Assembly: GCF_009834875.1 (NCBI RefSeq)
Contig: NZ_WVHT01000003.1
Span: forward strand, 434,001-498,000
DNA length: 64,000 nucleotides
Direction: 5' to 3'
Origin: Hufsiella arboris
Lineage (GTDB): Bacteria; Bacteroidota; Bacteroidia; Sphingobacteriales; Sphingobacteriaceae
Made by a program: the position numbers and the translations under genes. Below the pieces are notes generated by a model. It had not been told where the DNA came from and did not search any database. It saw nothing but the letters and a program-made list of their open reading frames with translations. The stretch's first letter is position 1, and each line of letters opens with the position of its first letter. This document shows, piece by piece, positions 1-64,000 of the stretch.

Positions 1-27
1 ACAGAATGGTATTTTCATTTTAATGCA

Positions 28-903
28 ATGAGCGAAAGATCAGATAACTTAATAAAGACGATAAAAGAAAAAGGAAAAAACCTGCAGGCCGAAATGTCCT
101 TTTTCGATCACCTGGAGGTTTTGCGCTGGCACTTAATACGCTCAGCGATTGCGGTTTGTATATTTACCGGGCTAGCCTTCGCTTATTACGATTTTATTTT
201 CGATAAGATTATTATGGGCCCTAAAACGCCTTCGTTCTGGACTTACAGGATGATGTGTTTGCTGGGAGCTCGGTTTAACCTTGGTCCAGACTTTTGCATC
301 ACTAAAATTCCGATAGAAATCGTCAATAATGAAGTTGCGGGACAGTTTACCTTGCAGATGAATTCGTCGTTAATGATCGGTATCGTTATTGGTGTGCCGT
401 ATTTATTGTATGAAATCTGGCGGTTTGTGAAACCAGGGCTCACAGACCTGGAAAGAAAATCAGCTAGCGGTTTTGTTTTTTATGCCAGCATGTTATTTAT
501 TGTTGGTGTATTATTCGGGTTTTTTATCATCACCCCGATGTCGATCAATTTCCTCGCTAATTATACTGTCAGCCCGGAGATTAAAAACCTTGTTACGATC
601 GATTCATACCTGTCATCTGTTGCGACTTTAACACTTGGAACAGGAGTAGTATTTGAATTACCGATCATCATTTTTATCCTGTCGAAAATGGGAATTATGA
701 CACCTAAGTTCATGCGCTCAACAAGGCGATATGCCGTGGTGATCATATTGATCATCGCAGCCGTTGTTACTCCAACACCGGATATTATCACCATGATGAC
801 TGTTAGTTTTCCATTATTCTTACTTTACGAAGTAAGTATCATCATCTCTTCGAAAGTTGAAAAAAACAAGCTTAAAGCCGAAAAGGGATTACGGACTTAT
901 TAA
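28..903 (+). CDS. tatC: Twin-arginine translocase subunit TatC
   Basis: TatC is the integral-membrane receptor of the Tat pathway, which exports folded proteins bearing twin-arginine signals. The 291-residue protein has the family N-terminal motif MSFFDHLEVLRWHLIRS (about residues 23-39), a variant of HLxELRxR. It also has RFVKPGLTDLERK after the second membrane segment, and several further hydrophobic segments consistent with six helices. The loop after the first helix is longer than in E. coli TatC, which I believe is usual in Bacteroidota. TatA is not in the window. The gene lies 86 bases before rpiB on the same strand. Confidence 0.96.
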   Translation: MSERSDNLIKTIKEKGKNLQAEMSFFDHLEVLRWHLIRSAIAVCIFTGLAFAYYDFIFDKIIMGPKTPSFWTYRMMCLLGARFNLGPDFCITKIPIEIVNNEVAGQFTLQMNSSLMIGIVIGVPYLLYEIWRFVKPGLTDLERKSASGFVFYASMLFIVGVLFGFFIITPMSINFLANYTVSPEIKNLVTIDSYLSSVATLTLGTGVVFELPIIIFILSKMGIMTPKFMRSTRRYAVVIILIIAAVVTPTPDIITMMTVSFPLFLLYEVSIIISSKVEKNKLKAEKGLRTY

Positions 904-989
904 TACTTAACAGGATTAATACATTTAATAAAGTACTTATTGAGTAGATTTGTGCTTGCAGCAAAATATTATTTGAAAATCCCGATAAA

Positions 990-1421
990 ATGGAAAAACT
1001 TATCGTTGCAATAGGCGCAGACCATGCCGGCTTTGATTATAAAGAGATGTTAAAAAGCCATCTTTCCGGTTTGGAGTTTAAAGACTTTGGAACTTACAGT
1101 GCCGATTCTGTTGATTATCCGGATTTTGCTCATCCAGTAGCAAACGTGGTAGAAACGGGAGAGTTCCCCCTGGGGATTTTAGTTTGCGGGAGTGCCAACG
1201 GCGTAGCTATCACTGCCAATAAGCACCATGGTATTCGCGCAGCGATCTGCTGGTCTGTGGAAATTGCTGAACTTGCCCGTTTACACAATAACGCTAATAT
1301 CGTATGCATTCCGGCCCGGTTCGTTTCTGAGGAAACGGCAGTCAACATCGTTCAAAAATTTATCGCAACTAAATTCGAAGGCGGCCGACACCAAAACCGC
1401 GTAGCCAAAATATCTTGTTAA
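990..1421 (+). CDS. rpiB: Ribose 5-phosphate isomerase B (first copy)
   Basis: RpiB/LacAB-family isomerase interconverting ribose 5-phosphate and ribulose 5-phosphate. Visible motifs are GADHAGFDYKE at the N-terminus, the catalytic-cysteine loop VCGSANGVAITANK, the LHNNAN histidine and the C-terminal GGRHQNRV arginines, so the active site appears complete. At 143 residues it has normal length. A TAGATTTG element at 945-952 matches the Bacteroidota -7 box, so the gene may have its own promoter inside the tatC-rpiB-M28 run. A second RpiB lies at 43187-43648; this copy is in a housekeeping context rather than among pentose phosphate genes. Confidence 0.93.
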   Translation: MEKLIVAIGADHAGFDYKEMLKSHLSGLEFKDFGTYSADSVDYPDFAHPVANVVETGEFPLGILVCGSANGVAITANKHHGIRAAICWSVEIAELARLHNNANIVCIPARFVSEETAVNIVQKFIATKFEGGRHQNRVAKISC

Positions 1422-1439
1422 TCTAATTAATTACCCTCA

Positions 1440-3026
1440 ATGAATAAAAAAAATCTATTGTTTTTAGCGCTGGGATTAAGTCTTCAGACTTTCGCTCAAA
1501 GTCCAGTCGCACAAAAATATGCCGGTTATATTACCGCCGAAGATGCCAGAAAGCATTTAACCATTTTAGCTTCAGATGAATTTGAAGGTCGTGAAACCGG
1601 TAAACCCGGTGCTGAAAAAGCCGCAAAATATATTGCAGGTGAATTTCAAAAAATGGGGCTTACTGCGCCGGTAAAAGGCTCATACTTTCAGGACATTCCT
1701 TTAATTGAAACAACTTTCGAGGTTAAAAACTTCATCGCTAATCAAAAGCCTTTTACGTATGGAACCGACTTTTATTTTTCCGGTTCTCCGGATGCTAACA
1801 GTATAACTACCAAAGAAATAGTTTTTGTGGGTTACGGTATAACTGATTCTGCTTACAACGATCTTAAAAATATAGATATCACGAATAAAATCGTGTTAGT
1901 TATCAATACAGGTGAGCCGGTAAAAAATGGAACTTATCTGATCACAAAATCCGACAAACCGTCTGACTGGTCAATCACCAGAAACAAACGTATTAAATTC
2001 CTTCAAAGCAAAAATCCAGCGCTGATATTAGCTGTAAATCCGGCCGTTGCGGCAATCTTGAAAACTAACGCGTCGTATTTTACTTCGGGACGTTTATCAA
2101 TTAAACAAGATGCTGCAAAACCAAAACAGACTTTGCCACCGGTTATTAACATCACCGCTGATATTGCAGACCAGCTATTGCAAAAATCCGGCAAGACATA
2201 TACAGCTTTTAAAAATCTTATCGATAGTACTTCTGCGCCTCAAACCCAGGTTGTAAAAGCAGATCTATCGACTTCATTCGGGCAAAAGTTCAAGGATGTG
2301 CACGCAGTAAATGTATTAGGCTACCTTGAAGGTTCTGATTTGAAAAATGAAGTGGTTGTATTTTCCGCACATTACGATCATATTGGCCTGAATCCAACCG
2401 GTCCTGATAAAGTTAATAACGGTGCTGACGACGACGGATCCGGAACAACCGGCATACTCGAAATCGCTCGCGCTTACACGAAGGCAAAAAAAGAAGGCCA
2501 CGGACCACGCCGTAGCATCCTGTTTCTAGGCAATGTTGGTGAAGAAAAAGGTTTACTGGGTTCGGAATATTATACCGATCATCCGGTTATTCCGCTAGAG
2601 AGAACTATCACCGATTTAAATATCGATATGATCGGCCGAGTTGATCCTGCTCATAAGGATAATCCGAACTACTGTTACTTAATCGGATCTGACAAGTTGA
2701 GTACAACTTTGCATAAAATCAGCGAAACAGCTAACAGTACTTATACAAAACTTGCGATAGATTATAAGTACAATGATCCAAAAGATCCTGAACAGATTTA
2801 TTACCGTTCAGATCATTACAATTTTGCGAAACACAACATTCCAATTATCTTCTATTTTAACGGTGTTCACGAAGATTATCACAAACCAGGTGATGAAGTG
2901 AGCAAAATTAACTTCGACTTACTTGTAAAGCGCGCCCAACTGGTATTTTATACAGGTTGGGATTTACTTAACCGCGACCAAAAACCGGTGGTTGATGTAA
3001 AAAACAATATGCCTGCTTCGAGATAA
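1440..3026 (+). CDS. Secreted M28-family zinc peptidase with PA domain
   Basis: Probable exported metallo-aminopeptidase. Residues 1-20 form a signal peptide ending LQTFAQS. A PA-like region lies around residues 100-260, inserted before the catalytic core. The M28 core shows SAHYDHIG, NNGADDDGSGTTG, GEEKGLLGS, NIDMIGR and YRSDHYNF, which supply the histidine, aspartate and glutamate ligands and the catalytic acid expected for a two-zinc enzyme. It starts 18 bases after rpiB and is probably co-transcribed. A T-rich hairpin follows at 3045-3078. The substrate cannot be read from the sequence. Confidence 0.93.
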   Translation: MNKKNLLFLALGLSLQTFAQSPVAQKYAGYITAEDARKHLTILASDEFEGRETGKPGAEKAAKYIAGEFQKMGLTAPVKGSYFQDIPLIETTFEVKNFIANQKPFTYGTDFYFSGSPDANSITTKEIVFVGYGITDSAYNDLKNIDITNKIVLVINTGEPVKNGTYLITKSDKPSDWSITRNKRIKFLQSKNPALILAVNPAVAAILKTNASYFTSGRLSIKQDAAKPKQTLPPVINITADIADQLLQKSGKTYTAFKNLIDSTSAPQTQVVKADLSTSFGQKFKDVHAVNVLGYLEGSDLKNEVVVFSAHYDHIGLNPTGPDKVNNGADDDGSGTTGILEIARAYTKAKKEGHGPRRSILFLGNVGEEKGLLGSEYYTDHPVIPLERTITDLNIDMIGRVDPAHKDNPNYCYLIGSDKLSTTLHKISETANSTYTKLAIDYKYNDPKDPEQIYYRSDHYNFAKHNIPIIFYFNGVHEDYHKPGDEVSKINFDLLVKRAQLVFYTGWDLLNRDQKPVVDVKNNMPASR

Positions 3027-3044
3027 TTAAAACTTATTCCAATT

Positions 3045-3078
3045 AAAATCCTTCATCATTCGGTGAGGGATTTTTTTA
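3045..3078 (+). terminator. Intrinsic terminator after the M28 peptidase gene
   Basis: An 11-base stem (3045-3055 with 3064-3074, one G-T pair) closes an 8-base loop and runs into T residues. It ends the tatC-rpiB-M28 unit. Confidence 0.8.
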
Positions 3079-3098
3079 TTGTCAATATTTTTACAAGC

Positions 3099-3129
3099 TT
3101 TCCCCCGCTTTATAAAATTTTTAAGTTTG
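3099..3129 (+). promoter_or_regulatory. Bacteroidota-type promoter for lutB
   Basis: TTTC at 3099-3102, a 19-base spacer, then TAAGTTTG at 3122-3129. The -7 box is a full match and the -33 box has one mismatch. The ATG at 3134 is only 4 bases beyond the -7 box, so the mRNA would have almost no leader, or this promoter serves a slightly different start. Confidence 0.6.
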
Positions 3130-3133
3130 CAAC

Positions 3134-4519
3134 ATGTCTGAATACGTAGAGGAATTTATTGAGCAATCGGAAATAAAAGCATTCGACCACGAACACCGCA
3201 GGATTATTAACTTCAACATGGGAAGGTATGAAACCGCTGTAGAACGTGGCCTTTCCAGGTTAAGTAATCTGGAAAATTCCAAACGCAAAGCTCATTCCAT
3301 CAAATGGAAAGTGATGGAGAATCTAGACAAATTACTGCCCGAATTCGAGTCGAACTTTCAGAAAAAAGGCGGCAAGGTTATCTGGGCAAATGATGCAGAG
3401 GAAGCGCGGCAAGAGATTCTGAATATTATCCGTAAAACAGGAGCAAAAAGTGTCATTAAATCCAAATCGATGACAACCGAAGAGCTCCATCTTAACGATT
3501 TTCTTTCTGAAAATCAGATCGAAGCTGTCGAAAGCGATTTAGGAGAATACATCGTACAGTTACTCGGACAACGGCCGTACCACATCGTTACGCCGGCAAT
3601 GCATTTAAGCAAGGAAGACATAGCACGGCTGTTCCATAAAAAATTTAAAACACCCGTTGATGCTACCCCTGAGCAGCTTACTCTAAAAGCCCGTGAACTT
3701 CTTCGTGAAAAATATACAACCGCAGATATCGGCATAACAGGCGCGAATTTCCTGATAGCAGATTCCGGAAGTATTGCGCTTACAGAGAATGAAGGTAACG
3801 CCCGTTTAACTACAACGTTTCCTAAAATTCATATCGCTATAGCTGGCATAGAAAAGATCATTCCGTCTATGGCTGATCTTGACCTATTTTGGCCATTGCT
3901 TGCCACTCATGGAACCGGCCAGAACTTGACGGTTTATAATACAATAATCGGCGGACCGCGACAGCCATCAGAAACTGACGGCCCGGAAGAAATGTACCTC
4001 ATCCTGCTCGATAATGGCCGTACTAACCTTCTGGCTAATAAGGAAGAACGCCAGGGATTATATTGTATCCGCTGCGGAGCCTGCCTGAACGCCTGTCCGG
4101 TTTATAAAAACATTGGCGGCCATACTTATGAAACTACATATAGCGGACCCATCGGATCAATTATCACTCCGCATATGCAGGGGATGGAAGAGTTTAAGCA
4201 TTTGAGCTATGCTTCAAGCTTATGTGGAAAGTGCTCGGAAGTTTGCCCGGCTAAAATTGATATTCACAAAATGCTTTTGCTTAACAGGCAGCAGTCTGTT
4301 AAAAATGGTCTTTCCACCAGCAAAGAATCATTTGGATGGAAACAATGGAAAAAGGCAATGCTTAATCGGTCGTGGATGGATTTTTTTAGCGGCAAATGGA
4401 AAAACTTTTTCTTAAAGACATTTTTTAGAAAAAGCTGGGGAAACTATCGCGAATTACCCAAAGTCGCAAAAAAATCATTCAACGCCCAATGGCGGGAGGA
4501 AAACAAGACAGACAGCTAA
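3134..4519 (+). CDS. lutB: LutB/LldF-type iron-sulfur protein (lactate utilisation family)
   Basis: Member of the LutB/YkgF family, the iron-sulfur subunit of the LutABC L-lactate oxidation complex. The first 300 residues form the LUD domain (GITGANFLIADSGSIALTENEG is typical; GATFxIADTG-like core). The C-terminal part carries two iron-sulfur motifs, CIRCGACLNACPVY (about 313-326) and CGKCSEVCPAKIDI (about 366-379). No lutA or lutC is adjacent: the gene has its own promoter and is followed by a terminator, so it looks monocistronic. The partners may be encoded elsewhere, or the protein may serve another oxidoreductase. The family call is firm; the lactate role is inference. Confidence 0.9.
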   Translation: MSEYVEEFIEQSEIKAFDHEHRRIINFNMGRYETAVERGLSRLSNLENSKRKAHSIKWKVMENLDKLLPEFESNFQKKGGKVIWANDAEEARQEILNIIRKTGAKSVIKSKSMTTEELHLNDFLSENQIEAVESDLGEYIVQLLGQRPYHIVTPAMHLSKEDIARLFHKKFKTPVDATPEQLTLKARELLREKYTTADIGITGANFLIADSGSIALTENEGNARLTTTFPKIHIAIAGIEKIIPSMADLDLFWPLLATHGTGQNLTVYNTIIGGPRQPSETDGPEEMYLILLDNGRTNLLANKEERQGLYCIRCGACLNACPVYKNIGGHTYETTYSGPIGSIITPHMQGMEEFKHLSYASSLCGKCSEVCPAKIDIHKMLLLNRQQSVKNGLSTSKESFGWKQWKKAMLNRSWMDFFSGKWKNFFLKTFFRKSWGNYRELPKVAKKSFNAQWREENKTDS

Positions 4520-4588
4520 ACAATTATATTTTTTTATTGTTAGCAGTACAATTTACGTAACCGATAAGGTTATGTATAAGGGTTAAGC

Positions 4589-4624
4589 AAGCGGCATTTA
4601 CAACTGTATTGCCGCTTTTTTTAG
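4589..4624 (+). terminator. Intrinsic terminator after lutB
   Basis: The 8-base stem AAGCGGCA/TGCCGCTT (4589-4596 with 4610-4617) with a 13-base loop is followed by a T run. It overlaps the 3' end of the small minus-strand gene at 4621. Confidence 0.75.
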
Positions 4625-4743
4625 TCTTTCTTTTCAGGAACACAGTTGGGCACCTTTTTCCCGTTCTTTTTTTTCATTCCAACTTGTTCATAATCTTTCC
4701 AGCATGGATCCTTTGTTTTTCGTTTTGATGTTTTTGCAGGCAT
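4621..4743 (-). CDS. Small basic protein with the GMKKKxGKxVPNCVP motif (40 aa)
   Basis: A complete 40-codon frame with ATG at 4743 and TAA at 4621. The protein starts MPAKTSKRKTKDPCWKDYEQ and continues VGMKKKNGKKVPNCVPEKKD. It is strongly basic and has two cysteines. The core (CWK-Y---GMKKK-GK-VPNCVP) matches a short motif I recall from small uncharacterised bacterial and phage proteins, so I think it is a real gene rather than chance coding. Function unknown. It is convergent with lutB and occupies most of the 319-base gap before the glutathione peroxidase gene; the rest of that gap holds the lutB terminator and nothing else I can identify. Confidence 0.72.
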   Translation of the reverse strand: MPAKTSKRKTKDPCWKDYEQVGMKKKNGKKVPNCVPEKKD

Positions 4744-4838
4744 AATATTTTTTATTTATTAATAATGACAATGCGACCAGAGAAAAGTTGGAAATCTTTT
4801 AAAAAGTTTTGCAACTTTAATTAATCAAATTAAAACAC

Positions 4839-5345
4839 ATGAAAACTCTCGTGCTTCTGTTGTCAATTTTTATGGCATCGCCATCCATCTACACCTTCAA
4901 GGTCCAATCTATTGACGGACAAAAACTTGACCTAAAAAAATACAAAGGAAAAAAGATATTGATTGTTAATACCGCGTCGAAGTGCGGATTTACGCCTCAA
5001 TATGCTGACCTAGAAAAATTATCTGAGCAGTACAAAGACAAACTTGTAGTGATCGGCTTTCCGGCAAACAATTTTGCAGAACAGGAACCAGGAGAAAATT
5101 CTTCGATAAAAGAATTTTGCCAGAAAAATTATGGCGTCACCTTCCCATTAAGCGAAAAGGTTAGCGTGAAAGGCGATGATATTGATCCGTTGTTTAAATA
5201 TCTGACATCAGCATCGAATCCTGATTTTACAGGTGAAATTAAATGGAATTTTGAAAAATTCCTTATCGACGAAAATGGCAACCTGATCCATCGCTTCCGT
5301 TCAAATGTTAAACCGCTGTCTGATGACATTACCAAATATCTATAG
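4839..5345 (+). CDS. Glutathione peroxidase family protein (cysteine type)
   Basis: Thiol peroxidase reducing hydroperoxides, probably with thioredoxin as reductant, as is usual for bacterial Cys-type enzymes. The 168-residue protein has NTASKCGFTPQY (catalytic cysteine), GFPANNFAEQEPG (glutamine) and KWNFEKFLI (tryptophan and asparagine), so the catalytic tetrad is complete. The catalytic residue is an ordinary TGC cysteine, not selenocysteine. The usual family start, SIYxFKV, is preceded by about 16 hydrophobic residues (MKTLVLLLSIFMASP), suggesting export to the periplasm or membrane attachment. Confidence 0.93.
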   Translation: MKTLVLLLSIFMASPSIYTFKVQSIDGQKLDLKKYKGKKILIVNTASKCGFTPQYADLEKLSEQYKDKLVVIGFPANNFAEQEPGENSSIKEFCQKNYGVTFPLSEKVSVKGDDIDPLFKYLTSASNPDFTGEIKWNFEKFLIDENGNLIHRFRSNVKPLSDDITKYL

Positions 5346-5355
5346 TCCAATCGGC

Positions 5356-5386
5356 TTAGGATTTAACTTGTAAATTGCTATTTTTG
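5356..5386 (+). promoter_or_regulatory. Bacteroidota-type promoter for the 71-aa protein
   Basis: TTAG at 5356-5359, a 19-base spacer, and TATTTTTG at 5379-5386. The -7 box is a full match and -33 has one mismatch. The gene starts 24 bases beyond the -7 box. Confidence 0.6.
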
Positions 5387-5409
5387 CGCTTATTAATTTT
5401 GATCAACTA

Positions 5410-5625
5410 ATGAAATTTCTGAATAAAAAAATCACTCTGGCATTTTTAATCACCTTGTTATCAACTGCAGTCTCTTTTGCAAAAAATTACGTTGACAGTG
5501 ATTTGAGTAACAGCGCAGGCTCGAACTCGGGTAAAGATCATTTAGGTCTTTTCGTTGCGATCTGCCTTTTCCTTGTACTCGCTATTGTGGTTGCTTTTAC
5601 TTCTAAGAAAAGCAAGACTTTATAA
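5410..5625 (+). CDS. Small exported single-span membrane protein (71 aa)
   Basis: Not recognised as a named family. Residues 1-24 are a signal peptide (MKFLNKKITLAFLITLLSTA to the VSFA-K cleavage site). A polar Ser/Asn/Gly-rich stretch follows, then one transmembrane helix at about 46-64 (GLFVAICLFLVLAIVVAF) and a basic tail, KKSKTL. The expected topology is a short periplasmic segment with an inner-membrane anchor. It has its own promoter and ends just before a hairpin shared with the convergent GH3 gene. Small size plus promoter and signal peptide argue that it is real. Confidence 0.75.
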   Translation: MKFLNKKITLAFLITLLSTAVSFAKNYVDSDLSNSAGSNSGKDHLGLFVAICLFLVLAIVVAFTSKKSKTL

Positions 5626-5637
5626 TAAATTTCAGTT

Positions 5638-5668
5638 AAACGGATTCTGTGTTAAGCAGGATCCGTTT
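5638..5668. terminator. Bidirectional hairpin between the 71-aa protein gene and the GH3 gene
   Basis: A 12-base stem (5638-5649 with 5657-5668, one G-T pair) around a 7-base loop. The right arm touches the GH3 stop codon. The flanks are A/T rich on both sides but there is no perfect T run. Confidence 0.6.
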
Positions 5669-7181
5669 AGTTACGGATCAGTTCCAAAATTTCTTCTACA
5701 AATTTCCGCTCATTTGCCAGGCGCGGAACTTTATGCTGGCCACCCAGCTTACCCCTCGACTTCATCCACTTATAAAATGTTTCGTCTGGAGCAGTATGTA
5801 GTTTTGGGCGCATTAATGCCATATCTTTATGCCGTTTAGCGTCATAATCCGAATTAATTTCCCGGAGCGTATTGTCCAGAACGTCGGTAAATAACTCCAC
5901 GTTGTGAGGGTGCTTTTCAAATTCAATAATCCATTCGTGGCCGCCTGCATTCTTCCCCTCAAAATATATCGGGCAAGCTGTATAATCCCTGATAATTGCA
6001 CCGGTAGCCATACAGGCTTCCTTCAGGGCTTTCTCCGCGTTATCAATGATTACTTCCTCGCCGAAAGCGTTTATAAAATGTTTTGTGCGGCCAGTAACCT
6101 GTATTCTGAAGGGCGAAAGCGACGTAAATCGGATCGTGTCGCCAATCATATATCGCCACAAGCCAGCATTTGTCGATATAACCAGGGCATAATTTTTACC
6201 GAGTTCGACTTCACTTAATTCGATTGTTGGCGGATTTTCTGTTCCAATAAACTCAGCCGGAATAAACTCATAATAGACACCATAATCCAGCATTAACAGC
6301 ATCTCATCTGAATTTGCCTGATCCTGAATGCCAAAGAAGCCTTCTGAGGCATTATAGGTCTCCAGATAATACATACTATCAGATGGAATAAGCGCTTTAA
6401 ATTGCTCGCGGTATGGCGAAAAACTGACGGCGCCGTGAAAATAGAATTCGAGATTCGGCCATACCTCCAGCAGATTATTTTTCCCGGTGATTTCAAGAAT
6501 GCGTTTTGCCAGTACAATATTCCATGTAGGAACTCCCGAAATATTAGTAACGTTTTCATGAATGGTGCCACGCGCGATTCGTTCTATCTTCTCCTCAAAA
6601 TTATCCATCAGAGTCGTCGCCTTATCCGGAATACGATAAAACTCAGCCCAAAACGGCAAATTTTCTATAAGAACCGCCGAAAGATCGCCGTAATAAATCG
6701 TTTCGTTAAACTGATTAACCTGATGGCTGCCCCCTAAAACTAAGCCTTTTCCTGTAAAAATTTTGGCGTCTGGTCGGTTGTTGCAATAAATTGAAAGCAG
6801 GTCTTTCCCACCTTTATAATGACATTCTTCGAGAGATTCGTCCGTAACCGGGATAAACTTGCTCCTGGAATTAGTCGTACCGGAAGACTTGGCGAACCAC
6901 TTCACATCCGACGGCCACAGGATATTTTGTTCGCCTTTGAGCATACGTTCAATGTAGGGAAACAAGCTTTCGTACGTTTGCACAGGAACGCGTTCGCGAA
7001 ATTCGCGAAAAGTATAAATCGAATCGTAATGGTGGCGCCTGCCCCATTCAGTATGCTGGGCAGTTGCAATCAGCGTTTGAAACCACTCTTCCTGAACTTC
7101 GTGTGGATACTTTACGAAAAGCTCGATCTGATGAATCCGCTTTTTCATGATCCAGTGGAAGATGGAATTTACAATTGTCAT
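5667..7181 (-). CDS. GH3 auxin-responsive-promoter family protein (acyl-adenylating type)
   Basis: A 504-residue member of the GH3 fold within the ANL superfamily. Plant GH3 enzymes adenylate small carboxylic acids and join them to amino acids; bacterial members are mostly uncharacterised. Visible here are the P-loop-like FAKSSGTTNSRSKFIPVT near residue 95 and the adenylate-site segment YNASEGFFGIQ near residue 275. The motif VTGRTKHFINAFGEEVIID lies near 370. The gene starts 3 bases after lptB in the recJ-lptB-GH3 run, so it is co-transcribed with an envelope-assembly gene. The substrate is unknown; a link to lipid or envelope metabolism is only a guess from context. Confidence 0.9.
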   Translation of the reverse strand: MTIVNSIFHWIMKKRIHQIELFVKYPHEVQEEWFQTLIATAQHTEWGRRHHYDSIYTFREFRERVPVQTYESLFPYIERMLKGEQNILWPSDVKWFAKSSGTTNSRSKFIPVTDESLEECHYKGGKDLLSIYCNNRPDAKIFTGKGLVLGGSHQVNQFNETIYYGDLSAVLIENLPFWAEFYRIPDKATTLMDNFEEKIERIARGTIHENVTNISGVPTWNIVLAKRILEITGKNNLLEVWPNLEFYFHGAVSFSPYREQFKALIPSDSMYYLETYNASEGFFGIQDQANSDEMLLMLDYGVYYEFIPAEFIGTENPPTIELSEVELGKNYALVISTNAGLWRYMIGDTIRFTSLSPFRIQVTGRTKHFINAFGEEVIIDNAEKALKEACMATGAIIRDYTACPIYFEGKNAGGHEWIIEFEKHPHNVELFTDVLDNTLREINSDYDAKRHKDMALMRPKLHTAPDETFYKWMKSRGKLGGQHKVPRLANERKFVEEILELIRN

Positions 7182-7184
7182 ATA

Positions 7185-7922
7185 TCAGGTTAGTTTTTTC
7201 CTTCGCAATTCAAAGTGCTGGCCGAGGTAAAACTTACGCGCCATCTCGTTATCGGCAATTTCAACAGGAGTGCCTGTCAACATAATTTTTCCTTCCGTTA
7301 ACAAATATGCCCGATCGGTTATCGACAAAGTTTCCTGCACATTATGGTCTGTAATCAGAATTCCGATATTACGTAACTTCAATTTGGCGACAATAGTTTG
7401 AATTTCTTCAACCGCAATTGGATCTACTCCTGCAAAAGGCTCATCAAGCAAAATAAAATTCGGTTCGGCCGCCAACGCGCGTGCAATCTCTGTACGTCTG
7501 CGTTCACCACCAGATAATAAATCTCCACGATTTTTTCTGACCCTGCCTAAGCTGAATTCGTTGATAAGTTCTTCGAGTTTGTCTTTCTGTTCGATTTTTG
7601 ATTTATTCGACATTTCCAGTACAGCGCGTATATTGTCTTCGACAGAAAGCTTACGAAAAACAGATGCCTCCTGGGCCAGGTAGCCGATTCCTTTTTGTGC
7701 ACGACGATACATTGGATCGTCGGTTATCTCTTCATCTTCTAAATAGACATGGCCATCATTGGGCTTAATCAAGCCAACAATCATATAAAAGGAAGTGGTT
7801 TTACCCGCTCCGTTCGGACCCAATAAACCAACAATTTCGCCTTGTTCAACATGAAACGAAACGTCGTTTACCACGGTTCGCTGTTTATATTTTTTTACGA
7901 GATGTTCTGCTTTTAGTATCAT
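7185..7922 (-). CDS. lptB: LPS export ABC transporter ATP-binding protein LptB
   Basis: Cytoplasmic ATPase of the LptB2FG complex, which extracts lipopolysaccharide from the inner membrane. Walker [10 protein letters not shown] (about 35-43), signature [16 protein letters not shown], Walker [14 protein letters not shown] and the switch histidine in LITDHNV are all present. LptB features include the [18 protein letters not shown]-loop. Its 245 residues are the expected length. The ATG directly abuts the recJ stop, indicating one transcript and possible coupling. The LptF/G and LptC/A partners are not in this window. Confidence 0.96.
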
Positions 7923-9638
7923 TTAATCTAAAATGTCGTACGTTCGGATGTCCTTTATATTTAATTGAATCGAGCGTTTTTCTTTCCAAACCCGTTCTTC
8001 AATGGTATAACAAATATCAAACGGAATCCCTTTTTCAATGCTTTTTAAATGTTTGCCTAAACCAAAAGCTATGCATTCAAATATCGGTGAATCTTCCTGA
8101 GTGACATTCATTTTTAAATGATTCGTGCCTACTATTCCTGCCTGTCCGCACACAACTGATACTCCCTTACTTCTGAAAACGGGAGCCATATTGCCCGGAC
8201 CAAACGGTGCAAACTGGTTCAGTATCCTAAAAAATTTTGATGAGATCTGCTTTAGCTTAATAGTCGCGTCAATTCGTATTTCCTGTATCAGTAATTCATC
8301 TGCGATCGTCTGCGAAACTACTTCCTCAAAACGCTGTATGAAAGCTGTTACGTTTTCCGGCTTCATGGTTAAGCCGGCAGCATATTTATGGCCACCAAAC
8401 TGCTCCAAAAGATCGCTGCATGAACTTAAAGCTTCATAAAGATCAAATCCCATCACGGATCGGGCCGAACCCGCAACGTGCTCATTTGATTTTGTTAGTA
8501 CAACGGTAGGTCTGTAGTATTTTTCAGTCAAGCGAGACGCAACGATACCAATCACACCTTTGTGCCATGTTTCATGATACACGACTGTCGTTTTACGGCC
8601 AGCTGACGTATCATCTGTTGCAATCATCTCCAGAGCATGTTCAGTAATATTTAAATCATGCTCTTTTCGCTCAGTATTTTTAAGATTGATCAGGAAACCT
8701 TTGTCGCGTGCTGCCTGCTGGGTATCGGCGATAAGAAGATTCACCGCATGCTTAGCGTCATCAATTCGACCCGCTGCGTTAATCCTGGGACCGATAGCAA
8801 AAACAATATCAGTGATGGTATATGAATCTGTTTTGCCGGCCACTTCCATCAATGCCTGCAACCCATTACATGGCTCGGAATTAATTTTCTTAAGCCCATG
8901 AGCGGCCAATACCCTGTTTTCACCTGTTATCGGAACAATATCTGACGCAATGCTCACAGCCACCAAATCAAGGTAACAACTTATATCGTCAAAAGGAATG
9001 TCATTCTTTTGAGAGTAAGCCTCGATAAGTTTAAAACCGATTCCGCAACCGGACAATTCTTTAAACGGATATTCGCAATCCTTCCGTTTTGGGTCAAGAA
9101 CCGCAACGGCATCAGGAATACTTTCGCCGGGTAAATGGTGATCACAGATAATAAAATCGACACCAAGGGATTTTGCGTAATCGACCTTGTCATTTGACTT
9201 TATCCCGCAGTCAAGCGCAATAATTAACGAGAAATTATTAGCCGCCGCGTAATCGATTCCAATTGTGGAAATACCGTACCCTTCTTTATAACGATCGGGA
9301 ATATAGAAATTAATATTCCGAAGATATTTTCTAAAAAAACTAAATACCAGAGCAACCGAAGTTGTTCCGTCCACATCGTAATCTCCGTATATTAAAACTC
9401 GTTCACCTGTATTAATTGCTTGTTCAATTCTAACAATCGCCTTTTCCATATCTTTCATAAGAAACGGATCGTGCAGATGTGTTAATTCGGGACGAAAATA
9501 TGTTTTGGCTTCCTCAAAATCTGTAATTGCACGTTGAGCCAGTAACGTTGCAAGCACTTCATCTATATGTAGCGATTCAATTAAATGTTCAACGGTTTGC
9601 TTATCGGGCACATCCTGTTCCACCCACCTTTTTTGCAT
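7923..9638 (-). CDS. recJ: Single-stranded-DNA-specific exonuclease RecJ
   Basis: 5'-3' single-strand exonuclease of the DHH family acting in recombination and mismatch repair. Motifs in order: IYGDYDVDGTTSVAL (DHH motif I), ALDCGIKS, IICDHHLPG (the DHH itself), the DHHA1 region GHKYAAGLTMKP and a C-terminal OB-like domain. The frame opens 15 codons further upstream, but I chose the ATG at 9638 (MQKRWVEQDVPD). RecJ homologs of this phylum begin this way and the extra residues look non-conserved. The product is 571 aa. It is the first gene of recJ-lptB-GH3; a TATATTTA box upstream on the minus strand is a weak promoter candidate. Confidence 0.95.
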   Translation of the reverse strand: MQKRWVEQDVPDKQTVEHLIESLHIDEVLATLLAQRAITDFEEAKTYFRPELTHLHDPFLMKDMEKAIVRIEQAINTGERVLIYGDYDVDGTTSVALVFSFFRKYLRNINFYIPDRYKEGYGISTIGIDYAAANNFSLIIALDCGIKSNDKVDYAKSLGVDFIICDHHLPGESIPDAVAVLDPKRKDCEYPFKELSGCGIGFKLIEAYSQKNDIPFDDISCYLDLVAVSIASDIVPITGENRVLAAHGLKKINSEPCNGLQALMEVAGKTDSYTITDIVFAIGPRINAAGRIDDAKHAVNLLIADTQQAARDKGFLINLKNTERKEHDLNITEHALEMIATDDTSAGRKTTVVYHETWHKGVIGIVASRLTEKYYRPTVVLTKSNEHVAGSARSVMGFDLYEALSSCSDLLEQFGGHKYAAGLTMKPENVTAFIQRFEEVVSQTIADELLIQEIRIDATIKLKQISSKFFRILNQFAPFGPGNMAPVFRSKGVSVVCGQAGIVGTNHLKMNVTQEDSPIFECIAFGLGKHLKSIEKGIPFDICYTIEERVWKEKRSIQLNIKDIRTYDILD

Positions 9639-9744
9639 ATATTTGCAATGTTTAATCCGTAAATATAATATTTTGTTCAGCATTTGCCAGTCAGCAGGCC
9701 GTAAGAAGCTATGGCTCAGCCGAATGTTTTAATCATACATTTTT

Positions 9745-10518
9745 GTGAAAATCAGTGTACTTCCTGAAGGATCTTACTCAGTAGACAGTTCAAAAAAATT
9801 CATTCCATTTGATCCTGAAAAAGATGACCCGAAAAGCAGACCGGCCTCGCTTTTTATCCATGTAAATCCTTTCCTCGTAAAAACAGAAAAAGAACTTATT
9901 TTATTCGATTGCGGACTTGGTTTTGCGGCGGAAAATGGAAAACCGTTAATCCACGAAAACATCCGTAGAGCGGGCTACAGTCCTGAAGACGTTAGCCTGG
10001 TACTAATGTCTCATCTTCATTTTGATCACTCAGGAGGAATGGTCTTTGAGGAGCATGGACTTAAGCAAGTATCTTTTCCAAATGCAACCTATGTGGTTCA
10101 ACGAGGAGAATGGGAGGCTGCCTACAGCGGCAAATCGTCATCCTATCACACCGATATATTTGATGTTTTGCAACGAAGCGGGCACATACATTTCGTAGAC
10201 GGCAGTGGTGAACTAGCAAACGGAATTAATTATGAGCTAACCGGGGGTCATTGCCAATACCACCAGGCCTTTTTAATTAAAGAAAACAATGAGACGTGTT
10301 TTTATGGCGGAGACATCTTACCGGAACCGGAGCAACTGCTTAGAAAATTTGCAGCCAAATACGATTTCGATGGAAGAAAGTCAATGGAGTTAAGGGAACA
10401 TTACGGAAAACTGGCCGCTGAAAACAACTGGAGCTGCCTGTACTATCATGCACGAAACAGAACCATTACTAAAGTTGCGATAGAAGAAAACGGATTTAAA
10501 ATTATTTTCCCGGCATAA
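9745..10518 (+). CDS. MBL-fold metallo-hydrolase
   Basis: Metallo-beta-lactamase fold enzyme of 257 residues, cytoplasmic (no signal peptide). The zinc signature MSHLHFDHSGG (HxHxDH) is near residue 89, with the distal ligands in GGHCQYHQ and FYGGDILPEP. The general architecture resembles the lactonase/glyoxalase II-like group (substrate unknown). The start codon is GTG at 9745, giving MKISVLPEGSYSVD; no alternative ATG keeps the first beta strand. It is divergent from recJ and followed directly by a strong hairpin. Confidence 0.88.
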   Translation: MKISVLPEGSYSVDSSKKFIPFDPEKDDPKSRPASLFIHVNPFLVKTEKELILFDCGLGFAAENGKPLIHENIRRAGYSPEDVSLVLMSHLHFDHSGGMVFEEHGLKQVSFPNATYVVQRGEWEAAYSGKSSSYHTDIFDVLQRSGHIHFVDGSGELANGINYELTGGHCQYHQAFLIKENNETCFYGGDILPEPEQLLRKFAAKYDFDGRKSMELREHYGKLAAENNWSCLYYHARNRTITKVAIEENGFKIIFPA

Positions 10519-10550
10519 AAAAAGGAGCGTCGATTGATGCTCCTTTTTTA
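10517..10550. terminator. Bidirectional terminator between the MBL hydrolase and yceI
   Basis: Stem AAAAAAGGAGC with GCTCCTTTTTT (10518-10528 with 10539-10549) around a 10-base loop, with A/T tracts on both flanks. It serves the two convergent genes. Confidence 0.85.
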
Positions 10551-10567
10551 TGTCTGTCGTTCTTTTC

Positions 10568-11164
10568 TTATTTTGTAGCCAGTAGGTTTATTGCTAACTC
10601 GAAATCGTTATCAATCGCCTTGTCGCCAATGCTTTCAAAAAAGCTTTTTGAACCATAACGAATATCATATAAAGTACGGTCAACTTTTACCCCTTTAGCT
10701 ACAGCTACCACTGCGTTTCCTTCTTTTTTAACAGTTGCAGGAAAAGTAACTGGTTTAGTTATTCCTTTGATAGTTAAGTCGCCAGTAACATTTACCACGT
10801 TTGGACCTGCAGGCGCAACCTTTGTGATCACAAAACGTGAAACCGGGTTTTTAGCTGTTGAAAAGAAATCATCTGACTGCAAATGGCCGATTAATTTCTG
10901 TGCATATTCGCCTTGCAGATCCGTTGTAGTGATCGAGTTCATGTTTATATCAAACATTCCGCTTTTCAAGCTACCGCCGTTTAATACCAAAGTTCCGCCA
11001 GCCAGTTTGATAGTTCCTGTGTGCTCGCCGGTAACTTTTCTTCCGATCCACGTAACCGTTGATTTTTGTGTATCAACAGTAAATTTCTCGTCTGCGGGTT
11101 TGTTTGTAAATGCCATCAGACTTACTGAGGCCGCAAATACTAAGATTGCTAATGTCTTTTTCAT
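10568..11164 (-). CDS. YceI-family periplasmic lipocalin-like protein
   Basis: Exported protein with a signal peptide (residues 1-19, ending FAASVSLMAFTN). It is followed by the YceI beta-barrel, recognised by DTQKSTVTWIGRKVTGEHTGTIKLAGG, the SIxTTDLQGEYAQKLIGHLQSDDFFSTAKNP block, VTGDLTIKGITKPVTFP and the C-terminal RYGSKSFFESIGDKAIDNDFEL. Family members bind polyisoprenoid or other amphiphilic ligands in the periplasm. At 198 residues the length is normal. Its upstream region carries a clear promoter overlapped by a 24-base perfect palindrome, so dedicated repression or activation is likely; see the separate entry. Confidence 0.94.
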   Translation of the reverse strand: MKKTLAILVFAASVSLMAFTNKPADEKFTVDTQKSTVTWIGRKVTGEHTGTIKLAGGTLVLNGGSLKSGMFDINMNSITTTDLQGEYAQKLIGHLQSDDFFSTAKNPVSRFVITKVAPAGPNVVNVTGDLTIKGITKPVTFPATVKKEGNAVVAVAKGVKVDRTLYDIRYGSKSFFESIGDKAIDNDFELAINLLATK

Positions 11165-11186
11165 TTTGTTTTTCTAATCTATGGAA

Positions 11187-11226
11187 CAAATATAGTTGGA
11201 TAAAATAGATGTTTAAACATCTATTT
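11187..11226 (-). promoter_or_regulatory. yceI promoter with 24-base palindromic operator candidate
   Basis: On the minus strand a TATATTTG -7 box (plus coordinates 11187-11194) lies 22 bases before the yceI ATG. A perfect 24-base palindrome covers 11203-11226, centred on TTTAAA, with half-site AGATGTTT. The -33 position (TTTA, 11214-11217) falls inside it. A dimeric regulator bound here would overlap the promoter. MarR-type repressors often control yceI genes, but the identity is inference. Confidence 0.7.
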
Positions 11227-11251
11227 GAAATCTTACAATCTTATGATAGTG

Positions 11252-13435
11252 TCAGGCATTTCGGAAATACAAATTGAATACAGTTCCTTTACCCACTTCA
11301 CTATCTATCGTAATTTTTCCATCCAAGGATTCTATTTGCGATTTTGTAATATATAAGCCCAGCCCCTTGCCATCGGTATCGTGATGAAATCGCTGATATA
11401 AGCCGAATAACTTTGCTCCGAATTTACTCAGGTCAATTCCCCTGCCATTATCCGAAAATGAAATCACAGTAAAGCCATCATCCTTGAACGACCTGATCAA
11501 AATTTTCAATTCCCCATTGGGCAGGCGATACTTAAACGCATTCGTTAAAAGATTCAGAAAGATGCTATGGAAATATTGCCTGGAGAAGTAAACGGATGGT
11601 GCATTTAAATCCCAGTCAATTCCTGCCCCCGATTCTTTTAATTGACTATCTATAGATCTCAACACACGGCTTAGTTCTTTCTCAATATTTAGAATTTCGC
11701 GTTGAACATTATGATTTGATTTGCTTGATATGATCTCGCTTAAATCGTTCAAGGTCTCATCCAGATTATCGATACTGCTACGTATATTATCAAATAGACT
11801 TTCTTTTGTTTCAGCATCTAAATCGCTCTCGTCGTAAAGTTTTACGAGGCTTTTTAAATTAGCAACCGGCGCCCTGAAATTATGCGACGTAATGAAAGCA
11901 AACGTTTCAAGTTCCGCGTTCTTTTTTAACAGCTCTTTAGTTAATTCGTTAAGCTCTGTCTCCCTGTTTTTTAAACTTGACACATCGACATGGATACCGG
12001 TGATAGTCAATGGTAAATGCTGTTCATTATAACTGGCTATTTTACTGACAGATAACACCCACTTCCACCCTTCTTTGACATCAAGCAAGCGATACGTAAT
12101 AGAACCTGAGCTAGATAATCCCCGCTGTATCTCTTCTTCAGCTTTGTTAACCCTTTCCAAATCATCCGGATGAATGATTTTATGCCAATCGGCGAGGTTT
12201 CTTGGCTTAACATCCGGACCATAACCCATTTTCGCGATATGTCCCTTGTATCTGATTTGCGAAGTTTCCAGATTCCATTCCCAAAATGCCAGCCCGGCGG
12301 CATCGACAGCAAGTTCCATGCTTTGCTCAGTTGCATAACGCTGTTCGATCTCACGGATCAACTCGTCTGTGCGGAGCTTAACCTGCTTGCGCAGCTGGCT
12401 ATTCCAGACAATTGCGATTATAGATGCAGCCGAGATCGCGATTATTATATAGAGAAGCAATTTGAAAATTTCCTCGCGCTGGTAAGCGGAATCATATACA
12501 AAACCGTCGAGCCGTACATTTTTGTTAACCAGATTCAATTTAACCAATGTGTTAAGCATCTCCTGCCATCTCGAGTTGTTAACATGTCCTATTTCAACCA
12601 GGTTTGGAAGTATGTGTTGATTTACCTGATCAGCTTCCTTACGCAAGTCTGCTGCAGTAATACCACGCTGTTTAATTCCGGGCAGCGTTAATATATATTC
12701 AATTATTTCCTCCCGATGAGACAAAGCGTACTGCCATCCATCCAAAGAAGCTTTAACGAATTTTTCAGCGACTTTTGGATTGTTCTGAAGCATGCTCTCT
12801 GACGTAAATATCAAGTCGCCGTAAAAGTCGATTTTATTATTTACGGGCTTAATAACGTTTAAACCGATTCCCTTCGCCAGCAGTTTCTTGCTGTCCACAT
12901 CGAAAGATAAGATAGCATCACCCTCGCCGCGATTCAAACTCATGTTATTCCAGGAACTAACACTAATACCGACATTTTTTGCGGAAACGGAATCTTGAAG
13001 AAAAATTGCTTTTAGAAATAATGCCTCATCTGCCTGCGAGATTATAACTCGTTTACCGGCCATATCTTTCATTTTTTTGATTCCGCTCGACTGAAGAGCA
13101 AAAAAACGGGCAGGCGAATGTTGAAAAATCACAGACAAGACGATAACCGGCTTGCCCGAGATTCGTGCAGGAAGTATATCTGAACCTGTAATACCGAAGT
13201 CTGCGCGTGTACTGATAACCTCATCTATGGGAGACCGGCCCGAGCGCTCTTGTATAAGTGTTACCTGGAGGTCTTCTCTTTTGTAAAATCCCTTTTTTAG
13301 TGCAGCATAATATCCGGCAAATTCAAATCCGTGCTTGTTATTTAATTGAAGAACTACGGGCAGAGAAGCCGAAACAACTGTAACCGAAGAAAAAAAGATA
13401 AGCAGGAAGAAAAGCCAGATAACTCTCAAATTCAA
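11252..13435 (-). CDS. NMT1/THI5-like periplasmic-binding domain - PAS - histidine kinase
   Basis: A 727-residue one-piece sensor kinase. A signal peptide (1-23) precedes a periplasmic substrate-binding domain of the NMT1/THI5 (thiamine-pyrimidine/nitrate/taurine) type, opening with LNNKHGFEFAGYYAALKKGFY (two segments). A transmembrane helix follows at about 329-348, then a short linker, a PAS domain at about 375-490 and HisKA with phospho-acceptor SHNFRAPVANL near residue 516. The HATPase has NLLTNAFKY, FSDNGRGIDL and GKGLGLYITKSQIE. It therefore reads as a periplasmic small-molecule sensor. No response regulator is adjacent. The ligand could be a pyrimidine-like or other small organic compound; the sequence does not decide. 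Confidence 0.88.
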   Translation of the reverse strand: MNLRVIWLFFLLIFFSSVTVVSASLPVVLQLNNKHGFEFAGYYAALKKGFYKREDLQVTLIQERSGRSPIDEVISTRADFGITGSDILPARISGKPVIVLSVIFQHSPARFFALQSSGIKKMKDMAGKRVIISQADEALFLKAIFLQDSVSAKNVGISVSSWNNMSLNRGEGDAILSFDVDSKKLLAKGIGLNVIKPVNNKIDFYGDLIFTSESMLQNNPKVAEKFVKASLDGWQYALSHREEIIEYILTLPGIKQRGITAADLRKEADQVNQHILPNLVEIGHVNNSRWQEMLNTLVKLNLVNKNVRLDGFVYDSAYQREEIFKLLLYIIIAISAASIIAIVWNSQLRKQVKLRTDELIREIEQRYATEQSMELAVDAAGLAFWEWNLETSQIRYKGHIAKMGYGPDVKPRNLADWHKIIHPDDLERVNKAEEEIQRGLSSSGSITYRLLDVKEGWKWVLSVSKIASYNEQHLPLTITGIHVDVSSLKNRETELNELTKELLKKNAELETFAFITSHNFRAPVANLKSLVKLYDESDLDAETKESLFDNIRSSIDNLDETLNDLSEIISSKSNHNVQREILNIEKELSRVLRSIDSQLKESGAGIDWDLNAPSVYFSRQYFHSIFLNLLTNAFKYRLPNGELKILIRSFKDDGFTVISFSDNGRGIDLSKFGAKLFGLYQRFHHDTDGKGLGLYITKSQIESLDGKITIDSEVGKGTVFNLYFRNA

Positions 13436-13493
13436 TTTTATTTCGAAATATAAACTTAAGATTTGAAGAATAAAAAAGCAATTTCGACGAAAA

Positions 13494-13522
13494 CAAAAAA
13501 GCCCGGCGATGAACGCCGGGCT
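13494..13522 (-). terminator. Intrinsic terminator after gcvP
   Basis: The 9-base GC-rich stem AGCCCGGCG/CGCCGGGCT (13500-13508, 13514-13522) with a 5-base loop is followed on the minus strand by a T run (13494-13499). Confidence 0.9.
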
Positions 13523-13544
13523 ACAACTTTTTCTTGAAAGTTAA

Positions 13545-16430
13545 TTATACAATTTCCTCTTCCATATACGCTTCCAAAGGAGGGCAGGCACAGATGAGTG
13601 TACGATCGCCGTATGTATCATTAACCCGGCCGACTGAAGGCCAAAACTTAAACTCATGCACATATGGTAACGGAAATGCTGCCTGCTCTCTTGTGTAAGG
13701 CTTATCCCAGTCGTTAGCTGTTACAAGACGGGCAGTATGAGGAGCATTTTTTAATGGATTTGAAGCTTTATCCATTTCGCCGGCTTCAATCTTACCAATT
13801 TCTTTACGGATACTGATCATCGCATCACAGAACCTGTCTAATTCATGCTTTGGCTCGGATTCTGTCGGCTCGACCATTAAAGTTCCCGCTACCGGGAACG
13901 AAACCGTTGGCGCATGAAAACCATAATCCATTAATCTTTTTGCGATATCAGCAACCTCAATACCCAAAGCCTTAAAAGAACGGCAGTCAAGTATCATTTC
14001 GTGTGCACAACGCCCTTTAGCTCCCGCATACAGAACAGGATAATGGTTCTCCAAACGTGATTTGATATAGTTAGCGTTTAGTATGGCATACTTTGTGGCG
14101 TTTGTTAATCCTTCCGCGCCCATCATCGCGATGTACGCGTGGGAGATTACAAGGATTGAGGCCGAACCCCAGGGAGCGGATGATACGGCATGAATTGACT
14201 TACCCTGGTTAATGTCTACAACACTGTGTCCCGGCAGATAAGAAACCAAATGTTTCGCTACGCCGATGGGTCCCATACCGGGTCCGCCGCCGCCATGCGG
14301 AATGCAGAACGTCTTATGGAGGTTCAAATGGCATACATCAGCACCAATCGTTGCAGGGCTGGTAAGGCCTACCTGAGCATTCATATTAGCACCGTCCATG
14401 TAAACCTGTCCACCATTTTGATGAATAATCTCGCAAACCTCGATAATAGACTCTTCGTAAACACCGTGTGTTGACGGATATGTCACCATCAGGCAGGAAA
14501 GATCATCCTTGTGCTCCTCGGCTTTTATCTTCAAATCATCAACATCGATGTTTCCTTTTTCATCACACTTAACTACTACGATTTTCATACCTGCCATAGC
14601 AGCTGAAGCCGGGTTAGTTCCATGCGCCGAAGCAGGGATTAGAGCGATATTCCGGTGTCCGTTGCCCATATCTTCGTGATAAGCACGAATAACCATTAAG
14701 CCCGCATATTCGCCTTGCGCACCTGCGTTAGGTTGTAAACTCATTGCCGCGAAACCGGTGATCTCGCTCAGCCAATCATTTAACTCACTGAATAGCTGCA
14801 TATAGCCCCCGGTTTGGTCGACAGGCGCAAAAGGGTGCATCTTACTGAACTCAGGCCATGTAACAGGAATCATCTCAGTTGTCGCATTAAGCTTCATAGT
14901 ACACGAGCCGAGTGCGATCATCGAATGGCATAAAGACAAATCTTTTGCTTCGAGGGACTTAATATACCGAAGCATTTCATGCTCCGAGTGATGCGTGTTA
15001 AACAAAGGGTGCGACAAATACTCGGACCTGCGAATCAACTGCTGCGGAATGGATGTAGCTATCGTTGACAATAAGCCATCAAAATCAATGTCCGCAAGTT
15101 TTTTCGCTTTCACTTTTGCAAAAACCCGGACTATTTCTTTCACCTCGTTAACAGAAGTGGTTTCGTCAAGTGAGATGGTGATAGTGTTACCAGAATAATG
15201 AAAGTTAAGTTCGTTATCAATAGCTTCCGCGTGAACCGACTTGCATAGCTCGCCAAGATCGACCTTTACAGTATCAAAATAAGCAGTATTCAATTGCTCA
15301 TAGCCTAGCTTTTTCAAGGCATCTGATAACAATACCGCCAAACCATGTGTACGTTCGGCAATTGCTTTTATTCCTTTAGGGCCATGATAAACGGCATACA
15401 TGCTAGCCATAATAGCCAAAAGGGCTTGAGCTGTACAAATATTAGATGTGGCTTTGTCTCTGCGGATATGCTGCTCGCGTGTTTGCAAGGCCATACGCAA
15501 GGCATAATCACCTGCGGAGTCAATCGTTACGCCAATTATGCGGCCCGGCATCGACCGTTTATATTCTTCCTTAGTTGCAAAAAAAGCTGCATGCGGCCCA
15601 CCAAAGCCCATGGGCACACCAAAGCGCTGGCTATTGCCGACCACAATGTCTGCGCCCCATTCTCCCGGAGGAGTCAAAATTGACAAGCTTAGAAGATCTG
15701 CGACTACTGTTAATTTGATACCCTTTTCATGTGCGGCTGACGCAAAATCCTGATAATCATAAACGCTGCCATCGCCTGCCGGATATTGAACAATCGCACC
15801 GAACATATTTTCGCCCAGTTCCACTGTCTCGTGATTTCCGATCAGCAGTTTTATTCCGTAAGGAACAGAACGTGTTTTTAAAATATCGATAGTTTGCGGA
15901 AACAACTTTTCTGACACGAAAAAAGTATCTGCCTGCGAGTTCTTACGCAAACTGTATTGCATAAACATCGCTTCAGCAGCAGCTGTACCTTCATCAAGTA
16001 ACGAAGCATTTGCAATCTCCATACCGGTTAAATCAATAACCATTGTCTGGAAATTTAACAACGCCTGTAAACGCCCTTGCGCAATTTCAGCCTGATAAGG
16101 TGTGTACTGGGTATACCATCCCGGATTTTCGAGAATATTCCGCTGTATTACGCCGGGTACAATTACATCATAATATCCCTGGCCAATGTATGACTTGAAT
16201 ACTTTGTTTTTTGAAGCAACCTGTTTCAGATTATTGAGATAATCGAATTCGCTTTTTGGATCCGGTAAATTCAACGAATTTTTGAGTCCGATTTTCTCGG
16301 GCAGGGTTTGAGCAATCAGTTCATCAATTGAATCAACTCCGATAACTTTAAGCATTTCTGCAGCATCTTTCCCATCAGGAGCAATGTGGCGGTCTTCAAA
16401 TTTCTCTTTAAAATTGATGTTTAAGTCCAT
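13545..16430 (-). CDS. gcvP: Glycine dehydrogenase (decarboxylating), P-protein
   Basis: PLP enzyme that decarboxylates glycine and passes the aminomethyl group to lipoyl-GcvH in the glycine cleavage system. The 961-residue length is that of a fused single-chain P-protein rather than the split two-subunit form. Landmarks are [13 protein letters not shown] near the N-terminus, the SYIGQGYYD segment, the PLP lysine in [19 protein letters not shown] (about residue 710) and [16 protein letters not shown] near the C-terminus. GcvH and GcvT are not adjacent. A promoter lies at 16460-16491 and a terminator at 13494-13522, so the gene appears monocistronic. Confidence 0.97.
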
Positions 16431-16459
16431 TTACAGGGATAATGATTTTAAATAATCCG

Positions 16460-16491
16460 CAAAGGTAAAAAAAGGCTGTTAACCAGCCAAT
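16460..16491 (-). promoter_or_regulatory. Bacteroidota-type promoter for gcvP
   Basis: On the minus strand ATTG (plus 16488-16491), a 20-base spacer, then TACCTTTG (plus 16460-16467), 29 bases from the gcvP ATG. The -7 box is a full match, -33 has one mismatch. The spacer coincides with the pdxJ terminator hairpin. Confidence 0.62.
16467..16488 (-). terminator. pdxJ terminator embedded in the gcvP promoter
   Basis: On the minus strand GGCTG-GTTAA-CAGCC (plus 16474-16488) runs into seven T residues (16467-16473). It would end pdxJ transcription right at the gcvP -7 box. Confidence 0.6.
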
Positions 16492-16531
16492 TTAAGCGCA
16501 AACGTTTGACTTAATTTTGATGGGAAAAAAG

Positions 16532-17251
16532 CTAAAAATTCAGCCGTTCCAAATATTCACCGATCGTCTTTTCTAAACCAAGATACAAAGCGTCCGAAAT
16601 CAATGCATGTCCGATACTAACCTCCAGCAGTCCAGGGACATTCTGAGCGAAGTATTTCAGATTATCCAGGTCAAGATCGTGCCCGGCATTTAATCCAAGC
16701 CCCAGTTTCTTTGCAGCTTTAGCGGCTTCAACGTATGGAGCGATTGCCATTTCTTTGTTGTGATGATAACCTGAAGCATACGCTTCGGTATAAAGCTCAA
16801 TTCTGTCTGTTCCCGTAGTTGCTGCAGCCTCAACCATTTCAACTATCGGATCAACAAAAATGGAAACCCTGATTCCGGCATCCTGAAACTTTTCGATAAT
16901 TTCTTTCAGGTATTCCTGGTGTTTAATAGTATTCCAACCATGATTGGAAGTTATCTGACCTTCGGCATCCGGAACGAGCGTAACTTGTGCAGGTTTATTA
17001 TTCAAAACCAGCTCAACGAAACGCGGCTCGGTAGAGTTTCCTTCAATATTAAATTCGGTGTGAATGACTTTCTTAAGATCGTAAACATCCTGATAGCGAA
17101 TATGCCGTTCGTCTGGCCGTGGATGAACAGTAATTCCCTGTGCGCCAAAACGCTCACAGTCAAGCGCTACTTTTATCAGATCGGGATTATTGCCGCCACG
17201 TGAATTGCGCAGCGTGGCTATTTTATTGATATTTACCGATAATTTTGTCAT
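16532..17251 (-). CDS. pdxJ: Pyridoxine 5'-phosphate synthase PdxJ
   Basis: Last step of DXP-dependent vitamin B6 synthesis, condensing deoxyxylulose 5-phosphate with 3-amino-2-oxopropyl phosphate. The protein starts [20 protein letters not shown] (the conserved N/R phosphate-binding opening). It has [13 protein letters not shown], the catalytic glutamate in [34 protein letters not shown] and [13 protein letters not shown] near the end. At 239 residues the length is normal. It sits directly upstream of the PLP-dependent gcvP on the same strand, although a terminator and promoter separate them. Confidence 0.97.
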
Positions 17252-17274
17252 AAGGTAAAATTACAAATATTCAA

Positions 17275-18266
17275 ATGACGGGCGATCTCAAATTTCTCAA
17301 ATATGCTTTCAGAGCGTTTTTTGTTTTGTTTTTGAGTGCCCTTTCCTCAATCCTGTTTGCTCAAACACTGGTAATGAATTATAAGGTTTACTACGCACGT
17401 ACCGAATCGGGCGGCCATGAACTATTAATTTTAAGAAAGTTTGAAAGCGAAGGCAAAACCACTTTCCTGGCTGTCGATCCTGTCGATCTAAGTACTATGG
17501 TGACCGAAATTCCGGAGAACCGATTACAAAAATTAAGCTGGCCGCAGGCAAAAAGCCACTTTTCTAAAACACCTTTCATAAAATCGCTTCAGCTAGCAGG
17601 GAGACAGGCGATTCCTTTACAAAATGCCGGCATCGACCACGCCATACCAAAAGAAAAAGGAATTGCATTGACCGTTGATCTCTGTCCGTCGCATAAACCG
17701 CTCGACCGGTTACTGTTCACTGATATTTTCACCGAGTTCCGGAAAATCGAAGAGCCCGCTCCTGTCGCGGTTTCTGTTTCTGGCCTGTGGATGATCAAGC
17801 ACCAGGACGATCTAAACTGGTTGAAAAGCCTCGTCCAAAAAAAGGAGCTCGAAATAACATGGATCAATCATTCATACCATCATGAAGTAAACCGTTTGCC
17901 CTTATCGGAAAATTTCATGCTGGCAAGAAACACCGATTTAGACGTAGAAATTTTAGAGAACGAAAAACTGATGCTTACAAACGGGTTGGTGCTTCGGTGT
18001 TCTTTCGTTTCCCGGGACTGGTTTCCGACCAGCAGATAGTTGATAAAGTTCTTTCTTACGGTTTAATTCCTGTGGGCAGCGATGCCTGGCTGGCAAAAGG
18101 AGAGCAGGCAAAAACCGGAAGTATTGTACTGATACATGGAAACGGCAATGAAGAAATCGGAGTTCAGGATTTTATTCAGTTATTGAAAAAAGAACAAGTG
18201 GATATAAAAAATAAACAATGGCTTTTGTATGATCTGCGGCAGGGACTTGAAAGAGAGTTCAATTGA
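17275..18266 (+). pseudogene. Polysaccharide deacetylase-like gene broken by a frameshift
   Basis: Two overlapping frames together encode one protein. The first (17275-18039) has a signal peptide (about residues 10-30, ending SSILFAQ), the NodB-like first motif ALTVDLCPSHKP and the metal histidines in WINHSYHHEVNR. It then turns into an unrelated tail. The second (readable from about 17988 to 18266) continues with GASVFFRFPGLVSDQQ (the RxPG motif) and GSIVLIHGNGNE (the LxH motif). The frame moves by -1, as if one base were lost in the G/T-rich stretch at about 17983-17992. Joined length would be about 330 residues. It may be a true pseudogene or a sequencing error; all catalytic motifs are otherwise intact. 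Confidence 0.82.
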
Positions 18267-18362
18267 GCAATACGAACGCCCTCAGTCTAACTTCCTTCTA
18301 GTGCATTCCGATTGCTTAAATAATTTTCATTTTATATATTTAACTAATCGAAAACTAAATAT

Positions 18363-18827
18363 ATGAAATTCAAAATTACTTTTCTAATCCTGACAGCTGC
18401 AATTCTTGGCTGCGAGAAAAATGAACAAAAAGAGTTTGTCGAAGAGATTAACGGGAACTATTATATTGCTTCAATCACCTTGTCAAAGTCAGATCTAACA
18501 ACTGATTCCATAACACTTACAAATGTCGGTGAATTTGTTTTTGATGGCTGCCCGATTCAAAAAAACAAATCAAAAGGTTTTTGTCCCGGCTACTATATCT
18601 TTAACGGTGAACCAAAAGTCAAGTTTGGATACAACCAAGCCGATGAATTGACACCCTATGGGTTAAGAATCCAACCTAATAATACCATCGTTATAACGGG
18701 TTTAAATTTACTAAGCGTTTACAACTTTGAACGGTCTTCTGCAAATCAAATTAAGCTGTCGACTAATCAGCTAGTCACCAATAAGCAAGCGAGAATTGCT
18801 GTAAAAATGATCCTTAGTAAGAAATAA
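18363..18827 (+). CDS. Hypothetical lipoprotein (154 aa)
   Basis: Not recognised. A lipoprotein signal ends in the lipobox ILGC (Cys18), followed by KNEQKE. The rest is a mostly polar beta-rich domain with two cysteines (DGCPIQ and KGFCPGYY) that could pair in a disulfide. An ATTG, 20 bases, TATATTTA arrangement upstream is a variant promoter. It converges on the 44-aa membrane protein gene with no gap between the stop codons. Confidence 0.75.
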   Translation: MKFKITFLILTAAILGCEKNEQKEFVEEINGNYYIASITLSKSDLTTDSITLTNVGEFVFDGCPIQKNKSKGFCPGYYIFNGEPKVKFGYNQADELTPYGLRIQPNNTIVITGLNLLSVYNFERSSANQIKLSTNQLVTNKQARIAVKMILSKK

Positions 18828-18962
18828 TTATTTTCCAGCGACTTTGGAACCGATAAAATAAAAGATGACCAGCCAGATCAGTCCTTTAATCAGGAAGAAC
18901 ATAAACCCTGCGAAACCCAGACGTTTAAACCATAATACGAGTTTTTCTTTATTGATGGCCAT
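18828..18962 (-). CDS. Small single-span membrane protein (44 aa)
   Basis: A complete frame with ATG at 18962 and TAA at 18828. The protein begins MAINKEKLVLWFKRLGFAG, continues into the hydrophobic segment FMFFLIKGLIWLVIFYFIG and ends SKVAGK. A basic amphipathic N-terminus before one membrane helix suggests an inner-membrane microprotein. The stop abuts that of the upstream lipoprotein gene exactly, a packing common for real convergent genes. Function unknown. Confidence 0.68.
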   Translation of the reverse strand: MAINKEKLVLWFKRLGFAGFMFFLIKGLIWLVIFYFIGSKVAGK

Positions 18963-19349
18963 TTTGGTAAATATATAAATTGTGATTTAACCAAAAAACA
19001 GTCAAAAGAACTTGCTGTCGTAAAGAACGGAAATAGCCGAAACTTGTCAGGTCAATGAAAGTGAAATTTTTGTGCAATGAAACATGATCGCGTGAAAAGC
19101 TTTTTTGGTGTAAAACTGCAAAACAAACTTTTTCATTTACAAAAACTTGTAACAACGGCAAAACTGCAATTGCATATAGACTACAGCAATTCGTTTCAAT
19201 ATATGAACATACATACCACCCTTATTTCGGTAAGCTAATTGGCTTAATGAATATCTTGTTAGTCGGGAAATGCTTTAACTATTTTGAAAACGTATAATTC
19301 CATCACGTAAATACAAGACTAGGATTGCGGGAAAATTTACAATTTAAGC
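18963..19349. other. Intergenic stretch without a recognisable gene
   Basis: 387 A/T-rich bases. A 70-codon minus-strand frame runs into it from the 44-aa gene region but lacks family features and codon bias. No RNA structure or promoter pair stood out. Confidence 0.5.
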
Positions 19350-19790
19350 CTACGCGCCAAATTGCTTCAAATGATGATCGGAATGCTTATATACAAGATA
19401 ACCCGTTTGCTCCTTCGTCATCACACCAAAAAAAGGATGAATGATCCCATTACCTGAAAAGGTTTGATACTCAGCGAGGAGTTTTATCCATTTCTCTTTT
19501 TCTTCAGCGACATCTGTATTTTCCCTTATCTTAAAAGAATGAACAGTTGGCATGTTTTTCTTCATAGGTTCATCTTTCATTATGTCTTTCAGTGCCATCT
19601 TCCCAAAAAGCTTGCCAAGGAATGACTGCTTATATTTTGTTTTATTCAGGGCCATTTCCTCCCACTGCGTGCAATGTTTCAACATTTGCGAAACATTCAT
19701 TTTACCCCATTGAGCTTTACTGTTATCATTTAGCGAACTAATTCGATTTATTAATTCATCCCGTGTAGTTTTATCAAATATTGTTTTCAT
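19350..19790 (-). CDS. DUF1569 (DinB-like fold) protein
   Basis: A 146-residue cytoplasmic protein of the DUF1569 family, related to DinB/YfiT four-helix proteins that can bind a metal through histidines. The N-terminus MKTIFDKTTRDELINRI, the QWGKMNVSQMLKHCTQWEEMAL block and the C-terminal GYLVYKHSDHHLKQFG with clustered histidines are typical. I use the ATG at 19790; the open frame extends only three codons more. It is isolated, with intergenic DNA on both sides. The 432-base gap to ahcY (19791-20222) holds a repeat-like element and a terminator, described separately. Biochemical function unknown. Confidence 0.85.
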   Translation of the reverse strand: MKTIFDKTTRDELINRISSLNDNSKAQWGKMNVSQMLKHCTQWEEMALNKTKYKQSFLGKLFGKMALKDIMKDEPMKKNMPTVHSFKIRENTDVAEEKEKWIKLLAEYQTFSGNGIIHPFFGVMTKEQTGYLVYKHSDHHLKQFGA

Positions 19791-20005
19791 GACGATCAAT
19801 ATAATAGATAAAAATACGGCATCTGATATCTGTTAGTGAGTCGTAAAAGCGTCAATAAGCATTGTTAAATACGACAAAGTTGATCGGTAACTTATTGTTT
19901 TCCGATGATTTAGAACGCACTGTTACGTTTTAATCGATTCTGATAGCCCCGTCAATGCTGTAAGCTTGAAATGAAAGGTAAAACGTTATGAAATGCTTCT
20001 AGGGC

Positions 20006-20077
20006 TTCAAGGCTTTACGCGTATGCCGGGTTTACAATCGTTACTGCATAGCTGCTATTTAACTGTGAAAGATGGCC
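20006..20077. repeat. Degenerate intergenic repeat, copy A (3' side of ahcY)
   Basis: Shares a spaced pattern with 21787-21842: TTCA, GGC, TTACGC, TGCCGG, then GCTGCT and a terminal GGCC, in the same order and orientation. About 18 of the first 24 bases agree. This looks like a decayed interspersed element; no ORF or terminal inverted repeat is seen. Confidence 0.4.
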
Positions 20078-20080
20078 AAC

Positions 20081-20112
20081 AAAAAAGGGACATGCATTTG
20101 CACATCCCTTTT
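20081..20112 (-). terminator. Terminator-like hairpin downstream of ahcY
   Basis: GGGA/TCCC arms (20087-20090, 20105-20108) with partly paired inner sequence. On the minus strand a T run follows (20081-20086). It is 110 bases beyond the ahcY stop, so ahcY would have a long 3' untranslated region. Confidence 0.65.
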
Positions 20113-20222
20113 CAAATAAATATAAATTGCTTTGTACCTCGCAATAATGGTAATCAGCAATTCGCAGATTCTTCATTCCTCATAGTCGCCCTCAGGCATT
20201 CCATTCAGAATTACAGCACTGA

Positions 20223-21539
20223 TTAATACCGGTAATGCTCTGGTTTGAACGGACCTTCAACCGGCACACCGATATATTCAGCCTGGTGTGCATCCAAAAC
20301 ATCCAGTTCAACACCGATTTTCGCTAGGTGCAAACGGGCAACTTTCTCATCCAGATGCTTAGGCAAAGTGTAAACTTTGTTTTCGTATTTGCCATGATTT
20401 GTCCAAAGCTCCAATTGCGCCAACGTTTGATTGGTGAACGAGTTCGACATCACAAATGATGGGTGGCCAGTTGCACAACCAAGGTTAACCAAACGGCCTT
20501 CTGCCAGCACGATTACATCTTTACCGTCGATAGTGTATTTATCAACCTGTGGTTTGATTTCGATTTTGGTGTGACCATAGTTTTGGTTCAACCACGCCAT
20601 GTCAATTTCGTTATCGAAGTGACCGATGTTACAAACGATCGCTTTATCTTTTAACGCTTTAAAGTGCTCTGCACGAACGATATCACAGTTTCCTGTCGTA
20701 GTTACAACGATGTCAGCTTCTTTAACTGCGGTAGCAAATTTCTTTACTTCGTAACCTTCCATTGCTGCCTGAAGCGCACAGATCGGGTCGATTTCAGTAA
20801 CGATAACACGAACGCCTTGTGAGCTTAGCGATTCTGCCGAACCTTTACCCACATCTCCATAACCCGCAACAACAGCAACTTTACCAGCCATCATTACGTC
20901 GGTAGCGCGACGGATCGCGTCAACCAGTGACTCGCGGCAGCCATACTTGTTGTCGAATTTTGACTTGGTAACTGAATCGTTTACGTTGATAGCCGGCAAG
21001 TGTAATGTTCCGTTTTTCATGCGCTCGTATAAACGGTGAACACCGGTAGTGGTTTCTTCAGATAAACCACGGATCTCAGCGATCAGCTCAGGATATTTGT
21101 CGAATACCATGTTAGTCAAATCACCACCGTCATCCAGGATCATGTTTAACGGTTTGCGATCTTCGCCGAAATGCAAAGTTTGCTCGATGCACCAATCAAA
21201 CTCTTCAGCATTCATACCTTTCCAGGCATAAACCTGGATACCTGCAGCAGCAATTGCAGCAGCAGCATGATCCTGCGTTGAAAAAATGTTGCATGACGAC
21301 CAGGTTACTTCGGCACCCAGTTCAACCAGCGTTTCAATTAAAACCGCTGTCTGAATGGTCATGTGCAAACATCCTGCGACGCGTGCGCCTTTAAGAGGTT
21401 TTGATGGACCAAACTCCTCGCGCAGGGACATTAGTCCGGGCATTTCTGCTTCTGCAAGTTCAATCTCTTTGCGGCCCCATTCCGCCAGTGAAATGTCCTT
21501 CACTTTGTAAGGAACATAAGAAGTCTCTACTGATGACAT
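20223..21539 (-). CDS. ahcY: Adenosylhomocysteinase
   Basis: NAD-dependent S-adenosyl-L-homocysteine hydrolase, which removes the product of SAM-dependent methylations to give homocysteine and adenosine. Motifs: [57 protein letters not shown] with the active-site lysine, the NAD loop [15 protein letters not shown] and the C-terminal FKPEHYRY. I start at ATG 21539 ([16 protein letters not shown]), giving 438 residues; the open frame extends 12 non-conserved codons upstream that contain the promoter-proximal leader. A well-formed promoter lies at 21562-21593. Confidence 0.97.
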
Positions 21540-21561
21540 AAAATTTATTTTAGATGAGCTG

Positions 21562-21593
21562 CAAAAGTACCGCATTGGCGGATGATTATCAAA
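21562..21593 (-). promoter_or_regulatory. Bacteroidota-type promoter for ahcY
   Basis: On the minus strand a perfect TTTG (plus 21590-21593), a 20-base spacer and a perfect TACTTTTG (plus 21562-21569), 22 bases before the chosen ATG at 21539. Its position supports the downstream start. Confidence 0.8.
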
Positions 21594-21786
21594 CTTTTAA
21601 GGGCGTGTAATGAATAATTGACTGGATATTGGGAAATAGATTTGCTCGTTGTTTTCAAAGCATTAACAAAAAATTGCGCTAGACAACCTTTCTTAAAATG
21701 GAGCAACTATTTAAATGATTAATTTTTATTAGAAAAGCAAGGCTTTACTCTCAATCAAAGTCAGTCCCGTGATCCGCTCATACGCC

Positions 21787-21842
21787 TTCAGGCATTACGC
21801 TCTTGCCGGTATCCGCTGCTCCCGAATTTAAAGTGGGAGGCC
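21787..21842. repeat. Degenerate intergenic repeat, copy B (5' side of ahcY)
   Basis: Second copy of the pattern seen at 20006-20077. The 374-base gap between ahcY and the bactofilin gene (21540-21913) otherwise holds the ahcY promoter and the bactofilin hairpin; no gene is visible. Confidence 0.4.
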
Positions 21843-21876
21843 ATTCGCTAGAATGTTGCAGCCTTAACGCACGATT

Positions 21877-21910
21877 TAACGCAGACAGCGTTTAAACACT
21901 GTCTGCGTTA
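21877..21910 (-). terminator. Hairpin after the bactofilin gene
   Basis: A perfect 12-base stem TAACGCAGACAG/CTGTCTGCGTTA with a 10-base loop, three bases past the bactofilin stop. No long T run follows, so it may act as a 3' stabiliser as much as a terminator. Confidence 0.65.
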
Positions 21911-21913
21911 TCG

Positions 21914-22297
21914 CTATGACGCGCTTTGAAGCAATTCTTGCTTTTTTCTGCTTGATTCCATAGATAAGGCGCCGTTGTAAACTGCCCCCGGATCAACCTG
22001 TAACTGCTGCGTTTGCAGGTCACCGGTTACGTTACCAGTGCTTTTAATTTCAATGGATTGAGCTTTAACGTTTCCAATGACAGTGCCGTAAATTACGAAG
22101 TCCTTTGTATGAATGTCACCGGTTATCAAACCCTTTTCGCCAAGGATCAGGCCCTGTTCAATGGTAACGTTGCCTTGAACCGTTCCGTCTATGCGGGCAA
22201 CGGCCGGAGCTTTAACCTGGCCTTCAATAGTACATCCTTCGCTGATAAGTGTGGAAATATTTTGCTCGCTTAAATCAAGCTTCTTTTTTTGAAACAT
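21914..22297 (-). CDS. Bactofilin (DUF583) cytoskeletal protein
   Basis: Self-assembling beta-helix scaffold protein. The 127 residues show the bactofilin core: STLISEGCTIEGQVKAPAVARIDGTVQGNV followed by repeating strand turns LILGEKGLITGDI, FVIYGTVIGNVKAQSIEIKSTG and VTGDLQTQQLQVDPGA, with short charged tails. It lies 9 bases downstream of an M23 peptidase gene on the same strand. In other bacteria this pairing directs local cell-wall hydrolysis; the same role here is inference from gene order. Confidence 0.94.
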   Translation of the reverse strand: MFQKKKLDLSEQNISTLISEGCTIEGQVKAPAVARIDGTVQGNVTIEQGLILGEKGLITGDIHTKDFVIYGTVIGNVKAQSIEIKSTGNVTGDLQTQQLQVDPGAVYNGALSMESSRKKQELLQSAS

Positions 22298-22306
22298 ATC
22301 GTGTGA

Positions 22307-23164
22307 TTAATTCAGGCGGAGATAATTTACTGGGTTAACCAGTTTACCGTTTTTACGAACTTCATAATGAAGGTGATTTCCTGTGGAGCGCCCGGTCGAT
22401 CCAACCAGGCCAATATTATCCCCCACTTTCACCTTTTCCCCTTCGGAAACATTGATTTTTGATAAATGCCCGTAAAGTGTTTCGTAATTATTCGCATGAC
22501 GGATTCGGACGCAGTTACCATAACCGTTGGACCATCCCGCACTTACAACCGTTCCGTTGGCAGTGCAGGTAACTTTATCACCCTTGTTCCCGCGAAAATC
22601 TATACCCGGGTGAAATTCGGCATGGCCGCCGTTAAAAGGATCACTCCGATAACCGAAAAAGGAAGTCAGGTCACTCACTTTGGGATAACCCATCGGCGTT
22701 GAAGCGACGTCCTTTAATATTCTCGACAAATAATCGTCGTACATAGCGAACGATTGCTCTTCAGAAAGTGCAGTATCAATTTTCGGTCCGCCGATCGATT
22801 TATGAGAGAAGCCCTTTAAACCGCGCTTTGCCAGGTATGAATTGATATTTTTTAGCTTTGATTCGATGCCTTCTATATATTGCTGAGCCCGGCTCTGAGT
22901 TTCTTTAACAGTATCAGCTTTCGGAATTTGGCCCTGCAATCTATATACTTCGGCAATTAGCTTTTGACGCTCCTCGGCATTCCGTTTATTTTCTTTTTTG
23001 AGATAAATAACCGAAACAACCAACGATAAAACAACAAGAACCGCAAACACCGCATAGTGCTTTAACCGGTAAATGTGTTTAGTTTTAATGCGCAGCGATT
23101 GTGTTTGCTGCTGATTTTTATTAACAATAATGACGGTGCTTACGTCATTTTTTATTTTCCCCAT
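22307..23164 (-). CDS. Membrane-anchored M23 (LytM) peptidoglycan endopeptidase
   Basis: A 285-residue inner-membrane protein. A basic cytoplasmic N-terminus leads to one transmembrane helix (about 37-55, AVFAVLVVLSLVVSVIYL). A periplasmic coiled-coil segment (about 58-110) comes next and the LytM domain from about 165. Zinc ligands are visible in FHPGIDFRG, the HLSKINV region and GNHLHYEVR, so the enzyme is probably active rather than a degenerate activator. It is expected to cleave peptide cross-links. It is transcribed just upstream of the bactofilin gene, suggesting that the scaffold localises the hydrolase. Confidence 0.94.
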   Translation of the reverse strand: MGKIKNDVSTVIIVNKNQQQTQSLRIKTKHIYRLKHYAVFAVLVVLSLVVSVIYLKKENKRNAEERQKLIAEVYRLQGQIPKADTVKETQSRAQQYIEGIESKLKNINSYLAKRGLKGFSHKSIGGPKIDTALSEEQSFAMYDDYLSRILKDVASTPMGYPKVSDLTSFFGYRSDPFNGGHAEFHPGIDFRGNKGDKVTCTANGTVVSAGWSNGYGNCVRIRHANNYETLYGHLSKINVSEGEKVKVGDNIGLVGSTGRSTGNHLHYEVRKNGKLVNPVNYLRLN

Positions 23165-23210
23165 TCTTTGTAAAACCCCCTTTTACGAAAACTCAAAAAA
23201 AATCGAAGTG

Positions 23211-23241
23211 TAAATATAATAGTGAGTTTGATATTTACAAT
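23211..23241 (-). promoter_or_regulatory. Probable promoter of the M23-bactofilin operon
   Basis: On the minus strand ATTG (plus 23238-23241), a 19-base spacer and TATATTTA (plus 23211-23218), one mismatch in each box, 46 bases before the M23 ATG. Confidence 0.5.
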
Positions 23242-23347
23242 ACGAAAGTAGCTGAATAAGAATAAGTCAGCAAAATGTTATTATTACGTTATTAAAAACT
23301 TTTGAGTAGTCGATTTATTATTTTTGCGTAAAGAAAACAAAGAACAT

Positions 23348-23758
23348 ATGTATCCAGAATATTTAGTAGCTCCAATGCGCCAGGAGTTGACAAGTGTAGG
23401 TTTCCAGGAATTAAAAACCACAGAAGAAGTAGATCAGGCGATCAAATCAGAAGGAACTGTTTTTGTGGTTGTCAATTCAGTTTGTGGCTGCGCTGCTGCC
23501 AATGCTCGTCCTGCTGCTAAAATGGCTACTCAAAATGAGAAACGCCCGAATAAGCTGGTAACTGTTTTTGCCGGCATGGAAAAAGATGCGGTTGATCAGG
23601 CACGTTCGCTAATGCTACCTTATCCTCCATCATCTCCTTCAATGGCTTTATTTAAAGATGGCAAATTAGTTCATATGATCGAGCGCCATCAAATCGAGGG
23701 TCGCCCGGCACAAATGATTGCCGACAACCTGGTTAACGCGTTCGACCAATACTGCTAA
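23348..23758 (+). CDS. BrxA/BrxB-family bacilliredoxin
   Basis: Small thioredoxin-fold protein of the YphP/YqiW (DUF1094) type that reverses bacillithiol mixed disulfides. The active-site CGC is in NSVCGCAAANARPAAKMA, and the family ends appear as MYPEYLVAPMRQEL and MIADNLVNAFDQYC. I start at ATG 23348, 136 residues; the open frame begins earlier with a TTG lying inside a TATTTTTG -7-like box (23319-23326), so that upstream start is not credible. It implies bacillithiol-type redox buffering, although no bsh synthesis gene is in the window. Confidence 0.93.
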   Translation: MYPEYLVAPMRQELTSVGFQELKTTEEVDQAIKSEGTVFVVVNSVCGCAAANARPAAKMATQNEKRPNKLVTVFAGMEKDAVDQARSLMLPYPPSSPSMALFKDGKLVHMIERHQIEGRPAQMIADNLVNAFDQYC

Positions 23759-23787
23759 ACAGCGTTAAACGATATCAAAAAAGCTCT

Positions 23788-23809
23788 GCCCCATGGCGGG
23801 GCTTTTTTA
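23788..23809 (+). terminator. Intrinsic terminator after the bacilliredoxin gene
   Basis: GCCCC/GGGGC stem with a 5-base loop followed by six T residues. Confidence 0.82.
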
Positions 23810-23836
23810 TTTTCTTGCGTACATTCACGTTTTAAA

Positions 23837-26305
23837 ATGTCGCAAATGAATTTAAAATTTATCAAAAACACCTCTTTTGTGTGCATGATTGCCTCGGCGA
23901 TTACTCTGCATGCACAACCCGAAAAGGATAGCACACTTTCAGTCTACCGCGCAACGGCCACAAAACTCAATGCGTTAGTGCATACTAAGCTTGACGTTCG
24001 CTTTGATTACGCGAAACGGTATCTATACGGCAAAGAATGGGTAACCTTAAAACCTTATGCCTACGCAACAGATTCGTTAACACTTGATGCAAAAGGGATG
24101 GATCTAAAAACGATATCATTAGTAAACGGCAGTTCGCTAAAGCCTCTCAAATACGCCTATAATGGCGATCAAATAAAGATAAAACTTGATCGTACTTATG
24201 CTCCTGCAGAGAGTTACACCGTATTTCTGGATTACACCGCCAAACCAAATGAATTAAAAGTAAAAGGCAGCTCGGCTATAAACGATGCAAAAGGCCTGTA
24301 CTTTATTAATCCTGACAGCGCAATTGCAGGCAAACCTGTTCAGATATGGACTCAAGGCGAGTCAGAATCATCCTCAGCCTGGTTCCCGACAATTGATAAA
24401 CCTAACCAGAAAACCACATCAGAAATCAACATTACCTATCCTGCAAAATATGTAAGTCTTTCAAATGGCAAGCTGGTTAAGCAAGTGAAAAACGCAAACG
24501 GAACGCGCACGGATACCTGGAAAATGGATCTGCCGCACTCGCCTTACCTATTCATGATGGCGGTAGGGAACTTTAAAATTTACCACGACAAATGGAAAGA
24601 CAAAGAAGTTAGTTATTACCTGGAACCCGCCTTTGCACCTTATGCAAAACAAATTTTCGGACTGACTCCTGAGATGATCGGGTTCTTTTCCAAAAAGTTA
24701 GGTGTCGATTATCCGTGGAATAAATACAGCCAGGTCGTTGTACGTGATTACGTTAGTGGTGCAATGGAGAATACGACCGCCACACTACATGGCGATTTTG
24801 TTCAGCAGACGCCGCGCGAACTGGCTGACCAATATTATGGTACAGGAGAAAGTGTCATTGCACATGAGTTATTTCACCAATGGTTTGGCGATTACGTCAC
24901 AACCGAAAGCTGGAGTAACTTAACTGTAAACGAATCGTTCGCGGATTTTAGCGAAACTATTTGGGCTGAATATAAATATGGAAAAGATGCAGCCGATGCT
25001 TATAACCATCGGTCGATGCTTGCATATTTACGGACGCCCGGCAATGATACCAAAGATCTTGTCCGTTTTCATTACGACGACAAGGAAGATGTTTTTGATG
25101 CTGTGACCTATCAGAAAGGTGGTCGGATTTTAATGATGCTTCGTAATTATCTCGGAGACGCTGTCTTTTTCAAGGGATTGAATATCTATCTCAAACAAAA
25201 TGCTTTGAATAATGGCGAAGCACAGCAGCTTCGCCTTGCTTTAGAGCAGGCTAGCGGAAAAGACCTTAACTGGTTTTTCAACCAATGGTATTACTATCAC
25301 GGCCATCCAAAATTAACCATCGATTACAATTGGGATGATGCATCAAAAAAGCAGCAGGTTACTATCAAACAAACACAGAACGGTACACCATTTATAATAC
25401 CTATGGCTATCGACGTTTATTCAGGAGGCAAAATGAGCCGGCACCTGGTCACTGTAACTGATTCGGCCCAGACATTCACGTTCAGTGCATCTGCCAAACC
25501 TGATCTTGTTAATGTAGATGGCGATAAACTATTGCTCTGTGAAAAAATTGACCATAAATCTTTGGGGGATTTTGCTTACCAGTATGCACACGCACCATTG
25601 TATATGGATCGGTTGGAGGCTATCCAGGCAGCAACGAAAAAACTGTCTGCTGCAGAGTCCAAAACCATTTTACAAAGTGCGTTAAAAGACAAGTTCTATG
25701 GATTACGCGTTGAAGCAATTAAAAGTTTAAAAGACAGCAAAGATCCTGCTGTTCTAGCGTCTATAAGGACAATTGCGAGCGGAGACCCTAACTACCTTGT
25801 ACAAGCTGAAGCCCTCAATGCCATCACGCCGTTAAAAGATGAAAGTGATCTTCCGCTAATTCGTAAAGCTTTAACAAGTCAGAGTTATACCGTACAAGGC
25901 TCGGCGCTTATGGCTCTGGCTTACCAAAAACCAGATGAGGCTTTACAAGCGGCGAAAGGCCTGGAAAAAAACAGCAAAAAATCCCTTACGGAGGCAGTTA
26001 CTACTGTTTATGCAAAATATGGCAGCGAAGAGCAATTGCCTTTCATTGCAGAAAAATTTGAGAGCGCCGGTCCGCAGGCAAAAATCAATATGACGCCGGC
26101 GTTTATAAACATGCTTGGCAAGTCATCTGACCAGCCGATCATTAAAAAAGGCATTGATCAGCTGAAAGATCTTGGAATAAAATATAAGTCGTATGGAATT
26201 GACAAGTTCGCTGTCACCTTTCTTAACCAGTTAAAACAGCAGAAAGGAAGCGACAAAGCGATTGGCGATTATGTGGACGCTGCCATTGCGGAAATCAATA
26301 AATAA
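23837..26305 (+). CDS. M1-family zinc aminopeptidase with C-terminal HEAT-like region
   Basis: Exported metallo-aminopeptidase of 822 residues. A signal peptide of about 29 residues ends TLHAQ. An N-terminal beta domain is followed by the exopeptidase motif SGAMENTT (near 305). The zinc site HELFHQWFGDY lies at about 346, with the third ligand Glu in NESFADFSE. The last 230 residues are helical and repeat-like (AAESKTILQSALKD, SKDPAVLASIRTIAS, YTVQGSALMALAY), resembling HEAT repeats that cap the active site. A second ATG three codons in (MNLKFI) is an equally possible start. Likely a periplasmic peptide scavenger. Confidence 0.94.
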   Translation: MSQMNLKFIKNTSFVCMIASAITLHAQPEKDSTLSVYRATATKLNALVHTKLDVRFDYAKRYLYGKEWVTLKPYAYATDSLTLDAKGMDLKTISLVNGSSLKPLKYAYNGDQIKIKLDRTYAPAESYTVFLDYTAKPNELKVKGSSAINDAKGLYFINPDSAIAGKPVQIWTQGESESSSAWFPTIDKPNQKTTSEINITYPAKYVSLSNGKLVKQVKNANGTRTDTWKMDLPHSPYLFMMAVGNFKIYHDKWKDKEVSYYLEPAFAPYAKQIFGLTPEMIGFFSKKLGVDYPWNKYSQVVVRDYVSGAMENTTATLHGDFVQQTPRELADQYYGTGESVIAHELFHQWFGDYVTTESWSNLTVNESFADFSETIWAEYKYGKDAADAYNHRSMLAYLRTPGNDTKDLVRFHYDDKEDVFDAVTYQKGGRILMMLRNYLGDAVFFKGLNIYLKQNALNNGEAQQLRLALEQASGKDLNWFFNQWYYYHGHPKLTIDYNWDDASKKQQVTIKQTQNGTPFIIPMAIDVYSGGKMSRHLVTVTDSAQTFTFSASAKPDLVNVDGDKLLLCEKIDHKSLGDFAYQYAHAPLYMDRLEAIQAATKKLSAAESKTILQSALKDKFYGLRVEAIKSLKDSKDPAVLASIRTIASGDPNYLVQAEALNAITPLKDESDLPLIRKALTSQSYTVQGSALMALAYQKPDEALQAAKGLEKNSKKSLTEAVTTVYAKYGSEEQLPFIAEKFESAGPQAKINMTPAFINMLGKSSDQPIIKKGIDQLKDLGIKYKSYGIDKFAVTFLNQLKQQKGSDKAIGDYVDAAIAEINK

Positions 26306-26315
26306 TAAATAAACG

Positions 26316-26362
26316 ATATGAAACAAAAATGGCAGCTTATCGGCTGCCATTTTTGCTTCATA
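26316..26362. terminator. Long bidirectional terminator between the M1 peptidase gene and lspA
   Basis: A 12-base perfect stem AAAAATGGCAGC/GCTGCCATTTTT with a 6-base loop is extended, after a 2-base bulge, by ATATGAA/TTCATAT. A/T tracts serve both convergent genes. The outer arm reaches the lspA stop codon. Confidence 0.85.
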
Positions 26363-27013
26363 TTATTCTTCTATCACTTCGTTATTCAGAAAAACTTCTT
26401 CTTTCTTTTCTTCCTTAAAGTAATGCTTTTGGAATATTAGTATTAAGATCACTCCAACTGAAATAGCGGCATCGGCGATGTTAAAAACAGGCCTGAAAAA
26501 CTCGAAGTCCTGGCCTCCCCAAACCGGCACCCATTGCGGAAATATTCCTTGTAAAATCGGAAAATAGAACATATCTACTACTTTTCCGTGAAACAAGCCG
26601 GCATAACCACCACCCGGAGGAAATAGCTTAGCAGGTTGAAAGAAATTACTTTCGCTAAATAACAACCCATAAAAAGTTGAATCGATAATATTTCCCAGTG
26701 CACCAGCGAAAATAAGGGCCACGTTCAAAACAAGCCCCCGATGATATTTCTTTTTCACGAGGTAGACAACACCATAACCTATTCCGCAAACGGCGGCAAT
26801 ACGAAACAATGTCAGGAATAACTTTCCAGCATCACCACCAAACTCCATCCCAAAGGCCATTCCATTATTTTCGGTAAAATGTATAATAAACCAGTTACCG
26901 GCTATTTTATACTCCTGCCCGAGGGACATGTTAAGTTTAATCCAAAACTTTAAAAGCTGGTCGGCCAATAAAACCAAAAATACTGCAAGCGCAGGCTTAG
27001 TATAACCTTTCAT
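26363..27013 (-). CDS. lspA: Lipoprotein signal peptidase (signal peptidase II)
   Basis: Aspartyl protease of the inner membrane that removes signal peptides from diacylated prolipoproteins. The conserved blocks are LLADQLLKFWIK, FTENNGMAFG, the first catalytic Asp in GALGNIIDS and the second in FNIADAAISVG. Between the two Asp the protein has a roughly 50-residue insertion, which I believe is characteristic of Bacteroidota LspA, giving 216 residues. The start is ATG 27013, sharing one base with the stop of the upstream DksA-like gene (TGATG), a translational-coupling arrangement. The alternative TTG one codon earlier is less likely. Third gene of ileS-dksA-like-lspA. Confidence 0.95.
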   Translation of the reverse strand: MKGYTKPALAVFLVLLADQLLKFWIKLNMSLGQEYKIAGNWFIIHFTENNGMAFGMEFGGDAGKLFLTLFRIAAVCGIGYGVVYLVKKKYHRGLVLNVALIFAGALGNIIDSTFYGLLFSESNFFQPAKLFPPGGGYAGLFHGKVVDMFYFPILQGIFPQWVPVWGGQDFEFFRPVFNIADAAISVGVILILIFQKHYFKEEKKEEVFLNNEVIEE

Positions 27014-27399
27014 CAAGATTGCTTCAATTTAGCTTCCATGCTAAGGGTTGTATGCGGAACGGCACGTAACCTTTCTTTCGGGATCAGCTTACCTGTTTCG
27101 CGGCATACTCCGTACGTTTTGTTCTCGATACGAACCAAAGCTGCTTCCAGGTTGTCGATAAATTTACGCTGGCGTGCAGCTAACTGATTGATCTGCTCTT
27201 TTTCGAGCGTCGCAGAACCATCTTCGAGCGTCTTGTAGGTTCCGGCAGTATCGTCGGTACCGTTTACATTTGGATTACTTAGTGATTGCGTTAATGATCC
27301 AAGCTCTTCACGAGCAGTGCGCATCTTGTCAAGAATAATTTCTTTAAATTCCTGTAACTCTGCATCAGAGTACCTTGTTTTTTCGTTATTAGTCTCCAT
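27013..27399 (-). CDS. TraR/DksA-family zinc-finger-type regulator
   Basis: DksA-like protein (128 residues) expected to bind RNA polymerase through its secondary channel. The N-terminal helical hairpin spans roughly residues 10-95 (ELQEFKEIILDKMRTAREEL ... INQLAARQRKFIDNLEAALVRI). It is followed by the C-terminal YGVCRETGKLIPKERLRAVPHTT. Only one cysteine of the usual four-cysteine zinc finger remains, so this is the zinc-independent form common in Bacteroidota. It sits one base after ileS and overlaps lspA, an arrangement I recall as conserved in the phylum. Confidence 0.93.
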   Translation of the reverse strand: METNNEKTRYSDAELQEFKEIILDKMRTAREELGSLTQSLSNPNVNGTDDTAGTYKTLEDGSATLEKEQINQLAARQRKFIDNLEAALVRIENKTYGVCRETGKLIPKERLRAVPHTTLSMEAKLKQS

Positions 27400-27400
27400 T

Positions 27401-30400
27401 TTAAGCTTTCGTTATAAAAATAGCAAGTTCAGAGCCATCTATCTCAACCTTGTTTCCCTGATTAAGGTTATCGTCAAGCTCAAATGAGTTTGCCAAGATT
27501 TCGGCGCAAATATATTGTAAATTATTTCTTACCGCTTCAGCAATGTAAGGATTATTGCTAGTTCTGACCGTGATTTTATCCGTCACTTCCAGCCCATTTT
27601 CTTTGCGTAAATTCTGAACCCTATTTATCACCTCCCTTGCTATTCCTTCTTGTTTTAATTCATTGGTGATGGTAACATCTAAAGCCACAGTTAGTTTGCC
27701 TAAATTTGCAACCTGCCACCCTGGAACATCCTCTGCGATGATTTCCACATCTTCCAATCCAATTGAGTAAGCGTTGTTCAATATCGCGATAGAACCTTCG
27801 GCTTCGAGGAATTGAATATTTTCCTGACTAAAGGCATTAATCGCCTCACCGACAGCTTTCATATCCTTCCCAACTTTTTTACCAAGGGTTTTAAAATTCG
27901 GTTTTATCTTTTTCTTAATGATTCCCGATGTGTCAGTTATGTAGTCAATCTGCTTGATATTCGTTTCCGAAAGTATCAGGTCTTTAATTGTTTCGACCTT
28001 CTGATGAAAAGAATTGTCGAGCACCGGAAGCAGAATTTTGTTTAATGGCTGCCGAACATTAATGCCTATCTTTTTCCGGAGCGATAAAACCAGCGAGGAG
28101 ATATCCTGGGCAAGAGCCATTCGTTCTTCCAGGTTTTTATCGACCAGTTCGGTGTGATACAGCGGATAATCGGCCAGGTGCACAGATTGTGACTGGTCTT
28201 TGCCGGTGGCAGCATTCAAATCCTGGAACAACCTGTCGCTAAAGAAAGGAGCAATTGGCGACATTAATTTGGCTATCGTATCCAAACAGGTGTAAAGTGT
28301 CTGGTATGCCGAAATTTTATCTTCTGTATAATCACCTTTCCAAAAACGGCGACGGCATAATCTTACATACCAGTTGCTTAAATGCTCATCCACGAAATTC
28401 TGGATAGCACGGGCAGCTTTAGTTGGCTCGAAATCCGCATAAAAGGCATCAACCTCCTTGCTTAAGGTATTTAACAACGAGATGATCCAGCGATCAATTT
28501 CCGGGCGCTTTGCAAGCGCAATATCTGCTTCCTTATATTCAAATCCGTCGATATTCGCGTAAAGTGCGAAAAAAGCATAGGTATTATAAAGTGTTCCGAA
28601 AAATTTACGACGCACTTCATCCAGGCCTTCGATGTTAAATTTCAGGTTATCCCAAGGCGAAGCATTGCTGATCATATACCAGCGGGTGGCATCAGCGCTA
28701 TACTGATCAATAGTTGAAAAAGGATCGACGGCATTACCAAGACGTTTCGACATTTTGTTGCCGTTTTTATCAAGCACCAGGCCGTTCGAAACCACATTTT
28801 TAAATGCTACACCCGGATTTCCTACGTTCGAATTAACGACTTTTATCTCGTCGCTTGTTTCGCTTAACATTACTGCGATTGCATGCAGCGTAAAAAACCA
28901 GCCACGTGTCTGATCAACTCCTTCAGCTATAAAGTCCGCAGGATAAGCGTTCTCGAATTCCTGTTTATTTTCAAAAGGAAAATGCCATTGCGCGTATGGC
29001 ATGGCTCCTGAATCAAACCAAACGTCGATCAGATCCGGTTCGCGGAACATTTTTTTGCCGGTTGATGAAACCAATACTACATCATCAACATACGGGCGGT
29101 GCAGATCTTCAATCTTGAAAGAAGATTCCATAAATCCGGCATCCACCGATTTAGCTATTGCTGTATTAAGTTCTGCTATCGAACCGATACAAATTTCTTC
29201 AGAACCGTCTTCCGTGCGCCAGATTGGCAACGGTGTGCCCCAATAACGGGAACGTGATAAATTCCAGTCGACTAAATTTTCGAGCCAATTACCAAAACGG
29301 CCGGTTCCTGTAGCTTCAGGTTTCCAGTTTATGGTTTTATTAAGCTCGACCATTTTTTCTTTTACCGCGGTTGTTTTAATAAACCAGCTATCCAGCGGAT
29401 AATAAAGAACCGGTTTATCAGTACGCCAGCAGTGTGGGTAACTGTGTTCGTACTTTTTAACGTCGAATGCTTTATTGTCTTCTTTTAACTTGATGGCGAT
29501 AAGAACATCGGTTCCCTTAAAATCCGGCGACTGGCGTTCCTCATCACTGTAATACTCTTCCTTCACAAAACGGCCGGCGAAATCGGTTACTTCTTTAACG
29601 AACCGCCCCTGACGGTCGACAAGCGGGTATTCATTTCCTTTTTCATCAGTCACCATTACTGAAGGTACGCCGTTCTCACGGGCGGCACGAAAGTCGTCAG
29701 CGCCATAAACCGAAGCCGTATGAACGATTCCCGTTCCATCTTCTGTGGTAACGAAGTCTGCAGGAATAACACGAAACGCATTCTTTTCCAGGTTTTCATT
29801 CGTTACATAAGGCATTAACTGGAAATAACGTAGGCCAACCAGGTCGGCACCGGTAAACTCGGCAGCGATCTCCCACGGTATCAATTTATCGCCGGGCTTA
29901 TAATCCTGAAACGATGCGTTTTGGGCCTCAGCTTTAAAATATTTTCCAACCAACGTTTTGGCCAACACCACACTTACCGGCAAAAAAGTGTATTGATTGA
30001 ACGTGCGGATTTTCACATATTCAATTTTTTCGCCTATGGCAAGAGCACAGTTTGACGGCAATGTCCATGGAGTAGTTGTCCAGGCAAGGATTGTTGTATC
30101 TTCAGCCTCGTTTTGAAACAACTGGGAAATTAAAGGATGAACCTGATCTGGCTTGATTCGAAACTCCGCAACGATCGAGGTATCCTTAACCATCTTATAG
30201 GTCCCCGGCTGATTTAACTCATGCGAACTTAATCCCGTTCCCGCAGCTGGCGAAAATGGCTGAACAGTATAGCCCTTATAAAGCAGGCCCTTGCTGTAAA
30301 GCTGTTTCAATATCCACCAGAGTGTTTCAATATACTCGTTTTCGTAAGTCACATATGGATTTTCAAGATCGACCCAATAACCCATTTTCTCGGTTAAGTC

Positions 30401-30793
30401 ATTCCAAACGTCCGTATATTTCATCACTTCTTTACGACACGCAGCGTTATAATCTTCAACAGATATTTTTTTTCCGATATCGTCTTTAGTGATTCCTAAT
30501 GTTTTTTCTACAGCCAGCTCAATAGGAAGGCCATGTGTATCCCAGCCACCTTTACGTTTAACCTGGAAACCTTTCAAAGTTTTATAGCGGCAAAAAATGT
30601 CTTTAATGGAACGCGCCATCACATGGTGGATGCCGGGCATTCCATTTGCCGAAGGCGGGCCTTCGTAAAATGTATATGGCCTGGATGATGGGCGGTTTAA
30701 TACGCTTTTTTCAAAGATTTTATTTTCCTTCCAGTACTCAAGTATGTCTTTACCTATCTGAGATAGGTTTAGTTGCTTATATTCTTTATACAT
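27401..30793 (-). CDS. ileS: Isoleucyl-tRNA synthetase
   Basis: Class I aminoacyl-tRNA synthetase charging tRNA-Ile. The 1130-residue protein has the HIGH-equivalent GIHHVMARS (near residue 55) and the editing domain with TTPWTLPSNCALAIG. KMSKRLGNAVDP appears near 690, as does the WFDSGAMPYAQWH block, and the anticodon-binding domain follows. The length and the extended C-terminal region place it with the larger IleS type (eukaryote-like type 2). The CP1 editing pocket appears intact. A TAAATTTG -7 box lies on the minus strand (plus 30824-30831), 31 bases before the ATG; no good -33 box. Confidence 0.97.
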   Translation of the reverse strand: MYKEYKQLNLSQIGKDILEYWKENKIFEKSVLNRPSSRPYTFYEGPPSANGMPGIHHVMARSIKDIFCRYKTLKGFQVKRKGGWDTHGLPIELAVEKTLGITKDDIGKKISVEDYNAACRKEVMKYTDVWNDLTEKMGYWVDLENPYVTYENEYIETLWWILKQLYSKGLLYKGYTVQPFSPAAGTGLSSHELNQPGTYKMVKDTSIVAEFRIKPDQVHPLISQLFQNEAEDTTILAWTTTPWTLPSNCALAIGEKIEYVKIRTFNQYTFLPVSVVLAKTLVGKYFKAEAQNASFQDYKPGDKLIPWEIAAEFTGADLVGLRYFQLMPYVTNENLEKNAFRVIPADFVTTEDGTGIVHTASVYGADDFRAARENGVPSVMVTDEKGNEYPLVDRQGRFVKEVTDFAGRFVKEEYYSDEERQSPDFKGTDVLIAIKLKEDNKAFDVKKYEHSYPHCWRTDKPVLYYPLDSWFIKTTAVKEKMVELNKTINWKPEATGTGRFGNWLENLVDWNLSRSRYWGTPLPIWRTEDGSEEICIGSIAELNTAIAKSVDAGFMESSFKIEDLHRPYVDDVVLVSSTGKKMFREPDLIDVWFDSGAMPYAQWHFPFENKQEFENAYPADFIAEGVDQTRGWFFTLHAIAVMLSETSDEIKVVNSNVGNPGVAFKNVVSNGLVLDKNGNKMSKRLGNAVDPFSTIDQYSADATRWYMISNASPWDNLKFNIEGLDEVRRKFFGTLYNTYAFFALYANIDGFEYKEADIALAKRPEIDRWIISLLNTLSKEVDAFYADFEPTKAARAIQNFVDEHLSNWYVRLCRRRFWKGDYTEDKISAYQTLYTCLDTIAKLMSPIAPFFSDRLFQDLNAATGKDQSQSVHLADYPLYHTELVDKNLEERMALAQDISSLVLSLRKKIGINVRQPLNKILLPVLDNSFHQKVETIKDLILSETNIKQIDYITDTSGIIKKKIKPNFKTLGKKVGKDMKAVGEAINAFSQENIQFLEAEGSIAILNNAYSIGLEDVEIIAEDVPGWQVANLGKLTVALDVTITNELKQEGIAREVINRVQNLRKENGLEVTDKITVRTSNNPYIAEAVRNNLQYICAEILANSFELDDNLNQGNKVEIDGSELAIFITKA

Positions 30794-31043
30794 CAGCGCT
30801 TTAGCTCTCCAAAATTAAGGTTGCAAATTTAGGTGTTTTGTGTTAAAAAAAGATGCATATATCCAGGTTAGCAAATCTTTTGACTTTTATGCCAGATGTA
30901 GCTTCATTACGTTTGAGGCTCAGTCCTAAGACAATCCAGCCGATACATCATTGATTGTTATGAAAACAAGAATTAAAATTTCTTAATTTGCTTTGTGGCC
31001 GAAACAGTTCATCTTTTGTTTGGTTAGAACTTAAAATCATAAA

Positions 31044-31298
31044 ATGCTGGTACGAAATAAATATATGCGTTGGGGAATATGGTTATTGATAGCCGGAGTT
31101 CTGCTTGTTCTGCTGGGTGAATATTTAAAAACACAAGATACCTGGTACGGTGGTGCGCTAACACTAGGCGTTGTATTATTTATTGCAGGCTTTGTGCTTT
31201 TCTTTTACAGCTTGTTACGTAAGATCGATCGGCGTTCTTTGCTAAGAGAGCGCCGGGTTGAACAGCAGAAAAACGATTCAGAAGGAATTAATCCCTAA
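31044..31298 (+). CDS. Small two-span membrane protein (84 aa)
   Basis: Not a named family that I can identify. It has two hydrophobic helices at about 10-26 (GIWLLIAGVLLVLLGEY) and 36-57 (GALTLGVVLFIAGFVLFFYSLL). A strongly basic segment RKIDRRSLLRERRVEQQ follows, then a polar tail. Both ends are probably cytoplasmic. It is the first gene of a run with dgkA (10-base gap) and recO. The 250 bases between this gene and ileS contain the ileS -7 box; I see nothing else there. Confidence 0.78.
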   Translation: MLVRNKYMRWGIWLLIAGVLLVLLGEYLKTQDTWYGGALTLGVVLFIAGFVLFFYSLLRKIDRRSLLRERRVEQQKNDSEGINP

Positions 31299-31308
31299 TT
31301 TTTAAAAC

Positions 31309-31659
31309 TTGATCAAAAAAATTTTAATGGGATTTGTTTACGCGGCTAAAGGGATTTCTTACGCGTTTAAAAGCCAGGTAAATTTCAAGATTGAGATTTT
31401 TATCGCTCTCGCAGCAATCATTATTTCATTCATTCTTAAGATTAGCTTTCACGAATTTTTGTGGATTATATTATCAATAGCCATTGTTTTAATTGCTGAA
31501 CTGTTAAATACAGCCATTGAAATTCTCGTCGATTTTGTCTCACCCGGTTACCACGAAAAAGCCGGGCGAATAAAAGATATATCTGCAGGACTGGTACTTG
31601 TTGCCGCCATCGCGTCAGCCTGCATTGGCGCTTTCATTTTTTTGCCAAAGTTATTTTAA
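31309..31659 (+). CDS. Diacylglycerol kinase / undecaprenol kinase family membrane protein
   Basis: DgkA-type integral-membrane kinase of 116 residues with three helices. The family core is visible as GISYAFKSQVNFKIEIFIAL and the catalytic stretch IAELLNTAIEILVDFVSPGYH followed by KAGRIKDISAGLVL. It is expected to phosphorylate undecaprenol or diacylglycerol; Gram-negative members recycle diacylglycerol while Gram-positive-type members act on undecaprenol, and the sequence alone does not settle which. The start is TTG at 31309 (MIKKILMGF); the first ATG at 31327 would trim the amphipathic N-terminus. Confidence 0.9.
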   Translation: MIKKILMGFVYAAKGISYAFKSQVNFKIEIFIALAAIIISFILKISFHEFLWIILSIAIVLIAELLNTAIEILVDFVSPGYHEKAGRIKDISAGLVLVAAIASACIGAFIFLPKLF

Positions 31660-31660
31660 C

Positions 31661-32386
31661 ATGCTGCATAAAACCCGTGGCATCGTTTTCAAAACTACCG
31701 ATTACTCTGAGAGCAGCGTCGTTGTGCAAATTTTTACGGAAAAATTCGGGTTGCAATCGTACCTAATAAACGGCGTAAAAAAAAGTAAAAGCAAAATCAG
31801 GTATAACATGTTGCAGCCACTTCATTTACTGGACATGGTTGTATACAACAAACCGACGGGAAATATCCAACGGGTTGCCGAACTCAAAAACGATCCCGTA
31901 TTTCAAACCATTCCGTACGATATTATTAAAAGTTCACTAGCGATGTTTCTGAATGAAATGCTCTATAAAAGCGTCAAACAGCAATCAGCCGATGAACAGT
32001 TGTTTGAATACTTGTACACTTCGATTCATCTACTAGATAGAACAGAATCCGGGCTTCAAAATTTTCACCTGTATTTTTTGCTTCGGCTGACCAGGCACCT
32101 GGGCTTTTTTCCTGACCTTACTTTGGCCGGTAAGGCAAACTATTTTGACCTTAAGGACGGGGCTTTTACCGCCCATCCTTCTTCGCATAGTTTTGTATTG
32201 CAACAGCCGCACACCGGTTATTGGGCAGCGTTATTATCGCATAGCTTCGACAAGCTACACACAATAAAAATTGCCAATGCAGACCGCAGGGTTTTACTTT
32301 CAAAACTTATAGATTATTACCGCCTGCATGTAGAGAACATGGGCGAAATCAAATCTTTACAAGTTTTAGAAGAGATATTGAGTTAG
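31661..32386 (+). CDS. recO: DNA repair protein RecO
   Basis: RecO of the RecFOR pathway, which loads RecA on SSB-covered DNA. The protein starts MLHKTRGIVFKTTDYSESS, the standard OB-fold opening, with LQSYLINGVKKSKSK (two short blocks) following. The helical C-terminal domain lacks the CxxC zinc motif seen in some RecO proteins. The open frame extends 21 codons upstream into dgkA, but the ATG at 31661, one base after the dgkA stop, gives the family N-terminus and 241 residues. Its last 4 bases overlap the convergent receiver-protein gene. Confidence 0.94.
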   Translation: MLHKTRGIVFKTTDYSESSVVVQIFTEKFGLQSYLINGVKKSKSKIRYNMLQPLHLLDMVVYNKPTGNIQRVAELKNDPVFQTIPYDIIKSSLAMFLNEMLYKSVKQQSADEQLFEYLYTSIHLLDRTESGLQNFHLYFLLRLTRHLGFFPDLTLAGKANYFDLKDGAFTAHPSSHSFVLQQPHTGYWAALLSHSFDKLHTIKIANADRRVLLSKLIDYYRLHVENMGEIKSLQVLEEILS

Positions 32387-32748
32387 TCGTGTACCAGCAC
32401 GCTGTTTATTTTACTTTCGAGCTCCTGTATATCAAAAGGTTTCGGCAAAAATGTGTCAGCACCGGCTTGTTGCGCAAGTGTGTGAATATCGTTGTTGGCT
32501 GAAAAATAAACCACGGGAATTTGTTTTAAATCTGCTTCATTTTTCAAGGCTCTCGTCGCCACAATTCCGCCTGTATCCGGAATCCAGTTATCCATTAATA
32601 TCACATTAGGAGCAATGTCACGAACACGCTTCACAATGTCATTACAGTTTTCGGATGTAAAAACTTCCCACCCCTGTTCAGATAGTATATAACTGCATAT
32701 AGAAAGTATGTCTATATCGTCATCAAAAATAAGTATGCGGTTTGCCAT
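32383..32748 (-). CDS. Single-domain response regulator (receiver only)
   Basis: A 121-residue CheY-like receiver with no output domain. The acidic pocket is IFDDDID at the N-terminus, the phospho-acceptor Asp is in NVILMDNWIPDTGG, the switch Ser in VVYFSAN and the conserved Lys in FLPKPFD. It starts 9 bases after the giant kinase and is the last gene of the light-signalling cassette, so it is the natural phospho-acceptor of that kinase. Having no DNA-binding domain, it must act by protein contact or relay. Confidence 0.92.
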   Translation of the reverse strand: MANRILIFDDDIDILSICSYILSEQGWEVFTSENCNDIVKRVRDIAPNVILMDNWIPDTGGIVATRALKNEADLKQIPVVYFSANNDIHTLAQQAGADTFLPKPFDIQELESKINSVLVHD

Positions 32749-32757
32749 TATGTCTAT

Positions 32758-35700
32758 TTAGTTCTCAAGCTCGTTTCGTCCAAACGATTGAATTTGTATT
32801 GCCTGAGTTATTGCATTATCGCCAATTGGTATTGTAAACCAAAAAGTGGACCCTTTCCCCTCATTACTTTCTACACCGATCTTTCCGCCATGGCGTTCAA
32901 CAATCTCAGCGCAAATGTATAATCCCAAACCTAACCCAGAAAATTTTTGAGAAGATTCCTGAACCCGGAAAAATCTGTCAAAAATGTATGGTAGCTTGTC
33001 GGTCGGTATTCCAATCCCGAAATCTGTAACAGCGATTTTTAAATAATTGTTTTCGGGTTTTATATTTAAAATGATTTTTTTTGAGTCGGGCGAATATTTA
33101 ACGGCATTGGACAAGAAATTAATTATTACCTGCTCCAAGCGATGCTTATCGGCAGTTATATCAGCGTCAGCATCTCCTTCTATCGAAAATTCGTAATGCT
33201 CTGCCGTAACTTTGACCTGATCAAGGCAATCCATTATAACCGGTTTAAGTTTAAAATCTGACAAGTTAAGTTTCATTTTGCCGGCCTGGATCTTTGTCAC
33301 GTCGAGCAAATCTTCAATTAAACCAGTAAGTTTATCAACCTGCGAGTTAGCTTTTTCGATGAAATGATTTACCTGCCTGAGATCCCCATTCTTTTTTGTT
33401 AAACGCTCAACTATCTGTAAAGAAGCCTTCATACTGGTGATCGGAGTTTTCAGCTCATGGCTTGCGATACTCATAAATTCATCCTTCTTTCTCATTAAAA
33501 GCTTGGTAGCCTGCTGAGCCATTTCCTGCTCGGTAATGTCTGTGAAACTGCCAATGTAACCCTGGAAATTAGGATCGAATACCGGGTTGCTTTGGGCAAG
33601 CACCCATCTGTAAATACCGTCCTTACGTCGAAGTCTGAACTTTGACCGATAAACGATATGCTGTTCAAACGCCCTTTTAAATTTTTCGGTTTCAATTCCA
33701 CGATCATCCTGGTGATAACTTGCCCAAAAAGCCGAACCAAGGCTATCTTCAAAAGAAATACCGGTAAAATCAATCCACGGTTTGTTTACATAGGTTAAAC
33801 ATTGATTCTCATCAATCTTCCAGATCATAAATGGCGTTTGATCTGCAAGTTGTCTGAAACTCTCGCCAGTTATCTTCAATGCTTCGGTGATGATTTTTTG
33901 ATCATGAAAATCCGTACTTGTCCCCACCCACATAGAAACCATTGTCGTCTCGTCCTTTTGCAATATAGCACGCGTAATGTGCCAGCGGTATTTTCCGTCA
34001 GCAGCAAGCAAACGGTGCTCAACTTCATAGTTTGTGCCGGTTTGTACTGCGTTTTCCCAGCTATCTAATGTTTTTTGAAGATCATCAGAGTGAATTATCG
34101 TTACCCAGCTATCACCCAAAAGCTTATCTAGATTTAAGCCCGTATATTTTAAAAAGGTATCGTTATAATAATCGACAAACCCTGTTTCTGTAGCGGTCCA
34201 GATTTTTTGTGAAATTGAATTTGCCAGGTATTGAAACCGCTTTTGCAATGATGCTTCTTTTCGCTGCATCTGCTTTTGTTCGGTGATGTCAATTATATAT
34301 GTTACGTTAGCTTTTGATTCTTCATTGAGCACAGTAGCCCCGAGCATCACATCTATGCGGCTTCCGTCTTTCCGAAAATATTGCTTCTCAAACGGAGGGC
34401 AAACTCCTGTGGTTTCAAGCAACATAACAGCGTGTTCAGATGCTGGTATAAATTCTTTCGGTGTAATATTTTCCCAGTTTAGGCTGCCGTCTTCAAGCTC
34501 CTGCCGTGTATATCCCAGCATATTCAACAGCACGTCGTTACATTCAACTATTTGCCCGTTTACTTTGGTAAACGCCATACCAATGAGATTCGATTCAAAC
34601 ACGCGCCTGAACTGAAGCTCACTGGTATGAAGCTTCATTTCAGTTTCCTTTAGCTTGGAGATATCAAGCATTGAGCCTATCATCCTAAAAGGCGTTCCGA
34701 ATTCATCATGTGAAATAAGGGCCCGGTCGAGAATAACGAGGTAATTCCCGCTAGCGGTCTGAAAACGGAACTCTTGCTCCCATTTGTTCTGCCCGTTATT
34801 TATCGTTGCGTTGAGGTTCTCTAACACTTTTGGTCTGTCGTCCGGGTGAATTTTGCTCCTCCAAAAAGCGAATGTCTTAATTTGATCCGTATCCTCATAT
34901 CCAAAAATTGAATTGAAGCGCTGGCTCCACCAGGTGGTATTATTGGTTAGATCACGATCCCAGATAACTTCGTTGGTTGCCTGCGAAACCATTATGAAAC
35001 GCTCCTGGCTTTTTACCAGCTCCTGCGTCCGATCGGTTACACGTGTTTCCAAATCCTGATTCAGTACTTTCAAGCTTTCACGTGCCGAAATCAGTTCGTT
35101 ATAATTTTTCCTTAAACGCTGTTCTGCAACCCTGCGCTGCGTAACATCTGTTAGCGTTGCCACGAAACCATCCAGCATTTTAACCGCAACCAATTCAAAC
35201 CATTTTCCCACACTGCCAAGGCTTATTTCACCCTGATACGGTTCATTCTTCTCTACGACTTTAACATAGTGCTCAAACAGCCCGTTAACTGTAAGTTCCG
35301 AAACGTCATTTTTTAGTTTGATATTATCGTTATCTGGTAAAAACTCCTTAGATGCTTCATTGCTGGTCACCAGCCTGAAATCGACTATTTTATTTTCGTG
35401 GTTGCGAATGCTTTCCAATACCAACACGCCACTCACGCTAGCGTTAAACACTGAATTAACGATGTTATTAAGCTGTTTTATCTGACTAACGTCGACAAAG
35501 GTGACAACAAGTCCGTCGATTGATTTATCCTGACGGACATAAGGCATAATGCGCATAATGCTTGCCTTTCCATCAGGAAGATTGATCTCACGCTCGATTT
35601 CCTTTCCTGTCTGCTGAACGTTTTTAATATCCTCGGTAAAATCTTCCGACTTAATATTATTTGAAATGTGGCTAATCGGCCGACCAATATCCGACTCGAT

Positions 35701-37956
35701 CAGGTTTACCATTTTTACTGCTGCCGGATTAAATTTACGTATCTGCAGATCAGAATCTAGGAATATCTGGCCAATGTATGTGCTTTTAAAATAGTTGTTC
35801 AGGTCGTCGTTCAGATTGATAAGCTCGCGGATTTTAAGTTGATGTTCCGTGTTGAGCGTATGCAATTCTTCGTTCAACGATTGCAGCTCCTCATTACTTG
35901 ATTGTAATTCTTCATTTGATGAAAGCAGCTCTTCATTGCTCGACTGCAACTCTTCATTAGTTGTCTCCAGGCTTTCGACGGCTAATTGCAGGTTGCTGCG
36001 TGTTTCATTGAGCTCTGATTCAAGCTCCTGGACGTATTGAGTTTGATCTGCTCCAACAGCATAATCTCCTTCTTCCAGACTTGTTTCAAACGATGGCTGC
36101 TTATTTTCACCTAAAACAACCAACGTAAGCTGGGTATCCGGGTTGACAGGCTTTACAACTACCGAGATGAAGTTGTCTTTATCAAGATTTTTAACCCTTA
36201 CACTTTTTAAATATACTTTTTGCCGCTCTTTCCAGACCTTACGTATAGCAGTATTTAACGCTACAGATAATTCCGGCGGAACCATTTTAAGAATATTGAG
36301 ATTCAGTTTCTGTTGTGGCAATGAAAGAAATCTGCCAAAATCGCCAAGTGATTCCTTGATCTCGTAATTCGAATCAATAAAAAAACTTACAAATCCGAAA
36401 TCTTCTAAGATCGTCTGGTTAAATTCACTAGTTATCGAAGACACTACATGAGAGCTTGGACTAACCCGGGGCGGAATAATCGGCCGTTGCAAAGTTGCAG
36501 GCGCAGAAATTAATTCCCGGTTTTCATATTTAAAATTTCCTGTCTTTTTATAAATCTTCCATTTTCCATCGATCTCCTGAAATGCAGTTTTTAAATGCGA
36601 AGCCGTTTCACTTGGGCCGAGAAACAAAAACCCGCCTTTATTAAGTGAAAAATGAAATGTTGAAAGTATTTTTTGCTGCAGTATTGAATTCATGTAAATC
36701 AGCATATTGCGGCAGGTAACTAAATCATTTTTAATGAAGGGAGGATTTTTGGCTATATCATGAACTGCGAACACAATATTTTTTCTGATACCGGGAATAG
36801 CAGAGTAAGTTTTACCATTTCTAATGAAATATTTATTAAGTAAATCCTGGCTGATGTTTTTATCAATTGCTAAAGGAAACATATTTTTTGCAGCGGCGTC
36901 GATATTTGCAGGATCGAGATCCGTTGCAAATATTTTAAAAGTTATCCGGCTCCTTTTCTTTTCAAGGAACTCATTCAGCAGAATGGCGATTGAATAGGCC
37001 TCTTCCCCGGTGCTGCAAGCCGTTACCCAAATTTTAATGTATTCGTCTTTTTGCTTTTGAGCTAAAATATCCGGGAAAACGCTTTCTTCTAAAACTTTAA
37101 AAGCAGCCGGATCTCTAAAAAACTGAGTAACGTTTATAAGGAAGTCCTCACCCATTTCCTGAGCATCATTTGGCGATTGTTGAATCGATTCAATAAGTTC
37201 CTCAAGTGATTTAAATCCTTTCTGAGTAATTCGACGGCTAATTCGCCTGATGATTGTTGGTGTTTTATAGTACTGAAAATCATACCCGCTATGATCATAA
37301 ATCAGTTTAAAAAGCATGTTTAAAAGAGCTTCATCAACTTTTCCGCCGTTTAAGATATGCCCCGGAGCCTCCTTTACATAATTAAAAATCTCATTGGGAA
37401 TCATTTCAGGCGATAATATCAGGTCTGCTACGCCGGCGTTGATTGCGCTTAACGGCATTCCGTCAAATTTTGAAGTTGCCGGCTCCTGGACAATAACGAG
37501 GCCGCCTTGCTTTTTTATCATTTCGGCACCTATTGTACCATCGGTACCTGTACCTGATAAAATCATGGCGATCGCCCGGCTTCCTGCGTCTTTCGCCAAC
37601 GACGAAAAAAATCGGTTGATCGCTGTGTTCGGCCCTTTTTTGTCTTTTTTTTCTGAGAGAATGATCCGGCCATCATGTATCACAATCAGCTTATTATTCG
37701 GGATCACATAAACACATTCACGCTGAACGGTCATCCCGTTTTCGGCTTCGAAAACCCGCATGTGTGTATGTTTAGCAATCAGCTCTACCAATAAGCTTTT
37801 ATAGTCGGAAGACAAATGCTGAATAATTACAAAAGAAAAGGCGTCATGCTGTGGCATGTGATCGAAAAACTCATGAATTGCTTCCAGTCCGCCGGCGGAA
37901 GCCCCAATAGCAACTATATAATGTTTCTTTCCACGAGTGGCCTCAGCTTTAGCCAT
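32758..37956 (-). CDS. CheB-CheR-coiled coil-multi-PAS histidine kinase
   Basis: A 1732-residue fusion. Residues about 10-185 form a CheB methylesterase (GASAGG serine, IIQHLSSD histidine, SGTGTDGT aspartate, so the triad is complete). About 200-470 is a CheR methyltransferase (NVTQFFRDP, ACSTGEEAYS SAM site, FATDLD, TCRNMLIYM). At about 640-710 a long coiled coil contains five near-identical heptads. About six PAS-like domains follow between 715 and 1485, then HisKA (SIASHELKTP, near 1499) and HATPase (NFLSNAVKYSP, DFGIGIP, GLGLGLYI). No transmembrane segment, so it is cytoplasmic. I start at ATG 37956, directly after the phytochrome stop; a start at 37989 would overlap that gene by 32 bases. 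The phytochrome is the probable input. Confidence 0.93.
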   Translation of the reverse strand: MAKAEATRGKKHYIVAIGASAGGLEAIHEFFDHMPQHDAFSFVIIQHLSSDYKSLLVELIAKHTHMRVFEAENGMTVQRECVYVIPNNKLIVIHDGRIILSEKKDKKGPNTAINRFFSSLAKDAGSRAIAMILSGTGTDGTIGAEMIKKQGGLVIVQEPATSKFDGMPLSAINAGVADLILSPEMIPNEIFNYVKEAPGHILNGGKVDEALLNMLFKLIYDHSGYDFQYYKTPTIIRRISRRITQKGFKSLEELIESIQQSPNDAQEMGEDFLINVTQFFRDPAAFKVLEESVFPDILAQKQKDEYIKIWVTACSTGEEAYSIAILLNEFLEKKRSRITFKIFATDLDPANIDAAAKNMFPLAIDKNISQDLLNKYFIRNGKTYSAIPGIRKNIVFAVHDIAKNPPFIKNDLVTCRNMLIYMNSILQQKILSTFHFSLNKGGFLFLGPSETASHLKTAFQEIDGKWKIYKKTGNFKYENRELISAPATLQRPIIPPRVSPSSHVVSSITSEFNQTILEDFGFVSFFIDSNYEIKESLGDFGRFLSLPQQKLNLNILKMVPPELSVALNTAIRKVWKERQKVYLKSVRVKNLDKDNFISVVVKPVNPDTQLTLVVLGENKQPSFETSLEEGDYAVGADQTQYVQELESELNETRSNLQLAVESLETTNEELQSSNEELLSSNEELQSSNEELQSLNEELHTLNTEHQLKIRELINLNDDLNNYFKSTYIGQIFLDSDLQIRKFNPAAVKMVNLIESDIGRPISHISNNIKSEDFTEDIKNVQQTGKEIEREINLPDGKASIMRIMPYVRQDKSIDGLVVTFVDVSQIKQLNNIVNSVFNASVSGVLVLESIRNHENKIVDFRLVTSNEASKEFLPDNDNIKLKNDVSELTVNGLFEHYVKVVEKNEPYQGEISLGSVGKWFELVAVKMLDGFVATLTDVTQRRVAEQRLRKNYNELISARESLKVLNQDLETRVTDRTQELVKSQERFIMVSQATNEVIWDRDLTNNTTWWSQRFNSIFGYEDTDQIKTFAFWRSKIHPDDRPKVLENLNATINNGQNKWEQEFRFQTASGNYLVILDRALISHDEFGTPFRMIGSMLDISKLKETEMKLHTSELQFRRVFESNLIGMAFTKVNGQIVECNDVLLNMLGYTRQELEDGSLNWENITPKEFIPASEHAVMLLETTGVCPPFEKQYFRKDGSRIDVMLGATVLNEESKANVTYIIDITEQKQMQRKEASLQKRFQYLANSISQKIWTATETGFVDYYNDTFLKYTGLNLDKLLGDSWVTIIHSDDLQKTLDSWENAVQTGTNYEVEHRLLAADGKYRWHITRAILQKDETTMVSMWVGTSTDFHDQKIITEALKITGESFRQLADQTPFMIWKIDENQCLTYVNKPWIDFTGISFEDSLGSAFWASYHQDDRGIETEKFKRAFEQHIVYRSKFRLRRKDGIYRWVLAQSNPVFDPNFQGYIGSFTDITEQEMAQQATKLLMRKKDEFMSIASHELKTPITSMKASLQIVERLTKKNGDLRQVNHFIEKANSQVDKLTGLIEDLLDVTKIQAGKMKLNLSDFKLKPVIMDCLDQVKVTAEHYEFSIEGDADADITADKHRLEQVIINFLSNAVKYSPDSKKIILNIKPENNYLKIAVTDFGIGIPTDKLPYIFDRFFRVQESSQKFSGLGLGLYICAEIVERHGGKIGVESNEGKGSTFWFTIPIGDNAITQAIQIQSFGRNELEN
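35861..35965 (-). repeat. Five tandem 21-base heptad-coding repeats inside the CheB/CheR kinase
   Basis: Units at 35861, 35882, 35903, 35924 and 35945, each encoding a variant of SSNEELQ/SLNEELH/TTNEELQ. They build the coiled coil between CheR and the first PAS domain. Third-position drift between units suggests an old, maintained repeat, not a recent expansion. Confidence 0.85.
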
Positions 37957-37957
37957 A

Positions 37958-39463
37958 TTAATTATTAAGGTATCTTGTTGTGTATTCAAATAAAAAACTG
38001 CGAAAATCTTCTGCCGATGAAAGCTCTTCTTCTGACCAGGGAAGGGATGTTTGCTTTACAGTTTCTTTCCAAACCTGAAACGAGTTCCGCGGATGATAAT
38101 TTTTCCCGTCAGGTTCAAAATTTATTGCCTGATTCGGATTACCGCCCCATTCAATATCCTGGATAACTTCTTTCCGAAATCCGATAATATAATCGCCCCG
38201 ATCGGCATTTATCGGCAAAACGATAACGCCGCTCGCGACTTCGGCATAGTCCTCTGCATTCTCGTAAATGGCCGATAAATTTATTTCGCTAAAAGTTTTG
38301 TCGATATTTTTAGCTTGTAACCAATAACTGAGATTCTCCATGTCCTGGACAGATGGTGTAATACCAATGCTGTTTATTTTACCCTTAAAAGCTATACAAA
38401 CTCCATCGGCACGAAGCAAATCGCCTACAGTAACTTCATTTAAAAGCAGACCCTTCACCAAATCATTTTCTGTGTAAATATTATCAATTAATCTCTCACG
38501 CGTTTGTTGCAAAGACGACAAAAATTCAAACTTCTTTTTATTTATAGCAGACGCTATCTTACCGGAAATCACCATCGATAACAGCTCAAATGACGAGCAA
38601 ATTTCGTAATTCAGATATTTTGGAGTCTTGTTATGGCACGAGATCAGGCCCCATAATTTTTCATCTTTTATTATCCTGATTGAAAGAGAAGCCGCCACAT
38701 CCATATTCTTAAGATATTCTACATGTACCGACGCCACGCTCCGCATATTACAGTCAGAAAGATCGAGGAATGACATGTTATGGGGATTTATAATCGGGAA
38801 CAGCTTTATAGGCTGATAGTCACGGTCGGGTATAAAGCGGTAAGCATTGTTCTGGTACATCGCTCTTGCCTGCTTCGGAATATCTGATGCTGGAAACTTA
38901 TGGCCAAGATAGGGGTGCATTCCTTCTTCATGCTTTTCGGCAACTACCGTTCCGTTCCAGTCCTGGTCAAACTGATACATCAAAACGCGGTCAAAACCTG
39001 AAAGATTTTTCAGTTCAGTTACGGCAATTTCGCAAACTTTTTCAACGGAATTACCAAGCTCGATTTTAGCAAAAATATACTTCAGCTGCTGGTAGAAATC
39101 TATGAACTTTCGTGGATTACTGTACCTGTTTTTTTCCACTTCAATTAGCAGGAGATCGTTTTTGCTATGTACAAGTGCGAGGTGCTCATTTCCGGCGATA
39201 GTTATTGCTATCGGAACTTTATCGCGAATGCCTTCGTTATATTTTTGCAACAGCACTTCCACCTGAGGAATAAAGCGTCCCAACTGACTGTTAATAATTT
39301 CTGCAAGTGGTTTATCAAAAAGCTCAGTGACATTTTCACTTACCTGGATAATTTTCATTTCGCTGGCTTCAACAATCAACAGATAACCATATGGTTGAAT
39401 CATATTCGTTTGATTGAGCGGCAAGCGACCGCAGAAATCGGAATCGTAATTAGTTTTGTTCAT
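37958..39463 (-). CDS. Bacteriophytochrome photosensory core (PAS-GAF-PHY) without kinase domain
   Basis: Biliverdin-binding red/far-red photoreceptor core of 501 residues. A cysteine at residue 11 stands before LPLNQTNMIQPYG, the spacing at which bacteriophytochromes attach biliverdin. The GAF domain has KFPASDIPKQAR (the PASDIP aspartate), RSVASVHVEYLKNM and GLISCHNKTP (the two chromophore histidines). The PHY tongue shows WGGNP and HPRNSF (WxG and PRxSF). The protein ends after PHY with no histidine kinase. Start chosen at ATG 39463; the frame opens 14 codons earlier, inside the heme oxygenase gene. It overlaps that gene by 14 bases and ends 1 base before the CheB/CheR kinase, which probably supplies the output. 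Confidence 0.92.
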   Translation of the reverse strand: MNKTNYDSDFCGRLPLNQTNMIQPYGYLLIVEASEMKIIQVSENVTELFDKPLAEIINSQLGRFIPQVEVLLQKYNEGIRDKVPIAITIAGNEHLALVHSKNDLLLIEVEKNRYSNPRKFIDFYQQLKYIFAKIELGNSVEKVCEIAVTELKNLSGFDRVLMYQFDQDWNGTVVAEKHEEGMHPYLGHKFPASDIPKQARAMYQNNAYRFIPDRDYQPIKLFPIINPHNMSFLDLSDCNMRSVASVHVEYLKNMDVAASLSIRIIKDEKLWGLISCHNKTPKYLNYEICSSFELLSMVISGKIASAINKKKFEFLSSLQQTRERLIDNIYTENDLVKGLLLNEVTVGDLLRADGVCIAFKGKINSIGITPSVQDMENLSYWLQAKNIDKTFSEINLSAIYENAEDYAEVASGVIVLPINADRGDYIIGFRKEVIQDIEWGGNPNQAINFEPDGKNYHPRNSFQVWKETVKQTSLPWSEEELSSAEDFRSFLFEYTTRYLNN

Positions 39464-40010
39464 CAATCCAAGCCTTAAAGCAAGCAAACGTATCTTTTGC
39501 AGCATGTAGCACCTCGCCTTGCTGTGAATCAGTTAAATCCTGATCCAACAATAATTTAAACGAGTTCCACATATGGAAAGTATTCTCTCCATAGCTATTA
39601 AAAAATGCGGTGCCGCGATTGGAGCCTAATTTGTCGACGATCATTTTGCTGATCACCTTACCGCCAAGCGTTGAACCTTCAAGTACATATAACGCGCCCA
39701 AACATTGTTCATGAGTACTTATTTCGGGCAATTTTGTGCAAACTGTAAGCTCTGTAAAGGCACCGCGCGACAACTTTGCGAGATCATCTTCCAGCAAGGC
39801 TGTTTTACGCCTGTGCGGATAATCTGGCATCCGGTGTAAATCAACACTTTTATCGGTTAAAAGTTCAATTGGTTTTAGATAACCCAGAAAATTCTTGATT
39901 ATTAGGAGATAGTCTTCTTCTTCCTCTATCGCTTTAATACGTCGAACTAATGCCTTTTCGAGGGATTGATGTTCTGTTTCAGTAAACTCTTTTAATTGTG
40001 CACTAAGCAT
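39450..40010 (-). CDS. Biliverdin-producing heme oxygenase (BphO-like)
   Basis: Heme oxygenase family protein of 186 residues, starting MLSAQLKEFTETEHQSLEKA, where the histidine of EHQSLE is the expected proximal heme ligand. LGALYVLEGSTLGGKVISK is the family distal-helix block, with the GSTLGG glycines that contact heme. It should open heme to biliverdin, the phytochrome chromophore. It is the first gene of the cassette, overlapping the phytochrome gene by 14 bases, so translation is probably coupled. An ATG 4 codons upstream is less likely. No strong promoter is visible upstream. Confidence 0.92.
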   Translation of the reverse strand: MLSAQLKEFTETEHQSLEKALVRRIKAIEEEEDYLLIIKNFLGYLKPIELLTDKSVDLHRMPDYPHRRKTALLEDDLAKLSRGAFTELTVCTKLPEISTHEQCLGALYVLEGSTLGGKVISKMIVDKLGSNRGTAFFNSYGENTFHMWNSFKLLLDQDLTDSQQGEVLHAAKDTFACFKAWIDEQN

Positions 40011-40119
40011 GTAAATAAACAAATGGATAAGCCGCTAAATTAAGTTTTAGCATCCATTAAAATAAATACAGTGATAATCAGAACAGTTATACCGCTACAT
40101 GATTTATTTTAAAAAAAAT

Positions 40120-40150
40120 TTTGGATAGTAGAAGTTTGCCTCTATATTTG
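40120..40150 (+). promoter_or_regulatory. Consensus Bacteroidota promoter for the tRNA-Val pair
   Basis: Exact TTTG (40120-40123), a 19-base spacer and exact TATATTTG (40143-40150), 16 bases before the first tRNA. One of the two best promoters in the window. Confidence 0.85.
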
Positions 40151-40166
40151 CAGTCCCAAACGCAAG

Positions 40167-40241
40167 GGAGGCTTAGCTCAGCTGGTTCAGAGCATCTGCC
40201 TTACAAGCAGAGGGTCACTGGTTCGAATCCAGTAGCCTCCA
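40167..40241 (+). tRNA. tRNA-Val (anticodon TAC)
   Basis: The acceptor stem GGAGGCT/AGCCTCC is perfect with discriminator A. The D arm is GCTC...GAGC, the anticodon arm TCTGC-CTTACAA-GCAGA gives TAC with normal T33, and the T arm is ACTGGTTCGAATCCAGT. CCA is not encoded. It is followed directly by a terminator hairpin. Confidence 0.96.
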
Positions 40242-40242
40242 C

Positions 40243-40269
40243 AAACCCCGAAGAAATTCGGGGTTTTTT
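40243..40269 (+). terminator. Terminator hairpin between the two tRNA-Val genes
   Basis: A perfect 10-base stem (40243-40252 with 40257-40266), GAAA tetraloop, then further T residues. It separates the two tRNAs, yet no promoter box is visible in the 6 bases before the second. Confidence 0.88.
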
Positions 40270-40275
40270 AGTAAA

Positions 40276-40350
40276 GGGATATTAGCTCAGCTGGTTTAGA
40301 GCACTACCTCGACAAGGTAGGGGTCACTGGTTCGAACCCGGTATGTCCCA
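40276..40350 (+). tRNA. tRNA-Val (anticodon GAC) with C33
   Basis: The acceptor stem GGGATAT/ATGTCCC has one T-G pair, with discriminator A. The anticodon arm is CTACC-TCGACAA-GGTAG, placing GAC at 34-36 but C instead of the near-universal T at 33. The T arm ACTGG/CCGGT contains a T-G pair. Otherwise the cloverleaf is complete, 75 bases, no encoded CCA. Confidence 0.9.
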
Positions 40351-40351
40351 C

Positions 40352-40379
40352 AACCTCAGAGAAATCTGAGGTTTTTTTG
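40352..40379 (+). terminator. Terminator after the second tRNA-Val
   Basis: AACCTCAGA-GAAA-TCTGAGGTT (40352-40373) followed by T residues, the same design as the hairpin between the tRNAs. Confidence 0.9.
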
Positions 40380-40512
40380 TTTAATATTATCCAAGAAGGT
40401 CGTAACTTTATTTGTTTTATTAGTCACCTGCGCTGAAAACACTACTGACTTATTTTCCTATTTTCAGTTCGTCTACAAATTGTTATTTTTAAATAACCTA
40501 ATTAAACAAACC

Positions 40513-40893
40513 ATGAAAATAACTCTACTTTCTCTGGCTCTATGTACTATCCTGTTTTCTGCCTGTAAGAAAAAAAATGAAGCGCCTGCATCAGGTATCA
40601 ATATTCGGATTGAGAACAAAAGCTCTTATCAGTTTGACAATGTACTAGTTTGGGCTGGCGACGTAAAAAACAATTATGGTTCAATTAAGCCGGGCCAAAC
40701 CTCCGAATACAAAATCTTTAATGAAGCGTATCGCTATGCTTACGTAAAGCTGAACGTAGGTGAAAAAGAATTTATTCTTCAACCGATTGATTATGTTGGC
40801 GAAACCCCGCTAGAAGCCGGCAAGTACACCTACCAGCTAACTGTTTCAAATTATGATCAAAGCCGGTTAAATCTTTCTTATAAAAAGGATTAG
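40513..40893 (+). CDS. Hypothetical lipoprotein (126 aa)
   Basis: Not recognised. A lipoprotein signal with lipobox LFSAC (Cys at about residue 18, MKITLLSLALCTILFSAC) is followed by KKKNEAPASG. A beta-rich domain comes after it (INIRIENKSSYQFDNVLVWAG ... YTYQLTVSNYDQ, two blocks). I use ATG 40513; the open frame runs back 11 codons to a TTG. It is isolated between the tRNA pair and the pentose phosphate operon. The 281 bases after it (40894-41174) hold no gene or convincing promoter. Confidence 0.78.
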   Translation: MKITLLSLALCTILFSACKKKNEAPASGINIRIENKSSYQFDNVLVWAGDVKNNYGSIKPGQTSEYKIFNEAYRYAYVKLNVGEKEFILQPIDYVGETPLEAGKYTYQLTVSNYDQSRLNLSYKKD

Positions 40894-41174
40894 CGCCATA
40901 ATAATCCGATAACTCTGTTAACTTTCTGCATATTTAAGCATCCAACCGTCGAACAAATTTGTTTGTCCAGAATTCCTGTTGCATTTAATTTCATAAAACT
41001 GACAAACTTGATGAGTGATTGAAACGTTATCTTGACATTTATCACGAAGTTTTAGCTAATACTTTCTCAACTTTGAATCAATATTCGTGAATTAATAGTG
41101 TTTATTTTAAAACTTCGCTAATACGTAATAAATTCAACCCGAATACAATCCTTTTACCATAAAAAACTTCTGCT

Positions 41175-43187
41175 ATGTCTCAACAAACAGACACGTCAAT
41201 AGACCTTTTAAGCGTCAATGCAATCCGTTTCCTGTCTACCGATATGGTTCAAAAAGCAAATTCCGGCCACCCGGGCTTGCCGCTTGGTGCCGCGCCGATG
41301 GCTTATGTGCTTTGGAGCAAATTCTTAAGATTTAACGCTACTGATCCGCATTGGCCTAACCGCGACCGCTTTGTACTTTCGGCCGGGCATGGCTCGGCAT
41401 TACTTTACAGCCTGTTGCATCTTTACGGCTTTGGACTAACACTGGAAGATGTAAAAAATTTCAGGCAGCTAGGCTCGAAAACTCCCGGCCACCCCGAATC
41501 GGTTTTAACACCAGGCGTCGAAGTTACTACAGGTCCGCTTGGGCAGGGATTCGGAAATGGCGTCGGCATTGCTATCGCGGAAGCCTTTTTAGCAGCAAAG
41601 TTCAATAAAGAAGGATTTGAAATTACTAGCCATTACACTTATGGTATAGTAAGCGATGGCGACCTAATGGAAGGCCTTGCTTCGGAAGCAGCATCGCTGG
41701 CAGGCCACCTAAAGCTTGGGAAGCTAATTTATTTATATGACGATAACAGCATCTCTTTAGATGGGCCGACCAGTCTGGCTTTTACAGAAGATGTAACTGC
41801 CCGATTCAACTCGTACGGATGGCACACAACAACCGTAGAGGACGGCAACGACCTGGCGGCAATTGAACAAGCCATAAGCGTAGCGCAGGCTGAGACCGAA
41901 AAACCATCGCTGATTTCTGTTAAAACGATCATCGGCTACGGTAGTCCGCAGGAAGGAACCAGTAAGGTTCATGGTAATCCACTGGGCGAGGAAAACCTGA
42001 AGAAAACCAAGGAGTTTTTTGGATGGGATCCTGACAAAACATTTTACGTACCGGCAGAAGTCAGCGAACACTTGTTAGAGCAAGGTAAAAAAGGCGTGTC
42101 TTTACAAAATGAATGGAACACACTTGTTGCGGCATATAGCAAAAGCTATCCCGAAGAAGGCGTGCAATTACAATTTGGATTTAAAGGAGAGCTTCCCGAT
42201 GACTGGGATAAGGATTTTCCAACATTTGAAATTGATAAACCATTAGCAACACGCCAGGCATCGGGAATGGCGCTGGAAGCACTGAAAAAAAATATTCCAT
42301 GGATAATTGGCGGCTCGGCCGACCTTGCCAGTTCTAATGAAACGCCAAAAGAAGGAGACGTAAGTTTCCAGCCTGGAAATTATCAAAATACGAATATTTG
42401 GTTCGGCGTACGGGAACATGCTATGGGTGCAGCTTTAAATGGTATGGCTTCACACGAAGGCGTAAAAGTTTACGGGGGCACATTTTTAACTTTTTCTGAT
42501 TATATGCGTGGCGCCATCAGGCTTGCAGCTTTAACTGAAGCCCCTGTGACCTATATCTTCACTCATGACAGCATAGGACTTGGTGAAGATGGGCCGACAC
42601 ACCAACCAGTTGAACACGTTACAGCATTACGAACGATTCCAAACTTAACTGTAATTCGCCCGGCCGACGCTTACGAAACAGCCGAAGCTTGGAAAGTGGC
42701 GATAAACCGAAAAAAAGGACCAGTCGCGCTTATTCTGTCGCGACAGAAGCTGCCAATTCTTGATCAGGGCAAATATGCTCCGGCAAGTAACCTCAGTAAA
42801 GGTGCTTATGTTCTTAGCGATTCGGAAGGTACTCCTGACGTGATATTAGTTGCCACCGGCTCTGAAGTTCAGCTTGTTTTAGGGGCTCAGGAGAAATTAA
42901 AACAAGACGGAATCAAAGCCCGCGTGGTAAGCATGCCAACCTGGGAACTATTTGACAAACAAGATCAAAACTACAAAGACAGCGTTTTCCCACCACAGAT
43001 TCGTAAGAGAGTGGCAGTAGAAGCGGGCGTTACAATCGGCTGGTACAAATACGTAACATCTGATGGCGTTGTAATCGGACTAGACAGGTTTGGAGATTCA
43101 GGCCCCGGAGAAGAAGTTTTTAAACATTTTGGCTTTACCATTGATAACGTTTATGAGAAGGCAAAAGCTCTTGTTAACAAGATATAA
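41175..43187 (+). CDS. tkt: Transketolase
   Basis: Thiamine-diphosphate enzyme of the non-oxidative pentose phosphate pathway, moving two-carbon ketol units. The full-length 670-residue form has [38 protein letters not shown] (two parts), the TPP motif GDGDLMEG-like [13 protein letters not shown] and [14 protein letters not shown]. It also shows [14 protein letters not shown] and the C-terminal [10 protein letters not shown]. It is the first gene of tkt-rpiB-gnd-zwf-pgl. Its TAA overlaps the ATG of rpiB by one base (TAATG), so translation is coupled. Confidence 0.97.
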
Positions 43188-43648
43188 TGAAAATTGGAAT
43201 TGCTGCCGATCATGCCGGCTTTGAAATAAAACAAGCACTTGTCAAATTATTGCATGATGCCGGATATGATGTTAAAGATTATGGCGCTCATGAATTCAAT
43301 GCTATTGACGATTATCCTGATATCGTTCTCCCGCTTGGCGAGGCGATAGCCAAGGGAGAAGTTAGTCGTGGAATAGCAGTATGTGGCAGTGGAGTTGGCG
43401 TTTCTGTAGCCGCTAACAAAATACAAGGAGTCCGTGCTGCGCTAATTACGGAAACATATTCGGCTCATCAGGGCGTTGAACACGACGATATGAATCTCAT
43501 TTGCATTGGTGGCCGTGTTTTAGGTCAATCGCTTATATGGGATATCGTTCGCGCTTTTCTTGATGCAAAGTATGATGGCGGTGAACGTTTTCAGCGTCGC
43601 CTTGACAAAGTTATTGCATTAGAAAAAGCCAATTTCAATAAACCTTAA
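43187..43648 (+). CDS. rpiB: Ribose 5-phosphate isomerase B (second copy)
   Basis: RpiB-family isomerase of 153 residues. Motifs are AADHAGFEIKQ, the cysteine loop VCGSGVGVSVAANK, the histidine in EHDDMN and the C-terminal GGERFQRRLDKV. Differences from the copy at 990-1421 (CGSANG, GGRHQNRV) show that the two are diverged paralogs and not a recent duplication. Placed inside the pentose phosphate operon and coupled to tkt by a one-base overlap, this is the copy most likely dedicated to carbon flux between ribulose 5-phosphate and ribose 5-phosphate. Confidence 0.94.
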   Translation: MKIGIAADHAGFEIKQALVKLLHDAGYDVKDYGAHEFNAIDDYPDIVLPLGEAIAKGEVSRGIAVCGSGVGVSVAANKIQGVRAALITETYSAHQGVEHDDMNLICIGGRVLGQSLIWDIVRAFLDAKYDGGERFQRRLDKVIALEKANFNKP

Positions 43649-43704
43649 ATAAAAGTGATGTAGATTTACCGGCATAATCACGCATATAAATCTAAATTTA
43701 AAAC

Positions 43705-45114
43705 ATGGAATTACACGATTTTGGCATAGTTGGCCTGGGTGTTATGGGAAGAAACCTTCTTTTAAATATGGCAGATCATCATTTTGCTGTTGCCGGCCTG
43801 GACCTCGATACCGAAAAAGTCGCATCTTTAAAGACCGAAGCATCAGAAGGACATCGCGTTCATGGTACTAATTCGGCTGAAGAATTTGCCGGCATGCTTA
43901 AAACGCCAAGAGCTATCATGTTACTCGTTCCTGCCGGAAAACCCGTTGATTCGGCTATTCATAGTCTTTTACCGTTTCTCGAAAGCGGGGATATTATTAT
44001 CGATGGCGGAAATTCTCAATTTACCGATACCGACCGCCGCGTTACTGAGCTCGCTGAAAAGAACATTCATTTCTTCGGAATGGGTATCTCCGGTGGCGAA
44101 AAAGGCGCTCGATTCGGACCAAGCATGATGCCGGGCGGAAATAAAGAAGCCTATGAAAGGTTGCGTCCGATCTTCGAGGCAGTTGCTGCCAAAGTAAACG
44201 GCGAACCTTGTGTTGAATATTTAGGAAACGGATCTGCCGGCCATTATGTAAAAATGGTTCACAATGGTATCGAATATGGCATTATGCAGCTTATCTCAGA
44301 AGCTTACGATTTAATGAAACGCGGGCTTCGTTTAAGCGATGAAAAAATTCAGCAAACCTTCAGCGATTGGGATCAAAGTGAACTTAAGTCATTCCTGATA
44401 GAAATTACTGCCGAGGTGCTGAACAAGGTCGATGACGAAACCGGCAAACACCTTGTCAATCTCATCTCCGACCGTGCGCGAGCAAAAGGTACAGGTAAAT
44501 GGACATCGCAAAATGCAATGGATTTACAGGTTCCGGTACCTGTAATTGATGCCGCAGTGATGATGCGTGATATATCTACCTACAAAAATGAACGTATCGA
44601 AGCTGAAAAAGCATTTCCATTTGCTATACCTACCGAATATGCAGATAACGCTGACGACATCATTGATTCGATAAAACATGCGCTGTATTTCGCTATGTTG
44701 ACAACGTATGCACAGGGCCTGGCTCAATTGAAGGTAGCATCCAACACATATAATTATGACCTCCGATTGGAAGAAGTTGCCAAAATATGGCGGGGCGGAT
44801 GTATCATACGAGCCGTTTGCCTGGAAGATTTCCGCAAAGCTTATTCAAGGAATCCTGATCTAGCCAACATACTTCTGGACAAGGAAATTGGAGAACAGGT
44901 CATTGCAAGAGAAAAAGCAATACGTTCAGTAGTTAAGCTGGGAGTTGATATGGGAATTCCTTTGGCCGCGCTTATGTCGTCACTGGCATATTTCGATTCA
45001 TATCGCAGCGCACAACTTCCGACAAATTTAATTCAGGCGCAGCGGGATTATTTTGGTGCTCATCAATATGAGAGAACTGACCGGGAAGGAATTTTTCATA
45101 CTCACTGGGACTAA
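43705..45114 (+). CDS. gnd: 6-phosphogluconate dehydrogenase, decarboxylating
   Basis: Oxidises 6-phosphogluconate to ribulose 5-phosphate and CO2. The 469-residue long-form enzyme has the Rossmann opening IVGLGVMGRNLLLNMADHH, GGNSQFTDTDRR and the signature GMGISGGEKGARFGPSMMPGG. The catalytic GSAGHYVKMVHNGIEYG follows and the C-terminal THWD completes it. The long (about 470 residue), dimeric class normally uses NADP. Third gene of the pentose phosphate operon, between rpiB and zwf. Confidence 0.97.
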   Translation: MELHDFGIVGLGVMGRNLLLNMADHHFAVAGLDLDTEKVASLKTEASEGHRVHGTNSAEEFAGMLKTPRAIMLLVPAGKPVDSAIHSLLPFLESGDIIIDGGNSQFTDTDRRVTELAEKNIHFFGMGISGGEKGARFGPSMMPGGNKEAYERLRPIFEAVAAKVNGEPCVEYLGNGSAGHYVKMVHNGIEYGIMQLISEAYDLMKRGLRLSDEKIQQTFSDWDQSELKSFLIEITAEVLNKVDDETGKHLVNLISDRARAKGTGKWTSQNAMDLQVPVPVIDAAVMMRDISTYKNERIEAEKAFPFAIPTEYADNADDIIDSIKHALYFAMLTTYAQGLAQLKVASNTYNYDLRLEEVAKIWRGGCIIRAVCLEDFRKAYSRNPDLANILLDKEIGEQVIAREKAIRSVVKLGVDMGIPLAALMSSLAYFDSYRSAQLPTNLIQAQRDYFGAHQYERTDREGIFHTHWD

Positions 45115-45136
45115 CCTTATTAAGCATTAGAAATTT

Positions 45137-46645
45137 ATGAAAACCGGCAATACAGCAACTCCAGCAATCATTGTAATCTTTGGTGGCACCGGCGATCTTG
45201 CAAAAAGAAAACTTATACCTGCATTTTATCACCTGTTCCTCGAAGGATGGCTGCCAGAAAAGTTTGAAATAATCGGCCTCGGCAGAACCGAGCTTGACGA
45301 CAAATCATATCGCGATCGTTTATTGGAAGGTTTGAAAGAATTTTCAAGAAGCGGAGATCCGGACAATGAGAAATGGGAAAAATTCAGCCAGTCTGTCACT
45401 TATTTCCAGTCGAACATTAACGACGCTGCTTCTTACACACAATTGGCAAAAAAAATCACTGCCCTCGATAAAGAATGGGGAAGCCGGGCAAACAGACTAT
45501 TTTATCTTTCTGTGGCGCCGCAATTTATTGAAGCAGCAACAACCAATATAAACAAGGCGTCGCTCGCCGACGAACCAAAAGCGGATAGAATTATCATCGA
45601 AAAACCGTTCGGCCACAATAAAGAAACAGCGATTGCTCTGAACAAACTCCTTACCAGCACCTTCCAGGAAGAGCAGATTTACCGGATTGATCACTACCTC
45701 GGAAAAGAAACCGTTCAGAATATCCTTGCATTTCGTTTCGCTAACGCGCTTTTTGAACCCGTGTGGAACAGAAACTATATCGATTTCGTGCAAATTACCG
45801 TTGCCGAGCAGGTTGGTGTTGAGGATCGCGCAGACTATTATGACACGTCGGGTGCATTGCGGGATATGATTCAAAATCACCTTTTGCAAATATTATGCAT
45901 GGTTGCCATGGAAGCGCCCGTTTCCTTTGAGGCTGAAGAGATAAGAAATCGCAAAGTAGATGTGCTGCGAGCCGTACGCAGGCTGAAGCCTGACGAAGTA
46001 CATAAATATGCCGTACGAGGGCAATATGGTCCAGGGTGGCTAGAAGGCAAAAAAGTTCCTGGCTACAGACAGGAAGAGAATGTTGACCCGCAATCAAATA
46101 CCGAAACATTTGCCGCAATCAAATTTTATCTTGATAACTGGCGCTGGCAAGATGTTCCATTCTACCTGCGAACAGGAAAAAGAATGCAGGAAAAAACGTC
46201 GACCATATCAATCCAATTCAGGCCCGTTCCTCATTCCACTTTCTCTGGAAGGCAGGCAGACAGCTTAATGCCTAACAGGCTGACCATTAACATACAGCCT
46301 CAAATGGATATTCGTCTGCGTTTTACAACAAAGCGGCCCGGCCTTGAAATGGATCTTAACCCAGCCGATATGATCTTTGATTACGATACTTGCTCCACTC
46401 AAACACCGGAGGCATATGAAACACTTCTGCTTGACGCCATGCAGGGTGATGCCACTTTGTTTATGCGGTCAGACCAGGTTGAAGAGGCATGGGATGTAAT
46501 TACGCCTATTTTGGAAACCTGGGAATCACGACCATCGCTTGATTTTCCGAATTATGCAGCAGGCTCATGGGGACCGGAAAATTCGGAAGCTTTAATAGCG
46601 AGAGAAGGACATGTTTGGGCATTAAACGCTCACTTAATCGATTAA
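45137..46645 (+). CDS. zwf: Glucose-6-phosphate 1-dehydrogenase
   Basis: First enzyme of the oxidative pentose phosphate pathway. The 502-residue protein has the coenzyme fingerprint [19 protein letters not shown] (GxxGDLA), the substrate site [13 protein letters not shown] with the catalytic histidine, EKPFGHN, and the LRTGKRM block near residue 350. The start at 45137 follows gnd by 22 bases. Cofactor preference cannot be fixed from motifs alone. Confidence 0.97.
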
Positions 46646-46654
46646 CAGCACACT

Positions 46655-47377
46655 ATGATCCGAATTTTTGATAACACTGAAGACTTAAGCCGCGCGGCTG
46701 CAGATTTGTTTTTACAGGCCGCGACAGAATCAATCAGCCAAAACGGACAGTTTAATGTCGCATTAACCGGTGGATCGTCTCCTGTAAAACTCTATCAATT
46801 ATTGTCCCAGCCCCCATACAGCGAACAGATTCAATGGGATAAAGTGTTTGTATTCTGGGGAGATGAACGTTGGGTTCCGCTTGACGACGAACGTAGTAAT
46901 GCAAAAATGGCCTATGAAACGTTGTTGAATCATTTGCCGGTCAAACCGGCAGGGGTTTTTCCAATGTGGGCCGATAAAATGCAACCGGCGGAATTCGCTG
47001 AACGCTACGAACAAACGCTTAAACTTCACCTTGGCAGTAATCCCCAGTTTGATCTGATTCTTTTAGGAATGGGTGACGACGGCCATACTGCTTCACTGTT
47101 TCCCGGAACGGATGTGTTACGTGAAGAGTCAAAATTAGTAGACGCCTATTATCTCGTTCCACAGGATATGTTTCGCGTTACATTAACTGCGCCGGTTATT
47201 AACCAGGCAAAGCATATCGCGGTTATCACTTACGGTGAAAAAAAAACGAATGCTTTGTATGAAGTTTTGGAAGGCGAGAAAAATCCGGAGAAGTACCCTT
47301 CGCAACTACTTAATCCCAGAGGCGGAGACATAACCTGGTTTGTCGACAAAGAAGCGGCTGCCAAGTTATCTTCATAG
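46655..47377 (+). CDS. pgl: 6-phosphogluconolactonase
   Basis: DevB/NagB-fold hydrolase (240 residues) that opens 6-phosphogluconolactone made by Zwf. Recognised by ALTGGSSPVKLYQLL, WGDERWVPLDDERSN and LLGMGDDGHTASLFPG. It follows zwf by 9 bases and completes the oxidative branch in the operon. It ends 15 bases before the convergent epimerase gene; no terminator hairpin is visible in that gap. Confidence 0.96.
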   Translation: MIRIFDNTEDLSRAAADLFLQAATESISQNGQFNVALTGGSSPVKLYQLLSQPPYSEQIQWDKVFVFWGDERWVPLDDERSNAKMAYETLLNHLPVKPAGVFPMWADKMQPAEFAERYEQTLKLHLGSNPQFDLILLGMGDDGHTASLFPGTDVLREESKLVDAYYLVPQDMFRVTLTAPVINQAKHIAVITYGEKKTNALYEVLEGEKNPEKYPSQLLNPRGGDITWFVDKEAAAKLSS

Positions 47378-47392
47378 CTAAACTGCCGAAAT

Positions 47393-48241
47393 TCATGTGA
47401 GATCGTTCAACAAGCGTTCGAATGTGAATTTCGGTTCATATCCCAATACCTCCTGTGCTTTTGCCGGCACATAAACCCGGTCGATACTGCCAGGAAATGT
47501 CCAGCCCTTCGAATTATATACTTTTTCAGCCTCCGGAAAGTATTTCAATATCACATCCCTGGGATTTTCTTTCAGAGCAGCCAGATCTTCTTTTATAAAC
47601 GGCGAACCGCTTGAGATATTAAAAATCTCAAAATCGCGGAATGTATGCTCCATCCCCAGCCTCAAAGCTTCGGCGCCGTCTCGTTCATCCAATCCACGGT
47701 ACAAACGATGATTAACTTTAAGATTTTCGGGTTCAGGCAAAAATCGCCCGACGCGGTATACAGAGGCTTGCAGTCCTTCCTTGTAGAAAAAGTCTTTACA
47801 TAATTGTTCGGCTGTCTGCTTGGTGATATCATAAATGTCCCTTGGTTCAATTTGCAAAAATTCATCAACCCAAACCGCCCGTTCAGAATTAACCATCGAA
47901 CTCCCATAGATGGAAGTAGTGCTTGTAAACAGGAATTTTTTAACGCCATTTTTAACGCAGGCGTTTAATAAATTAAGCGTTCCGAGGATATTTGTTTCAA
48001 CAAAATCTATTCTGGGATAATTGAGCTCATAGTGTTTACCGTGAATTGCCGCCGTATGAATTACGACATTTACAGATTTCGTTATTCTTTCAACAGCTTC
48101 CTTATTTTGCACATCTATATCGACGTCAGTAGTTTGCGCAGGACTAATATCCGCACCTAAAACATCATATTTATGAGATCGCAGGTGATTGACAAGTGCC
48201 GAGCCCAATTGACCAGAAGATCCCGTGACTAATATTTTCAT
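47393..48241 (-). CDS. NAD-dependent epimerase/dehydratase family protein
   Basis: Extended short-chain dehydrogenase of 282 residues. The NAD-binding motif GSSGQLGSALVNHL is at the N-terminus, followed by the DISP...DVDID block, HTAAIHG, the SDR catalytic Ser/Thr region SIYGSS and the YDITKQTAEQL Tyr-x3-Lys. Its nucleotide-sugar or other substrate is not evident. The frame opens 13 codons upstream, within the preceding gene; ATG 48241 (MKILVTGSSGQLG) is the natural start. It is the last gene of the minus-strand run starting with the D-lactate dehydrogenase-like gene. Confidence 0.9.
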   Translation of the reverse strand: MKILVTGSSGQLGSALVNHLRSHKYDVLGADISPAQTTDVDIDVQNKEAVERITKSVNVVIHTAAIHGKHYELNYPRIDFVETNILGTLNLLNACVKNGVKKFLFTSTTSIYGSSMVNSERAVWVDEFLQIEPRDIYDITKQTAEQLCKDFFYKEGLQASVYRVGRFLPEPENLKVNHRLYRGLDERDGAEALRLGMEHTFRDFEIFNISSGSPFIKEDLAALKENPRDVILKYFPEAEKVYNSKGWTFPGSIDRVYVPAKAQEVLGYEPKFTFERLLNDLT

Positions 48242-48269
48242 TTGCTGATTTGGAGTTGGCCGTAATTCA

Positions 48270-49748
48270 TCATGCTGCAAATCGATTGCTTCCTTTTCTT
48301 GATTTAACGATGGTAAGTGCTAGCAGCGTTATCGCCGTTAGTAAATTTGCTATCGCAAACCAGTCGCCGAACCTTGTGTACAACGTAGCGCTTCCACCTA
48401 ACGAAACATTTCCAATCAATAACGCCGTCTGTCCTTCTGAGCTATTTTTCTCATAAACAACGCGACCATAATAATCGCTGATCGTCAACCTCCCCTGCCG
48501 AGCTGTTCTAACTTCTGAAAATCCGTTTTCAACACCTCTTAATATGGCCATCCTCGAATGCAGCCAGTCGTCTTTGGTAAAATCCCAGGCTGGAACGCAC
48601 AAAAAGTTCAGCTGCATAAGTCCATACTTTCTAACGTACCCACCAAAATCCATGTCCTTACATATTGCGGTGCCAGTTTGCAGCTTATTAAACTTAAACA
48701 CCCCTATCGAATTTCCGGGATTAAACTGAGTTTCCAATCCCTTAATCAAATGTGCTTTGTTATAGTCTACTTCGGTTAAACCGGTATTGCTTACCACTAA
48801 CGACGAATTATGAACTTTTTCTCCGGAATAATCAGCGCATCCTATTACCAGATATACATTATTTTGCATTGCCAATTCCCGGATTGAACTTACTGTGGCA
48901 GATTGGTTTTGCTTATCGATGTCAATAGCTCTCTCAGGTAACACAATTAATTTAGCTCCGCTGGCGGCTGCCTTCGCTATCAATTTTGAATACTCATTCA
49001 AAGCAGCTTTCGACTTAAGTGTATCAGGCGTATTGGAACGATTATGAAATTTTTCATCGGCAGAGATCAAGCCGACCTTAAGCTGTTGTTTGCTTTTATT
49101 CCCTGCCTGAAGCCGAATAAATCCGTAAACTAATACAGCAATTATCGTTAAAACACTGGCTACAAGCGGTTTTCTATACCTTGAAAAATGGTTACGATTT
49201 ATCCACGCAATTGAAATAACTGAAGAAAACAGTGAAAGTATAAACGTAATTCCTAACACTCCGGTTAATGATACAATCTGAATAAGCGGAAGGAAATCAG
49301 CTTGCGTATAAGCAATACTTCCAGCAGTCCCATCAGGAGAAATTGCAAACATTAAAAATTCAAACCCTGTGTAAATGACTGGAAATGCTAGAACAGCAGG
49401 CCAGCCGTTGTTTTTTCGAACAATAAAGCGTGAAGCTAAAACTAGCAGACTGGAGATCAATGGGATCAGGATAGTATAAATTACAGCTGGCACCAGTGTC
49501 ATTATGCTTATCAAATAAGTTAGCCAGCTAAGTCGGCCGATTAAAAAAGCAAAGAATGAAACTGTAAAGGCGACTTTTGCAGCGTCAGTATACGCGACAA
49601 CTAAAACTGGAACGGGCGCAAACCATAACAAGGCGGCCAATTGCCCGTCTATGCCATTTGAGAAATACAATAACACTCCGGAAATTATAGTTGCCAATAA
49701 CCGGGTAAGTCTTTTATTTAAAATCGTAGGTTTGGCTGAAGCTTCCAA
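48270..49748 (-). CDS. Apolipoprotein N-acyltransferase-like / nitrilase-domain membrane protein
   Basis: 492 residues with about six N-terminal membrane helices (roughly residues 15-210), a carbon-nitrogen hydrolase domain at about 225-460 and one C-terminal helix. This is the Lnt architecture. The catalytic Glu is in VLPERAID, Lys in DYNKAHLI and Cys in TAICKDMDFGGYVRKYG. The Cys is followed by KDMDF instead of the C-Y-E of classical Lnt, so it belongs to a variant branch and may transfer or cleave something other than lipoprotein acyl chains. No other Lnt is in the window. Downstream of the CrtD-like gene by 54 bases. Confidence 0.82.
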   Translation of the reverse strand: MEASAKPTILNKRLTRLLATIISGVLLYFSNGIDGQLAALLWFAPVPVLVVAYTDAAKVAFTVSFFAFLIGRLSWLTYLISIMTLVPAVIYTILIPLISSLLVLASRFIVRKNNGWPAVLAFPVIYTGFEFLMFAISPDGTAGSIAYTQADFLPLIQIVSLTGVLGITFILSLFSSVISIAWINRNHFSRYRKPLVASVLTIIAVLVYGFIRLQAGNKSKQQLKVGLISADEKFHNRSNTPDTLKSKAALNEYSKLIAKAAASGAKLIVLPERAIDIDKQNQSATVSSIRELAMQNNVYLVIGCADYSGEKVHNSSLVVSNTGLTEVDYNKAHLIKGLETQFNPGNSIGVFKFNKLQTGTAICKDMDFGGYVRKYGLMQLNFLCVPAWDFTKDDWLHSRMAILRGVENGFSEVRTARQGRLTISDYYGRVVYEKNSSEGQTALLIGNVSLGGSATLYTRFGDWFAIANLLTAITLLALTIVKSRKGSNRFAA

Positions 49749-49802
49749 ATGGTTTATTATCTAAACTACCATTAATCAACAAGTTACAAAAATCAGTTAC
49801 AG

Positions 49803-51263
49803 CTAATTTATTAAATCGGAAACTATTTTTGCTGACAGCAGAGCTAATGGAATACCGCCTCCCGGATGCACACTTCCGCCCGCGAAATAAAGTCCTTTTA
49901 TTTGGGATGAAAAATTTGCATGCCGCAAAAAAGCCGCAAATAGATTATTAGAACTTGTTCCGTAAAGTGATCCCTGGTAAGATGACGTTTTTTCCTCGAT
50001 CGATCGCGGGTCGAGAATCTCTTCACAGGTGATCAACGACTCAAGATTCACGTTAAGCATGCGGGAAAGCTTCGCGATAATATGCCGCCTCGAAACCGCA
50101 ATCAGATCGTCCCAATCTTGTCCGCTATTTGACGGCACATTTATCATGACAAACCAATTTTCACAACCCGGAGGCGCATCATCCGGTTTAAATTTCGAGC
50201 TGATATTGACGTATATCGTGGGATCTTCATCAACGGTTTGCTCTTGCCAGATGCTGTTAAATTCCTTTTCATAATCATTACTGAAAAAAATGTTATGCAA
50301 ATCTAATACAGGAAATTGCCGTGATATCCCCCAGTAAAAAATCAATGCAGAACTGCTTCTCTCCTGTTTAAGCATTTTTTCAGGCGCTATAACATTTCTC
50401 AGTAACCGCTTGTATGTGAACCATACATCCATATTTGAAACGATTATATCTGCAGGCAGGGTTTTACCACCAACAACCACTCCCGTGACTTTATCATTGC
50501 TGTATTCAATTTTTTCCACTGGCGAGGAAAAATTAAATCGAACTCCGATCTCTTCCGCCAGTTTAACGAGCGACAAGGTAATGGCATACATTCCGCCGTC
50601 CGGAAAATAAGCGCCATAATGCTGTTCCAAATGAGGAATAACATTTAAAGTTGCAGGCGCTTTGTATGGATTTGACCCATTATAAGTGGCATACCTGTTA
50701 AAAAATTGCTGTGTCCGCTTGTCATTAAAAAAGCTTTTGTTCGCCAAAGCCATGGTACGCAATGAGTCGATCTTGCCAAGTTGAAAGATCGATTTGATAG
50801 TATTCCAATTTAAGTATGTGGATAGCTTATGAAGCGATTTCTCAAGAAATACATGATTGGTTATTGAGTAGATCCGCGCACTGTTTTTTAAGAAGCGATT
50901 TACAGACTCAGTTGTATCAGAAGTTTTAGCTGCAATTTCGCCTGCTAATTTTTCCTGATCTGAAAAAGCCGAAATCATCGTTCCGTCTTCATAAAAATAA
51001 TTGCAAACGACTTCCAGCTTCGTATAATTAAAATATTGCCGGGGATTTTTACCTGCTAATAAAAATAGTTCATCCACGTATTGAGGCATGGTAAAAAGGC
51101 TCGGACCAGCGTCAAACCGGTAGCCATTTATGTTTATAACAGAAAGTTTACCGCCTGGATGGTTATTAGACTCAAAAACCTGAACATCGTATCCCTTTAT
51201 CCGGAGCCTGATTGCAGAAGCAATTCCGGCGACTCCGGCGCCGATAATAATTGCTTTTGGCAT
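49803..51263 (-). CDS. crtD: CrtI/CrtD-type carotenoid desaturase
   Basis: FAD-dependent oxidoreductase of 486 residues. The dinucleotide motif IIGAGVAGIASAIRLRIKGY opens the protein, with PGGKLSVININGYRFDAGPSLF (two blocks) following. The C-terminal FAGGSVHPGGGIPLALLSAK completes the phytoene-desaturase signature. Details such as MPQYVDELFLLAG and NRYATYNGSNPYKAPATLNV (two parts) look like the Bacteroidota 1-hydroxycarotenoid 3,4-desaturase CrtD more than CrtI. No other carotenoid gene is adjacent, so substrate assignment is inference. Directly abuts the upstream D-lactate dehydrogenase-like gene. Confidence 0.8.
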   Translation of the reverse strand: MPKAIIIGAGVAGIASAIRLRIKGYDVQVFESNNHPGGKLSVININGYRFDAGPSLFTMPQYVDELFLLAGKNPRQYFNYTKLEVVCNYFYEDGTMISAFSDQEKLAGEIAAKTSDTTESVNRFLKNSARIYSITNHVFLEKSLHKLSTYLNWNTIKSIFQLGKIDSLRTMALANKSFFNDKRTQQFFNRYATYNGSNPYKAPATLNVIPHLEQHYGAYFPDGGMYAITLSLVKLAEEIGVRFNFSSPVEKIEYSNDKVTGVVVGGKTLPADIIVSNMDVWFTYKRLLRNVIAPEKMLKQERSSSALIFYWGISRQFPVLDLHNIFFSNDYEKEFNSIWQEQTVDEDPTIYVNISSKFKPDDAPPGCENWFVMINVPSNSGQDWDDLIAVSRRHIIAKLSRMLNVNLESLITCEEILDPRSIEEKTSSYQGSLYGTSSNNLFAAFLRHANFSSQIKGLYFAGGSVHPGGGIPLALLSAKIVSDLIN

Positions 51264-52247
51264 TTAAACTAAGCAGTTAGCATTTGCAGCACCTTCCCCT
51301 ATATCGGCAGCATTTTGCAACGTCGTCGCCGCAATTTCATGTAGTGCTTCAGTAGTAAAGAAAGCCTGGTGTGCAGTAACGAGAACATTTGGAAAACTCA
51401 TTAACCGAAGGATCATGTCGTCGTCGATAACACTTTCTGACAGATCCCGAAAAAAAAGCTTTTCTTCCTGCTCGTAAACGTCGATACCCAGATATCCTAA
51501 ATGGCCGATTTTTAATGAGTGAATTACGTCTTTCGTGCAAATAACAGCTCCGCGGCTTGTATTTATCAGCATGGCGCCGGGTTTCATTTTTTGCAGGTTA
51601 TCCTTATTTATCAGATGGCGCGTTTCATCTGTAAGCGGGCAATGGATGGAAATGATGTCCGACGAAGTCAGCACTTCGTCAATGCTGGTAAGTTTGATAT
51701 ATTCGGGTGCGGCATTCGTAACAGGATCATAAGCGATAACCCTACAGCCGAAACCGTTCATGATCGCAGCGAAAGCTACCCCTATTTTTCCTAACCCGAT
51801 CACTCCGACAACTTTTCCGTAAAGGTTAAAACCCGTTAAACGTTCCAGCGAAAAATTCCCTTCCCGTACCCTGTTATAGGCTTTATGGGTTTTTCTATTC
51901 AACGTTAAGATCATTGCCACAGCATGCTCTGCAACAGCTTGCGGCGAGTAGGCAGGCACGCGTGCCACATGTATGCCAAGCTCCTTTGCCGCTGGCAGAT
52001 CAACCTGATTAAATCCTGCACAACGCAAAAGCACTGCTTTAATTCCAACGTTAGCCAGTTCTTCCAGTGTTTCTCTGTCCAGATGATCGTTTACAAATGT
52101 GCAGACCGCATCGTGCCCCTTTGCCAAGACCGCCGTTTTTTTTGTCAATGCGCTCTCCAAAAAAGTAAGCTCATGATCGAATTCGCTTTTGATTGACTCA
52201 AATGAATCTTTGTCGTAAGATTTGGAGCTAAAAAAAATCAGTTTCAT
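51264..52247 (-). CDS. D-lactate dehydrogenase-like 2-hydroxyacid dehydrogenase
   Basis: NAD-dependent D-2-hydroxyacid dehydrogenase, 327 residues. It has LLRCAGFNQVDL (catalytic Arg environment), the GLGKIG NAD motif, the HCPLTDETRHLINK stretch, NTSRGAVI, and the C-terminal catalytic His in VTAHQAFFT. The GIDVYEQEEKLFFRD block is typical of fermentative LdhA. It makes or consumes D-lactate. First gene of the minus-strand ldh-crtD-lnt-epimerase run; a TAGTTTCG box just upstream is a one-mismatch -7 candidate. Confidence 0.92.
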   Translation of the reverse strand: MKLIFFSSKSYDKDSFESIKSEFDHELTFLESALTKKTAVLAKGHDAVCTFVNDHLDRETLEELANVGIKAVLLRCAGFNQVDLPAAKELGIHVARVPAYSPQAVAEHAVAMILTLNRKTHKAYNRVREGNFSLERLTGFNLYGKVVGVIGLGKIGVAFAAIMNGFGCRVIAYDPVTNAAPEYIKLTSIDEVLTSSDIISIHCPLTDETRHLINKDNLQKMKPGAMLINTSRGAVICTKDVIHSLKIGHLGYLGIDVYEQEEKLFFRDLSESVIDDDMILRLMSFPNVLVTAHQAFFTTEALHEIAATTLQNAADIGEGAANANCLV

Positions 52248-52362
52248 AGGCGCTGTTTTATACGAAACTACGGATTTTAAGACTGATTAGTAAGAGTTCA
52301 GGAAATTTAACCGCCTGTTATCATGAATTCACCGAAGCTTTTCATCAGGTAAGCGAACAGGG

Positions 52363-52394
52363 ATTGATGCGCTTTCGCGGCAAGAATATCTTTG
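52363..52394 (+). promoter_or_regulatory. Promoter for the LiaI/LiaF-like gene set
   Basis: ATTG (52363-52366), a 20-base spacer and an exact TATCTTTG (52387-52394), 18 bases before the ATG at 52413. The TTG that opens the longer frame lies inside the -7 box. Confidence 0.65.
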
Positions 52395-52412
52395 ATTCAA
52401 AATCAATTGGAA

Positions 52413-52781
52413 ATGAACTTGGAAAGCAAAAAATCGCAAAATGGCAGCGCCGCAGTAGGCTTCGCCATGTTAACTGTCGGAGGTATTTTATTAGCAAATC
52501 AAATGGGTGCTAATTTCCCGGGATGGCTTATCAGCTGGCCGATGTTATTGATAGTTTTAGGAATTGTTTCTGGTATCAAACACCGGTTTACAAAACCCGG
52601 AGCGTTTATTTTACTAATTATTGGCACAGCGTTTTTGCTGGAAAATTACTTCCTGGCAGCTCATATATCGGTTTTATGGCCAATGTTATTAATCGGCTGG
52701 GGAGTATGGGTAATCTTAAAACCTTCTAAACAGCATACTTGCTGGAGACGCAGTCAAATGAATAATAGCGTTGGCAGCTAA
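52413..52781 (+). CDS. LiaI/LiaF-like membrane protein (DUF5668), short form
   Basis: 122 residues with three or four hydrophobic segments in two similar halves: FAMLTVGGILLANQMGANFPGWLISW (two blocks) and FILLIIGTAFLLENYF then VLWPMLLIGWGVWVIL. This GxxLLxNxxG...WPxLLIxxG pattern is that of the N-terminal module of LiaF-like proteins. It lacks the LiaF C-terminal domain. Start ATG 52413, because the upstream TTG is within the promoter. A terminator separates it from the longer LiaF-like gene downstream. Confidence 0.85.
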   Translation: MNLESKKSQNGSAAVGFAMLTVGGILLANQMGANFPGWLISWPMLLIVLGIVSGIKHRFTKPGAFILLIIGTAFLLENYFLAAHISVLWPMLLIGWGVWVILKPSKQHTCWRRSQMNNSVGS

Positions 52782-52826
52782 ACGGCCTTTACGAGGATTT
52801 ATATCCCACTATATATATTCAATGAC

Positions 52827-52860
52827 AGCCGCACTGAGAACCAGCGCGGCTTTTATTTTG
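52827..52860 (+). terminator. Intrinsic terminator after the short LiaI/LiaF-like gene
   Basis: AGCCGC/GCGGCT stem (52827-52832, 52846-52851) with a 13-base loop, followed by a T-rich tract. Confidence 0.7.
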
Positions 52861-53011
52861 TTAAACTTTTTAGCGTTCGGCTATCTATCCAAAGACAAAA
52901 CAAAATCCCTGTAATCCGCCGACTTTTAAGAAATTCAAAAACTCCGGTCAAAAATTTCACCGATCATTTTCCTTACTTTACCGAGTAGATGCGTAACCCG
53001 GCATGCTGTGT

Positions 53012-53043
53012 GTTGTTAGATGTTTTAACAACTAATACATTTG
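53012..53043 (+). promoter_or_regulatory. Promoter for LiaF-like-LytS-LytR operon
   Basis: GTTG (53012-53015), a 20-base spacer and an exact TACATTTG (53036-53043), 17 bases before the ATG at 53061. Confidence 0.65.
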
Positions 53044-53060
53044 ATGTAAATATTTAAATC

Positions 53061-53885
53061 ATGAGCGAACTAACTAAAAATAAAAACAAAGGATCGGGAC
53101 GTGCGATAGCGGGGTTGTTAATACTTGGTTTCGGATGCCTTCTCCTGTTAAACCAGGTAGGCGTTTATTTCCCTCACTGGATATTTGGCTGGCACACCTG
53201 GCTGATTTTATGGGGTATATTTATTGGCGTACGTAATAACTGGAAAGGCGCTGGAGCTTTTATAATGATTGGTGTAGGTGTTGTTTTTATGATCGACGAC
53301 ATGTTTCCCGACTTTGACACATCGGCCTTTGTATGGCCTATGATAATTATTGGATTCGGGCTTTTCATGATCTTCGGCCGCAGAAGCAAGGCTTTTAAAG
53401 ATATGATGTACAATCGTAACAAAAAGTTTGATTGGGACAGACGCCAGTTCCAGGGTCCGGGATATACTGCCGAATCTTCGGAAACCTTTAGCAATACTAC
53501 TGAAGATGGTCCGCAGCCAGATCAGCCTAACAATAGTGGTACATACTACGATGACTTTATTGATTCAGTATCAATTTTTGGAGGAACAAAGAAAAATGTT
53601 TATTCGAAAAGCTTCCGCGGCGGCGATATAGTAAACTTTATGGGTGGGGCCGAAATCAATTTCACACAGGCTGATATCAAAGGACGCGTAGAGCTGGATG
53701 TAACACAGATTTTCGGTGGTACAAAAATTATCGTTCCTCCACATTGGGAAGTACAATCGGAAATGGCTGCTATTTTTGGCAGCGTTGAGGATAAGCGTCA
53801 TATACAACAACAGGCAACATCAGATAAAGTATTAGTTATTAAGGGAACTTCCATTTTTGGAGGAATTGATATTCGCAGTTTTTAA
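53061..53885 (+). CDS. LiaF-like membrane protein (DUF5668 + LiaF C-terminal domain)
   Basis: 274 residues. The N-terminal 115 residues contain about four membrane segments with the same GLLILGFGCLLLLNQVGVYF and WPMIIIGFGLFMIF pattern as the upstream short gene. A charged linker rich in D/N/Q follows (about 120-165). Then comes a cytoplasmic beta-rich LiaF C-terminal domain (SVSIFGGTKKNVYS, NFMGGAEINF, QIFGGTKIIVPPHW, TSIFGGIDIRSF). In Firmicutes LiaF restrains the LiaS kinase of a cell-envelope stress system. Here the partner genes are a LytS-type kinase and LytTR regulator 48 bases downstream. Confidence 0.9.
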   Translation: MSELTKNKNKGSGRAIAGLLILGFGCLLLLNQVGVYFPHWIFGWHTWLILWGIFIGVRNNWKGAGAFIMIGVGVVFMIDDMFPDFDTSAFVWPMIIIGFGLFMIFGRRSKAFKDMMYNRNKKFDWDRRQFQGPGYTAESSETFSNTTEDGPQPDQPNNSGTYYDDFIDSVSIFGGTKKNVYSKSFRGGDIVNFMGGAEINFTQADIKGRVELDVTQIFGGTKIIVPPHWEVQSEMAAIFGSVEDKRHIQQQATSDKVLVIKGTSIFGGIDIRSF

Positions 53886-53933
53886 CCGAATACTGCCCGA
53901 AAATAACTAATCATCAACCAAACTATTTTACTG

Positions 53934-54971
53934 ATGGCAACATCTCTTTTACACAGTACCCGCCTTAAACTGATTTTTCTCGGATCATGGGTTGGCTGGT
54001 CACTGCTACAGATCGGATTATTGTGGTGGCTTGATCTCGACTGGAATACTGCTTTAATAGATTCGCTTGTCAGCAATACTTTATTAATGGCTGCCAGCGC
54101 TTTAATAAGCAATAACCTCCAATTTTACCAACCCGAAAAAGGGAGGTACGCCTATGTAGCAATTTGGTGCCTCATCTTGTCAGCGATCTACGTATTTGCC
54201 GGCCAATGGATTGTAGGTTATCTCGAGCCACAAAAAACCGCTTACCTCGATTTTTTCTATAAATCACTTCCGGTTAGGTTTAGCTTCGGATTTTTAATGA
54301 TAGGCTGGGTTGCACTATTAAGCATTATCTGGTATACGAGGCAAGATCAGCGCGAGGCTGAAAAACGCAAAGCAGACGCCGAACGGTTGTCGCGCGAAGC
54401 AGAACTTTATAAATTGCGACAACAGCTGCAGCCGCACTTCCTGTTCAACAGCCTTAACTCAATTAGTGCGCTGGTGGGCCGTAAACCTGAAGAAGCCAGG
54501 ACCATGGTTCATCAGCTTTCGGATTTTTTACGCGGAACCTTGCGTAAAGAAGAAAATGAATGGGTGACACTGGCCGAGGAATTACAGCATTTGCAGCTTT
54601 ATCTTGATATAGAAAAAGTTCGCTTTGGTCACCGGTTAACAACGGAAATCTCGCAAGGCGAAGGCTGCGGGGATTTAAAACTTCCGGCAATGCTTTTGCA
54701 ACCTTTGGTAGAAAATGCAATAAAATTCGGGCTTTACGACACCACCGGATTAGTTATCATTTCCATAAACGCATGCTGCGAGGACAATTACCTGGTGCTG
54801 ACTATCCAGAATCCATATGATCCGAATACCTCAAATCCACGGCGTGGAACTGGTTTTGGGTTAAGCGGAGTAAAAAGGCGCCTTTATCTTTTATTTGCAA
54901 GGCACGACTTGCTACAAACTTCGGGAGAAACGAATATATTTACCACTTCGGTAAAAATTCCGCAGGTATGA
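53934..54971 (+). CDS. LytS-type sensor histidine kinase
   Basis: 345 residues with four membrane helices in the first 135 residues. A short coiled coil follows (QREAEKRKADAERLSREAE), then a His_kinase domain with phospho-acceptor QPHFLFNSLNSISAL near residue 162. The ATP-binding motifs are LLQPLVENAIKFGL and RGTGFGLSGVKRRL. No extracellular sensor domain is seen, so the membrane region or the LiaF-like partner may supply input. Its stop overlaps the start of the response regulator by 4 bases (ATGA). Confidence 0.94.
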   Translation: MATSLLHSTRLKLIFLGSWVGWSLLQIGLLWWLDLDWNTALIDSLVSNTLLMAASALISNNLQFYQPEKGRYAYVAIWCLILSAIYVFAGQWIVGYLEPQKTAYLDFFYKSLPVRFSFGFLMIGWVALLSIIWYTRQDQREAEKRKADAERLSREAELYKLRQQLQPHFLFNSLNSISALVGRKPEEARTMVHQLSDFLRGTLRKEENEWVTLAEELQHLQLYLDIEKVRFGHRLTTEISQGEGCGDLKLPAMLLQPLVENAIKFGLYDTTGLVIISINACCEDNYLVLTIQNPYDPNTSNPRRGTGFGLSGVKRRLYLLFARHDLLQTSGETNIFTTSVKIPQV

Positions 54972-55708
54972 TTAAAACAATACTCATTGACGACGAACCC
55001 CTGGCCCGTGAAGTGGTCAAGGAATATCTCGAAGCATTTCCTCAGGTGCAGGTTATAGAAGAATGTGGCGACGGCTTTGAAGGCCTTAAAGCCATTCAAC
55101 AACATCAACCCGACCTGATATTCCTGGATATACAAATGCCAAAGATCAACGGGTTCGAAATGTTGGAATTGATTGATCAGCCGCCCGCCGTTATTTTCAC
55201 CACTGCTTTTGATGAATACGCAATCAGGGCATTCGAAGCGCATGCGGTCGACTACCTTTTAAAACCTTTTGGCAGAGACCGCTTTAATAAAGCCGTAAAC
55301 AAATGGCTGGAGCAACAACATAGCGAACGTTCGAAACAAAATGCCTATGCAGTTGCGGAAGCTGTTACTCAAACCTCCGAACATGATCGCGTGGTGGTTA
55401 AAACCGGTTCCAAGATTACCATTATTCCTGTAACAGATATAGAGTTCCTGGAAGCGGATGACGATTATGTAAAGATCCACACGTCAGCCGGCTCCTATCT
55501 TAAAAATAAAACGATGAGTTATTTCGATCAATGGCTTAGCGCGAAGCAATTTGTGCGGATTCACCGATCGTTCATCGTCCACGTTGACCAGATCACCCGG
55601 CTCGATCCGTATGAAAAAGAGACTTATACAGCAATTTTGAAAAACGGAAAAAAATTGCCGGTAAGCAAAACCGGCTATGGAAAATTAAAACAGGTGTTGG
55701 GATTATAA
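54968..55708 (+). CDS. LytTR-family response regulator
   Basis: 246 residues. The receiver domain spans 1-120 with acidic pocket DDEPLA, phospho-Asp in LIFLDIQMPKINGFEM and Lys in DYLLKPFGRDRF. A LytTR DNA-binding domain occupies about 140-244 (IEFLEADDDYVKIHTSAGSY, FVRIHRSFIVHVDQITRLD and LPVSKTGYGKLKQVL). It is the cognate partner of the overlapping LytS-type kinase and would regulate transcription by binding direct-repeat sites; none were identified in the window. Confidence 0.95.
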   Translation: MIKTILIDDEPLAREVVKEYLEAFPQVQVIEECGDGFEGLKAIQQHQPDLIFLDIQMPKINGFEMLELIDQPPAVIFTTAFDEYAIRAFEAHAVDYLLKPFGRDRFNKAVNKWLEQQHSERSKQNAYAVAEAVTQTSEHDRVVVKTGSKITIIPVTDIEFLEADDDYVKIHTSAGSYLKNKTMSYFDQWLSAKQFVRIHRSFIVHVDQITRLDPYEKETYTAILKNGKKLPVSKTGYGKLKQVLGL

Positions 55709-55715
55709 CAACCCC

Positions 55716-56216
55716 TTACCTGTTTATCGCTTTTATAATATCGTTAACATCATGCTGTCCACTGAAATATTCTATTAAACTTCCATTAGCAGCGTAAGCA
55801 TACATGGCCGGAAATTTAGTTGGCTGAAACGTTGGAATAAATTGACGCAGACTATCTGTCAATACCGTTACGTTCTTTTGTCCATACAGCTTTTTCCCGT
55901 AGGACTCCATAAACTTAACTATCTCGGTTTTGCCGTCCATAGAAACAAGGTAAAAGTTCACGTTTTTAAAATCAGTGAAACGGTTTCCGATATCTTTCAT
56001 TTCATGCTGGCAATGCTCACAACTTGTGTCGAACAAAATAATCATGCTCTTTTTCCCGCTTTTGATATCTGCACGTGTAAACGGCTTGTCATTAAGCGTT
56101 TTGAAAGAGAAATCAGGAATTGTAGGCGGCTGATATTGCTGCGATTTACTTTGGTTACATCCTACCGACATTATAAAAACCAGGCAGCAAAGGCCGGTTA
56201 GAAATTTCTTCATCAT
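55716..56216 (-). CDS. TlpA/redoxin-like thiol-disulfide lipoprotein
   Basis: 166 residues. A lipoprotein signal with lipobox MSVGC (Cys19) is followed by a thioredoxin fold with CxxC motif FDTSCEHCQHEMKDIG and the cis-proline in TKFPAMYAY. Probably an envelope thiol oxidoreductase or reductant delivery protein. Two adjacent ATG codons, 56216 and 56213, are both possible starts. It converges on the LytTR regulator with a 7-base gap. Confidence 0.88.
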   Translation of the reverse strand: MMKKFLTGLCCLVFIMSVGCNQSKSQQYQPPTIPDFSFKTLNDKPFTRADIKSGKKSMIILFDTSCEHCQHEMKDIGNRFTDFKNVNFYLVSMDGKTEIVKFMESYGKKLYGQKNVTVLTDSLRQFIPTFQPTKFPAMYAYAANGSLIEYFSGQHDVNDIIKAINR

Positions 56217-56574
56217 ATTTTATTGTAACAACAGTTAATAAGAGTTTAAAATTAGCTAAAAGAGCTTAAAAACAAAACTTATAATAATCAGCACATATTA
56301 TTGATAAGTAACAATTTGGCCAAATGTTTTAATTTAATAATCGTAATTAAGACGGCCTAAAATTGTCATATTAATATCAATTGAATTTCTTTTTGAAAAA
56401 TCCATTCAATTATCACCCTGCTTTATTAACAAATTCTCAATCACACATGCCTTTTTAAAGATAATTTTATCAAAGCCGTAAAAATTATGAAAATTCGATA
56501 AATTACATACAGTTTATTTAAAAGTTTATCAAAATATACTGATATTTGTTGCGGAGAATTTAAAAAAAAATAAA
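56217..56574. other. A/T-rich intergenic region
   Basis: 358 bases between divergent genes. A 12-base palindrome ATTTGGCCAAAT lies at 56314-56325. An imperfect TTTG-like box close to the PepSY-like gene (GATATTTG at about 56540) is too weak to call. No gene, RNA or confident promoter was found. Confidence 0.45.
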
Positions 56575-57033
56575 ATGAAAAAGTTATTAATAACCTTATC
56601 AATCGCAACAACATTAACGACAGCTGCATTTGCTGACATCAAAGTTGATGACAAAGGAAAAAACAAAGACGCTACTACAACTGCCCAATATCAATTTGCA
56701 TTCGAATTTAAAAATGCAAAAGATGTTGAATGGACTGTTACACCTTCCCAGCTTCAAAAAGCTACTTTCACGTTAGACGGTGTTAGCACTGCTGCCTTTT
56801 ATAATATGGATAATGAGCATGTTGCGACAACTCAATATGTAGATGCAAAAGAATTGCCTGCAAATGCAGTTTCACAAATCCAAAAATATTATAAAGGATA
56901 TACTATCGGCCAGGTTGTTAAATACATTGATGCTGATCCGGTTTACTTTGTTGACTTGAAAAACGACAAAGAAGAACTACTGATTAGCGTTACTAAAGAC
57001 AACAGTGTTGGTTTCTTTAAACAAATCAAATAA
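56575..57033 (+). CDS. Secreted PepSY-like / DUF2874-type protein
   Basis: 152 residues with a signal peptide (1-20, ending AAFADIK). The small alpha-beta domain resembles PepSY-like (BLIP-like) proteins common in Bacteroidota periplasm: FKNAKDVEWTVTPSQLQKATF, YNMDNEHVATTQYVD, LPANAVSQIQKYYKGYTI and VYFVDLKNDKEELLISVTKD are typical of the repeat unit. The function is unknown; such proteins may bind peptides or envelope ligands. It is followed by a perfect terminator hairpin. Confidence 0.82.
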   Translation: MKKLLITLSIATTLTTAAFADIKVDDKGKNKDATTTAQYQFAFEFKNAKDVEWTVTPSQLQKATFTLDGVSTAAFYNMDNEHVATTQYVDAKELPANAVSQIQKYYKGYTIGQVVKYIDADPVYFVDLKNDKEELLISVTKDNSVGFFKQIK

Positions 57034-57056
57034 TCCTGCGAAAAATATAGCCTTGT

Positions 57057-57083
57057 AAAAGCCGGAAGCAATTCCGGCTTTTG
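57057..57083 (+). terminator. Intrinsic terminator after the PepSY-like gene
   Basis: A perfect 11-base stem AAAAGCCGGAA/TTCCGGCTTTT (57057-57067, 57072-57082) with a GCAA loop. Confidence 0.85.
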
Positions 57084-57099
57084 GCGTATATTGGGGGTG

Positions 57100-57975
57100 A
57101 TGAAACGCTTTTTAACGCTCATTTTTTTCTCGCTAAATGCATACGCTACTGTTTATGGACAATCAAATGGTTCGTTGCTATGGCAAATCAGTGGCAATAA
57201 GCTCACCAAAGCTTCTTACCTGTTTGGCACTTATCATTTAATTGGGAAAGATTTTATAGACACTCTTCCCGGTGTGATGAACAGTTTTAATAAATGTGAG
57301 ATGGTGGCAGGCGAGATAATAACAGAAGATCAGATTCTGATGGCTCAGAAGATGATGCCTTATATAATGGCAAACGATTCCACTCTCGACAAAGTTCTCA
57401 ATCCGATGGAATACCGTAAACTTGACCACTATATTCACGATAAAACCGGCGCGGCTGCAAGCGCGTACAACTTTTTCAAACCTGCTATGGTGCAGTACAC
57501 GTTGCTTGTTATGAGCTCACCCAAAACAATTTCTGACACTAACCCACCGCTTGATATCTACTTCCAGGATCACGCCAGGCAACAAAATAAAACTACTGTT
57601 GGATTCGAAACACTGGACGAGCAGGCCAAACTGCTTTTCAATTCACCGATAACAAAGCAAAAGGACGACTTGATGAGGTATATAGCCGATTCTGCTAAAA
57701 ACGACTCGGCAGCAACGCAATTATTTAAAAGTTACCAGCAGCAGGATATACCGAAATTGGAAAAATTATTGGCTGATGAAGATGATATGTCGCCCGAGGA
57801 CAGGACAAAACTTCTCTCCGCCCGGAATAAAAAGTGGATGCCCAAGATCTTGAATCTATTAAATAACCATTCTGTATTTATCGCAGTTGGCGCAGGTCAC
57901 CTATTTGGAACTGATGGCTTAATCGAACTCTTACAACAAAAAGGTTATCGCGTGACGCCGGTGAACACGAAATAA
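57100..57975 (+). CDS. TraB/GumN family protein (secreted)
   Basis: 291 residues; start ATG 57100 (MKRFLTLIFFSLNAYATVYG), because the longer frame begins at a TTG inside the spacer after the terminator. A signal peptide ends near residue 21. The TraB/GumN (ChaN-like) pattern is present: GSLLWQISGNKLTKASYLFGTYHLIGKDF (in two parts), GFETLDEQ, and the C-terminal SVFIAVGAGHLFGTDGLIELLQQKGY (two parts) with the family GAGHL motif. Members are proposed metallo-proteases or heme-related proteins; no firm role. Its stop directly abuts the convergent AI-2E transporter stop. Confidence 0.9.
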   Translation: MKRFLTLIFFSLNAYATVYGQSNGSLLWQISGNKLTKASYLFGTYHLIGKDFIDTLPGVMNSFNKCEMVAGEIITEDQILMAQKMMPYIMANDSTLDKVLNPMEYRKLDHYIHDKTGAAASAYNFFKPAMVQYTLLVMSSPKTISDTNPPLDIYFQDHARQQNKTTVGFETLDEQAKLLFNSPITKQKDDLMRYIADSAKNDSAATQLFKSYQQQDIPKLEKLLADEDDMSPEDRTKLLSARNKKWMPKILNLLNNHSVFIAVGAGHLFGTDGLIELLQQKGYRVTPVNTK

Positions 57976-59088
57976 TTAATTCGTGTCTTCTACAATTTTT
58001 TCGGAAACTGACGACTTTTTTCTCCGGAAACTAATACGACGAACATTAGTTGGAATTTCATCGCCCAGCAACTTGCCCCAGGGCTTTAATTCATCAATCC
58101 TGTCGAACACAATTTTAATTATCGCAACAAAGGGTATCGACAAAAACATTCCGGCAACGCCCCATAACGCACCGCCTAACAGCACCACGATAATTGAAAA
58201 AAGTGCATTTATCTGAACTTTAGATGAGACAATACGCGGCACAAGTATATTGTTATCTATAAATTGAATAACCGCGTAGGCAGCAATGATTCCGAGTTGA
58301 GTCGAAAACCCATCCTTCGTTACCGTCGCCATAAGGACAGGTAATGCTATCGCAATTATTCCCCCGATATAAGGCAACATATTAAGCAAAGCGCCCAGCA
58401 CTCCTAATAATATGGCGTACTTTACATCAAGTATTAGCAAAGCAGTTGAATTCAAAATAGCCACGCACGCAGCCTCAAGCAACAATCCAACCATATAGCT
58501 TTGAATCGCCAGCTTGGTTTGATTCAACACTTCCTGGACCTTCTTTGAATGCTCATCAGCAAACACATCATACAAAAAATTGAGCATTAATGGTTTATAG
58601 AGAAGCAATAGAAATATGTAAACCGGAACAAGAAGTATCAGTCCCAATGTGCCGAAGGCTGATCCCAAAGCTGTACCGACCAAGGCCTTACTGCCGTCAA
58701 TTCCATCATTAACCATTTTTAGCTGCTTGTTTATTGCGATGCCAAATTCCTGTTGCACCCAATGTTGCAGCTGACCTTGCAGCGTATGAAATTTCTCCTT
58801 TAATACCGGGTATGTTTCGCTAAAATTTGCAATCTGAGAGGAAAGAAAGTAAAGAATTCCGCCTAACACAAGTACTCCTAATAACATAGAGAGTATGATA
58901 GAAACGACAGTCGGAAGCCTGTTCTTTTTTAACTTATTGACCAACGGATTGAGCAATATGGCAATGATCAATGCGAACGCAAGTGGAGAAAAAATATCTT
59001 TCAGATTTAGCAACGCATAAGCCAGAAGTGTTAAACCGAATAACACTACGGTGCTTTTAACAAAAAAAGGGTATTGTTTTACTGCCAT
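57976..59088 (-). CDS. AI-2E family transporter (YdiK/PerM-like permease)
   Basis: 370-residue polytopic membrane protein with about eight helices. Family segments are FSPLAFALIIAILLNPLVNKL, the LLGVLGALLNMLPYIGGIIAI block near residue 240 and GALWGVAGMFLSIPFVAIIKIV near the C-terminus. The name reflects the family; transport of autoinducer-2 is not shown for most members and some are Na+/H+ antiporters. Start ATG 59088; the longer frame starts with a non-canonical TTG nine codons earlier. Confidence 0.92.
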   Translation of the reverse strand: MAVKQYPFFVKSTVVLFGLTLLAYALLNLKDIFSPLAFALIIAILLNPLVNKLKKNRLPTVVSIILSMLLGVLVLGGILYFLSSQIANFSETYPVLKEKFHTLQGQLQHWVQQEFGIAINKQLKMVNDGIDGSKALVGTALGSAFGTLGLILLVPVYIFLLLLYKPLMLNFLYDVFADEHSKKVQEVLNQTKLAIQSYMVGLLLEAACVAILNSTALLILDVKYAILLGVLGALLNMLPYIGGIIAIALPVLMATVTKDGFSTQLGIIAAYAVIQFIDNNILVPRIVSSKVQINALFSIIVVLLGGALWGVAGMFLSIPFVAIIKIVFDRIDELKPWGKLLGDEIPTNVRRISFRRKKSSVSEKIVEDTN

Positions 59089-59134
59089 ATGAGCACAAAA
59101 CCCTGTAAAAATCAAATAGTTTTATCCGGCTCAA

Positions 59135-59160
59135 ATAAAAAAGGCCGGCAAGCCGGCCTT
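59135..59160 (-). terminator. Intrinsic terminator after the PfpI-family gene
   Basis: AAGGCCGGC/GCCGGCCTT (59141-59149, 59152-59160) with a 2-base central gap, followed on the minus strand by T residues. Confidence 0.85.
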
Positions 59161-59183
59161 CAAAATTTAGTTTACTTTTTTAA

Positions 59184-59744
59184 TTACGCATGCTGATCGG
59201 CATGAACGCCTTCTGCAAATTCTTCGACTATTTTTTGATTAAATGCAGGCAGATCTTCCGGACTGCGACTTGTGACAAATCCGTTATCGACAACCACTTC
59301 CTGGTCGACCCAGTTTGCGCCGGCGTTTATTAAATCCTGCTTAATAGACGGGTAAGATGTTAGCTTGCGGCCGTCTATCACACCGGCATTAATTAAAAGC
59401 TGCGGCCCGTGGCAGATTGCTGCAACCGGTTTACCTGCTTCAAAAAAAGCTTTCACAAAACTGATCGCCTCTTCATTTAAGCGCAGTTTATCCGGATTGA
59501 TAACGCCTCCCGGCAATAGTAACCCATCGTAATCATTCGCGTTAGCTTCAGACAAATTTTTATCAACCGGAACTTCGATTGACCAGTCTGTTTTATTCCA
59601 TGCTTTAATTTTATCTTGCTGAGGCGATACCACATGAACTGTTGCGCCAGCTTCTTCCAACGCTTTTTTAGGACTCGTTAATTCAACCTCTTCAAATCCA
59701 TTTTCCGAAAGAATTGCGATCTTTCTATTACTTAAGTTTGCCAT
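59184..59744 (-). CDS. DJ-1/PfpI family protein (type 1 glutamine amidotransferase-like)
   Basis: 186-residue class-I glutamine amidotransferase-like fold. The nucleophile elbow AAICHGPQLL carries the catalytic cysteine, the nearby Glu is in LSENGFEEVELTSP, and the C-terminal part has TSRSPEDLPAFN. The closest types are PfpI-like proteases or YhbO/YajL-like deglycases and chaperones. A stress-protection role in the cytoplasm is plausible; activity is not decided by sequence. It is divergent from purN. Confidence 0.92.
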   Translation of the reverse strand: MANLSNRKIAILSENGFEEVELTSPKKALEEAGATVHVVSPQQDKIKAWNKTDWSIEVPVDKNLSEANANDYDGLLLPGGVINPDKLRLNEEAISFVKAFFEAGKPVAAICHGPQLLINAGVIDGRKLTSYPSIKQDLINAGANWVDQEVVVDNGFVTSRSPEDLPAFNQKIVEEFAEGVHADQHA

Positions 59745-59842
59745 AGTTATAGATATTTATTTTAATACACTATTAATTACAGCTCCGTTTTTCGATTGTT
59801 TAGCCATATTATTTTTTTTACAATCGGCTTCAACTTTTCGAA

Positions 59843-59873
59843 TTTGCCGAAAAGCGCCGAAATCATATATTTG
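59843..59873 (+). promoter_or_regulatory. Consensus Bacteroidota promoter for purN
   Basis: Exact TTTG (59843-59846), a 19-base spacer and exact TATATTTG (59866-59873), 23 bases before the TTG start. Confidence 0.85.
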
Positions 59874-59896
59874 ATGGTAACTTATCCGGAATTATT

Positions 59897-60478
59897 TTGA
59901 AAAAACGCATAGCTATTCTTGCCTCTGGTTCAGGGTCAAATGCCCAGAAGATTATGGAATATTTCAAAAAGCATCCGGATGCCGAAGTAGCCATCGTGCT
60001 AACAAACAACCCGGATGCTTATGTACTGCAACGGGCCGATAACTTTGAAATACCTTCCCACATTTTTGACAGAGACGAATTTTACGACTCGGACCGTGTA
60101 GTAAATCTTCTCAAAAATTTACAGATCGATATCATTGTGCTTGCAGGATTTTTGTGGTTGGTTCCGGAAAACTTGCTAAAAACATTCCCTAATAAGATCA
60201 TCAACATCCACCCCGCTTTGCTGCCGAAATATGGCGGAAAGGGCATGTACGGCGACCGGGTTCACAAATCGGTGCTTGCGAACAATGAAGAGGAATCGGG
60301 TATTACCATTCATTTTGTGAATGAACATTTCGACGAAGGCGAAATTATACACCAGGCACGTTTCCGTATTGACAAAAACGACGACCTCGAAATGATCAAG
60401 TTCAAGGGACAGCAGCTTGAGCATCTGCATTATCCAAAAGTTGTAGAAGGATTGCTAAAGAAGATGAAGTCGTTATAA
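59897..60478 (+). CDS. purN: Phosphoribosylglycinamide formyltransferase PurN
   Basis: Transfers a formyl group from 10-formyl-THF to GAR in purine synthesis. 193 residues: KKRIAILASGSGSNAQKIMEY phosphate loop (two parts), the catalytic segment PNKIINIHPALLPKYGGKGMYG (two blocks) with the Asn-His pair, and the catalytic Asp in HFDEGEI. The start is TTG at 59897; no ATG preserves the N-terminal strand and phosphate loop. The consensus promoter 23 bases upstream supports it. purH, acting later in the same pathway, lies 636 bases downstream. Confidence 0.95.
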   Translation: MKKRIAILASGSGSNAQKIMEYFKKHPDAEVAIVLTNNPDAYVLQRADNFEIPSHIFDRDEFYDSDRVVNLLKNLQIDIIVLAGFLWLVPENLLKTFPNKIINIHPALLPKYGGKGMYGDRVHKSVLANNEEESGITIHFVNEHFDEGEIIHQARFRIDKNDDLEMIKFKGQQLEHLHYPKVVEGLLKKMKSL

Positions 60479-60503
60479 ATGCCAGGCCTGGCAAGCGGGG
60501 CAA

Positions 60504-60989
60504 TTAAATAAAAATTGGTTTTAGTTTAGTCAGCTCTTTTTTAAAATTCTTTTTCCATCTTATATATTTTGGCAACGCTTTACCTGCCTCGTAATCATTC
60601 AAAATATTAAGCAACCGTTTCCGGCTATAAGTTGACAGAGTAAATGAAAATGCGGCTAATGTCAGCACTGAACCTAACACAACCGGCGCTGCAAGCATTT
60701 GTGTTTCAAGCTGTGAACCGCCAGGATCGCCGCCGCCTGATGTTGAAATTGCTACAGATCCTGCAACCGCCATTGCTGAAGAAGTAATTACACCAATTTC
60801 GGCGCCTTTTCGATAATTAAAAAACATGTTAATTACTGCTTTACTTGAATCATCTTTGCCGTAAAGACTCAAGAAATAAGCTCTGTTCTGAGCACTTTTG
60901 GAATAACTACCGGACTTTTGAGGTAAAGATTGAGCTTGAATTTTAAACGTTATTATCAGACTTAAAAGTGCGAGATGTTTAGGTTTCAT
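60504..60989 (-). CDS. Hypothetical exported protein with two membrane segments
   Basis: Not recognised. 161 residues from ATG 60989 (the longer frame starts at a non-ATG codon). A signal peptide or first helix (KHLALLSLIITFKIQAQS) is followed by a polar region. A Gly/Ser/Ala-rich hydrophobic pair comes next at about 65-82 (IGVITSSAMAVAGSVAIS) and 102-121 (MLAAPVVLGSVLTLAAFSF). A strongly basic tail KKNFKKELTKLK ends the protein. It lies on the opposite strand between purN and purH; 101 bases separate its start from the purH -7 region. Confidence 0.75.
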   Translation of the reverse strand: MKPKHLALLSLIITFKIQAQSLPQKSGSYSKSAQNRAYFLSLYGKDDSSKAVINMFFNYRKGAEIGVITSSAMAVAGSVAISTSGGGDPGGSQLETQMLAAPVVLGSVLTLAAFSFTLSTYSRKRLLNILNDYEAGKALPKYIRWKKNFKKELTKLKPIFI

Positions 60990-61114
60990 TTTTGAATTTA
61001 AAAATAAATCCAAACTCCTTATAAAATCAGCCTTGACGGGCTGTTTAAAATTGTTGACGAGCTATAAAATACCCTCCCAAATTTCTATCTTTGCGGCTTG
61101 AAATAAACACCCGC

Positions 61115-62641
61115 ATGAGTCATCCCGTAAAGATAAAAAACGCCTTAATTTCAGTCTATTACAAAGACAATCTCGAACCGCTGATCCAGGAACTTCATAA
61201 ACTAGGAGTAACTTTTTATTCAACCGGCGGAACTGAAACGTTTATCCGCAATTTAGGATGCAATGTGATTCCGGTAGAAGACCTGACTGGTTACCCGTCA
61301 ATTTTAGGCGGAAGAGTAAAAACTTTACACCCGAAAGTATTTGGAGGTATTTTATCACGTCGTGAGCTCAAAGAAGATAAAGCACAAACGGAGCAATATG
61401 AAATTCCTGAAATTGACCTTGTCATCGTTGATCTTTATCCTTTCGAAGAAACGGTAAAATCGGGCGCTGCCGAAACAGATATCATCGAAAAAATTGACAT
61501 AGGCGGCATATCGCTGATACGCGCTGCAGCAAAGAACTTCAAAGATGTAGTGATCGTCGCCTCACAAAAAGAATACTCGAACCTTCTGTCGATCCTTCAT
61601 GAAAACGAAGGATATACCACGCTCGCACAACGGAAAGAATTTGCGAAACGTGCTTTCAATATTTCCTCACACTATGACACTGCCATCTTTAATTATTTCA
61701 ATACTGATGAATCTTTCCCGGCATTTAAATACAGCGAACAACAGGTAAAAACACTTCGCTATGGAGAGAATCCGCATCAAAAAGGCGTTTTTTACGGCGA
61801 TCTGGACTCGATGTTTGCTCAACTTAACGGTAAAGAGTTGTCCTACAACAACCTTGTGGATGTTGACGCTGCGGTTGCCCTTATCGACGAATTTACAGAA
61901 CCAACCTTCGCGATTTTAAAACACACCAACGCTTGCGGCGTAGCAACCAGAAGCAATCTTTTTGAAAGCTGGAAGTCGGCATTAGCTTGTGATCCTGTTT
62001 CAGCTTTCGGCGGTGTTATTATCTGCAACGGAGAAGTTGACGAAAAAACTGCAGCAGAAATCAATAAGCTTTTCTTCGAGGTACTAATCGCACCTTCTTA
62101 TAGCAAGGAAGCGCTGGCCATTCTTACTGAAAAGAAAAATCGTATTATCCTGATAAGGCAACACGTAAATCTTCCAAAAAAGCAATTTAAAACGTTGTTA
62201 AACGGGGTGATCGAGCAGGACAAGGATCATACCATTGAAGGACCGGAAAAAATGACGCCGGTTACTGACCGCAAGCCGACTGAACAGGAACTAAAAGATC
62301 TTCATTTTGCTAACAAGCTTGTGAAGCACACCAAGTCGAACACCATTGTACTTGCGAAAAACGGGCAGCTGCTGGCAAGCGGCGTTGGTCAGACCTCGCG
62401 CGTAGATGCCTTGAAACAAGCAATAATTAAGGCGAAAGAATTCGGATTTGATCTTCACGGCGCGGTTATGGCGTCGGATGCTTTTTTTCCGTTTCCGGAC
62501 TGCGTAGAAATAGCTGCACAGGCAGGAATCTCAATAGTTTTACAACCGGGCGGATCAATTAAAGATCAGCTTTCTATCGATAAGGCCAATGAAAAGGCTA
62601 TTGGCATGGTGATGACCGGTGTACGACACTTTAAGCACTAA
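61115..62641 (+). CDS. purH: Bifunctional AICAR formyltransferase / IMP cyclohydrolase
   Basis: Last two steps of IMP synthesis. The N-terminal MGS-like IMP cyclohydrolase domain has KNALISVYYKDNLEPLIQEL, STGGTE and GGRVKTLHPKVFGG. The C-terminal AICAR formyltransferase has LRYGENPHQKGVFYGD, LVDVDAAVALIDEF, ILKHTNACGVA with the catalytic Lys-His and QPGGSIKD near the end. Start ATG 61115, 508 residues; the longer frame begins at a TTG lying inside the TATCTTTG -7 box (61086-61093). No good -33 box was seen. Confidence 0.96.
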   Translation: MSHPVKIKNALISVYYKDNLEPLIQELHKLGVTFYSTGGTETFIRNLGCNVIPVEDLTGYPSILGGRVKTLHPKVFGGILSRRELKEDKAQTEQYEIPEIDLVIVDLYPFEETVKSGAAETDIIEKIDIGGISLIRAAAKNFKDVVIVASQKEYSNLLSILHENEGYTTLAQRKEFAKRAFNISSHYDTAIFNYFNTDESFPAFKYSEQQVKTLRYGENPHQKGVFYGDLDSMFAQLNGKELSYNNLVDVDAAVALIDEFTEPTFAILKHTNACGVATRSNLFESWKSALACDPVSAFGGVIICNGEVDEKTAAEINKLFFEVLIAPSYSKEALAILTEKKNRIILIRQHVNLPKKQFKTLLNGVIEQDKDHTIEGPEKMTPVTDRKPTEQELKDLHFANKLVKHTKSNTIVLAKNGQLLASGVGQTSRVDALKQAIIKAKEFGFDLHGAVMASDAFFPFPDCVEIAAQAGISIVLQPGGSIKDQLSIDKANEKAIGMVMTGVRHFKH

Positions 62642-62645
62642 AACT

Positions 62646-62684
62646 AAATCACCGGAATGTTTGCAAAAGTCCGGTGATTTTGTA
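62646..62684 (+). terminator. Intrinsic terminator after purH
   Basis: A perfect 11-base stem AAATCACCGGA/TCCGGTGATTT (62646-62656, 62670-62680) with a 13-base loop, then a T-rich tract. Confidence 0.8.
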
Positions 62685-62769
62685 CCTTTTACAAAGTTTT
62701 TTTACGACAATAGTATTCGAAAAAAGACGTTAACTTTGCGTACTTTTTTAAAATCATAATCTCTTTTTA

Positions 62770-63792
62770 ATGGGTTTATTTAACTGGTTTACACAAGAAA
62801 TTGCCATCGACCTGGGTACTGCGAATACCCTCATCATACATAACGATAAAGTAGTAGTTGACGAACCGTCTATAGTGGCTTTTGACCGCACTACAAACAA
62901 AGTAATTGCCATCGGTCGGCAAGCGATGCAGATGGAAGGAAAAACCCATGAAAACATTCGTACTGTAAGGCCGTTGAAAGACGGGGTTATTGCCGATTTC
63001 AACGCCGCCGAGCATATGATCCGTGGAATGATCAAAATGATCAATAATGGCAAAGGATGGTTTTTTCCTTCGCTAAGAATGGTGATCTGTATTCCCTCAG
63101 GTATTACAGAAGTTGAAAAACGTGCCGTTCGCGACTCGGCCGAGATCGCTGGCGCTAAAGAAGTTTACCTGATCCACGAACCAATGGCTGCCGCCGTAGG
63201 TATCGGCATCGATGTGGAAGAACCAATGGGTAATATGATCATAGATATCGGTGGCGGAACGACAGAAATTGCCGTTATCGCCTTATCAGGAATCGTTTGT
63301 GATCAATCCATTCGCGTTGCAGGAGATAATTTTGACAGTGATATCGTTCAGTATATCCGCCGCCAGCATAATATTATGATTGGTGACCGTACTGCTGAAA
63401 AAATCAAAATAGAGGTTGGTGCAGCCCTGCCGGAACTTAGTGATCCACCTGCAGACTTTGCCGTTCAGGGACGAGATTTAATGACTGGTGTTCCGAAACA
63501 AATCACCGTATCATACACAGAGATCGCCCACTGCCTGGACAAATCAATTTCTAAAATCGAGGAAGCTATTTTGAAAGCTCTTGAGATCACTCCTCCCGAA
63601 CTTTCGGCGGATATTTACCAGACTGGAATTTACCTGACTGGCGGTGGCGCCTTGCTTCGCGGCCTTGACAAACGTGTCGCAGCTAAAACTAAGCTACCAG
63701 TTCACGTGGCTGAAGATCCGCTTCGCGCCGTTGTTCGCGGAACCGGAATCGCGCTGAAAAATATTGGCAATTACAAATTTTTAATGCAATAA
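62770..63792 (+). CDS. mreB: Rod shape-determining protein MreB
   Basis: Bacterial actin guiding lateral wall synthesis. 340 residues with the amphipathic N-terminus MGLFNWFTQEI and phosphate-1 motif IDLGTANTLI. GDGVIADFNAAE-like KDGVIADFNAAEHMI is present, as are the phosphate-2 motif IDIGGGTTEIAVI and the adenosine site LTGGGALLRGLDKR. A TAACTTTG -7 box is at 62731-62738 without a clear -33. mreC follows after a 76-base gap that contains a long inverted repeat, so this is the head of an mre operon and implies a rod-shaped cell at some stage. Confidence 0.97.
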   Translation: MGLFNWFTQEIAIDLGTANTLIIHNDKVVVDEPSIVAFDRTTNKVIAIGRQAMQMEGKTHENIRTVRPLKDGVIADFNAAEHMIRGMIKMINNGKGWFFPSLRMVICIPSGITEVEKRAVRDSAEIAGAKEVYLIHEPMAAAVGIGIDVEEPMGNMIIDIGGGTTEIAVIALSGIVCDQSIRVAGDNFDSDIVQYIRRQHNIMIGDRTAEKIKIEVGAALPELSDPPADFAVQGRDLMTGVPKQITVSYTEIAHCLDKSISKIEEAILKALEITPPELSADIYQTGIYLTGGGALLRGLDKRVAAKTKLPVHVAEDPLRAVVRGTGIALKNIGNYKFLMQ

Positions 63793-63794
63793 AA

Positions 63795-63862
63795 AGTAAT
63801 GAGTGTTGCGAATTGCGTATTGAGATCGCATTCGCAATACGCAATACTTACTACTCAATACT
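63795..63862. repeat. Long inverted repeat between mreB and mreC
   Basis: Inner arms ATTGCGTATTG/CAATACGCAAT (63812-63822, 63835-63845) are perfect. Outer arms AGTAATGAGT/ACTCAATACT (63795-63804, 63853-63862) pair with one mismatch. The 68-base structure lies inside an operon and is not followed by a T run, so it resembles a small palindromic intergenic element more than a terminator. Confidence 0.7.
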
Positions 63863-63868
63863 AAAAAC

Positions 63869-64000
63869 ATGCGTAACCTCTGGATCTTTCTCAGCAAGTA
63901 CAACGCATTTTTTCTTTTCATTATCTTTTTTGTCATCTCTTTCGTCCTGCTGGTTAGAAATAACTCGTATCAGCACGCAACGGCGTTCAACTCATCCAAT
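63869..64000 (+). CDS. mreC: Rod shape-determining protein MreC (start only, cut by window end)
   Basis: 44 codons are present, starting at ATG 63869 with MRNLWIFLSKYNAFFLFIIF, a single membrane anchor, followed by FVISFVLLVRNNSYQHATAFNS (two blocks). The short cytoplasmic N-terminus, helix and N-x-Y-Q-x-A pattern directly after mreB fit Bacteroidota MreC. The periplasmic part lies beyond the window. Confidence 0.85.
   Translation, partial: MRNLWIFLSKYNAFFLFIIFFVISFVLLVRNNSYQHATAFNSSN

Follow-up and report, generated by a model that had tools for sequence, protein, structure and literature searches.

The window analysed here is a stretch of 64,000 nucleotides of the Hufsiella arboris genome (contig NZ_WVHT01000003.1, positions 434,001 to 498,000), and between its positions 32383 and 40010 four minus-strand genes lie tightly packed, with the third of them encoding a protein of several distinct parts:

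39450..40010, minus strand: heme oxygenase, 186 aa (Pfam PF01126, E 3.5e-14)
37958..39463, minus strand: kinase-less bacteriophytochrome, PAS-GAF-PHY, 501 aa (PF08446, PF01590, PF00360 and solved homologues)
32758..37956, minus strand: CheB-CheR-PAS-coil-six PAS-HisKA-HATPase_c kinase, 1732 aa (Pfam, solved CheB and CheR homologues, conservation)
37372..37920, minus strand: its CheB methylesterase domain, aa 13-195 (catalytic S20, H47 and D139 are invariant; it carries no receiver domain)
36547..37326, minus strand: its CheR methyltransferase, aa 211-470 (with invariant SAM-binding motifs)
35782..36045, minus strand: its long helix, aa 638-725 (AlphaFold), with five N-E-E-L heptads at aa 667-701; candidate methylation substrate
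32824..33486, minus strand: its histidine kinase core, aa 1491-1711 (HisKA with His1500, and HATPase_c; Pfam)
32383..32748, minus strand: single-domain receiver, 121 aa (PF00072, Response_reg, E 3.9e-19)

The close packing claimed in a preliminary description of this DNA is borne out: heme oxygenase and phytochrome genes overlap by 14 bases, a single base separates the phytochrome from the CheB-CheR kinase, and nine bases separate the kinase from the receiver. A promoter scan of the locus found no excess over shuffles. Judged by its sequence, the role of the heme oxygenase, which a genome search identified as the only one in this host, is synthesis of the biliverdin chromophore, while the receiver is likely to be the phosphoacceptor. 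Adjoining the light cassette, at window positions 41175-47377, genes that by sequence alone are transketolase, rpiB, gnd, zwf and pgl are grouped as a pentose-phosphate cluster.

The phytochrome itself is best described as a photosensor that stops short. Pfam finds PAS_2, GAF and PHY in that order and no domain after PHY, whose match stops at residue 495 of 501, so that the chain ends six residues later and the C-terminal output module of canonical histidine-kinase bacteriophytochromes is absent; the protein is a member of the phytochrome superfamily, and not one of that canonical class. Solved phytochromes align along nearly its full length (the best is 9jry, 'FiDCB', E 1e-102), and Cys11, the PASDIP motif with Asp194, His247, His277 and the tongue motifs W439GG and P458RxSF are all in place, as the preliminary description had claimed. 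Across 98 distinct kinase-less phytochromes (the set is defined below), the chromophore Cys, the PASDIP Asp, the first His, and the Tyr, Arg and Ser around the chromophore are present in every one, the second chromophore His in 95, and the PHY tongue motifs in 92-98, so each of the claimed features is kept in 92-98 of 98 relatives. The end point is equally stable: in 91 of the 98 the chain stops 11-14 residues beyond its final conserved Arg. An ordinary 747-aa, kinase-bearing phytochrome is also found in the host (L021:3532-5775, G000:C6), without a heme oxygenase gene next to it; with a single such enzyme in the genome, this second phytochrome probably relies on that of the cassette for its biliverdin.

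How general is the arrangement? When 401 genomes from the host's family were searched for the PHY domain, the proteins came in two main sizes, those with a kinase at about 740-760 aa and those lacking one at about 497-559 aa, and among the matches listed all 35 short phytochromes are followed by a CheB-CheR-coil gene on the same strand, with the kinase core present wherever the contig extends far enough. The same gene likewise follows the short phytochrome in the host and in four loci from our first survey. In a sample of 395 genomes from across the phylum, kinase-bearing phytochromes occur in several families, and the one kinase-less phytochrome outside the host's family is again followed by CheB-CheR. 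Independently, 84,980 species genomes were scanned with two N-terminal motifs of the kinase-less phytochrome clade as query, which gave 80 loci with organism names, and all 78 with readable flanks have a CheB-CheR kinase as neighbour; an earlier scan of the genome collection with a single protein as query had returned no loci, and it was the alignment-based scan that did. By family, 43 of the named loci are from Sphingobacteriaceae, 23 from Hymenobacteraceae, 8 from Chitinophagaceae and 2 from Cytophagaceae, and the rest from Fulvivirgaceae, Chryseotaleaceae and others.

Merging these sources without duplicates leaves the 98 kinase-less phytochromes of Bacteroidota, two of them at contig ends, and in all 96 readable loci a CheB-CheR kinase is next door, 95 by an automatic rule and the last, Sporocytophaga L139, with its kinase gene upstream and split in the assembly; no kinase-less phytochrome lacking such a neighbour was met among them. 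By comparison, neither CheB nor CheR lies within 1.5 kb of any of 58 kinase-bearing phytochromes (Fisher p ~1e-43, a value that ignores relatedness). Both Sporocytophaga loci have the order reversed, with the kinase upstream of the phytochrome, so the pair outlives rearrangement. An arrangement found in every readable relative is not chance, and the kinase-less phytochrome with its CheB-CheR kinase is a conserved genomic unit. Conservation of the four-gene order, which the preliminary description had proposed to look for, holds for this pair and fails for the outer genes: 24 of the 98 loci have a heme oxygenase next door in the same orientation, and in 13 the next gene (by BLAST) is a receiver, making both of them optional partners outside the invariant core. 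Heme oxygenase is nonetheless encoded in 25 of 26 genomes tested, the exception being G033, which is also without a PHY protein. As a side observation, one carrier (G030) has a second cassette (L019:9634-12651, G030:C23) that is without heme oxygenase and has the gene of a MASE3-domain histidine kinase nine bases upstream of its phytochrome. A literature search that covered open-access text turned up no account of the phytochrome/CheB-CheR pairing, which does not by itself establish priority.

The history of the two genes says a good deal about what they may be doing together. Kinase-less phytochromes form one clade apart from the kinase-bearing ones (FastTree support 100), and pairwise distances between phytochromes correlate with those between the CheB-CheR parts at r 0.88, a value reached in none of 2000 permutations, although species history contributes to it. 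It could be asked whether the short phytochrome is simply a truncated gene on its way out, given that the kinase of other phytochromes is missing from it. However, a single clade spread over several families, with a fixed end point and invariant chromophore and tongue residues, is a very strange form of decay, and the true article looks quite different: in G033 and G006 a CheB-CheR kinase and receiver stand in similar surroundings with the phytochrome gone, and translated BLAST recovers end fragments only, namely the front half of the heme oxygenase and the last 19 phytochrome residues in G033, and roughly the first 45 and last 20 phytochrome residues in G006. We have rejected decay on the unity of the clade and the conservation of its residues, and would give it next to no chance.

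These two genomes are natural deletion experiments of a sort. The losses occurred in place (L036:8572-8947 and L037:3777-3916), with differing break points and the kinase gene left intact. The orphaned kinases are full length and nested within the phytochrome-linked clade, and neither has a clear excess of changes over its sister that would point to relaxed selection (79 versus 71, and 179 versus 142). A photoreceptor deleted while its kinase is kept intact means that light cannot be the kinase's only input; the CheB-CheR kinase is useful without light, which is one input among several. It might then be argued that the two genes are co-transcribed and yet act separately, the phytochrome on an unlinked partner and the kinase in response to something else, a reading that draws on the survival of the kinase in both lineages and on a kinase family that is widespread without phytochromes. 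Against this stand the 96 of 96 and 0 of 58 counts, reversed order included, and the fact that in readable loci the kinase-less phytochrome is never found apart from its kinase, and we consider separate action to be quite improbable. The preliminary description suggested that output is delegated to the separate protein and that light may control methylation and phosphorylation together. Its reading is supported in part: the conserved split pair and the output-less phytochrome, which retains its photochemistry residues, speak strongly for a split light-signalling unit, with the amendment that light is not the sole input of the kinase, while light control of methylation would be a further, hypothetical step.

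What, then, does the partner protein bring? Pfam identifies CheB, CheR_N, CheR, six PAS domains after the coil, HisKA and HATPase_c, and so CheB, CheR, N-E-E-L coil, PAS and kinase domains sit on a single chain with catalytic residues present. AlphaFold, applied to residues 1-840, predicts one more PAS-like fold, the seventh of the chain, at about 523-618 in the stretch that separates CheR from the coil, and draws the coil as one unbroken helix from 638 to 725, in a model (mean pLDDT 77, pTM 0.37) whose domain placement is not trustworthy. Alignment to a solved CheB gives S20, H47 and D139 as the catalytic residues, with Ala in place of Thr directly after the serine. All 93 of 93 full-length partners keep the CheB Ser/His/Asp triad, the main CheR motifs and the kinase His, N and G boxes without change; the methylesterase and methyltransferase sites, earlier described as apparently intact, do look so, with the exchange of that Thr for Ala as the one qualification.

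These conservation figures invite another reading, that light mainly gates the methylation half, with the phytochrome binding CheB/CheR and the kinase merely following. Indeed, CheB and CheR are the best-conserved enzyme domains of the partner proteins (means of 0.75 and 0.66, versus 0.55-0.58 for the kinase core), and the Glu pairs of the coil are invariant. Yet CheB-CheR and the coil are also retained in phytochrome-free relatives, other phyla included, and the kinase is intact in every full-length partner, which together lead us to think this reading unlikely. The coil was also considered as a docking site for the phytochrome, and this too is unlikely, because the coil is conserved where there is no phytochrome to dock. 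No clear docking region emerged from residues conserved only in phytochrome-linked kinases, nor from relaxed selection after phytochrome loss.

CheR and CheB act by reversible methylation on chemoreceptors, and the preliminary description had remarked that no chemotaxis receptor lies nearby. That observation can be extended a long way: in the whole host genome, which is 99.97% complete, we found neither an MCP (PF00015) nor a CheW (PF01584), and of 25 genomes tested 22 are without an MCP match and 23 without CheW. Two carriers, G030 and G298, do have both, and they offer the main encouragement for the idea that CheB-CheR serves a chemotaxis or phototaxis pathway by methylating ordinary chemoreceptors; with MCP and CheW absent from the host and from most genomes tested, the idea is rejected for the host, barring a receptor unlike PF00015, and is very improbable overall. 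In a host without MCP or CheW, CheB and CheR must have another substrate, and the three CheR domains of this genome all lie within or beside sensor kinases. For example, at L252:6616-11993 (G000:C45) an RsbK-like CHASE3-HAMP-GAF kinase with three receivers has CheR and CheB downstream of it as separate genes, which makes this a second unit of kinase, CheR and CheB, here unfused, in a genome with no MCPs. L040:8783-14578 (G000:C7) encodes a CheB-CheR-PAS-GAF-HisKA_3 kinase of 1931 aa whose N-E-E-L coil is looser; its gene is preceded by a stand-alone one for a 343-aa CheB-like protein.

The best candidate for that substrate, going by sequence features, is the helix immediately after CheR (aa 638-725). 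No other stretch of the protein is as well conserved (mean 0.89). It carries five heptads of the form N-E-E-L-x-S/T-x; with the register set by Leu at d, Asn takes position a and the Glu pair takes b and c, positions that face the solvent in a two-stranded coiled coil. The Glu pairs are invariant in 93 of 93 phytochrome-linked proteins, and the exposed b, c and f positions of these heptads have a conservation of 1.00, whereas a second coil in the same proteins has the usual pattern (a 0.92 and d 0.90, versus b 0.57 and f 0.53). Among 18 phytochrome-free CheB-CheR proteins, of which three are alphaproteobacterial, conservation is 0.94-1.00 for the Glu pairs in the last four heptads and generally lower at the core positions of the same heptads (a 0.67-0.94, d 0.50-0.89). 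Exposed Glu-Glu heptads beside a methyltransferase and a methylesterase would resemble the methylation site one might expect, and light-coupled self-methylation is plausible on these grounds. The coil does not always come with CheR: of 28 loci picked up by a DNA pattern of two N-E-E-L repeats, 22 have CheR upstream on the same chain, and most of the remaining six have a shorter or looser coil. At L217 (G483), two neighbouring open frames contain the N-E-E-L coil, and CheR was not found upstream in the same frame.

Comparison with known systems helps to place the cassette. It is like bacteriophytochrome two-component systems (BphP, BphO and a response regulator) in its PAS-GAF-PHY architecture, biliverdin Cys and PHY tongue, and in having heme oxygenase and receiver genes alongside; it differs in that BphP has its own histidine kinase, while here the photosensor chain is without one and the kinase is a separate CheB-CheR-PAS protein. 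Phytochrome-free CheB-CheR-PAS proteins (for example in G011, G012 and G025, with shorter CheB-CheR proteins in Azospirillum, Sinorhizobium and Sulfitobacter) have the same order of CheB, CheR, N-E-E-L coil and PAS, with coil Glu pairs conserved too, but no kinase-less phytochrome adjacent and ~33-42% identity to the window's kinase. In Bacillus cereus, the CheR-type protein RsbM methylates the signalling helix of the histidine kinase RsbK and not a chemoreceptor (PMC4574943). RsbM is encoded by its own gene and has no methylesterase paired with it, and RsbK has a CHASE3-HAMP-GAF input and no link to light (PMC4574943), whereas in the cassette CheR, CheB and the candidate helix share one chain and the kinase is paired with a phytochrome; a layout of the RsbK/RsbM type, with a separate CheR gene beside a CHASE3-HAMP-GAF kinase, is not what we see here, as CheR is fused.

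We therefore favour, with a probability of about 0.7, a split two-component system for red light, whose phytochrome would control the CheB-CheR kinase in trans; as a genomic unit the split system is real, and very probably it works as a signalling unit too. Heme oxygenase would supply biliverdin, which the output-less phytochrome would bind and with it toggle between Pr and Pfr, acting in trans on the kinase encoded by the adjacent gene and shifting its activity. That shift would in turn change how far the small receiver is phosphorylated, or some other receiver in loci that lack its gene, and the kinase's PAS domains would integrate further signals. CheR and CheB may also tune the kinase's own sensitivity by reversible methylation of the exposed Glu pairs of the helix, a step that we put forward tentatively. 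With similar reserve, as a possibility that we would bet against, CheB, CheR and coil could be a single-chain adaptation device fed by the phytochrome, in which CheR would methylate, and CheB demethylate or deamidate, the five Glu-Glu pairs and perhaps an invariant Gln, resetting kinase gain with no chemoreceptor involved, so that a light sensor would adapt to background light as chemoreceptors do to attractant.

If the split system operates in this way, it would represent a recurrent Bacteroidota wiring of red-light sensing, in which the photoreceptor is a free-standing input part and not the front of its own kinase. As a natural two-protein pair, it makes control of a kinase in trans by a phytochrome measurable, and the glutamate-rich helix, as the likely substrate, makes the role of the widespread CheB-CheR-PAS proteins testable in bacteria that have no chemoreceptors.
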